DNA of 35,461 nucleotides from Clostridiaceae bacterium (lineage in GTDB: Bacteria; Bacillota; Clostridia; Acetivibrionales; DULL01). The stretch spans positions 1 to 35,461 of the forward strand of contig DULL01000107.1 in NCBI GenBank assembly GCA_012840395.1, given 5' to 3'. The notes beneath the pieces are model-generated. The model had not been told where the DNA came from, did no database searches, and saw only the letters and a list, made by a program, of their open reading frames with translations. Below, in pieces: positions 1 through 35,461 of the stretch. Both the position numbers and the translations under genes were made by a program. The stretch's first letter is position 1; the number at the start of each line of letters is the position of its first letter.

Positions 1-28
1 CGGTTATTGTAATATTAAACTGAGCCAT
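1..28 (-). CDS. IS256-family transposase, N-terminus only
   Basis: An ATG at 26-28 on the minus strand is preceded by a strong GAGGAGG ribosome binding site with normal spacing. It opens a frame reading MAQFNITIT before the window ends. This fits the N-terminus of mutator-type transposases, which typically begin M-(A/T)-Q-(F/V)-x-(F/I)-T-(L/I). Nine residues alone would not identify it; the identification rests mainly on the IS256-like terminus just upstream. Whether the gene is intact is unknown. Confidence 0.6.
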
Positions 29-95
29 GGTTCATCCTCCTCGGTTTGGTATTTGATGGTACTTATATTCTAACCGAGGTATGAGCTTTGGCTCA
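21..95 (-). promoter_or_regulatory. Hairpin covering the transposase ribosome binding site and start codon
   Basis: Positions 72-95 and 21-46 form an imperfect inverted repeat. The strongest parts are AACCGAGG pairing with CCTCGGTT and TGGCTCA pairing with TGAGCCA. On the minus-strand transcript the 3' arm contains the GAGGAGG site and the ATG of the transposase, so folding would hide both. Such structures are known in several insertion sequences (for example IS10 and IS50), where they limit transposase translation from transcripts that enter from outside the element. Confidence 0.5.
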
Positions 96-210
96 ACTTC
101 TTTTTACACCATTATATAGACTTAATCAAAAATGTTATTATAACATATTACTTTTTAAATTAAAATTAATATTAAAGTATATGCAAATTAATTATACAAT
201 ACTTATCAGT

Positions 211-265
211 AAAATAAAAACAACTCAAAAAAGGAACCCCCTATATATGAATTCAGAAGTTCCTT
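211..265 (-). terminator. Rho-independent terminator
   Basis: On the minus strand AAGGAAC (265-259) pairs with GTTCCTT (237-231) and is followed by a T-rich run at 211-232. It would end transcripts coming from the decayed surface-protein locus. Its loop and stem resemble the terminator at 4645-4697: both begin AA(A/G)GAACTTC and continue TGAATT(C/T)ATAT. Confidence 0.6.
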
Positions 266-280
266 GTAAATTTTAATCTC

Positions 281-426
281 TTACTTCAAAATAATCTGCA
301 CAGGAATTGCCAGCATCTTTGCTGCTCCGGTACGGCTGCATTGTCCAATGATGCAAATACTATATCTTTTCCCGACAGACTGACGTAATTTTCTGCACAC
401 TGTACCTTCTTCACTGTTTTCTTTGT
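281..426 (-). pseudogene. Possible vestige of coding sequence downstream of the decayed surface-protein gene
   Basis: Minus-strand translation gives protein-like text in two frames. One frame reads TVKKVQCAENYVSLSGKD and continues IVFASLDNA. The other ends with GAAKMLAIPVQIILK and a TAA at 281-283, and that frame matches the gene ending at 488. There is no start codon with a ribosome binding site. It may be the lost C-terminus of the surface protein, now cut off by the hairpin repeat at 431-486 and a frameshift. This is inference from how the text reads; no homology was tested. Confidence 0.2.
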
Positions 427-430
427 GAGG

Positions 431-486
431 GGGCGGTTCTCTTGCTTCTAAGACCGTTGGAAGCAGGAGAACCGTCCCTCTGCTTC
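431..486. repeat. Dispersed clostridial hairpin repeat, double copy
   Basis: Positions 460-486 form a 27-base unit with stem GAAGCA/TGCTTC and the core AGAACCGTCCCT. It matches the unit at 18069-18095 at 24 of 27 bases. Positions 431-448 carry a degenerate inverted copy, so the whole block also folds as one long hairpin (GGCGGTTCTCTTGCTTC against the complement of GAAGCAGGAGAACCGTCC). It begins two bases after the stop codon at 488-490. There is no T-run, so a simple terminator is not obvious. Confidence 0.65.
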
Positions 487-487
487 C

Positions 488-3400
488 TCAGTTTGTGCTG
501 GCATGAGCATAGACTGTAACACCCATGTTTTCTCCTACCAGATCAGGCATTCCGCTTGTAAGCCAAGCTTCAACCTTTGTACCTGCAATTTGGTATGATA
601 CTGTGGCTTCCTGACTCAAAGCTGACATCATTATCACTGTTACTTTTGCATTAACATCTGTTCCCTCTGTAAACTGAACAACAAGGTACTTGCCGGCTAT
701 GTCATCGGCTTTGGTTCCGCTTATGGTTATTGTACGGATGTATCCTGCACCTCCGGTACTTTCAGCACTTATTTCAAGAATGTATTCTTTCTCTCTCTGT
801 TTTACCGTGACTATAAATTCTTTTGTATCGCTTGCAGAACCTTTCGTAATGGTTGCTGTTAAAGTAACAACTTCATCTCCTTCAGCATGTCTTGTTACCC
901 TTCCATCAGAAGCGATAACTTCTTCATTACTGGAAGTCCAGTTAATAATACAGCCTTCCCCATTGGGTATGCTGGTTATAAGGTTAAGGTCTTCAGTTAC
1001 ATTGTCAAGATCTGTATTGTTTCCTTTGATGAGTTCTTCTGTCAATCCTTCCTTATCTGCCTTCACTGCTTCAGAATCAGATACTGGTTCGCCTGTTCTG
1101 TAATTTATCTTAATATTTAATTCTCCAGTTTTTCCTGTCAGGTCTATTATCTCTTTTTCTGCATTATAATTATTCCAGGGAAGTCCATTTATTGTAACAT
1201 TTTTAATTGTGTAGCCTACTGGAACTCTAACCTTTAAATAAATGTTGCTTATTGGATCTCTGTCAGGAATAGTCACCGATGCATCAATGTAATTTTCATT
1301 TAAATGTGAAGTTAAAGTATATGATACGGGCCCAAAGAATGTGGGCATATTTTGAATTTCTATTTCCTTGCCATCCTCAAGCCATCCTCGTGGTGTTGCA
1401 TAGGCAAGGTATAGATTTTCCGGAATCCCGTTTTCGTCCACAGATTCTCTTATAAGCATCAACCTTAAAATTTGCAGGAAAAGCGCATTGTTGGCTGAAC
1501 AGGGCGGTAAATAGAATGTTCTGTAGTATTCACCAGGATATACTCCAATTGTATCTCCTTCTCCGCTAATAAATGTACCTCTTGTCATTCCATGGGCTAG
1601 TTTTCCGTATAAAGCTAGTACAAGTCTGTCTGCGTCATCTCTTTCTGCCATGAGTTGCGTATGAGACAATCCATAAACATTATCAACTCCCGGAGTTTTA
1701 TATCCTGGCAGTCCTCCGCTTTTATAAGATCCAATTTCAACAGGATAGTAATTAAATCTGACAAGTCCCAGCAGCCATGATCCGTAATCTTTCATATATT
1801 TGTGTATACCATCCATAAATTGTGAATCATAATCTATAATGCCTGAAACAAATCCATAAGGCGTCACCAGATTCCAATAGGATCCGATCCTCGTTTCTGT
1901 AATCGGATCATAGGGCTGCGCATTAGTATTAAGGAGCCGTGTAGGAACAAATATTGCCCCGTCTTCCAGTTCAGCTTTGGATTGGTCTACAGCATTAAGC
2001 AAGGCAGTTTTTAATATATTTGCTTCTGCTGAATAAGTCTCATATAAATCGTTATCTCCAAGAATTCTAAAAATCTCGGATAAATCTCGCATACCTCTCC
2101 AGGCAACAGCTTGATGATGGAAATTATAGTCATAATCAGGAATATCTCCCGAATATCTCTGTTTTTCAAGTAAATTATATGGATCTGCGGTAATTTGTTC
2201 TTTCATATCCTGCATATATGAAACCAATGTATTCTTGTTAGCATTTATTAATGAAGCATCCTTGGTAAGGAAATAATACTGGGCTGCATGGGAAAGCTTT
2301 TCACCCCACTCCCAGTTTTCATAGGTTGCAGGTCCTGGTCCTTTTGACATTCCAATCAGACTGTTTTGTATGGATTTTTGCTCATCAGTAAAGCCGTACC
2401 ATCCCAATACTTTTGCAGTATCGTTCCCTTCAGGCTGGTAAAAATCTTCATAAGCATTTCCAACGCTATATCTCCAACCCAAATAAAGGTTTTGTATCAG
2501 GAGATTTTTCATTGCATTCATTACTATTTCTTCAGGCACTGAAACAACCGTGCCATTATTCAGCTTTGTATCCCAATACTGTTTTAATTCTGCCTTTTCT
2601 GTTTCATATCTTTCCGCATTAAGGATAAAATCCCCACAAGTACCAGGATCATTAAGCCTTGCAACAAAGATTGTTTTATCCGTTCCATCTGATAAATCCA
2701 CGGTATATGTTAATTCTGTTCCATTATAATTAGCCCCTTCTCCAAAGACCAGGTATGTGTTTCCATCCTAGATAAGTTTATTGCCCTGAATAGATAATCC
2801 TGTATCACTTAAATCAAACTTAACATTGACATTTTCAATTTCTGTATTGTTTTTATTAATTATTATTTTCACAAAGCTTACAAGAGAATTTGTTTCTGGA
2901 ATATAATCTGCAAAAGATTCCTGCATATATTTAACACCACGGGAGTCTTCATATACAGTCTTAAGTATAGGGTAATATCCCCCGTCCAGTACAGGCTCAT
3001 TAAGTCTGGCCAATGCCCTGCCGAACCTTTCATTTCCCTGAACACCCACATAAACTGTCATCTTTCGACTGTTATATCTGTTGGAAATAATCTGGCTTCC
3101 ATCAGCGACATGCAGGGCAACAGGCCCTCCTCCGCTTGCTGACATTGGTCTTCCAAATGGTATATAATATACACCGGAATCTGTAAGAAATGTTCCAGTT
3201 AACATAAGTGGTTTCAAATAGTCTTTTATATTTTCATAGGTAGGCCCTTCAGGGCTGGTAATTAATTCTTCTCCCCATACATCAATCTTTTGACTTAAGG
3301 CATAGTTTACACTTTCCTCATAGCCTGGCTCCAATTCAAGATTTTCTTCAAAAGGATCCGAAAGGGGTCCTAACCATTGAGTAAATATAATTTCAAAAGC

Positions 3401-4267
3401 CATGTCTTTTTCGCTGATACCATTTTCTGTATAACCCAGTATTTCTTCTGTTGGCTCGGTTGCCGCAACAGAACCAGAGGTAGTTCCTGGTGCACCTGTG
3501 CCAACCTTAATGTAATAAGTTAAATCTTTTTCAAGATATATCTGCTTGTTGAAAATAACCTTTCTTTTTCCAGCATCTCCGGCTGGAATACTTCCGGTAG
3601 CAATAACTTTTCCATTAACACTCTGGGAAATTATGTCGACAGAAAGGGTGTCATCATTGCCCTCATAAAGCCATAACGATACTTCTTTTATTAAATTATC
3701 CAAGGCTTTGAAGGATGATATGGCATAGTAATTACTGTATACATAATTAAAAGGTTCATTTATGGCAGCGTAGGAAAGTGCAGAATCAAATAGTTTATAT
3801 TTCAGCTCCAATGCCATATCATAATTAGAGGTTCCTTGTTCATAATAACCTACATCTTCATTATTGGGACTTTGTCTTTGAACCTGAACCCAGGTGCTTG
3901 CAGGCGATTTTACTTTTAAGAAGTAAGTTTCTCCGACTACAACATTGACAGGCTGATCAAAACGTCCGGTTACTTTCCCGGCTTTGCCGCCTTGTATTAA
4001 CACTTCTCCAATTACAGTTCCATTAATACTGCCGGACAATATCTGCAAGATTATTGTTTCTTCGGTATCAGACATTAACCAAATTGAAGCTTCTGTTATT
4101 TCTTTGCCTATAGCTTTAAAGGATTGACCAGCAAACGAACTCGCGTTTGTTAAAGTATGATAAATATATCCCGTACCGGGTTTGCTGTATACTATCTTGG
4201 CAAAATCATCTATTTTAATATTATCAACTGCTGCCCATATGGGACCGGTATTTCTTGCTATAAACAA
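488..4267 (-). pseudogene. Decayed secreted multidomain six-hairpin glycosidase-like protein, interrupted by in-frame TAG
   Basis: Two open stretches (4267-2768 and 2767-488) lie in the same frame, separated only by a TAG at 2768-2770. Sequence on both sides of the stop continues as one protein of about 1,258 residues. Seen in order are a truncated N-terminal module ending IWAAVDNIKIDD, two tandem jelly-roll-like modules of about 130 residues each ending in DMALELKYK and DMAFEIIFTQ, and a beta-sandwich region. A helical region rich in Trp/Tyr resembling an (alpha/alpha)6 barrel follows, then an Ig-like module of the atrophied Big_2 type (GLTEELIKGNNTDLDNVTED, WTSSNEEVIASDGRVTR) and a C-terminal beta domain. 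No signal peptide is present. The only start is a TTG with a GGAGG four bases away, and the frame upstream closes at 4304, so the 5' end is missing. The substrate is unknown; the glycoside hydrolase assignment is by fold impression only. Confidence 0.7.
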
Positions 4268-4723
4268 TATTCCTCCACTTCTTATTGAACTTATAATATC
4301 ATATTACGTTTTATTATCATGTAATTTCTTTATATCATTTTAAGTATTATTTGTCAATTATTTCCATTTTAAATATCTTTATAGTAGTATATTATAAATT
4401 GCAATATTAAATGCAACACCTATAAGTAAAAATCATCTATAATTATAGGTGTAAATATAATATCAACCTTAAGCCCTTCTTGACTATTTATCTGAGCAAA
4501 TGCAGAGGGTAGTTAATTGTTGTATTCACTCATCCTTATTCCTCATGAGAACACTGATTGTACTTGGTAAGGGACCTAATTTAGTTGTCAATTTTTTATT
4601 TCATTTACTGTTGCATGTAATTTTCAATGAACTATAGATAGTATAAATCCAAAATAAAGTCAAAGAACTTCCCAAATATAAATTCAGGAAGTTCTTTGTA
4701 ACAAAATTATTTCTTTTTCAGCC
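4268..4723. other. Gene-free AT-rich stretch upstream of the decayed gene
   Basis: No gene with a ribosome binding site was found. Contents are a perfect 10-bp inverted repeat (ACACCTATAA at 4416-4425, TTATAGGTGT at 4443-4452) of unknown role, and a minus-strand open fragment ending at 4526 whose last residues read KLGPLPSTISVLMRNKDE and could be the tail of a lost gene. The terminator at 4645-4697 closes the region. No signal-peptide-coding sequence for the following decayed gene is visible here, which supports its 5' truncation. Confidence 0.4.
4645..4697 (-). terminator. Terminator of the M20 hydrolase / uptake operon
   Basis: A perfect 11-bp stem (AAAGAACTTCC at 4662-4672, GGAAGTTCTTT at 4687-4697) lies 26 bases past the stop codon of the M20 gene. 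On the minus strand it is followed by GACTTTATTTTGGATTT. The T-run is interrupted, but position and stem fit a terminator. It is related to the hairpin at 231-265. Confidence 0.65.
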
Positions 4724-5995
4724 TTATGCAACACCGCAATGGCGTAACAGGAAGAGTAAAACTGACTTAGTAATGTTCACAAACTGGTCACATTCTATAT
4801 ATTCGTCAGGCTGATGGGCACCACCATACAGTGAAAAATCGCGAATTATTCCAAAGTTAAAGCTGCTTTCGCTTCCGTAAGGCAAAAATACAGAAAGGTC
4901 TGACAGACAGGCACCACAAGCCTTGATTTTATGTCCGCAAACTTCTTCAGCAGCCTTTTTCATTTCTGTTGCAGCCCCATATTTATCATTTGTTTCCTGG
5001 TAAATGAAAAATCTTGTCGTGTGTTTAAAACCATCAGTTTCCATATTACGCTTATCCAGTTCATGACGGATGTCTTCAAGGATTTCATCCAGTTCTGTCA
5101 TTATTTCTTCTTTAGTCTTATCTGTATATATTACAAATCTTAATCTGCCCTTATCAAGATTAGAACCAAAACTTCCTCCTCCAAATTCCATTAAGCGGAA
5201 TGCAGAACGTTCCATATCAGAGCCGGTAAATAGCGGATTTTTGTGCAATTCTTCTCTTCTTCGGGCTGCAAAGGGTTTTAACTTTTCTTTGATCATTACA
5301 AGGGCGTCAATTACCGGTTCAACTGTATCGGTTGTGAAACGGGTTTTAACATTTATTTCAAATCCGCCGCCTCCAAGAGCCGCAATCCACAGCTCATAAT
5401 TTCCCCCATCCAGATTCACATAGGTTTCACAGGGATATTTAAGACATGCACCAAGAGCCCCGTCTCCTCCGCCGTATTCTTCATCAGCATAAGCTGTAAG
5501 AGCGACACTCTTTTTAAGCTTTATACCGCAATCCTGTAAAGTCTTTAATGCAAAGTATGAACTTGCAATGCCAAATTTGTTGTCACCTGAGCCCAAACCA
5601 TAAATCCGCCCGTCTTTTATTACTCCACCGAAAGGATCAACAGTCCAGCTGTTTATATCTCCTACCGGCATAGTATCAGTATGTGCTGCCAGCATAATCA
5701 TGCTGTCCCTGTCTTCGCCATACAGAACACCTGTAACATTTGGCCGGTTTTCCATACCCCGTCCGGGAAGATAGCCAGGGTGTTCTTTTATGCCTGGTAT
5801 GTCATCTACTGAATACATTTCGGTTTCAAGACCAAGATCTTCATAAAGCTTCTTTATATACTTCTGGCATTCTAGCTCCCTTCCATGGGTTATAAAGTTT
5901 TGAGAGTCAAACTGGATTAATTTTGAAAGAAGTCCAAATAACTCATCCTTATGTTCATCTACATAATCAAGCACTTTTTTTTCAAGTTCCTTCAT
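4724..5995 (-). CDS. M20-family metallohydrolase (ArgE/DapE/carboxypeptidase type)
   Basis: This is a cytoplasmic zinc-dependent hydrolase of the family that removes acyl, succinyl, carbamoyl or amino acid groups from amide-linked substrates. The 423-residue protein shows the full M20 signature: AAHTDTMPVGD (His105, Asp107), GLGSGDNK (Asp138), and DEE at 171-173 with the catalytic and ligand glutamates. A late GGAHQPDEY supplies the last histidine, and a dimerisation domain lies between. The ATG at 5993-5995 is chosen over the TTG at 6014-6016 because AAGGGGTG lies just before the ATG. It is the last gene of the minus-strand run from the ABC transporter, so it probably acts on an imported peptide or N-acyl compound. 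The exact substrate cannot be read from sequence; DapE or ArgE roles are possible but less likely in this context. Confidence 0.88.
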   Translation of the reverse strand: MKELEKKVLDYVDEHKDELFGLLSKLIQFDSQNFITHGRELECQKYIKKLYEDLGLETEMYSVDDIPGIKEHPGYLPGRGMENRPNVTGVLYGEDRDSMIMLAAHTDTMPVGDINSWTVDPFGGVIKDGRIYGLGSGDNKFGIASSYFALKTLQDCGIKLKKSVALTAYADEEYGGGDGALGACLKYPCETYVNLDGGNYELWIAALGGGGFEINVKTRFTTDTVEPVIDALVMIKEKLKPFAARRREELHKNPLFTGSDMERSAFRLMEFGGGSFGSNLDKGRLRFVIYTDKTKEEIMTELDEILEDIRHELDKRNMETDGFKHTTRFFIYQETNDKYGAATEMKKAAEEVCGHKIKACGACLSDLSVFLPYGSESSFNFGIIRDFSLYGGAHQPDEYIECDQFVNITKSVLLFLLRHCGVA

Positions 5996-6171
5996 TTGTG
6001 CACCCCTTGTTCTCAATATAATAATTGTTTATCAAGTATAAATAATGCTGAGTAAATTAATCCATTAACTTATTTAATCTTTGTGTCAATTTATAGGATA
6101 ATATGCAAAAACCTATAATAAGCTTATTTATATTTTTTCATATAATACTAAGTTTTGCAAGCAAACATTGT

Positions 6172-6855
6172 CTAATCTTCAATTATTATTGCACGAGCAG
6201 GGGCACAACTTGTCCTTGTTACCTTAAGCGGCAGAACAGTCAGCTTGCAGCGCTTTGTTCCCACTTTTTCAAGGTTTACAAAAGGTCCAGCCATTAAAAT
6301 ATTTGCCGCATAGAATGCAGGGAAGAATCCTTCAGGTTTTTCCAAGTTTTCCCATCTGGCAGTGTCGCCGCCAAGAATAAATGGTTTTTTAGCAATAAGC
6401 CATTCCATTGCTTCTTTTGTCATATAAGGGCTACCATTTAAGTAATCCTCATCCATCCAGTAACGTCCCCAGCCAGTTCCAATTAAAATAGCATCTCCTT
6501 CTCTTATGTCCTTAGCATTGGGACATGCTTCAAGATCAGCAACAGTAATTGGCCTTCTGCCTTTTGACATATCTTTATCCCACATTCCCAGATTAAGTAC
6601 TACACATGGCACATTAACTAATTTTTCTACTGGCACATCAATTAAGAGATAAGATTTGTCGTTTCCATAAAAGTGGGCAGGTGTCTCAAGATATGTGCCT
6701 GTCTGTGAATGAAGCCCTTCAAAAATCTCGCAGTAAACATCTCCCTTTACCCATGGAACTGGAGGCAATGGCTTGATTTTTATCTTTGGAAAAGGCTCTT
6801 CATAATTCCACATACCCTCTTCAATAATTCCTGTAATATCAATTATTTTGCTCAT
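6172..6855 (-). CDS. Cyclase-family hydrolase (kynurenine formamidase/isatin hydrolase-like), altered metal motif
   Basis: This is a 227-residue protein of the cyclase family (PF04199 type), whose characterised members hydrolyse aryl formamides or cyclic amides with a divalent metal. The family motif HxGTHxDxPxH appears here as QTGTYLETPAH (Gln51 to His61). Two usual histidines are Gln51 and Tyr55, the usual aspartate is Glu57, and only His61 is kept. His49 lies two residues before the motif. The rest of the fold is present, including GDAILIGTGWGRYW and the C-terminal ARAIIIED. The ATG is preceded by AAGGGGGT. The gene lies 186 bases after the last ABC gene and 176 bases before the M20 gene on the same strand, which suggests joint action on an amide or lactam substrate. 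The substitutions may mean a different metal site or a distinct subfamily rather than loss of activity. Confidence 0.82.
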   Translation of the reverse strand: MSKIIDITGIIEEGMWNYEEPFPKIKIKPLPPVPWVKGDVYCEIFEGLHSQTGTYLETPAHFYGNDKSYLLIDVPVEKLVNVPCVVLNLGMWDKDMSKGRRPITVADLEACPNAKDIREGDAILIGTGWGRYWMDEDYLNGSPYMTKEAMEWLIAKKPFILGGDTARWENLEKPEGFFPAFYAANILMAGPFVNLEKVGTKRCKLTVLPLKVTRTSCAPARAIIIED

Positions 6856-7041
6856 AAAATAACCCCCTTGGTTTTTTTGAATTCTAATTATTTATTAATA
6901 AATCTATTATATAAAGTTATTTTAATGGCTATTTATAACAAAGCGGCAAGATTTCCTCCTCTATTAAAGATAGCAGATACAGATTTGGTATCCTTTCAGT
7001 GAGTAATCTTATGCCTAGTTATAATAACCTTATTTACAGTT

Positions 7042-8037
7042 TCATCTATTTGCAGCTTCACATTTATTGCTTTTTAATTTGGCTTTATGGCATGCAACAA
7101 AATGTCCTTCTTCAACTTCTATCAATCCTGGTTCATCATGAGCACAATTATCTCCACATTCATAGCATCGTGTATTGAAACGGCATCCTTCAGGAGGATT
7201 AAGAGGATTAGGAATATCGCCCTCTAAAATAATCCTGCACCTTTTCTGTTCCGGATCCGGTATGGGTATGGCAGAAATAAGTGCTCTTGTATAGGGATGT
7301 ACAGGGTTACTAAATATCTGCTCCTTGCTTGCCAATTCAACTATCTTACCCAGGTACATAACCGCTATTCGGTCACATACATGTTTAATAACCGAAAGAT
7401 TATGGGAAATAAACAGATAAGTAAGCTGGAACTCTTTTTTCAAGCTTTGAAGCAAATTAAGAACCTGTGCCTGTACAGAAACATCCAGAGCTGATACTGC
7501 TTCATCACATACTATAAATTCAGGATTCAGAACGAGTGCACGGGCGATTCCAATACGCTGCTGCTGACCTCCGGAAAACTCGTGGGGATATCGTTCCCCA
7601 ACATCAGGATCAAGACCTACAGTTGATAACACATAATCTACCATTTCTCGCCGTGCCTTTTTATCACGTATATTATGGAATCTTAGTGGTTCTTCAATTA
7701 TACTTCTTACTTTTAGCTTAGGATTTAACGATGCATATGGATCCTGGAAAATAATCTGCATATGTTTGCGAAGACGGATCATTTCATTTTTGTCCAAAGT
7801 ATATATATCCTTACCTTTAAAATAAATATTACCATCTGTTTTTTCAATAAGTTTAAGAATAACTCTTCCTATAGTAGATTTTCCGCAGCCAGATTCGCCT
7901 ACAAGGCCAAGGGTTTCTCCTTTATTAATTGAAAATGATACTCCATCCACAGCCTTTACATATAGTGTCTTGAATCCTTGTTTTGTAGGAAAGTATTTTT
8001 TTACATTTTCAACTCTGATTAACTCTTCACTTTTCAT
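7042..8037 (-). CDS. Oligopeptide/dipeptide-type ABC transporter ATP-binding protein (OppF-like)
   Basis: This ATPase subunit of a peptide-class importer is 331 residues long. Visible are Walker A GESGCGKS, the signature [15 protein letters not shown], Walker [13 protein letters not shown], and the C-terminal oligopeptide-transporter extension with a cysteine set ([14 protein letters not shown]) typical of OppD/OppF/DppF and able to bind an Fe-S cluster or metal. The ATG at 8035-8037 is chosen over the one at 8050 because GGAGGTGA lies five bases before it. It overlaps the end of the preceding ATPase gene by 11 bases, indicating translational coupling. The pair works with the two permeases and the lipoprotein upstream. 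Confidence 0.92.
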
Positions 8038-9013
8038 TGACGTCACCTCCATATAGGTAACAACGAACTTTATGCATATCTGATATACTTACTTCTGGAG
8101 GCATATCCATTTTGCAGATATCCCTGCAATTATCACACCTGTCTGCAAACCTGCAGCCCTTTGGCAGGTTTATAAGTTTAGGTACAGTGCCTTTTATGTT
8201 ATATAATTCTTCTTTAGACTCGTTAAGCTTTGGAATGGATTCCATAAGTCCAATAGTATACGGATGCTTAGGATTCTTAAATATTTCTTTAACAGGCCCT
8301 TCCTCAACTACCGAACCACAGTACATTACAGCAGCTTTGTCACACATCTCGGCTACAACTCCCAAATCATGGGTAATCATAATAATTGCTGTACCCAGTT
8401 CATCACGCATTTTTTTCATTAAATCAAGTATTTGTGCTTGAATTGTAACGTCCAGTGCAGTTGTAGGTTCATCTGCTATTAGTACTTTAGGTCTGCAGGA
8501 AAGTGCCATTGCAATCATTACCCGTTGCCTCATACCCCCTGACATGGAATTTGGATAATCACTAAAACGTTTTTCAGGCAATGGTATACCAACCTGTTCA
8601 AGCATTTTTATTGCTTCCAGGCGGGCTTCTCTTTTGTTAAGGCCACGGTGCAGCATTAAAGGCTCCATAATCTGTTCACCCACAGTAAAAAGAGGGTTCA
8701 ATGAAGTCAATGCCTCTTGAAATATCAAAGATATTTTATTGCCCCTGATAAGCTCCATTTCTTTTTCAGTAAGCTCCAGCAGATTTTTACCCTCAAAAAG
8801 TATTTTTCCTCCGATTATTTTCCCTGGTGGAGATGCTATAAGGCGTAAAATAGATAGAGCAGTAACACTTTTTCCACATCCTGATTCGCCTACTACACCT
8901 AGTATCTCTCCTCTATTCAGACTATAGCTGACCTTGTCAACCGCTTTTGCAACACCTTTGCTCGAATAAAAATAGGTTTGCAGGTCAATAACTTCAAGTA
9001 CTTTTTCTGACAT
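8027..9013 (-). CDS. Oligopeptide/dipeptide-type ABC transporter ATP-binding protein (OppD-like)
   Basis: This is the second ATPase of the importer, 328 residues. It has Walker A GESGCGKS at residues 42-49, the signature [15 protein letters not shown], Walker [13 protein letters not shown], and the C-terminal [14 protein letters not shown] cysteine cluster typical of OppD/DppD. AGGTGG precedes the ATG. It follows the OppC-type permease gene by 34 bases and overlaps the OppF-like gene by 11. Substrate class (di- or oligopeptide, nickel, or another solute) is not determined by the ATPase sequence. Confidence 0.92.
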
Positions 9014-9047
9014 ATTTCCACCTCTCTTTATGATTGTAGGGTTGCTC

Positions 9048-9959
9048 CTATTTCAGCTTCATAGGGTCGAACCAGTCTCTCATAGCATCCCCGAACAAAT
9101 TAATGCTGAGTACTACCAGAAAAATAGTAGCAGTAGGCGCAATTGCATACCAAACAGTATTATTCAGATACTTATTAGCATAAAAAAGCATTGAACCCCA
9201 CGCTGGTTTTGGAGGTTGTATTCCAAGTCCGATAAAACTCATTCCTGCCTCTATAAGAATAGCTGTTGCAGTTAAAAGAGAGAATTGTACAGTAATTGAA
9301 GATATACAGTTAGGCAATATAGTCCGGAATAAAATATAAGGTGTTTTGGCTCCAAAAGCTTTGTTTGCTTCAACAAACTCCCTTTCCTTTAAAGAGAGAA
9401 CATTTCCCCTTACTATTCTTGAAAAACGGGCAAAATTTACAACAGATATTGTAATAACCAGTGCTGTCGGTGAAGGTTCAAAAATTGTGATAAGCAAAAT
9501 TGCCAGCAACATGGAAGGAAAAGATTGAAATGCATCTAAAATTCTCATGATAATACTATCAACTATGCCGCCAAAATAGCCGGCTATCAACCCAAGAGGT
9601 ATGCCAATCAGTGCAGCCAGAATGGAGGAACCTAAGCCTACATACATGGTATTACGTGCTCCATATATAATACGGGCCATTATATCCCGTCCATATTCAT
9701 CAGTACCAAGCCAGTGGTCTGCGCTGGGACCCTGTAATTTATTTGGCATGTCTAGCTCCAATGGGTCATAACTTGTAAGATATTGAGGAAATAAAGCCAT
9801 TAATAAAACAATAAAAAGTATTATGCTTGAAAAAAGTGTAGTAAACTTAATTTTTCTTATTTTAAACCCATTATTCTTTTTACTAATATTGCTTCTATTC
9901 TTTTTTCTATTTAAATTTACGTCATTATTACTATTTGAAACATTCACCTTAACGTTCAT
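9048..9959 (-). CDS. Peptide-type ABC transporter permease (OppC/DppC-like)
   Basis: This inner-membrane permease has about 303 residues. An N-terminal basic, Asn/Lys-rich segment of about 30 residues precedes the first membrane helix (FTTLFSSIILFIVLLMALF). The DPP-type permease N-terminal region follows, with the conserved HWLGTDEYGRDIMARIIYGAR, then the permease core with the EAA-like loop EFVEANKAFGAKTPYILFRT. The usual ending GDAMRDWFDP is present. Two in-frame ATGs exist. The one at 9957-9959 is chosen because AGGAGG is eight bases away, whereas the ATG at 9963 is only two bases from it. It lies 12 bases downstream of the OppB-like gene. Confidence 0.9.
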   Translation of the reverse strand: MNVKVNVSNSNNDVNLNRKKNRSNISKKNNGFKIRKIKFTTLFSSIILFIVLLMALFPQYLTSYDPLELDMPNKLQGPSADHWLGTDEYGRDIMARIIYGARNTMYVGLGSSILAALIGIPLGLIAGYFGGIVDSIIMRILDAFQSFPSMLLAILLITIFEPSPTALVITISVVNFARFSRIVRGNVLSLKEREFVEANKAFGAKTPYILFRTILPNCISSITVQFSLLTATAILIEAGMSFIGLGIQPPKPAWGSMLFYANKYLNNTVWYAIAPTATIFLVVLSINLFGDAMRDWFDPMKLK

Positions 9960-9971
9960 TTTCATTCCCTC

Positions 9972-10937
9972 CTATTCCAGCTTGATTCTGGGATCAATAG
10001 CGGCATACAGGATATCGATAATTGTGTTTATGATAACAAAAGCTACGGCAATGAAAAGAACTGCTGTTTGTACAACAGGATAATCCCTGTTTCCAACTGA
10101 CTGATATATAAGCCAACCCAGGCCAGACCATCCAAAAAGTTGCTCAACAATTATTGTGCCTCCTAAAAGAGTACCAAATTCCAGTCCTACAACTGTTATC
10201 AGTGTAACCAAAATATTTTTGAATGCATGCTTGAAGTAAACCTTACTTTTTGGCAGACCTTTAGCTTTAGCAGTCCGTATGTAGTTTGAGTTTATAACTT
10301 CCAATGTATCTGAACGGATAAACCGCACGAAGTTTGCGAGCTCAAATAAGCCTAAAGATAATGCAGGCATTGTTAATAATTTTATATTCATTGCTGGATT
10401 TTCAGAAAATGGAATATAGCCATTAGCTGGTAGAATTTTTAACTTTACAGCAAATATAATCATTAGAATTAATCCTACACCAAAAGTAGGAAAAGCTAAA
10501 AAACTGGTAGAAAAAATACTAACCAACTGGTCAAATACAGAATCCTTTTTTATGGCTGCTAATATACCCAAAGGAATGGCGAGCAACAAGGCAAAAATCA
10601 ATGAAACAGTTATTAATTCAAGACTTACAGGTATCTTTTGCATTATTACCTCGATTACAGGCTGCCCATTTCTGAGAGAAAGTCCAAAATTACCCTGAAA
10701 ACAACTTTTCAGCCAAAGTAAATACTGCATTACATAGGATTTATCAAGTCCAAGCTGCCTTTTTATTGCTTCAATTCTTTCTTCACTCGCTTCCCCGTAT
10801 GGTCCTAACTGATTTTTAATCGGATCTCCAGGCGCAAGACGTATTGCTATAAAAATAATTACTGTAACAAGTAAAAGTACTATTACTGCCATTGCAGCCC
10901 TTTTTATAATGTATTTCAGCACTGAGGAACGATGCAC
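9972..10937 (-). CDS. Peptide-type ABC transporter permease (OppB/DppB-like)
   Basis: This inner-membrane permease has 322 residues. It begins with the family's YIIKRAAMAVIVLLLVTVIIF helix and RLAPGDPI motif, then the core with the loop NYIRTAKAKGLPKSKVYFKHAFKN, and ends DPRIKLE as usual. A longer reading from the ATG at 10953 places the ribosome binding site GGAGGTGG inside the gene. The GTG at 10935-10937 lies six bases after that site and is the better start. It is the second gene of the operon, separated from the binding-protein gene by a hairpin. Confidence 0.9.
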   Translation of the reverse strand: MHRSSVLKYIIKRAAMAVIVLLLVTVIIFIAIRLAPGDPIKNQLGPYGEASEERIEAIKRQLGLDKSYVMQYLLWLKSCFQGNFGLSLRNGQPVIEVIMQKIPVSLELITVSLIFALLLAIPLGILAAIKKDSVFDQLVSIFSTSFLAFPTFGVGLILMIIFAVKLKILPANGYIPFSENPAMNIKLLTMPALSLGLFELANFVRFIRSDTLEVINSNYIRTAKAKGLPKSKVYFKHAFKNILVTLITVVGLEFGTLLGGTIIVEQLFGWSGLGWLIYQSVGNRDYPVVQTAVLFIAVAFVIINTIIDILYAAIDPRIKLE

Positions 10938-10962
10938 TAGCTGCCACCTCCGCATTAATTAT

Positions 10963-10995
10963 GAGAGTCCGGCAGGCTTAAACTGCCAGACTCCC
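10963..10995 (-). terminator. Intra-operon hairpin between binding protein and permease genes
   Basis: GAGTC and GGCAG at 65-75 pair with CTGCC and GACTC at 83-93 (last two digits of 109xx), with a single mismatch. No T-run follows on the minus strand. In ABC operons such a hairpin after the binding-protein gene commonly protects the upstream mRNA or lowers read-through, giving more binding protein than permease. That role is inferred. Confidence 0.5.
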
Positions 10996-11068
10996 AGCGA
11001 CTTATATAGCTTATATAGCTTTTAATTTAAGCCTTCATTATATATCGCAATTCTTCATATATCATTAA

Positions 11069-12634
11069 CTACTCCAATGTGGCATTCTTTAAGAATGTAT
11101 GGCCAACTGGGTTAATTTCAACTCCTTTTAAGTTTACTGTTGCACCATAAACCAATGGAGCTTCAACAATGCTAATAACTGGCTTATACTCAAAAATCAG
11201 TTCCTGAATCTTCTTGTAAATCTCCGCACGTTTTGCGTCATTACTCTCTGTCTTACCTTGATTGATGAAATCTCCTAAACCTGGTATATTAGCTGCCTGG
11301 TAGGATAAGAGCGGGTAAATAATCTGATTGCAGTAAGTTGAAGGATCTGTACCCGCCATTGGATACTGGTTTAGGATCATATCATAAGAACGATCCAAAT
11401 ATTCCTCAAGCCATACAGAAAATTCAACAATATTGATCTTTAAATTAACACCAATTTGAGCAAGTGCTGCTTGCCAGATTACCGCAATTTGCTCGCCCAT
11501 TGTGTCACCAGCCATAACAGTTAGTTTGAATTCAAAACCATCTTTATACTGTGTTTCATTTAACAATGCTTTTGCTTTTTCCAGATCAAAAGTATTTCCT
11601 TCAAGATTTACAAAGTATTTTGCTCCTGATGGGAAGGGACTCCATATTACTTTTGCCATATTATTGTATACTTCTTTATTGATTGTTTCTTTATCAAGAG
11701 CATGGCATATTGCTGCCATTACTTTTGGATCGCTGAAAGCTGGAACATTGTGCAGGCCTACTTCAAACAATGCTGTCGAGTTGGAAGTTTTACTTGTAAG
11801 TACCTTAATATTGTCTTTAGCTCCAGCTGCAATAGCATTTGCTATGGACAGGTCTTCATAAAGGTTGATTGAACCTGCTTCCAGGTTTGTCATAGCTACT
11901 GTCTGGTCAGGTATAGGCTTTAAAATAAGTTTTTCAATTTTTACTTTACTTGCATCCCAGTAGTCGGCAAATTTTTCAAGAGTAATATTATCATTGGGAG
12001 CCCAGCTTATAAACTTAAAAGGTCCTGTCCCTATAGGCTTTTGTTTAAGTGCGCCTTCTGTTCCTTTGTTTATTATTTTCAGCATGCAAACACCGTCTAA
12101 AAATGCAGGCGATACTTCAGAAAGATTTATCTTAACAGTGTTTTCATCAACAATTTCTACGGATTTCACCTGAGTAAAGTAGGCACCAAGCCAGGACCCT
12201 ACATTGGGATCTATTGCACGTTCTATGGAGAATTTAACATCTTCAGCGGTCATAGTGTTTCCGTTATGGAATTTTACTCCTTTACGAAGTTTAAATATGT
12301 ATGTAAGATCATCAGGGTGTTCATAAGATTCAGCAAGGTCCATTTCATATTGCATGTTTTCATTGATGTGCAGTAGGGATTCATAGCAGTTATAACCTAA
12401 AGTTTTTATGAAACGAAGTGTCTGATTACTGAAGGGATCAAAGTCGTCGATATCACCAGCAAGTCCGTAAACAAGTGTTTTTTCTTCAGATTTACTACTA
12501 GTACTGCTGGAAGTGTCAGACTTTTGAGTGTCGGTAGTTTTGCCGGTATTCTCTGACTTTTGTCCACAACCTGCGAACAATGTCAGAACTAAAGTTAAGG
12601 CAAGAAATAATGCAACTATTTTTTTCATTCTCAT
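11069..12634 (-). CDS. Extracellular solute-binding lipoprotein of the peptide/nickel family (SBP family 5)
   Basis: The 521-residue precursor is a membrane-anchored receptor of the importer. A signal peptide with hydrophobic core VALFLALTLVLTLFAGC places the lipidated cysteine at residue 23. A Ser/Thr/Lys-rich linker follows (about 24-52), then a mature domain with the family 5 hallmarks: LRKGVKFHNGNTMTAEDVKFSIERA near residues 115-140, and IGTGPFKFISW. It is the first gene of the minus-strand operon, with AGGAGG ten bases before the ATG. Family 5 proteins bind peptides, nickel, glutathione, opines or sugars, so the ligand is open. The neighbouring M20 and cyclase-type hydrolases favour an amide-containing ligand. 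Confidence 0.92.
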   Translation of the reverse strand: MRMKKIVALFLALTLVLTLFAGCGQKSENTGKTTDTQKSDTSSSTSSKSEEKTLVYGLAGDIDDFDPFSNQTLRFIKTLGYNCYESLLHINENMQYEMDLAESYEHPDDLTYIFKLRKGVKFHNGNTMTAEDVKFSIERAIDPNVGSWLGAYFTQVKSVEIVDENTVKINLSEVSPAFLDGVCMLKIINKGTEGALKQKPIGTGPFKFISWAPNDNITLEKFADYWDASKVKIEKLILKPIPDQTVAMTNLEAGSINLYEDLSIANAIAAGAKDNIKVLTSKTSNSTALFEVGLHNVPAFSDPKVMAAICHALDKETINKEVYNNMAKVIWSPFPSGAKYFVNLEGNTFDLEKAKALLNETQYKDGFEFKLTVMAGDTMGEQIAVIWQAALAQIGVNLKINIVEFSVWLEEYLDRSYDMILNQYPMAGTDPSTYCNQIIYPLLSYQAANIPGLGDFINQGKTESNDAKRAEIYKKIQELIFEYKPVISIVEAPLVYGATVNLKGVEINPVGHTFLKNATLE

Positions 12635-12682
12635 AGAAGTAAAACCTCCTCATAGAATTTATAAATGTATGCATCTGAAATT

Positions 12683-12757
12683 AACATCAGATTTTGTTTA
12701 TGATGTTCAGGCTATTTAGCCTTACTTCCAATATAATTTGAATTTTATTAAATCAAA
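12683..12757 (-). promoter_or_regulatory. Promoter and operator candidates for the ABC/hydrolase operon
   Basis: A weak minus-strand promoter can be read as TTGATT (12751-12756) and TATATT (12730-12735) with a 15-base spacer. Just downstream is a perfect palindrome AGGCTATTTAGCCT (12709-12722), followed by a second inverted repeat, AACATCA (12683-12689) with TGATGTT (12701-12707). Their position around and after the likely transcription start suits repressor operators, possibly for the ROK protein, but no protein-site link can be shown. Confidence 0.35.
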
Positions 12758-13293
12758 AATGACATGAATCTAATTATCATTGTTAATCTCTTATAATGCA
12801 TAACATGCCTGTAACAAAGGAATTGTTCAAAAAAACAATGACACTAATATAAGAATGACAACAAAATTATTGCATAAAATTTTAATATTTGGTTTTCAAA
12901 GTTCAACAATTACCTAATTTTAAAAAAAATAATTACTTTAATTATTAAACTAAATCACACTTAGACTATAGCATGATCCATATTAATTGTCAATAACCAC
13001 TATACTATTGTTAAAATAAACATAATAATTGTTTATTTTGCTAAAAAATTGATGAGTTTTATAGATTTTTAATTAATAATAATTATTAAAATTCTCATGA
13101 AATAATAAATTATTTTTTTATTAATACAGATGATAATTCATGTGCATTATATATATTTTTAAGGGTCCTGATTTTTCTCATGCTTTATAATGCTTTTGTA
13201 TAGCATAATTCACTATTATCTATTTGTACTACTTCTACATTTATATTAAACTAATTTAATTACTTAAGCTCCCTTTTATAACAATAACAGTAA
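12758..13293. other. Long AT-rich divergent intergenic region
   Basis: No gene was found between the binding-protein gene and the glycyl radical enzyme gene. The stretch is very AT-rich and contains imperfect AT palindromes, notably around 13050-13097 (ATGAG at one end and CTCAT at the other, with TTTTAAT and ATTAAAA inside). A small ATTGTT/AACAAT repeat lies at 12823-12840. It probably carries regulatory sites for both directions, but I could not assign any. Confidence 0.4.
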
Positions 13294-13322
13294 TTGACAA
13301 TATTAAAAATCATTTATATAAT
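13294..13322 (+). promoter_or_regulatory. Consensus sigma-A promoter of the glycyl radical enzyme gene
   Basis: TTGACA at 13294-13299 and TATAAT at 13317-13322 are separated by exactly 17 bases, a perfect consensus match. Transcription would start near 13329, giving a short leader of about 30 bases before the ATG at 13360. A consensus promoter with no need for an activator suggests control by a repressor or by upstream DNA. Confidence 0.75.
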
Positions 13323-13359
13323 TTAATCAATAAATTATATGTTGAAAGAGGTGTCCAAA

Positions 13360-15594
13360 ATGACCAATCGGATTAACAACCTGAGAGAGCTTTTCTTTGC
13401 AGGAGAACATAAAAAATATCGCAAAGAGAATTTAGGCCTATCTATTCTAAACATTGAAACAGAAAAATATCCCTTTGAAATCAGAAAAGCACTTGCTTTT
13501 GAAAAGGCACTTGAAAATATGCCCATTTTTCTGTTGGAAGGTGATTTGATTTGTGGTGGCAAAACAGTATATACTCTGCCAGACTACATTACAGAATATG
13601 AAAAGGAAACAGGAAATCATAATTTTGAAACTAAGGGATACAATAATGCATTTGATTTCTGCTATAACCTTGGTCAGGATGAACGTGGTTACGGACTTGC
13701 AAACAGTTCAATACCTGCATACTACCGTGTAATTCCCATGGGTATACCTGCTTTAATTGAAGAAGCTCAAAAAAAACTTAAAGAAGCTACAGATGAGAAA
13801 AAAATAAACTATTACCGTTCAGTCATCATTGCAAATGGAGCTGCAATTAAACTTCTTAAACGCTATGAAATATTTGTTCGTGAGCTTGCAGAAGTTGAAG
13901 CGGATAGTGTACGTAAAAATGAACTTAATACAATTTCTGATAACTTAAAACAATTACAAATCGGAGCTCCCCAAACATATTGGCAGGCAGTTCAACTTAT
14001 GTACTTCATTCAATTCCTGATATGGGTGGAAGGTGGCTATCTTATACCCCTCGGTCGTATAGATCAGATACTTTACCCATACTATAAAAAAGATATTGAA
14101 TCGGGTATCCTTACAAAAGAATTTGCATTCGAGATCCTTGAGGCATTCTTTATGAAATTAAACTATGAAATAGACCGTACTCATGGTGAGTCAGGAAAAT
14201 TCAACAGTGATACAGGCCAATCAGTTACAATTGGAGGTATTGATCCAATAACCGGTGAAGATGTAACTAACGATCTGACATATATGATATTGGATGCAAA
14301 ATGTGATATGCGTGTTACGGATCCTAAAGTCCATCTTCGAGTACACAAAAATACTCCTGAAGCTTTATGGAAAAAAGCTGCTTATCTAAGTAGCCTTGGA
14401 ATGGGATTCCCTACTTACGACAATGACGATGCAATTATTCCAGCTTTCATGAAACATCCTGAGTATACTTTGGAAGATGCCAGGGACTATGCCGCCTCAG
14501 GTTGTTGGGAAATGACAATTCAAGGAAAAAGTTTCAACCGTAATCTTGGCAATATTTGCTGCCTGCGCGCACTCGAATGGGCCCTTAACGATGGTGCATA
14601 TATGCTGGGAACACCAAATGCCGAGACCGCAACTGGTACGATTAATGGCCGTTTTGGTTTGCAAACCGGACGTTTGGAATGGTTTGATACTTTTGATAAA
14701 CTGTTTAATGCCTTTAAAGTACAAATTAAACATAATATTGATATGGTTACATCTTATTGCAACCGTGCCATGCTTTCACCTTCCCCATTTTATTCCTCTA
14801 TGATGGATGACTGTTTTGAAAAAGGTTTAGATTTTGATAATGGCGGCTGCAAATATAATGAAACTGACTTCCAGCTGTCTTCACTTTCTGATGCTGCAGA
14901 TGCATTGTATGCCATTAAAAAGTTAGTTTATGAAAATAAAGAATATACCTTAACTGAATTTGTTGAAATTTTACGCAATAACTGGGAAGGTCATGAGCCA
15001 CTGAGGCAAAGAATTATAAATGAATTCCCTAAATTTGGCAACGATATAGATGAAGTTGATTTAATTGCCCGTGAAATAGTGGACTATTATACCCAAGAAG
15101 TCAAAAAGCATCATAACCAGTTTGGTCAGACTTACCGTGCACGTATATCCAGTGCTCTTGCATATATTTCTGTAGCTCAGACACTTGGTGCATCTGCAAA
15201 CGGCCGAAAAGCACGTGAACCATTCTCCGATAATCTGTCATCCTCACTAGGCTGCGATAAAAACGGTCCTACAGGTATAATAAAATCATGCTGTAAGATT
15301 GATTTTTCAAACTGTGCTGGTGGTGCTATTCTGGACTTGAAATTCCATCCCTCTGCCCTTAAGACTGATGAAGGAAAAGAAAAATTTATCGCATTGTTGA
15401 AAACCTATTGTCAATTAGGTGGCATGCAGGTGCAAATAAATGTACTCGATAACAAAGTATTGCTAGATGCTAAAAAACATCCGGAAAACTATCGCGATTT
15501 AATTGTCCGCGTATGGGGCTTCTCCACATATTTTATAGCTCTTCCGGAAAAATACCAGGATCATATTATAGCACGTTCAACCCTATCGTTATAA
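13360..15594 (+). CDS. Glycyl radical enzyme (PFL2-type family), substrate unknown, GCWE active site
   Basis: This is an oxygen-sensitive radical enzyme of 744 residues. The C-terminal glycyl radical loop reads RVWGFSTYF with the radical glycine at residue 720, against the common RVxGY(S/T). The thiyl-radical cysteine is Cys382 in SGCWEMTIQGKSF. Glutamate two residues later (Glu384) is kept as in dehydratase and lyase members (usual GCVEP), while true pyruvate formate-lyase has adjacent cysteines. The Trp between them and the lack of Pro after Glu are unusual. The ATG at 13360 has AGAGGTG before it, so it is preferred over 13339. The activase gene follows after a hairpin. Family members cleave C-C, C-N, C-O or C-S bonds; which applies here cannot be said. 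The adjacent importer and hydrolases suggest a nitrogen-containing substrate. Confidence 0.92.
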   Translation: MTNRINNLRELFFAGEHKKYRKENLGLSILNIETEKYPFEIRKALAFEKALENMPIFLLEGDLICGGKTVYTLPDYITEYEKETGNHNFETKGYNNAFDFCYNLGQDERGYGLANSSIPAYYRVIPMGIPALIEEAQKKLKEATDEKKINYYRSVIIANGAAIKLLKRYEIFVRELAEVEADSVRKNELNTISDNLKQLQIGAPQTYWQAVQLMYFIQFLIWVEGGYLIPLGRIDQILYPYYKKDIESGILTKEFAFEILEAFFMKLNYEIDRTHGESGKFNSDTGQSVTIGGIDPITGEDVTNDLTYMILDAKCDMRVTDPKVHLRVHKNTPEALWKKAAYLSSLGMGFPTYDNDDAIIPAFMKHPEYTLEDARDYAASGCWEMTIQGKSFNRNLGNICCLRALEWALNDGAYMLGTPNAETATGTINGRFGLQTGRLEWFDTFDKLFNAFKVQIKHNIDMVTSYCNRAMLSPSPFYSSMMDDCFEKGLDFDNGGCKYNETDFQLSSLSDAADALYAIKKLVYENKEYTLTEFVEILRNNWEGHEPLRQRIINEFPKFGNDIDEVDLIAREIVDYYTQEVKKHHNQFGQTYRARISSALAYISVAQTLGASANGRKAREPFSDNLSSSLGCDKNGPTGIIKSCCKIDFSNCAGGAILDLKFHPSALKTDEGKEKFIALLKTYCQLGGMQVQINVLDNKVLLDAKKHPENYRDLIVRVWGFSTYFIALPEKYQDHIIARSTLSL

Positions 15595-15635
15595 CGTAAT
15601 GAGCTGTTTATTAGTTTACGCTGTTTAATAAAAAA

Positions 15636-15685
15636 CCATAGCTGCTGTGGTTATCAGCAGCAGTTATGGCTTTATTAACTTTTTT
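15636..15685 (+). terminator. Attenuating hairpin between glycyl radical enzyme and activase genes
   Basis: CCATA-GCTGCTG (15636-15647) pairs with CAGCAGC and TATGG (15655-15669), with a three-base bulge. It is followed by CTTTATTAACTTTTTT. As a partial terminator it would let a fraction of transcripts reach the activase, which is needed in much smaller amounts than the enzyme. Confidence 0.6.
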
Positions 15686-15707
15686 GTGAAGCTTTAGGAG
15701 GAATAAA

Positions 15708-16637
15708 ATGGATAAACAAAATACCGTCCTTATTTTTGATATAAAAAAATTCGCAGTACATGACGGGCCAGGAATACGGACCACTTTTTTTACCATGGGC
15801 TGTCCACTCCGCTGCCTTTGGTGTCAGAATCCTGAATCCTTCAGCCCTAATCAATCTTTGGTATTAAACCGGATGAAATGTATTGGCTGCGGTGCTTGTG
15901 CCTCTGTATGTGATAAAATTGGACCTGACCTTATGTTGCTAAAATCTGAATGCACTCTATGTGGAAAATGTGTTTCGGTATGTAAATCAGGAGCAAGATC
16001 TTTTATAGCAAGACCTTATACTCCCGAAATGGTAGTTAACGAAGCAATGAAAGATAAAATTTTCTACGACCAGTCTGGAGGAGGAGTAACCTTTTCCGGT
16101 GGAGAATGCATGTTACATGCTAATTTTTTGAAAAAAACATTAAAAATGTTTAAAGATTTAGGTATCCACACCACTATTGACACTTGTGGATATGTACCGT
16201 GGGAAAATTTTGAGAAGGTTCTGCCATATACAGATTTATTTCTTTATGATGTTAAGGTAATGGATCCAGTGAGGCATAAAGAATATACCGGAGTAGATAA
16301 CAGCCTTATACTTGCTAATCTTAAAAAAATAATTGACCTGGGAGCTTCAGTAATTATCCGCGTACCTCTTATTCCAGGTTATACCGACAATCCGGATGAT
16401 ATGGAAGCATTGGGTAATTTTATTATAGGAACCCTGGAAAATAAAATTATTCGTGTAGAGCTATTGCCATATAACAAGTTGGCTGAATCAAAATATGAAA
16501 ATAAAACAGCCTATCGCGACGGAGGAGTAGGTACCTATAAGCTTTCTGACCTATCTCCTCAGACAGAAGAATATGTGGAATCTCTAAAAAATATTCTTGT
16601 AAAAAAAGATGTGACAGTATTTGCTGAAAAACTTTAA
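15708..16637 (+). CDS. Glycyl radical enzyme activating protein (radical SAM)
   Basis: The protein uses S-adenosylmethionine and a 4Fe-4S cluster to abstract hydrogen from the glycine of its partner enzyme. At 309 residues it has the radical SAM motif Cys32-x3-Cys36-x2-Cys39 (GCPLRCLWC). An inserted two-cluster ferredoxin-like domain follows: CIGCGACASVC (58-68) and CTLCGKCVSVC (82-92). The conserved GGGVTFSGGE SAM-binding segment and the DTCGY and DVK motifs are also present. The insert is typical of activases for PFL2-type enzymes and absent from the PFL activase. AGGAGG lies six bases before the ATG. It is co-transcribed with the glycyl radical enzyme through the hairpin at 15636-15685. 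Confidence 0.95.
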   Translation: MDKQNTVLIFDIKKFAVHDGPGIRTTFFTMGCPLRCLWCQNPESFSPNQSLVLNRMKCIGCGACASVCDKIGPDLMLLKSECTLCGKCVSVCKSGARSFIARPYTPEMVVNEAMKDKIFYDQSGGGVTFSGGECMLHANFLKKTLKMFKDLGIHTTIDTCGYVPWENFEKVLPYTDLFLYDVKVMDPVRHKEYTGVDNSLILANLKKIIDLGASVIIRVPLIPGYTDNPDDMEALGNFIIGTLENKIIRVELLPYNKLAESKYENKTAYRDGGVGTYKLSDLSPQTEEYVESLKNILVKKDVTVFAEKL

Positions 16638-16693
16638 TAAATTTTAGTAAAATTATTGCAAAACCTCACTATAATGTTATTTATTGTTATACT

Positions 16694-16721
16694 TTGCATA
16701 GTAAGTTGTATAACATATAAT
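16694..16721 (+). promoter_or_regulatory. Promoter candidate for the ROK regulator gene
   Basis: TTGCAT (16694-16699) and TATAAT (16716-16721) are 16 bases apart. The site lies in the 150-base gap after the activase gene and about 66 bases before the regulator's ATG, so the regulator can be made independently of the enzyme operon. Confidence 0.45.
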
Positions 16722-16787
16722 ATAATGTATAAACATGTAATAATATTAATTTATTACATCTTCGTTTGTTCTGAAAGGAGATTAGTT

Positions 16788-18014
16788 ATGAATCCGGCAA
16801 TACTTGCTGCAAAGCAAAAAAATGCACGCAGAATACTGGATTATATTATAAAGTGCGGTGAAACTTCCCGTGTAAATATTGCAGCAGCATTAAACCTAAG
16901 TACTGCTACTGTTACAAATATAATCAATGATTTGCTTGCGGCAAATCTTGTTTATGAAGGTCGCCAGGATAATGCTCCTGTTGGACGCAAGGCAACTTTT
17001 ATTCATTTTAATGAAAAACTTTATTACATTATAGCTGTTTCTCTATCAAACATTGGAAATATATCTTTAAGTGTATGTAGTCTTCTAGGTGAGCCAATAA
17101 ATTCCAAGGAATATTATATAGATTTATATGTAAATGAATCAAACACAATAACGATGGTCCTTAAAAGTATTATTGATACCGTCAGCAGTTTTATTGAAAG
17201 CCAGGAAGAAGATATAAAGTCAAAGCTTTGCGCAGTGGCCTTAAGTATTCCTGGCATGGTAAACAAGAAACAGATTGTGAATGCACCCTCACAAAATTGG
17301 AAAAATATGAATTTGGCTTCTCCCCTTCAGGCTGCTACAAAACTCCCTGTGTATCTGGAAAATGTTACACGGATAAAAGCAATTTACGAAATGCGCTATA
17401 TTAATCCTGAAGATAAAAATGTTATATATATTACCTTATCACCTGGTATAGGAATAGTAAATTTTTTTGACGGTAAAATGATTATGGGACGTAATGGTAT
17501 TGCAGGTGAAGCCGGGCATATGACACTAAACCTTCATGGAGTTGAGTGCTATTGCGGTAATAGAGGATGTTTTGAGTGCTATTGCGGTGAAATCAATATT
17601 CTTAAAAAAGCTGAAAAATTGCTTGAAAAGGATAATAGATGCAATATTCTTTTTGATCTTGTAGAAAACAAGCATATGCCGCTAACAATGAATACTCTTT
17701 TTGAAGCCAGAAATCTCGGAAGTCTGAAGGTACATGAATTACTTTCCGAAGCAGGAGAATACCTTGGTGCAGGCCTTGTTTCACTTTTTAACTGTTTTGA
17801 TCCCGATAAAATAATAATTTCTGGTGCACCGGTTGAAGGCGACTCCTTCCTGCTGGATGTGGCAGTGGAAGAAGCAAAGAGCCGGATTATTAGCAAATTT
17901 AGCCGTGATTTTAATATACAGATCGCTACTCTTAAAACAGAAGAACTGCATAAAGGCATATGCGCTTTTGTATTAAATAAACTTCTGGATAAATTTGTGC
18001 TTCAAATAATGTAG
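16788..18014 (+). CDS. ROK-family transcriptional regulator (NagC/XylR-like)
   Basis: A winged helix-turn-helix lies at about residues 12-70 (RRILDYIIKCGETSRVNIAA, then LNLSTATVTNIINDLL). It is followed by an actin-like ROK domain with the glycine-rich phosphate region, IAGEAGHM, and the zinc-binding CYCGNRGCFECYCGE motif. The length is 408 residues, as usual for ROK repressors. The ATG at 16788 has AAAGGAG seven bases before it; a longer frame from 16656 has no such site. ROK regulators usually sense a sugar or sugar phosphate. A ROK protein beside a glycyl radical enzyme and peptide-type importer hints at a sugar-derived or amino-sugar inducer, which is inference. Likely targets are the divergent operon and the enzyme gene. 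Confidence 0.9.
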   Translation: MNPAILAAKQKNARRILDYIIKCGETSRVNIAAALNLSTATVTNIINDLLAANLVYEGRQDNAPVGRKATFIHFNEKLYYIIAVSLSNIGNISLSVCSLLGEPINSKEYYIDLYVNESNTITMVLKSIIDTVSSFIESQEEDIKSKLCAVALSIPGMVNKKQIVNAPSQNWKNMNLASPLQAATKLPVYLENVTRIKAIYEMRYINPEDKNVIYITLSPGIGIVNFFDGKMIMGRNGIAGEAGHMTLNLHGVECYCGNRGCFECYCGEINILKKAEKLLEKDNRCNILFDLVENKHMPLTMNTLFEARNLGSLKVHELLSEAGEYLGAGLVSLFNCFDPDKIIISGAPVEGDSFLLDVAVEEAKSRIISKFSRDFNIQIATLKTEELHKGICAFVLNKLLDKFVLQIM

Positions 18015-18045
18015 TGGGACAAGAAGACAGGTCCCTTGTCCCACT
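18013..18045. repeat. Hairpin repeat at convergent gene ends, variant stem
   Basis: A perfect 11-bp inverted repeat (AGTGGGACAAG at 18013-18023, CTTGTCCCACT at 18035-18045) starts within the stop codon of the ROK gene. The centre, AGACAGGTCCCT, resembles the AGAACCGTCCCT core of the repeats at 460-486 and 18069-18095 (9 of 12), while the stem sequence is different. It could act as a bidirectional terminator between convergent genes. Confidence 0.55.
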
Positions 18046-18068
18046 CAGAAAACGCGTAGACGAAAACA

Positions 18069-18095
18069 GAAGCACAAGAACCGTCCCTATGCTTC
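18069..18095. repeat. Dispersed clostridial hairpin repeat, second copy
   Basis: This 27-base unit with stem GAAGCA/TGCTTC and core AGAACCGTCCCT matches 460-486 at 24 of 27 positions. It overlaps the last codons and the TAG stop of the amidohydrolase gene. On the minus strand the hairpin is followed by TGTTTTCG, which gives weak terminator character. Confidence 0.65.
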
Positions 18096-19118
18096 TATTA
18101 TCTTCTTAGCATTATTATACATAATATCCTCAATATCACTTCTGCTAAGGCCTAAATCAATTGCCGCCCTCTTGAAAGCATGTAGTATCTCATACATGAA
18201 AAAAGTAAACGTATCGGCCTCAGGTCCTTCAACACCTCTCAGATGTGGGTCTTGAGATTCATCGCCATACAGTCCCTTAGGAACCAGGTTAATATAAGTA
18301 CCATTTTCAACTATTCTCTTCATTCTCATTTTACATATGGGAGCGTCACTACCGAACAATACTCTCTTAGGTCCGAAGGTTTCAATTGCTTGTTGTATAA
18401 TATTCTTATTAGTATTTGCAGAAAAATCAAAATAAAGATTTTTTGTAACTGAAAGAACTTCGAAGGCATCTCCCACATCGCTGTCAGCATAAGCTCTTCC
18501 GATGTGTGCAACTATAACTTTTGCATTAGGGTATTTTTCATCTATTTCCAGTAACTGAGCAAGATTAACTTTGTCTTTTAATCTTTGATTCCTTGGTATA
18601 TGAAGCATAATAATCCAACCATTTTTATTTGCAGCTTCAAATTGATATTTAGGAAAGAAGTCAAAGATTCTTATTTCTTTTTCTGGTATATATTCAGGTG
18701 CTAATGTAAGATAAGACTTAAGCCCTAGAAAATTTCCTTCCTTTAAGTTTGCCTCCAGTTCTTCCGGAGTTTCTTCAGGTCTGGAAAAATAAAGAGCCGG
18801 GAAACCATATTCCCTGGAAACTTCTGCAACGTAGTCATTATTCTTCTTAAAATCCTGACCGCGCCTAATACTTGCAAACATTAAAGGAGTGACCTCTTTA
18901 TCAGGAAACATAAGTTTATACATTTCCTGTATCTGCTCTCCGGTATTCTCCGGTGCCACCAACGAAGGCCATACAACTGTGCGCTTTATTTCTACCGGTA
19001 CCCTGTACTTTAATGTATGTACATGAGTATGTATGTCAATTATTTTACCCGGTAAAAAATCCTTGAGCTCTTTTTCATAGAAAATTCTATCAACTTCTTT
19101 AATTTCAAAAGTACTCAT
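18087..19118 (-). CDS. Metal-dependent amidohydrolase-2 family protein (TIM barrel)
   Basis: A 343-residue TIM-barrel metallohydrolase with the amidohydrolase-2 (PF04909) pattern: DIHTHVH near the N-terminus, MLHIPR and VAHIGRAYAD in mid-protein, and the conserved late aspartate in LFGSDAP. Members include hydrolases and non-oxidative decarboxylases such as ACMSD and gamma-resorcylate decarboxylase. The ATG at 19116-19118 is chosen because GAGAGG lies seven bases upstream; the GTG and ATG further out sit on or before that site. It has its own promoter and converges on the ROK gene, ending inside a hairpin repeat. It may belong functionally to the glycyl radical enzyme island, but adjacency is the only evidence. 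Confidence 0.85.
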   Translation of the reverse strand: MSTFEIKEVDRIFYEKELKDFLPGKIIDIHTHVHTLKYRVPVEIKRTVVWPSLVAPENTGEQIQEMYKLMFPDKEVTPLMFASIRRGQDFKKNNDYVAEVSREYGFPALYFSRPEETPEELEANLKEGNFLGLKSYLTLAPEYIPEKEIRIFDFFPKYQFEAANKNGWIIMLHIPRNQRLKDKVNLAQLLEIDEKYPNAKVIVAHIGRAYADSDVGDAFEVLSVTKNLYFDFSANTNKNIIQQAIETFGPKRVLFGSDAPICKMRMKRIVENGTYINLVPKGLYGDESQDPHLRGVEGPEADTFTFFMYEILHAFKRAAIDLGLSRSDIEDIMYNNAKKIIEA

Positions 19119-19222
19119 TTTCATTCCTCTCTTCACTTTCTAAAATTTTTTGCAAATACTAACTGGTGCTTTAGTAAATATTAAACTAATCAAAAAATCA
19201 TGGATACTGTCATTCCAATATT

Positions 19223-19251
19223 ATAATATTTCTTATTATTATTTTTGTCAA
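19223..19251 (-). promoter_or_regulatory. Promoter candidate for the amidohydrolase gene
   Basis: On the minus strand TTGACA-like TTGACA (19251-19246) and TATTAT (19228-19223) are separated by 17 bases. It lies about 105 bases before the ATG at 19118. Confidence 0.5.
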
Positions 19252-19272
19252 ATTATCAACAATATCTCCTCA

Positions 19273-19300
19273 TTGACAGTTTCAGATTCTTTAATATAAA
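19273..19300 (+). promoter_or_regulatory. Promoter candidate for prfC
   Basis: TTGACA (19273-19278) and TATAAA (19295-19300) are 16 bases apart, followed after about 33 bases by the prfC ATG with GGAGAGG before it. It is back to back with the amidohydrolase promoter, 22 bases away. Confidence 0.6.
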
Positions 19301-19333
19301 ATATAGGAATGAATTTTACGGAGAGGGCGAATA

Positions 19334-20956
19334 ATGAAAGACATAAATAACATTATAGCTAAAGAAGTAACAAGAAGAAGAACTTTTGCAATAATATCTC
19401 ATCCGGACGCCGGTAAAACTACATTAACAGAAAAATTGCTGCTTTATGGTGGTGCCATAAGGCTGGCAGGAACAGTTAAGTCTAGAAAAGCCAATAAATT
19501 TGCAGTATCCGACTGGATGGAAATAGAAAAGCAGAGAGGAATTTCTGTTACCTCCAGTGTGCTTCAATTTGAATATAACGGTTATTGTATTAATATATTG
19601 GATACTCCGGGCCACCAGGATTTCAGTGAGGATACTTACCGTACTCTCATGGCGGCAGACAGTGCTGTTATGCTTATAGACGGAGCAAAGGGTATTGAGG
19701 AGCAGACCATCAAATTATTCCATGTCTGCAAAATGAGAGGTATACCCATTTTTACTTTTATCAATAAAATGGACAGAGCAAGCAAGGATCCTTTTGAATT
19801 AATTGAAGAAATCGAACAGGTTCTGGGAATTAAGTCATACCCTATGAACTGGCCTATAGGTACCGATGGTGACTTTAAAGGAGTCTATAACAGAAAAAAA
19901 TCCCATATTGAACTTTTTCACGGAGGAAACCATGGCCAGTCATTGGTTGAATCTACCATTGGAACTGTAGATGATCCGGTATTTGCAGAGCTATTAGGAG
20001 AGCATTATCATAAAAAGCTCTGTAATGATATTGAACTTCTTGACATTGCTGGAGATGAATTCGATAAAAATAGCATTCTTAAAGGAGAATTAACACCTAT
20101 TTTCTTTGGAAGTGCAATAACCAATTTCGGAGTTGAACCATTTTTGGCTGAGTTCCTGCAATTGGCTCCATGTCCTGGAAGCAGGCCTTCATCTGCGGGT
20201 ATTGTTGAGCCTGATGATAACAAATTTACAGGTTTTGTTTTTAAGATCCAGGCCAATATGAATCCTGCACATAGGGACAGGATTTCATTTATAAGAATAT
20301 GTTCAGGACAATTTAAGCGCGGTATGGAAGTATTCCATGTGCAGTCCGGCAAGAAAATAAGGCTGTCCCAGCCACAACAGTTTATGGCTCAGGAAAGAAC
20401 CATCGTGGAAGAAGCATATCCCGGAGATATTATTGGTATTTATGATCCTGGTATTTTCGGAATCGGAGATACTCTTTCGGAAGAAAAGGCAGATTTGCTT
20501 TTTGAAGATATTCCAGCCTTCCCTCCGGAACATTTTGCACGGGTTGCAGCAAAAGATTCAATGAAGAGAAAACAGTTTGAAAAAGGAATACTTCAATTAT
20601 CCCAGGAAGGTGCCATTCAGGTATTTAGACAAATTGATATTGGTGTTGATGTTTTTATAATTGGCGTTGTAGGTGTCCTTCAATTTGATGTTTTGGAATA
20701 CAGGCTTAAATATGAATATGGTGTGGATTTAAGGATACAGCAGTTACCATTCAGGTTTGCCAGGTGGATTTTAAATGAAAATATTGATCCAGACAATCTT
20801 AATCTGACAAGTTCAACTATGATTGTTGAAGATCGTTCTAACAGAAAAGTGCTCCTATTCGAAAATGACTGGTCAATACAATGGGCAATAGAACGCAATA
20901 AAGGACTTTCCCTTGCAGATATTGCACCTGGCAGATATGTCCAGCTTAAATTTTAA
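19334..20956 (+). CDS. prfC: Peptide chain release factor 3
   Basis: A translational GTPase of 540 residues that recycles RF1 and RF2 from the ribosome after peptide release. The GTP-binding motifs are SHPDAGKTT (G1), the switch region KQRGISVTSS, DTPGHQDF (G3) and NKMDR (G4). The RF3-specific region that follows includes GVVGVLQFDVLEYRLKYEYGV near the C-terminus. Length matches the family (about 525-540). It is transcribed alone. Its last 11 bases overlap the end of the convergent pgsA gene. Confidence 0.96.
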   Translation: MKDINNIIAKEVTRRRTFAIISHPDAGKTTLTEKLLLYGGAIRLAGTVKSRKANKFAVSDWMEIEKQRGISVTSSVLQFEYNGYCINILDTPGHQDFSEDTYRTLMAADSAVMLIDGAKGIEEQTIKLFHVCKMRGIPIFTFINKMDRASKDPFELIEEIEQVLGIKSYPMNWPIGTDGDFKGVYNRKKSHIELFHGGNHGQSLVESTIGTVDDPVFAELLGEHYHKKLCNDIELLDIAGDEFDKNSILKGELTPIFFGSAITNFGVEPFLAEFLQLAPCPGSRPSSAGIVEPDDNKFTGFVFKIQANMNPAHRDRISFIRICSGQFKRGMEVFHVQSGKKIRLSQPQQFMAQERTIVEEAYPGDIIGIYDPGIFGIGDTLSEEKADLLFEDIPAFPPEHFARVAAKDSMKRKQFEKGILQLSQEGAIQVFRQIDIGVDVFIIGVVGVLQFDVLEYRLKYEYGVDLRIQQLPFRFARWILNENIDPDNLNLTSSTMIVEDRSNRKVLLFENDWSIQWAIERNKGLSLADIAPGRYVQLKF

Positions 20957-21464
20957 CATTGTTGTAGCTAATCTTAAAATATGAAATAACATAATTGATA
21001 AAGGCAAAAATAGTAAATGCAAAAGCTGCTATAATCAGATAATTACTGTAAGGCATATCCAGCATTATCATAATTATTGCAATAAAAAAAACAAATGTGG
21101 CCAGTTTTCCATACCAATTGGCAGATACAACGTATTTTTTCTTCTTTAATAGTATAATACTTCCTATTCCCATCATAATTTCTTTTAAGATAACAGTTAT
21201 TAAAATAAACAATGGAATATATCCCTGAATGGTCAGAATAATAAGAGCTGCTATCTGCATCAGTTTATCTGCCAAAGGATCTGCCAGTTTCCCCCAGGAT
21301 GTTACCAGGTTGAACCTTCTTGCAATATAACCGTCCAGTATGTCTGTTAATCCGCTTAATGCAAAAAGCAAAATTGCTATTTTATAACTCTCTATGTAAA
21401 GAAAATAGGCAAAAGAAGGTATCAAAAGCAATCTTATAGCAGTTAAAATATTTGGAACATTCAT
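20946..21464 (-). CDS. pgsA: CDP-diacylglycerol-glycerol-3-phosphate 3-phosphatidyltransferase
   Basis: An inner-membrane enzyme for the committed step of phosphatidylglycerol synthesis. The 172-residue protein has the full CDP-alcohol phosphotransferase motif: Asp41-x2-Asp44-Gly45-x2-Ala48-Arg49, then Gly58, Asp62 and Asp66. It also has about five hydrophobic segments and the typical start MNVPNILTAIRLLLIP. The GGTGG/GAGA region before the ATG serves as ribosome binding site. It converges on prfC with an 11-base overlap of the coding ends and no terminator between. Other CDP-alcohol transferases are possible, but the N-terminus and size fit PgsA best. Confidence 0.9.
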   Translation of the reverse strand: MNVPNILTAIRLLLIPSFAYFLYIESYKIAILLFALSGLTDILDGYIARRFNLVTSWGKLADPLADKLMQIAALIILTIQGYIPLFILITVILKEIMMGIGSIILLKKKKYVVSANWYGKLATFVFFIAIIMIMLDMPYSNYLIIAAFAFTIFAFINYVISYFKISYNNVKI

Positions 21465-21489
21465 TTCTCCACCACCAAGTTATTCTAAT

Positions 21490-21523
21490 TAAAATAATAA
21501 ACCCGTGTGATGCTTACACGGGG
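21490..21523 (-). terminator. Terminator of the DUF2007-like gene
   Basis: On the minus strand CCCGTGT (21523-21517 region) pairs with ACACGGG (21508-21502 region), followed by TTTATTATTTT. It lies between the small gene and pgsA. Confidence 0.7.
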
Positions 21524-21555
21524 CATACAATTATTTAAGCTCCAGGAGAAAAGGG

Positions 21556-21753
21556 TTAGAAACCTTTTTCTATAATAATGCTGTGGGCTTCCTCAACCTC
21601 TGTTTCAGGAACCAATACTTCAAAATAATTATCGTTATTCTCATGGTTCTTACTAATCGGTCTAAGTTTAACCAGAATGCCTTCCTTCGTAAGCATATCC
21701 TGCAACTTGGCAGCTGTTTCCTTACCTTGTGCCATATACACAACTGTCCACAT
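21556..21753 (-). CDS. Small DUF2007-like protein
   Basis: A 65-residue cytoplasmic protein. The text MWTVVYMAQGKETAAKLQDM, then LTKEGILVKLRPIS, and the end EVLVPETEVEEAHSIIIEKG fits the small ferredoxin-like-fold family (DUF2007-like) often found near dnaE in Clostridia. In databases it is sometimes mislabelled as glutamate decarboxylase. GGGG lies nine bases before the ATG, and a clear terminator follows. It sits between dnaE and pgsA, all on the minus strand. The molecular role is unknown; a regulatory or ligand-sensing role has been proposed for such domains. Confidence 0.72.
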   Translation of the reverse strand: MWTVVYMAQGKETAAKLQDMLTKEGILVKLRPISKNHENNDNYFEVLVPETEVEEAHSIIIEKGF

Positions 21754-21819
21754 AAAAACACGCCCCTTTATTATTTATTACCCTAACTGAATCCAACAAT
21801 GGCAACAAAGATCATAAAT

Positions 21820-21861
21820 TAAGAAAAACCATCTAGCCTAACTATATATTATTCCAGGCTA
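21820..21861 (-). terminator. Weak terminator after dnaE
   Basis: TAGCCT (21834-21839) and AGGCTA (21856-21861) form a six-base stem. On the minus strand it is followed by GATGGTTTTTCTTAATTT. It is about 54 bases past the dnaE stop. The stem is short, so efficiency is uncertain. Confidence 0.4.
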
Positions 21862-21914
21862 AAAATCAATATAAAATTTAGTAAACAGTGGCATTTCAGC
21901 TATTTAACCCTTTA

Positions 21915-24900
21915 TTACCTTGATAGTTTACATAACTTAACATTATCCTTGCCAAAACGCCGTTCCAGCTCTTCAATCAGGCATTTATTCAAATCAACCC
22001 AATATTCTCTTCCTAGAAGTTTTTTCTTATTATCTTTTACATCATAAAAACATACTGGTATATTACCTTCAAAAAATCTAAATAATGATTTTGTTGAGTC
22101 CATATTATTAATTTTATCAAAATCATTTACCCTGATATATATTATTTTTTCAGAATCAATTTCAATATTGTTATCTGCAGCTTTTATTCCATTACACTTA
22201 TTATCTGCCTCATTTTCTTCTACAGTTTTCCGTAAAGGCATTACCTCTTCACAAATTATCTTGGGTTCTTCCTCTTCTTTAATACTCACCCTGCCTTTAA
22301 TCAATACAATATTATCTTCTTTAATGAGAGAGGAATATTTATTTAACACCGTAGGAAAAACTATTACCTCCAGACTGCCATATAAATCCTCAAGATTAAC
22401 GAAAGCCATTAAATTATTATTTTTAGTAGTTTTAGTTTTCTTTTCAGTTATTATTCCTCCAACAATAACATTAATTCCATCTTTTACACCTGATGCATTA
22501 TCCATGTCAAATTCCTCATTGTCTGGTGATAATGAGTTAATATTCATACTTGAAAAAGTGGTAAGCCTGTTAAGCTCAGATTCATATTCACTTAAAGGAT
22601 GCCCAGATACATATAGTCCAAGCATATCCTTTTCCATTGACAGAAGCACCTTTTTAGGATATTCAGGAATATCGGGAAATATTTCCGGCATTGTTATTTC
22701 TTCTTTAATACTACCAGGAAAATCGAATAATGAAAGCTGTCCTTCCATATTCATCTTGATTGAATTTTGAATCCCATCCATTATTTTTTCATAAGCATTG
22801 ATAAGCTTGGACCTGTATACTCCCATGGAATCAAAAGCTCCAGCCCTTATCATGGATTCAATGCACCGCTTATTTATGTCCTTACCTCCCATCCTCTCAC
22901 AAAAGTCAGTGAAATTCTTAAATTTGCCTCCCCTTTTTCGTTCATCAATTATTTCCTTTATTGCGTTCTCACCAACATTTTTTATAGCAGCAAGGCCAAA
23001 TCTTATTTTCCCATTTACAACCGTAAATTTGGTAAGACTTTCATTTATATCAGGAGGAAGAACTTCAATATTCATTGCCTTACACTCATGTACATAGTGG
23101 GATACCTTGTCACTGCTTCCAAGGAAACTGTTCAGCAGAGCCGCCATAAATTCAACAGGATAGTAATATTTCAGCCAGGCGGTCTGATATGCAATTACAG
23201 CATATGCAGCCGCATGGGATTTGTTAAAAGCATAACTGGCAAAATCCAACATTTCATCAAATATCTTATTGGCTTTCTCTTCACTGAGACCTTTGTTTAA
23301 CGCTCCGCAAACAATATAGTTTCCCTTCTCATCTTTAATGCCATAGATAAAGTTATGCCTTTCCTGTTTCATTACATCCATTTTTTTCTTTGCCATGGCT
23401 CTTCTGACAAGATCGGAACGGCCCAGGGAATAACCTCCCAACTCACGGACTATCTGCATTACCTGTTCCTGGTACACCATACAACCATAAGTAACGTCCA
23501 GTATTTTTTTCAGAATTGGATGATCATATTCTATATTTCCGGGATTGCTTTTATTCTTAATATATCTGGGAATCTGATCCATAGGACCCGGCCGGTACAA
23601 GGATATTCCGGCAATAATATCTTCCAGGGATGCCGGTTTCAATTCTTTTATAAATTGTGTCATTCCTGCACTTTCCAACTGGAATAATCCTGCCGTTTTC
23701 CCATCCCCTATCATTTTATATACAGAAGGGTCATCAGTATTAATTTTTTCTATATCTATTTCAATATCATGGTTAATCTTTATTAATTCAACAGCATCTC
23801 TGATTACTGTAAGAGTCCTGAGGCCGAGGAAATCCATTTTCAAAAGGCCTAACTCCTCCAAATGGCCCATGGGAAATTGTGTAGTAATAATATCATCATT
23901 TTTTTGAAGAGGTACATATTCAGTAATAGGATCTTTAGATATTACAACACCGGCTGCGTGAGTAGATGCATGCCTTGGCATACCTTCCAGAAGCCTTGCA
24001 GTATCAATAAGCTCCTTAACTCTCATGTCATCTTCATACAAATTCTTCAATTCGGGATTTATCTCCAATGCCTTATCAATATTCATCCCGATTTGAAAGG
24101 GTATCATTTTTGCTACAATATCTACATCGCCGTAGGGCATGCCAAGAGCCCGTCCAACGTCTCTTATGGCAGCTCTTGCAGCCATTGTTCCGAAAGTTAT
24201 TATTTGTGCGACCCTTTCTTTACCATATTTTCTTATAACATAATCAATAACTTCCTGTCTTCTTTCAAAGCAGAAATCAATATCTATATCCGGCATGCTT
24301 ACTCTTTCGGGGTTAAGAAATCTTTCAAAAATGAGGTTATAACGTAAAGGATCAATATTTGTTATTCCAAGACAGTAGGCTGCCAGGCTTCCTGCAGCTG
24401 AACCCCTCCCAGGTCCTACCATAATGCCGTTATCTTTTGCATATTTTATAAAATCCCATACTATTAGAAAATAATCTACATATCCCATGTCCCGAATTAC
24501 AGATAGTTCATATTCAAGACGGTCTATCTTCTCTTGATCACATTCTTCACCATAAATCCTTCTAAGCCCTTCATAACATAATGACCTTAGATAATCAAAG
24601 GCTTCAGTTCCTTCAGGCACTTGGTATAACGGTAAATGAAGTTTATGGAATTCTAATTCCACATTACACATATCAGCTACTGTAACAGTATTATTGATAG
24701 CTTCAGGGAAATTTTTAAAAACTTCAGCCATTTCATCGGGTGATTTTAAATACACTTCATTGGTCTCAAATCTCATCCTGTCTTCATCATTAATGCTTTT
24801 TCCTGTTTGTATGCACAAGAGTATTTCATGGGCTTTTGCATCTGAACGGTTTAGAAAATGAACATCGTTTGTTGCAATTAATGGTATTCCTGTTTCCCGG

Positions 24901-25481
24901 CTCAATTTTATAATACCTTGATTTGCCAGGTTTTGATTTTCAATGCCATTCATCTGCATTTCCAGATAGAAATTACCCTCTCCAAAAATACTGTTGTATC
25001 TTATTGCAATCTCCTTTGCCTTATCATAATTGCCCTGAATAATGAATCGGGGTATATCTCCGGAGAGGCACGCGCTAAGGGCAATGATTCCATCACTATA
25101 CTTCTCCAGAATCTCCATATCAATTCTCGGTTTATAATAAAAGCCCTCCAGAAAGCCTGCAGAAACAATTTTCATCAGGTTCTTATATCCTGTATTGTTT
25201 TTTGCGAGCAAAACCAAATGTCCCTGTTCTGAGTCCAGACCAGGTTCCCTGTCAAACCTGCTTCTTCTTGCTGTATAAACTTCGCACCCAAGGATAGGCT
25301 TTATCCCCTCTTTAATTGCTTCTTTATAAAAATCTATGACACCATACATAACACCATGGTCTGTAATGGCGATGCTTTTCATACCTAATTCCTTGGTCCT
25401 CTTTATTAACTCAGCAATTCTGCCGGCACCGTCAAGGAGACTGTATTGCGTATGCACATGCAAATGGACAAAATCCTGCAG
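21915..25481 (-). CDS. dnaE: DNA polymerase III alpha subunit (DnaE1 type), probable CTG start
   Basis: A replicative polymerase subunit of about 1,188 residues. It has the N-terminal PHP domain (HLHVHTQYSLLDG, ITDHGVMYG), the polymerase core with GPGRGSAAGSLAAY and MPDIDIDFCFERR, the helix-hairpin-helix region, and a C-terminal OB fold (VNLEDLYGSLEVIVFP). The frame opens right after a TAG at 25482-25484. The conserved QDFVHLHVHT sequence lies before the first usual start codon, a TTG at 25461-25463. A CTG at 25479-25481 lies nine bases after GGAGG and would keep the whole conserved N-terminus, so I take it as the start. The leader contains a long palindrome and an extended -10 promoter. The gene is complete apart from this unusual start. 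Confidence 0.95.
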   Translation of the reverse strand: MQDFVHLHVHTQYSLLDGAGRIAELIKRTKELGMKSIAITDHGVMYGVIDFYKEAIKEGIKPILGCEVYTARRSRFDREPGLDSEQGHLVLLAKNNTGYKNLMKIVSAGFLEGFYYKPRIDMEILEKYSDGIIALSACLSGDIPRFIIQGNYDKAKEIAIRYNSIFGEGNFYLEMQMNGIENQNLANQGIIKLSRETGIPLIATNDVHFLNRSDAKAHEILLCIQTGKSINDEDRMRFETNEVYLKSPDEMAEVFKNFPEAINNTVTVADMCNVELEFHKLHLPLYQVPEGTEAFDYLRSLCYEGLRRIYGEECDQEKIDRLEYELSVIRDMGYVDYFLIVWDFIKYAKDNGIMVGPGRGSAAGSLAAYCLGITNIDPLRYNLIFERFLNPERVSMPDIDIDFCFERRQEVIDYVIRKYGKERVAQIITFGTMAARAAIRDVGRALGMPYGDVDIVAKMIPFQIGMNIDKALEINPELKNLYEDDMRVKELIDTARLLEGMPRHASTHAAGVVISKDPITEYVPLQKNDDIITTQFPMGHLEELGLLKMDFLGLRTLTVIRDAVELIKINHDIEIDIEKINTDDPSVYKMIGDGKTAGLFQLESAGMTQFIKELKPASLEDIIAGISLYRPGPMDQIPRYIKNKSNPGNIEYDHPILKKILDVTYGCMVYQEQVMQIVRELGGYSLGRSDLVRRAMAKKKMDVMKQERHNFIYGIKDEKGNYIVCGALNKGLSEEKANKIFDEMLDFASYAFNKSHAAAYAVIAYQTAWLKYYYPVEFMAALLNSFLGSSDKVSHYVHECKAMNIEVLPPDINESLTKFTVVNGKIRFGLAAIKNVGENAIKEIIDERKRGGKFKNFTDFCERMGGKDINKRCIESMIRAGAFDSMGVYRSKLINAYEKIMDGIQNSIKMNMEGQLSLFDFPGSIKEEITMPEIFPDIPEYPKKVLLSMEKDMLGLYVSGHPLSEYESELNRLTTFSSMNINSLSPDNEEFDMDNASGVKDGINVIVGGIITEKKTKTTKNNNLMAFVNLEDLYGSLEVIVFPTVLNKYSSLIKEDNIVLIKGRVSIKEEEEPKIICEEVMPLRKTVEENEADNKCNGIKAADNNIEIDSEKIIYIRVNDFDKINNMDSTKSLFRFFEGNIPVCFYDVKDNKKKLLGREYWVDLNKCLIEELERRFGKDNVKLCKLSR

Positions 25482-25515
25482 CTAAACCACCCTCCCTCTT
25501 GCTCAGTCCCTCTTT

Positions 25516-25670
25516 TATGGGGAAATAATCTCTGGAAGAATAATTTTCATCGACCACTAAGCAATACTTCTGAGGAAAGTGCATTTATGCCCTATCCCTA
25601 AAGACATTTCAATCAAATGCATCTTTCCGATGCTATTGAAAATTATTCTGGAAGAGACTATTTCCCCATA
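25516..25670. repeat. 155-bp imperfect palindrome in the dnaE leader
   Basis: The outer arms 25516-25549 and 25637-25670 share TATGGGGAAATA and AGAATAATTTTCA with few mismatches. Inner arms GGAAAGTGCATTT (25574-25586) and AAATGCATCTTTCC (25615-25628) pair with one bulge. The transcript from the dnaE promoter would begin at one end, so the RNA leader could fold into one long interrupted hairpin about 35 bases before the dnaE start. It may equally be a small palindromic mobile element. Confidence 0.65.
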
Positions 25671-25673
25671 TTT

Positions 25674-25682
25674 ATTATAACA
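25674..25682 (-). promoter_or_regulatory. Extended -10 promoter for dnaE
   Basis: Minus-strand TGTTATAAT matches the extended -10 consensus TGnTATAAT exactly. No good -35 is visible, which is usual for this class. Transcription would start at about 25667, inside the first arm of the palindrome. Confidence 0.5.
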
Positions 25683-25741
25683 CATTCCCTGATACCTGCA
25701 TAAAATGATATGAAATCTACAATTTAAGGAGGAAAAACCCT

Positions 25742-26311
25742 ATGCAAAATAGAGGACCATATTCTTGGGGAATTCCTATGCAGCAACAATACGGTAGAAC
25801 ACCTAATAATATACCTTTTATGATAAATCCGGAAAAATACAGTACATACCTTCCCAATTTTAGTACTATGGCTGATAATATTTACACTTATCCAAATAAT
25901 CTGCCCGGTGCCCTTGAATTAATAAAGGAAGCAGTTGTTGGTGAAACTGAAGATAGAAATCTTTATGAATTTCTGTCTATTGTTGCTCCCACCAAAGAAG
26001 AGAAAAATTTAATAAAAGGTATTATGGAAGATGAAGTAGAACATTTTGAATTATTCAGGCAAATATATTATGAACTTACAGGGCAAATGCTCCCTGCCCC
26101 TAAAGAAACCAAAATAAAAAAGCCCTCCTCTTATTGCGAAGGTATAAAAAAAGCATTAACAGGAGAGCAGAATACGTCATATAAATATGCTAAAATTCTT
26201 TTTGCCATGTCAAACAGAATTCATATGATGAAACTCGTAAAAATAATATTGGATGAACTCAGGCATGGAACTTTATTTAATTATATTTACTCAAAAAACA
26301 GGTGTAAATAA
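25742..26311 (+). CDS. Ferritin-like (rubrerythrin/CotJC-type fold) protein, possible spore-coat or stress protein
   Basis: A 189-residue protein. The first 50 residues are rich in Tyr, Pro, Asn and Gln (for example GIPMQQQYGRTPNNIPF), a composition common in spore-coat proteins. The following helical domain has the ferritin-like diiron pattern: an early Glu (EAVVGETEDRNLYEF), an ExxH in DEVEHFELF, a third helix Glu (TGEQNTSYKYA) and a final ExxH in DELRHGTLFNYI. GGAGG lies nine bases before the ATG. It is divergent from dnaE and ends five bases from the convergent pgcA. A diiron oxidase or peroxide role is possible. The coat assignment is inference from composition. Confidence 0.72.
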   Translation: MQNRGPYSWGIPMQQQYGRTPNNIPFMINPEKYSTYLPNFSTMADNIYTYPNNLPGALELIKEAVVGETEDRNLYEFLSIVAPTKEEKNLIKGIMEDEVEHFELFRQIYYELTGQMLPAPKETKIKKPSSYCEGIKKALTGEQNTSYKYAKILFAMSNRIHMMKLVKIILDELRHGTLFNYIYSKNRCK

Positions 26312-26316
26312 ATATT

Positions 26317-28062
26317 TTAAACTCCCAACAGTTTCCCTACAACATAAATAACGCTGTTTTTAAGTTCCTCAAGCTTCTCTTTTGAAGAATTTAATTCTGA
26401 TGAAGAAACGCCGAAATACACCTTAATTTTAGGTTCTGTACCTGATGGCCTTATGCAGAACCAGCAGCTTTCCTCCAATTCATAGTAAAGAACATTTGAA
26501 CTGGGAAGCATGAGGCTTTCTTCATTGCCTGAATCCAAATCAATTCTTTTCTTTAAGAGGTAATCTCTTATTGCTTTAACCTTGAAGCTGTTAAAACCGG
26601 ATGGTTTTAGCTCTCTCAGTTCATTCATGCAGGCTTCTATTCTTTCTATCCCTTCTTTACCTTTTAGAGTATATGATTTAACTTCTTCAAGGTAATACCC
26701 ATATTTCCGGTATAATTCCTCAAGCCCTTCAAGCAGAGTCATTCCCCTTGCTTTATATAATGCCGCCATATCAGCTATCAGCATTGAGGAAACGACACCA
26801 TCTTTATCTCTTACAAAGGTACCTGCAAGATAGCCAAAGCTTTCTTCGAATCCAAACAGATATTTCTCATGGCCAAATTCATCCATTTCTTTTATTTTTT
26901 CTCCGATAAACTTAAATCCCGTCAATACTTCAACAATCTTAACGTTATAAAATTCCGCAATTGCCCTTGCCATTTCGGTGGTAACTACAGTTTTGGCTAC
27001 AAAACCATTAGGAGGAAGCTTTTCATTCTTTTTTAAACTGGAGAGTACATATTCCATTAGCAAGCAACCAGTCTGGTTTCCAGTCAGCATAATATACTGG
27101 TTCCGGCGGTCTCTTACCATCACACCAATTCTGTCGCAGTCCGGATCAGTTGCTATTATTATATCTGCACCTTCTTTTTCCGCCAGTTTAATAGCGTGGG
27201 TAAAAGCAGCCTTATCCTCTGGATTGGGAGTTTTGACGGTTCTAAATTCAGGATCAGGATGCTCCTGTTCCGGCACTACCAGCACATCAGTAAAACCTTT
27301 TTCCTGCAGAATCCTTCTTACAAGCTTATTTCCGCTTCCATGAAGTGGAGTATACACTATTTTTAATGTGGAAGCCGTTTCTTTCATATCACTATAATCA
27401 GAGGATAATTGCTTTAATCTTTTTATATATTCATCATCAATTTCTTTACCGATAATGTTCAATAAATTCTTGCCAATAGCCTCTTCCCTGCTTATTACTT
27501 TTATGCAGGAGAAATCATTAATTTTATTAATTTCATCAAGTACCGCCTGCGAACATTCAAGAGATAGCTGTGCACCATCCTGGCCATATACTTTGTAGCC
27601 ATTGTATTCTTTTGGATTATGACTTGCGGTTATAACCACTCCCGCAAATGCTTTGAGAAATCTCACAGCAAATGACAGCTCAGGAGTAGGTCTTAATTCA
27701 TCAAAAAGGTAAGTCTTTATTCCATTTGCTGTGAATACCAATGCTGCTTCCAAAGCAAATTCTGATGATTTTTTACGGGAATCATGGGCAATCACAATAC
27801 CCTTTTGGGCTGCATCATTTTTCTGCTGATGAATATAGTTTGCCAGCCCCTGAGAAACTTTTCTGACAGTGTATTTATTAATTCTGTTTGTTCCTGCTCC
27901 TATTATTCCCCTCAATCCACCGGTGCCAAATTCAAGATCTTTATAAAAACGGTCTTCTAATTCCTTAGAATTATCTTTTATACTAATAAGCTCTTTTTTT
28001 GTTTCTTCGTCAAAATATTCATTTTCCAGCCACAGTTTATAAATCTCATTAACATTTCTCAT
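26317..28062 (-). CDS. pgcA: Alpha-phosphoglucomutase (phosphohexomutase family)
   Basis: Interconverts glucose 1-phosphate and glucose 6-phosphate for UDP-glucose, glycolipid and glycogen synthesis. The 581-residue protein has all four family sites: the phosphoserine loop VVITASHNPKEYNGYK (Ser147), the metal loop TDPDCDR, the sugar loop FGFEESFGY, and the phosphate loop RPSGTEPKIKVYFG. Length and the N-terminal YKLWLENEYFDEETKKEL fit the Bacillus PgcA/PGM2 type rather than the shorter phosphomannomutases. GGAG precedes the ATG. It is expressed from its own promoter with a palindrome in the spacer. Confidence 0.92.
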   Translation of the reverse strand: MRNVNEIYKLWLENEYFDEETKKELISIKDNSKELEDRFYKDLEFGTGGLRGIIGAGTNRINKYTVRKVSQGLANYIHQQKNDAAQKGIVIAHDSRKKSSEFALEAALVFTANGIKTYLFDELRPTPELSFAVRFLKAFAGVVITASHNPKEYNGYKVYGQDGAQLSLECSQAVLDEINKINDFSCIKVISREEAIGKNLLNIIGKEIDDEYIKRLKQLSSDYSDMKETASTLKIVYTPLHGSGNKLVRRILQEKGFTDVLVVPEQEHPDPEFRTVKTPNPEDKAAFTHAIKLAEKEGADIIIATDPDCDRIGVMVRDRRNQYIMLTGNQTGCLLMEYVLSSLKKNEKLPPNGFVAKTVVTTEMARAIAEFYNVKIVEVLTGFKFIGEKIKEMDEFGHEKYLFGFEESFGYLAGTFVRDKDGVVSSMLIADMAALYKARGMTLLEGLEELYRKYGYYLEEVKSYTLKGKEGIERIEACMNELRELKPSGFNSFKVKAIRDYLLKKRIDLDSGNEESLMLPSSNVLYYELEESCWFCIRPSGTEPKIKVYFGVSSSELNSSKEKLEELKNSVIYVVGKLLGV

Positions 28063-28173
28063 ATAGCATTATCTCCGTTTCAGTATTGAATTCAGCAGCA
28101 AATACTATTAATAAAAATATATAAAATAATTACATAAATAAATAATATAATTATATACAATTTTCTGCATTTT

Positions 28174-28201
28174 AGTATAACATAAATACCAGGTATTTCA
28201 A
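28174..28201 (-). promoter_or_regulatory. Promoter of pgcA with palindrome in the spacer
   Basis: Minus-strand TTGAAA (28201-28196) and TATACT (28179-28174) are 16 bases apart. The spacer contains AAATACCAGGTATTT (28184-28198), a perfect inverted repeat of seven bases around one base. A protein bound there would block polymerase. Confidence 0.55.
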
Positions 28202-28254
28202 TAATTGATATTCGTTTCTTATTCTTTTGAAAGCAGGTTAAAATGTAATAATTA

Positions 28255-28283
28255 TTGTTACACCTGCCAAGATATAATATAAT
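28255..28283 (+). promoter_or_regulatory. Promoter of the methyltetrahydrofolate methyltransferase gene
   Basis: TTGTTA (28255-28260) and TATAAT (28278-28283) are separated by 17 bases, about 65 bases before the ATG at 28348. Confidence 0.55.
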
Positions 28284-28347
28284 TATTCCAAAAGATTATT
28301 AATTTTATAAAATTCATAAAAAATTAAAGTTAAAGAGGAGAAGAAAA

Positions 28348-29148
28348 ATGATAATAATTGGTGAAAAGATTAACAGTACTTTAAAAGCAGTAAGGCCCGC
28401 CATTGAAAGTTATGATACTGCATCAATACAAGACCTTGCAAAAAGACAAGTACTTGCTGGAGCTAATTATATCGACGTTAATGCAGGAATGTTTCTGGAT
28501 GACGAACCCCAACGTCTGGAATGGCTGGTTAAAACTGTACAAGAGGTAACTGACGTCCCCCTTTCAATAGACTCTCCAAACCCTGTAGCTATTGAAAGAG
28601 CATTAAAAGCAAATAAAGTCAGTAAACCTATTATCAATTCCATAACAGATGAAAAAGATAGGTTCGATTCCATACTGCCTCTTATTCTCGAATACAATAC
28701 TGGAATAATTGCTTTGTGTATGGATGACAGCGGAATGCCTGAAACTGTTGATGAAAGAGTAACTATTGCAGAAAGGCTGATTTCAAAGCTTACAGGTCAA
28801 GGCATCAATATAAGTGATATATACATTGACCCAATGGTAAGGCCTATCGGAACAGGTTCTCATTATGGGATAGTAGCTATTGAAACAATCCGTAAAGTAA
28901 AAACCGAATTTCCTGATGTACATATTACTTGCGGATTGAGCAATGTTTCCTTTGGTATACCTGCCAGAAAGCTTATGAATCAGACTTTTCTGGTTGCAGC
29001 TATGTCTGCAGGTATGGATGGAGCAATTCTAGATCCACTTGACAAAAAACTTATGTCTTTCTTATATGCTGCTGAGGCATTGTTGGGAAGAGATGAATAC
29101 TGTATGAACTATCTTACAAAATTCAGAGAAGGAGAGCTGGAATACTAA
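28348..29148 (+). CDS. Methyltetrahydrofolate:corrinoid methyltransferase (AcsE/MtgA/MtrH-like pterin-binding protein)
   Basis: A 266-residue TIM-barrel pterin-binding protein. It follows AcsE, the methyltransferase between methyl-THF and the corrinoid iron-sulfur protein, along its whole length as I recall it: IIGEKINSTLKAVRPAIE, YIDVNAG, PLSIDSPNP, PIINSI, DIYIDPMVRPIG and GLSNVSFG. The last carries the asparagine that binds the pterin in AcsE. AGAGGAG precedes the ATG. Relatives also serve in glycine betaine, proline betaine and methoxyarene demethylation, moving the methyl from corrinoid protein to THF. The nearby UroD-like methyltransferase and corrinoid protein favour such a demethylation role. 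No CODH/ACS genes are in the window, so a Wood-Ljungdahl role cannot be excluded or shown. Confidence 0.88.
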   Translation: MIIIGEKINSTLKAVRPAIESYDTASIQDLAKRQVLAGANYIDVNAGMFLDDEPQRLEWLVKTVQEVTDVPLSIDSPNPVAIERALKANKVSKPIINSITDEKDRFDSILPLILEYNTGIIALCMDDSGMPETVDERVTIAERLISKLTGQGINISDIYIDPMVRPIGTGSHYGIVAIETIRKVKTEFPDVHITCGLSNVSFGIPARKLMNQTFLVAAMSAGMDGAILDPLDKKLMSFLYAAEALLGRDEYCMNYLTKFREGELEY

Positions 29149-29166
29149 CTCCTAAAAAGTAGAATA

Positions 29167-30426
29167 ATGAAGGTCCTGGGAATAGTAACAGAATATAATC
29201 CATTTCATAACGGTCATAAATATCATATACAAGAATCTATCAAGCTTTGCAGTGCTGATTATGTTGTCAGTGTTATGAGTGGAAATTTTATTCAGCGCGG
29301 AGAACCGGCTATTGTGAATAAATGGTCGAGAACCCATATGGCTCTTAATGAAGGAGTTGACCTTGTACTTGAGTTGCCAGTTATCTATGCTATGAGCAGT
29401 GCTGAATTTTTTTCTTTTGGGGCTGTTAAAATTCTGGATAGCCTTGGTATAGTAGACTATATCTGTTTTGGAAGTGAGTCCGGTAATATCAGGCAGTTAG
29501 ATCTTATTGCAGAAATTCTCTCCGATGAACCAGAAGAATACACACAGCTTTTAAAGAAATATCTTGATTCTGGGCTCTCTTTCCCCTCCGCCAGGGAAAA
29601 AGCCCTGTCAGATTATTTTTCACAACACTTAGTCAGAATTGATAATATTAGTGAAATAATGTCCTCTTCAAATAATATCCTTGGAGTAGAATATCTTAAG
29701 GCAATTAAAAGATTAAAAAGCCCCATTGTACCAAAGACAATACCCCGTATTGGTAATACCTATAACACCGGGTATGTAACTGGTAATATATCCAGTGCTA
29801 CATCAATAAGGAAAAGCTTTTCAAAAGCTAACCATAACCTTGTTTCAGATATACTGGAACAAACTATGCCTAAAAGGTGTATTGAGATACTTAAACAGGA
29901 AATCGACAGCGGTCGCGGACCTATACTTCCTGAAAATTTTGAAAGCATTATTCTTGCTTTCTTAAGAAAGATGTCTTCTGAAGAAATTGCAGCTATGCCA
30001 TATGTAAATGAAGGATTGGAAAACAGAATAAAATTATCTGCCTCAGTTTCCGGAACTTTAAATGAACTGATTGAGGCTATCAGTACAAGGAGATACCCTA
30101 AAACCAGAATTCAAAGGATTCTGTTTTACTCATTAATTGGAATTTCAGATAAAGAGTTCAAATTATTTAATAATCATGGCGGCCCGCAATATATAAGGGT
30201 GCTGGGTTTTAATTCAAAAGGCAGGCACCTGCTTTCCTTAATAAAAGAAAAAGCCCGGCTTCCTATTATAGTAAAAACCGCAAATTTTAAAAATCATTGC
30301 AACCCTCTGGTTTCACGTATGCTGGAGATTGAATCCAACTCAACAGATTTATATGTACTGGGATTTAGTAATCCTGAATATAGGAAGGCAGGCCAGGAAT
30401 ACACAAACAATGTAGTTATAATGTAG
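29167..30426 (+). CDS. tmcAL: tRNA(Met) cytidine acetate ligase (YlbM/DUF795 family)
   Basis: Uses ATP and acetate to form N4-acetylcytidine at the wobble position of elongator tRNA-Met. The 419-residue protein opens with the nucleotidyltransferase HxGH-type motif TEYNPFHNGHKYHI. The family-specific VMSGNFIQRGEPAI, VDLVLELPVIYAMSSAEFFS and ISSATSIRKSF follow, the last an ISSTxIR-like motif. The length is typical. The ATG has only a weak upstream purine stretch and lies 18 bases after the methyltransferase gene, so it may rely on translational coupling. Placement beside methyl-transfer genes appears incidental. Confidence 0.92.
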   Translation: MKVLGIVTEYNPFHNGHKYHIQESIKLCSADYVVSVMSGNFIQRGEPAIVNKWSRTHMALNEGVDLVLELPVIYAMSSAEFFSFGAVKILDSLGIVDYICFGSESGNIRQLDLIAEILSDEPEEYTQLLKKYLDSGLSFPSAREKALSDYFSQHLVRIDNISEIMSSSNNILGVEYLKAIKRLKSPIVPKTIPRIGNTYNTGYVTGNISSATSIRKSFSKANHNLVSDILEQTMPKRCIEILKQEIDSGRGPILPENFESIILAFLRKMSSEEIAAMPYVNEGLENRIKLSASVSGTLNELIEAISTRRYPKTRIQRILFYSLIGISDKEFKLFNNHGGPQYIRVLGFNSKGRHLLSLIKEKARLPIIVKTANFKNHCNPLVSRMLEIESNSTDLYVLGFSNPEYRKAGQEYTNNVVIM

Positions 30427-30472
30427 AGGAACAGGACACTTGCTTTCATCACAATATAGATTTTTACATAAT

Positions 30473-30494
30473 AAGGGGAGCCTATGCTCCCCTT
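30473..30494. terminator. Hairpin between convergent tmcAL and UroD-like genes
   Basis: AAGGGGAGC (30473-30481) pairs perfectly with GCTCCCCTT (30486-30494) around a four-base loop. Flanks are AT-rich but lack a long T-run, so it is a probable but imperfect bidirectional terminator. Confidence 0.55.
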
Positions 30495-30521
30495 GCGAAT
30501 AACAAGATGTTTCAAAATTCT

Positions 30522-31565
30522 TTAAGTTGCTACAGCTTCAGTGCCAGATTTTGATCTTTTTGTTTTGTTAAAAAGTTCTACTGTATTAAAGAAAGCGTCA
30601 ATATTTTCTACTGGTGTGCCAGGAGGAATGTCACAGCCTGAAGATATTACAAAATTTTTGTAACCTTCTGCTTTCTCAAGCAATTCCCAGGTTTTATTTC
30701 TTACATCCTCTGCAGTCCCATTTTTAAATACTCTTGCAGGGTCAATATTACCAAAAGCAATCCTGTCTTCAGTAATCTGTGGCAATATATCCATCATATT
30801 TACTGCGTTTCCAAAGTGAAAACCCATGGCTCCTGTTGACAACAAAGAAGGAACCAGATTTGTTGTGTTACCGCAATTGTGAAGTATTACCATAAAATAC
30901 TCATCCTGTACAGCATCTACAATTCTTTTAACATAAGCAGATGAAAATTCATCGCATTGGGATGGTGATAACAGTCCAGCAGCCGGTTCTGCCATAATAA
31001 TCCCATTGGCACCTGCTTCCTTAAATGCCTTTGCAAATGCTATTAAAAATTCTGTGGTTTTATTTAGCAAAGCATGTATTACTTCAGGCTCAAGTAGCAG
31101 ATCTACCATTATCTCAGTCATATCATATAACCTGGCAGCTAGTGAAAATGGACCTATCTGGCCACCGAAAACAGGACGGTCCATTATGTTCTGTGATGCC
31201 AGTTCTGCTGCCTTAACGTATTCGGCAGTTCTTCCATCGCCCATAGCAGGTATTTTAAGTGCATTTACTGATTCAATATCTCTTACGATTCTTGCTGATA
31301 CTGTAGGAACATCCTCATCAGAATAATTAATTGCACTTCCAAAAGCTTCTGCTTCAACCGACAGATCCATTATTGTTACAGCTGCAGCAGAAGGATACTT
31401 GTCTGCAAGTGCCTTAATACATTCATACTGACTTTTTCCACTCTTTACAACCTCAGTTATAGTTTTGTTTACTAATGGGAGACCTGGATATGTCATTATG
31501 GGCATAGCCTTCCTGTAGGTAGAATTAGAAATATCCAGCATCCAATTTTTCATATTCCATTTCAT
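30522..31565 (-). CDS. UroD-like corrinoid methyltransferase (MtaA/MtbA/MtvB family)
   Basis: A 347-residue protein of the uroporphyrinogen decarboxylase-like methyltransferase family. It has the zinc-binding set His229-x-Cys231 (ILHNCGNT) and Cys311 (SSGCDIPPGTP) found in MtaA/MtbA and methoxyarene methyltransferases such as MtvB, rather than true heme-pathway HemE. Other family text is GGQIGPFSLAARLY, IMAEPAAGLLSPSQ and FGNIDPARVF. The ATG at 31563-31565 is chosen because GAGGTGG lies five bases before it. It would move a methyl group between a substrate or coenzyme and a corrinoid protein. It is divergent from the PocR-AraC gene, which probably controls it. The methyl donor is not known. 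Confidence 0.88.
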   Translation of the reverse strand: MKWNMKNWMLDISNSTYRKAMPIMTYPGLPLVNKTITEVVKSGKSQYECIKALADKYPSAAAVTIMDLSVEAEAFGSAINYSDEDVPTVSARIVRDIESVNALKIPAMGDGRTAEYVKAAELASQNIMDRPVFGGQIGPFSLAARLYDMTEIMVDLLLEPEVIHALLNKTTEFLIAFAKAFKEAGANGIIMAEPAAGLLSPSQCDEFSSAYVKRIVDAVQDEYFMVILHNCGNTTNLVPSLLSTGAMGFHFGNAVNMMDILPQITEDRIAFGNIDPARVFKNGTAEDVRNKTWELLEKAEGYKNFVISSGCDIPPGTPVENIDAFFNTVELFNKTKRSKSGTEAVAT

Positions 31566-31906
31566 TTGGTCCACCTCGTTTCATGATGAAAATATAATGT
31601 TGACTTAGATTGCTGCATTTAAGTCTTATATCATTTTAAACCCCGAATAAAAAATAATATTTTATTTATTTATGATAATTTGTATTTTTTTTAACAAATA
31701 CCTCTCAAACTGCATATAGGTAAAAAAGTACAAAAAAATGCTATTTTTTTCAATACCCTCTTACGCTTTAATAGTATGATAAAATGTGTAAACAGGGATA
31801 ATCCTATATAAACCATTTACTTAATACTTTGTAATAACTATAATTATATTAATATCACTTGAAAACAGCTTAATTATCTATAAAATCTAATGAAAGAGTT
31901 GAGGGA
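31566..31906. other. Divergent control region between UroD-like and PocR-AraC genes
   Basis: No gene was found in this AT-rich 341-base gap. On the plus strand TATGATAAAAT (31775-31785) is identical over 11 bases to the presumed -10 region of the corrinoid gene (33274-33284). It is a candidate promoter for the regulator, about 120 bases from its ATG. No convincing minus-strand promoter or strong repeat was identified. Confidence 0.4.
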
Positions 31907-33226
31907 ATGAATTTCAGCTTCGGAAACAATGCATTAGAGTATATAGGGTTTAATCTGGAAAATGCTATAAAATGTGTTGATGCATATAGTATTTCTACCA
32001 ATGTGAGAACTATCATTATTGACAGCCAAGGAGAAACCATTTATGAATCCTGCGGGAATAAAAAGCTGTGTAAAGTCTGCAAAAGCATATCAACTGCAGG
32101 AGAAAGTTCTCAAAGCTGCTCAAAGGCCCATTTGTACGGCAGCTATCAGGCTGAAAGATTTGGTGGAAAGTATGTGTTTTTTTGTCCTATGGGATTTACT
32201 CACTGGGCATCCCCCATTACCCTTGACGGCATGATGAAAGGAGCCGTACTTGGCGGTCCTGTTAATATGATTGAACCAGAAGATTTTCTTATTGATGATT
32301 TAATCATAAGAAACAATGTAAGCGAGCAACAGTTGGCCAGTATAAAAGAAAATATTCATGAGATACCTGTAATTAATCCAGAAAGGGTAAATCATTTGTC
32401 TGAGCTTCTTTTTATAGTTGCTGCGCATATATCAGATATACAACCTTCAAGATATCTCGAAGAAAGAGAGTTTAATGAGCATCATTCCGGTATTTCAGAA
32501 TATATCCACTATATTAAAACCATGGGTGGAGATGACAAGAATATTCCAAGTTACCCCCTGGATAAAGAAAAGGAACTTCTTTATTTAATTTCTATAGGAG
32601 ATAAAGCTGGTTCTCAAAAGATTCTTAATGAAATTTTCGGTCATATTTTCTTTTCTACAGGAGGAAATTTTAACGTAATTAAAGCCAGGGTTCTTGAATT
32701 AATTGTTCTTCTTTCACGGGCAGCTCTTGAGGGTGGTGCTGATGTAGAGCAGATATTTGGATTAAATTATAAATTTCTAAATCAGATACATGGGTTTACA
32801 AGCATTGAAGAACTAAGTTTCTGGTTGTCAAAGATTATGGCCAGATTCACAGACTGCGTATTTAATCTAGCAGGAGTAAAACATGTTGATGTAATTTACA
32901 GGGCTATTAATTATATAAAACATAACTATATGAAAAAAATAACCCTTGAAGAAGTAGCTTCCCATGTATACCTTAGTCCATCATATTTTAGTAAAATTTT
33001 TAAAGAAGAAATGAAATATAGCTTTAATGCCTACTTAAATTATGTTAGGATTGAAATGAGTAAAAAATTGTTACTTGATGATTCCATAGACTTAATTGAA
33101 GTATCAAATATGGTAGGTTATGAAGATCAAAGTTATTTTTCAAAGGTCTTTAAGAAGATTACCGGGATAAGTCCTGGAAAATATAGAGAATCCCGTGGCC
33201 AGCACAGGCCTGGAGGATCGCAGTAA
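31907..33226 (+). CDS. AraC-family regulator with PocR sensory domain
   Basis: A 439-residue transcription factor. Residues 1 to about 170 form a PocR-type sensory domain, with a cysteine cluster (CGNKKLCKVC, then QSC and FFCPMGF) and the family text GLTHWASPI-like GFTHWASPITLDG, GAVLGGPV. The middle is a helical linker. The last ~100 residues are an AraC double helix-turn-helix (KKITLEEVASHVYLSPSYFS and VGYEDQSYFSKVFKKITGIS). PocR domains occur in regulators of B12-dependent pathways such as propanediol use and corrinoid methyltransferases. The neighbouring UroD-like and corrinoid protein genes fit that. The ATG follows AAAGAG and GAGGGA. A 22-base-spaced direct repeat just downstream may be its operator. 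Confidence 0.9.
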   Translation: MNFSFGNNALEYIGFNLENAIKCVDAYSISTNVRTIIIDSQGETIYESCGNKKLCKVCKSISTAGESSQSCSKAHLYGSYQAERFGGKYVFFCPMGFTHWASPITLDGMMKGAVLGGPVNMIEPEDFLIDDLIIRNNVSEQQLASIKENIHEIPVINPERVNHLSELLFIVAAHISDIQPSRYLEEREFNEHHSGISEYIHYIKTMGGDDKNIPSYPLDKEKELLYLISIGDKAGSQKILNEIFGHIFFSTGGNFNVIKARVLELIVLLSRAALEGGADVEQIFGLNYKFLNQIHGFTSIEELSFWLSKIMARFTDCVFNLAGVKHVDVIYRAINYIKHNYMKKITLEEVASHVYLSPSYFSKIFKEEMKYSFNAYLNYVRIEMSKKLLLDDSIDLIEVSNMVGYEDQSYFSKVFKKITGISPGKYRESRGQHRPGGSQ

Positions 33227-33242
33227 CCATTATTTAGTTCCT

Positions 33243-33284
33243 ATGCATGCTCAAAATATTTATAATGCATGCTTATGATAAAAT
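33243..33284 (+). promoter_or_regulatory. Candidate AraC operator and promoter of the corrinoid protein gene
   Basis: ATGCATGCT occurs at 33243-33251 and again at 33265-33273, start to start 22 bases, two helical turns apart, as for many AraC-family half-sites. The second copy directly abuts TATGATAAAAT (33274-33284), a probable -10 region, and no good -35 is visible. That layout fits activation by a regulator bound over the -35. The gene's TTG start is 30 bases further on. Confidence 0.5.
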
Positions 33285-33313
33285 AGTAAGTTATTATTTA
33301 GGAGGGGATATTT

Positions 33314-33949
33314 TTGAGTATTTTAAATGAAATTTCAATCAGTTTACAACAAGGTAAAGCTAAAGTAGTAAAAGAGCTTGTACAAAAAGCAATTGATGAA
33401 GGCATCGATGTTAAAACTATTCTTGAAGAAGGTTTGCTCGCAGGCATGAATGTAATCGGGCAAAAATTTAAAAACAATGAAGTATATGTTCCTGACGTAC
33501 TTATCGCAGCCAGAGCAATGAATGCAGGTACTGAACTCTTAAAGCCTTTATTGGCTTCAGGTGGAGTAAAGGCAAAAGGAAAAGTTGTTATTGGTACTGT
33601 TAAAGGAGACCTGCATGATATAGGCAAAAACCTGGTAAGAATGATGATGGAAGGTAAAGGCTTAGAGGTTATTGATCTTGGTATCGATGTACCTACAGAA
33701 AAATTTATTAAAACAGCTATAGAAACTCAGGCTCAAATTATAGCTTGTTCTGCTCTTCTTACTACCACTATGAACGAAATGAAAAATGTAGTTGAAGCAG
33801 CCAAAGCCGCAGGAATAAGAGATAATGTTACTATTATGGTAGGTGGAGCACCTGTTAACGAAAATTTCTGCAAGAGTATTGGAGCAGATATTTACACAGC
33901 TGATGCTGCTTCAGCAGCAGACGAAGCCGCAAAAGTGTGCGGGAACTAA
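33314..33949 (+). CDS. Corrinoid (methyl-B12) protein of methyltransferase systems (MtaC/MttC/MtvC-like)
   Basis: A 211-residue methyl carrier. Residues 1-85 are the helical cap domain (ISLQQGKAKVVKELVQKAID and EEGLLAGMNVIGQKF), and 88-211 the B12-binding Rossmann-like domain. The signature is Asp99-x-His101-x2-Gly104 (KGDLHDIGKNL), where the histidine is the lower ligand of cobalt. SALLTTTM and VGGAPVNENFC are typical. Start is TTG at 33314-33316, seven bases after GGAGGGG; no ATG is suitable. It is the partner expected for the UroD-like and AcsE-like methyltransferases. No substrate methyltransferase of MttB type and no reductive activase are seen nearby. Confidence 0.93.
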   Translation: MSILNEISISLQQGKAKVVKELVQKAIDEGIDVKTILEEGLLAGMNVIGQKFKNNEVYVPDVLIAARAMNAGTELLKPLLASGGVKAKGKVVIGTVKGDLHDIGKNLVRMMMEGKGLEVIDLGIDVPTEKFIKTAIETQAQIIACSALLTTTMNEMKNVVEAAKAAGIRDNVTIMVGGAPVNENFCKSIGADIYTADAASAADEAAKVCGN

Positions 33950-33974
33950 GAAAATCAGACAAAAGGTTTTGGGT

Positions 33975-34106
33975 CACACCTTGCTCGGGCATAGTGGAAT
34001 CAAACTCGCTTCGCTCGGGGATTCAGTGGGGGTCTTGCAATCCCCCACTGAAAAATGGCATTATTACAATTTACATCAATTCAGCTCCCGCTTATAGAAG
34101 CGAGAG
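33975..34106. repeat. GC-rich hairpin block between convergent genes
   Basis: This stretch is much richer in G and C than its surroundings. It has an 11-bp perfect stem (TTCAGTGGGGG at 34022-34032, CCCCCACTGAA at 34042-34052), a preceding segment with repeated CTCG (CTCGCTTCGCTCGGGGATTC), and a smaller hairpin CGCTT-ATAG-AAGCG near 34088-34101. There is no proper T-run on either strand. It may be a dispersed palindromic repeat or a noncanonical bidirectional terminator. Confidence 0.45.
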
Positions 34107-34138
34107 ACTTCTTAATATTTGGTAAAATTTCTTTAGAC

Positions 34139-35140
34139 CTAATTAACGTATCTGTTTACATCGTCCAGAGTGATCCCTTGATGCAGTGCAATATTCAAAC
34201 CATTAGCAATAACTTTGGCCACTCTTTCAACAACTTCATCTATTTCTTTTGGAGTAACAATCAAGTCACCCACATGAGGCTTAAGCAATTCCTGTATCAT
34301 TAAGTATTTCTCTTCCCTGTCTACTGCTTTAAGCATATTGTAAAATTCCGATCCCTTTTCAGATTGTTTTATAAGGCTGTCCAAAACTAAATCTATGGCA
34401 TCATTTGCCATTGTAGCCGCATCCACAACCGTAGGAACTCCTATAGAAATAACCGGCCTTCCCATAGTTTCATGAGATATGTCCATTCTCTTGTTCCCTA
34501 CTCCCGATCCAGGAGAAATGCCTGTATCCGCTATCTGAATTGTAGTATTAACACGTTCCATTTTTCTTGAAGCCAGGGCATCTATGGCAACAATTACATC
34601 AGGTTGCACTTTTTCTACAATGCCCTTTACTATCTCTCCCGTTTCAATACCAGTAATACCTAATACACCAGGTGCAACGGCACAAACAGGTCTTACGCCC
34701 TCGTCCACTTGTTCAGGGACATATTCCAATAAGTGCCTGGTTACCATAACATAAGAAACAACTTTAGGTCCAAGTGAATCCGGAGTGACATTCCAGTTTC
34801 CAAGGCCGACTATCAGAATAACTGAATCATTTTTTAACTTTAATAAACTTACCAGTTCTTTTGCAAGTGCTCTGCAAGAGTTTTCATAAAGGTCCTGATC
34901 ATTATGCCTTAAACCTGGTATTTCAAGGGTAATATAATTCCCCATTGGTTTACCTATTGCAGCCTCTCCTGTCGGAGAAGTTACTTTTACACGTGTTATC
35001 CTAATTTCATCAGTTCCGTCATGCTCCACTTCAATACCGGGCATCTCCTTAACTTCATCCGCTCTTCTCTGTGTTTCCTCCTTAACCAGCTCATGAGCCT
35101 CAAGTGCTAAGTCAGTTCTGCGATTTTTTTTGTCACTCAT
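34139..35140 (-). CDS. gpr: GPR endopeptidase (germination protease)
   Basis: The spore protease that degrades small acid-soluble DNA-binding proteins at germination. It is made in the forespore as an inactive tetramer and self-processed. The 333-residue protein has the N-terminal RTDLALEAHEL propeptide region. It also has the family text EIRITRVKV, YITLEIPGL, VGLGNWNVTPDSLGPKVV, VIVAIDALASRKMERVNTTI, DTGISPGSGVGNKR and GVPTVVDAATMANDAID. The ATG at 35138-35140 is about 15 bases from the nearest AAAGGA; a TTG at 35153 directly abuts it, so the exact start is uncertain. Its presence shows the organism forms endospores. Confidence 0.95.
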   Translation of the reverse strand: MSDKKNRRTDLALEAHELVKEETQRRADEVKEMPGIEVEHDGTDEIRITRVKVTSPTGEAAIGKPMGNYITLEIPGLRHNDQDLYENSCRALAKELVSLLKLKNDSVILIVGLGNWNVTPDSLGPKVVSYVMVTRHLLEYVPEQVDEGVRPVCAVAPGVLGITGIETGEIVKGIVEKVQPDVIVAIDALASRKMERVNTTIQIADTGISPGSGVGNKRMDISHETMGRPVISIGVPTVVDAATMANDAIDLVLDSLIKQSEKGSEFYNMLKAVDREEKYLMIQELLKPHVGDLIVTPKEIDEVVERVAKVIANGLNIALHQGITLDDVNRYVN

Positions 35141-35461
35141 TGAACCACGAACCAATCCTTTCTTAAAATGTTATAATCAATTTCTTAACCTTTTGTGCCA
35201 TGTTATTCTATATAACGCATATGACATTTTTAATTATTTTCCCATATAACATGCAAAATAATTCAAAATAATTATGAAGATAATATATTTGTTACAACAA
35301 CTTTTTTAGGTATATAACATATTTGCAATGTTGCGGTCAATTGAAAAGTTTATTTCCACTTTGCAAAAGTAAATTCCACAGAATGTATAATGGTAGAACA
35401 AAACTACGTATAAGCTGATTTTGATTGGTTTATTTTATGAATATTTTTAGTGCTTTTTAGC
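35141..35461. other. AT-rich end of the window, possible insertion sequence terminus
   Basis: No gene was found. From TGTTGCGGTCAA at 35329 there follow two near-identical direct repeats, AAAAGTTTATTTCCAC (35344-35359) and AAAAGTAAATTCCAC (35365-35379), then TATAAT at about 35386. Multiple internal repeats next to a 5'-TG end are a trait of IS21-family termini, so this could be the left end of such an element whose genes lie beyond the window. No sigma-G promoter for gpr could be placed with confidence. Confidence 0.3.

Follow-up and report, generated by a model that had tools for sequence, protein, structure and literature searches.

Hairpin repeats with a constant loop and lineage-specific stems as probable ends and dispersed copies of RAYT transposases in Bacillota

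Introduction

The window analysed here, a stretch of 35,461 nt from a Clostridiaceae bacterium (assembly GCA_012840395.1, contig DULL01000107.1), carries three hairpins at gene ends, two of which share the stem GAAGCA/TGCTTC around a common core. The preliminary description read the third hairpin as a similar core on another stem, and proposed that a constant loop on exchangeable stems is under selection as an RNA or DNA structure. This raises the question of what kind of element these hairpins are, and where and why their stems change. The features concerned are listed in Table 1.

Table 1. Hairpins in the window and the open reading frames next to them
Feature	Position	Strand	Description	Basis
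Left half of inverted pair	431..449	-	core AGAACCGCCCC (431-441, one mismatch); TGCTTC arm on + strand	sequence, fold
REP-like unit	460..486	+	stem GAAGCA (460-465)/TGCTTC (481-486), core AGAACCGTCCCT (468-479); right half of inverted pair (REPIN-like)	sequence, genome core copies, fold
ORF (context only)	488..2701	-	end 2 bp from unit at 460	ORF list
ORF (context only)	16656..18014	+	stop codon overlapped by hairpin at 18013	ORF list
11-bp hairpin AGTGGGACAAG/CTTGTCCCACT	18013..18045	-	GGGACAAG-GGNACCTGTCCC-CTTGTCCC class, probably decayed; overlaps stop codon 18012-18014 of + ORF	sequence, matching class at RAYTs L271/L114 of G015, second copy in genome
REP-like unit	18069..18095	+	stem GAAGCA (18069-18074)/TGCTTC (18090-18095), core AGAACCGTCCC (18077-18087)	sequence, ORF table, genome copies, fold
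ORF (context only)	18087..19136	-	convergent; stop codon inside unit at 18069	ORF list

Results and Discussion

Copies in the genome

Positions and arms of the two GAAGCA/TGCTTC units were borne out by the sequence. The 2.84-Mb genome contains 114 copies of their core AGAACCGTCCC compared to 0 of the backwards pattern, and the core hence does not reflect chance. Single-strand DNA folding joined the inverted pair at 431-449 and 460-479 into one long hairpin of -20 kcal/mol, and placed the three hairpins (z-scores of -4.2, -4.3, and -2.6) ahead of nearly all dinucleotide shuffles. Among the 101 distinct copies inspected, GGAAGCA-nn-AGAACCGTCCC-nn-TGCTTCC was the commonest form. About two thirds of the units have the GGAAGCA stem and most others carry close variants of it. 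The copies are arranged as single units, head-to-tail arrays, and outward-facing inverted pairs, the latter being numerous minus/plus pairs spaced by about 37 bp as is characteristic of REPINs. An unpaired GTAG beside the arms was found neither in these 101 units nor in units flanking RAYT genes. In 18 of 24 isolated GAAGCA units an A is located at position -2 before the 7-nt arm, which may be a weak target preference.

All three hairpins of the window touch or adjoin ORF ends (488, 18014, and 18087), as originally noted for stop codons. On the genome scale this is a preference rather than a rule. Based on mechanically called ORFs, the distance to an ORF 3'-end is no more than 20 bp for 28 out of 51 clusters, and the nearest gene boundary is a 3'-end in 38 clusters and a 5'-end in 17. 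The 59 clusters comprise 29 codirectional, 17 convergent, and 4 divergent sites, 4 sites within ORFs, and 5 at edges. This bias, including the excess of convergent over divergent intergenic sites, would be expected of hairpins that act in the transcript, as terminators or in protecting mRNA 3'-ends, and whose loop is read by a protein or RNA, and a terminator-like structure was indeed predicted on the minus strand at 18045-18013. This was the only such prediction; no intrinsic terminator (GC hairpin followed by a T run) was predicted at the GAAGCA unit at 18069-18095, and Rfam contained no family matching the repeats. A bias towards gene ends also results from selection against harmful insertions, as known for REPs (PMC3733652). 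Considering in addition that stems covary with the transposase lineage and that inverted units bracket the transposase gene on its upstream side too (see below), a role as RNA 3'-end elements is improbable.

A linked RAYT transposase

A Y1_Tnp search identified a RAYT gene of the same genome at C9:3-764, with five exact core copies on GAAGCA stems starting about 200 bp upstream. The contig ends within the gene and does not include its downstream flank, and the score of 76.8 bits against the NCBIfam model REP_Tyr_transpos (NF047646, cut-off 80) refers to this truncated protein. The linkage to a REP-type (Y1) transposase envisaged in the preliminary description was thus found next to these five cores and, in many other genomes, as units bracketing RAYT genes.

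Several lines of evidence relate the Y1 (HUH plus tyrosine) domain of these proteins to TnpA_REP. RAYT matched PF01797 (E 1e-15), the HxH and YIHxNP motifs are invariant in the RAYT proteins, and the TnpA_REP structure 4er8 was their sole sequence match in the PDB. A structure model (mean pLDDT 90) consists of an N-terminal Y1 fold and a C-terminal helical domain (helices 198-255), and its best structural match again was 4er8, in which TnpA_REP is bound to its REP hairpin. The C-terminal region gave weak matches to HTH_19, HTH_3, HTH_23, HTH_28, and Trp_repressor, all below the Pfam cut-offs.

We collected 123 RAYT loci of Bacillota, 48 from relatives and 75 named from GTDB, of which a few may represent the same genome twice. 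The GTDB-named hosts include Bacillus, Mesobacillus, Anaerobacterium, Desulforamulus, Pelosinus, Sporomusa, Syntrophomonas, Heliorestis, and Thermoanaerobacter wiegelii. Within 260 bp of the gene, inverted core units (at most 2 mismatches and an intact GTCCC) were located upstream in 70 and downstream in 66 of the 123 loci, compared to about 1% per flank expected by chance according to our own estimate. In 56 loci they were present on both sides and thus form terminal inverted repeats around the gene. Outward-facing units bracket RAYT homologues for example in the relatives G042, G031, G052, and G048.

Core abundance follows the presence of the enzyme. At least 10 cores were found in 25 out of 38 genomes with a strong RAYT match and in 16 out of 110 without (Fisher p 6.6e-9, an optimistic value since the genomes are related), with median copy numbers of 23.5 and 1, respectively. 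Against this association stand 13 genomes that have a strong match and fewer than 10 cores, and the 16 core-rich genomes lacking one, several of which are incomplete assemblies. In the latter, loss of the RAYT gene, a gap in the assembly, or other enzymes must be involved. At one orthologous gene end units are present in G031 and G052 and absent from the congeners G056, G024, and G045; the flanks are too diverged to place insertion ends to the base.

Stems follow the transposase lineage

Units flanking RAYT genes typically consist of an arm of 6-7 nt, in many cases with CA at its end, the core AGAACCGTCCC, and the complementary arm, with about 2 nt between core and arm on either side. Across the RAYT loci of Bacillota the 11-nt core is constant, whereas each RAYT lineage has a 6-bp stem of its own. 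When one unit was selected for each RAYT blind to pairing, 77.1% of the six stem positions formed Watson-Crick pairs compared to 39.5% with shuffled arms (maximum of 47.3% in 5000 shuffles). One unit for each of the 39 distinct arms gave 71.8% compared to 34% (maximum 48.7%). Furthermore, 5-nt arms differed by 0.80 mismatches between the two ends of one element and by 3.06 across elements, a difference reached in 0 of 5000 permutations. A set of 45 units contained 112 double-change cells compared to 35 after shuffling and had a covariation score of 0.734 compared to 0.200, which dropped to 0.10-0.15 when the partner was slid by 1-3 columns. Because these 45 units were picked by eye from 132, the end-matching permutation and the pairing of one unit per RAYT are the unbiased tests.

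In the RAYT tree, the clade of the genome studied here has the stem GAAGCA and the neighbouring clade TAATCA, while AGACAAG, TGTCA, AACA, and more occur in other clades. The RAYT of Anaerobacterium chartisolvens is of the GAAGCA type and that of Desulforamulus putei of the AGACTCAAG type. Identical stems were found in 36% of close RAYT pairs (p-distance below 0.45) and in 4-5% of distant pairs. Over all pairs the correlation of stem and RAYT distance was weak (Mantel r 0.13, reached by 238 of 5000 permutations) because stems saturate beyond close relatives. Core variants of distant RAYTs, GGNACCTGTCCC, CGAAACGTCCCC, and AACCCCGTCCCC, retain GTCCC.

Some genomes contain two or more stem classes, namely GGAAGCA and TTCAATT in G042, AGACAAG and TTCAATT in G048, and GACAC together with AAACA/GAACA in G031 and G052. 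Resident RAYTs flanked by matching stems were found for both classes in G042, G048, and G052, and for the AAACA/GAACA type in G031. This bears on the view that the units are binding sites of host proteins (nucleoid, gyrase, or repair) and that the transposase is a passenger between two sites. REPs elsewhere do bind host proteins, and our units are chromosomal repeats that are nearly absent as repeats from viral contigs; phage carriage received no support from the 50 scattered matches in IMG/VR, with only three contigs containing two matches. Host binding sites would not, however, account for stems that follow the transposase clade, nor for the fact that a single genome can carry several stems, each of which has a RAYT of its own, and we regard this explanation as very improbable.

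Within the genome studied here the stem is nearly fixed. Arm pairing showed no excess over shuffled arms and covariation was not significant, as expected if a single RAYT was the source of all copies; this genome is therefore no independent support. Hence, the notion of a constant loop on exchangeable stems selected for pairing, including the covariation that it implies, holds across RAYT lineages and does not extend to the genome in which it was conceived. The stem is swapped between transposase lineages, not inside the genome, and its covariation can be explained without a role in RNA.

Three further observations concern the ends of individual elements. The sister RAYTs L264 (G124) and L120 (G112) have a common AAGCA stem, and the core of L264 is AACCCCGTCCC, so that core and stem can change separately. 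A further end variant is the long perfect hairpin GGGGACGGTGACTTTTTTGCAAAAAAGTCACCGTCCCC upstream of the RAYT L274 (G118:C1:923000-925000). Many units, e.g. at L001 (minus strand), L121, and L014, are followed by tails of repeated 3' unit parts, consisting of GTCCCC and the 3' arm without the 5' arm.

The hairpin at 18013-18045

The third hairpin is not a copy of AGAACCGTCCC. It had been thought to keep a similar core, with AGACAGGTCCCT aligned to AGAACCGTCCCT. This did not stand, as AGACAGGTCCC is present in a single copy in the genome and showed no excess over the reversed control in 148 genomes; it was also rejected as a second genome-wide core. Judged from the sequence, the similarity on the plus strand looks fortuitous.

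On the minus strand the hairpin reads GGGACAAG-GGACCTGTCTT-CTTGTCCC. This reading, GGGACAAGGGACCTGTCTTCTTGTCCC, matches units beside the RAYT L271 of genome G015, which is flanked by the same class of stem and core (GGGACAAGGTACCTGCCCTTGTCCC, GGACAAGGTACCTGTCCCCCTTGTCCC), and a close second pair of the GGGACAAG-GGNACCTGTCCC-CTTGTCCC class is located at the RAYT L114 of G015. A second hairpin of this type occurs at G000:C63:36872-36896 in the genome studied here, where a GAAGCA unit adjoins as well. The hairpin at 18013 thus probably belongs, in decayed form, to a sister class that flanks other RAYTs; a matching RAYT was not found in the assembly, and the RAYT fragments L037 and L038 contained no relic of the GGGACAAG class. 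It does exemplify a change of stem, but one accompanied by a change of core and on the other strand. As an amplified family GGNACCTGTCCC was discarded, being weakly repeated (G001, G112, G138) although it flanks RAYTs in G015 and G029.

Proposed function

Taken together, the units are very probably the recognition ends and the dispersed non-autonomous, REP/REPIN-like copies of TIRYT-type RAYTs, i.e. Y1 HUH transposases with a C-terminal, possibly HTH-like domain. Most likely, they are single-stranded DNA hairpins recognised and spread by RAYT, and we infer that the enzyme cuts and mobilises them. A unit would fold on an exposed strand, e.g. the lagging strand. RAYT may then bind the loop core through its conserved HUH domain and read the stem by its structure or by lineage-specific contacts. 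Its tyrosine would nick beside the 3' arm, and units would be copied to new places, with those insertions surviving that occur at gene ends. Stem and transposase would drift jointly and the core stay fixed. By analogy, the constant loop may serve as docking sequence and the stem provide the fold: the TnpA_REP enzymes studied so far bind single-stranded DNA hairpins through contacts with the loop or with irregularities of the stem and cleave close by (PMC8266576).

A refinement compatible with this explanation follows the guide model of IS200/IS605, in which one arm pairs with the cleavage or target site and a change of stem retargets the element. The loop would then provide an invariable site for docking, while the stem would act as a pairing code (guide plus cleavage or target strand) that can be replaced freely, and the same single-strand transposase would have been re-coded dozens of times. 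Arms pair at both ends, and the stem sequence is freely exchanged under a constant core. Extra 3'-arm copies were found just downstream of 66 out of 244 units, compared to extra 5'-arm copies upstream of 28, which hints at strand polarity, and head-to-tail units of the genome abut at TGCTTC/GGAAGCA. Guide pairing has been described for IS200/IS605, and in one TnpA_REP the GTAG tetranucleotide picks the cleavage site through base pairing (PMC8266576). In a simple IS608 layout, however, the left flank should repeat the arm end as target, and such a copy was found in 0 out of 24 isolated GAAGCA units. We consider a pairing code possible but rather unlikely. If it exists, a joint swap of both arms would redirect the transposase.

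Relation to known elements

The closest relatives among described systems are the TIRYTs, RAYTs flanked by inverted repeats with the TIR consensus GGGGWSAS, which holds for only part of the published TIRs (Di Nocera 2013, PMC3733652). TIRYTs and TIRtrons have been equated with TnpA_REP subclass 2.1, where most TIRYTs fall and for which REP-like sequences were not found nearby (PMC6006769). TIRYTs and the elements described here have in common a Y1 protein that is RAYT-like and about 250-270 aa long, flanking inverted repeats, dimers, and clusters; the C-terminal domain is HTH-like in TIRYTs and helical, possibly HTH-like, in the proteins described here. The TIRYT consensus starts like the reverse complement of our core, GGGGACGGTTCT, with GGGGAC common to both, and differs from the main class found here at position 7, which is G and not A. 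In the TIRYT study the repeats are called TIRs, the families are moderately abundant, and Firmicutes or Clostridia are not named in the text (PMC3733652). In our data, unlike in that description, each TIR itself forms a hairpin, of which the loop is constant and the stem differs with the lineage.

GTAG REPs and REPINs associated with TnpA_REP groups 2 and 3 (PMC3116915, PMC8266576) likewise are short multi-copy palindromes with inverted pairs, a linked Y1 transposase, a preference for gene ends, and likely recognition as single-stranded DNA. In contrast, our units lack a 5' GTAG tag, their constant part is an 11-nt loop instead of a foot tetranucleotide, and the stem rather than the loop varies between families. 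CGTC REPs (PMC3733652) also are short many-copy palindromes containing CGTC, which in these is an unpaired tag at one end without a transposase, whereas here it is part of the loop and a transposase is linked. The IS200/IS605 elements IS608 and ISDra2 share the Y1 HUH transposase fold and hairpin ends, but in the elements found here a single unit, in inverted copies, forms both ends, and units also spread independently of the gene.

A search of the open-access literature by sequence and by the term TIRYT yielded no paper on these repeats, and the sequence matches look unrelated; a description elsewhere is possible. What is new is that the TIR is a hairpin unit whose loop is constant and whose stem covaries and is specific to the lineage, and that some genomes of Bacillota contain about 100 or more copies of it. 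A large RAYT subclass reported to have no REP-like partner would thereby be given one, which motif searches could miss because the stem differs in each lineage and the loop alone is constant. This accounts for GGGACGGTTCT repeats that occur in high copy number in Clostridia and Bacilli and that we did not find described in the open-access literature, and provides dozens of naturally matched transposase/hairpin pairs for studying the co-evolution of stem and enzyme. TIR, REP, and REPIN look like one continuum.

Further observations

A single full-length RAYT per REP type has been described as general (PMC6006769). In contrast, the genome of Anaerobacterium chartisolvens (G026, e.g. L106 and L255) contains 18 RAYT-like matches, two of them nearly identical on one contig, and these sequences suggest that the RAYT gene itself may still be moving there. 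The genome studied here also encodes three copies of a second RAYT type of about 307 aa, at least one of which (G000:C36:42164-42751, L036 1471-2394) is flanked by a different inverted repeat, GGGACATTCCT/AGGAATGTCCC. As source of the GAAGCA units these paralogues were rejected, since no AGAACCGTCCC is near them and L036 carries GGGACATTCCT/AGGAATGTCCC. In the window itself, positions 13339-16637 contain an ORF for a large enzyme and, after it, one of radical-SAM-like type, which by eye resemble a glycyl radical enzyme and its activase. By the same kind of inspection a peptide-type ABC transporter is encoded nearby.
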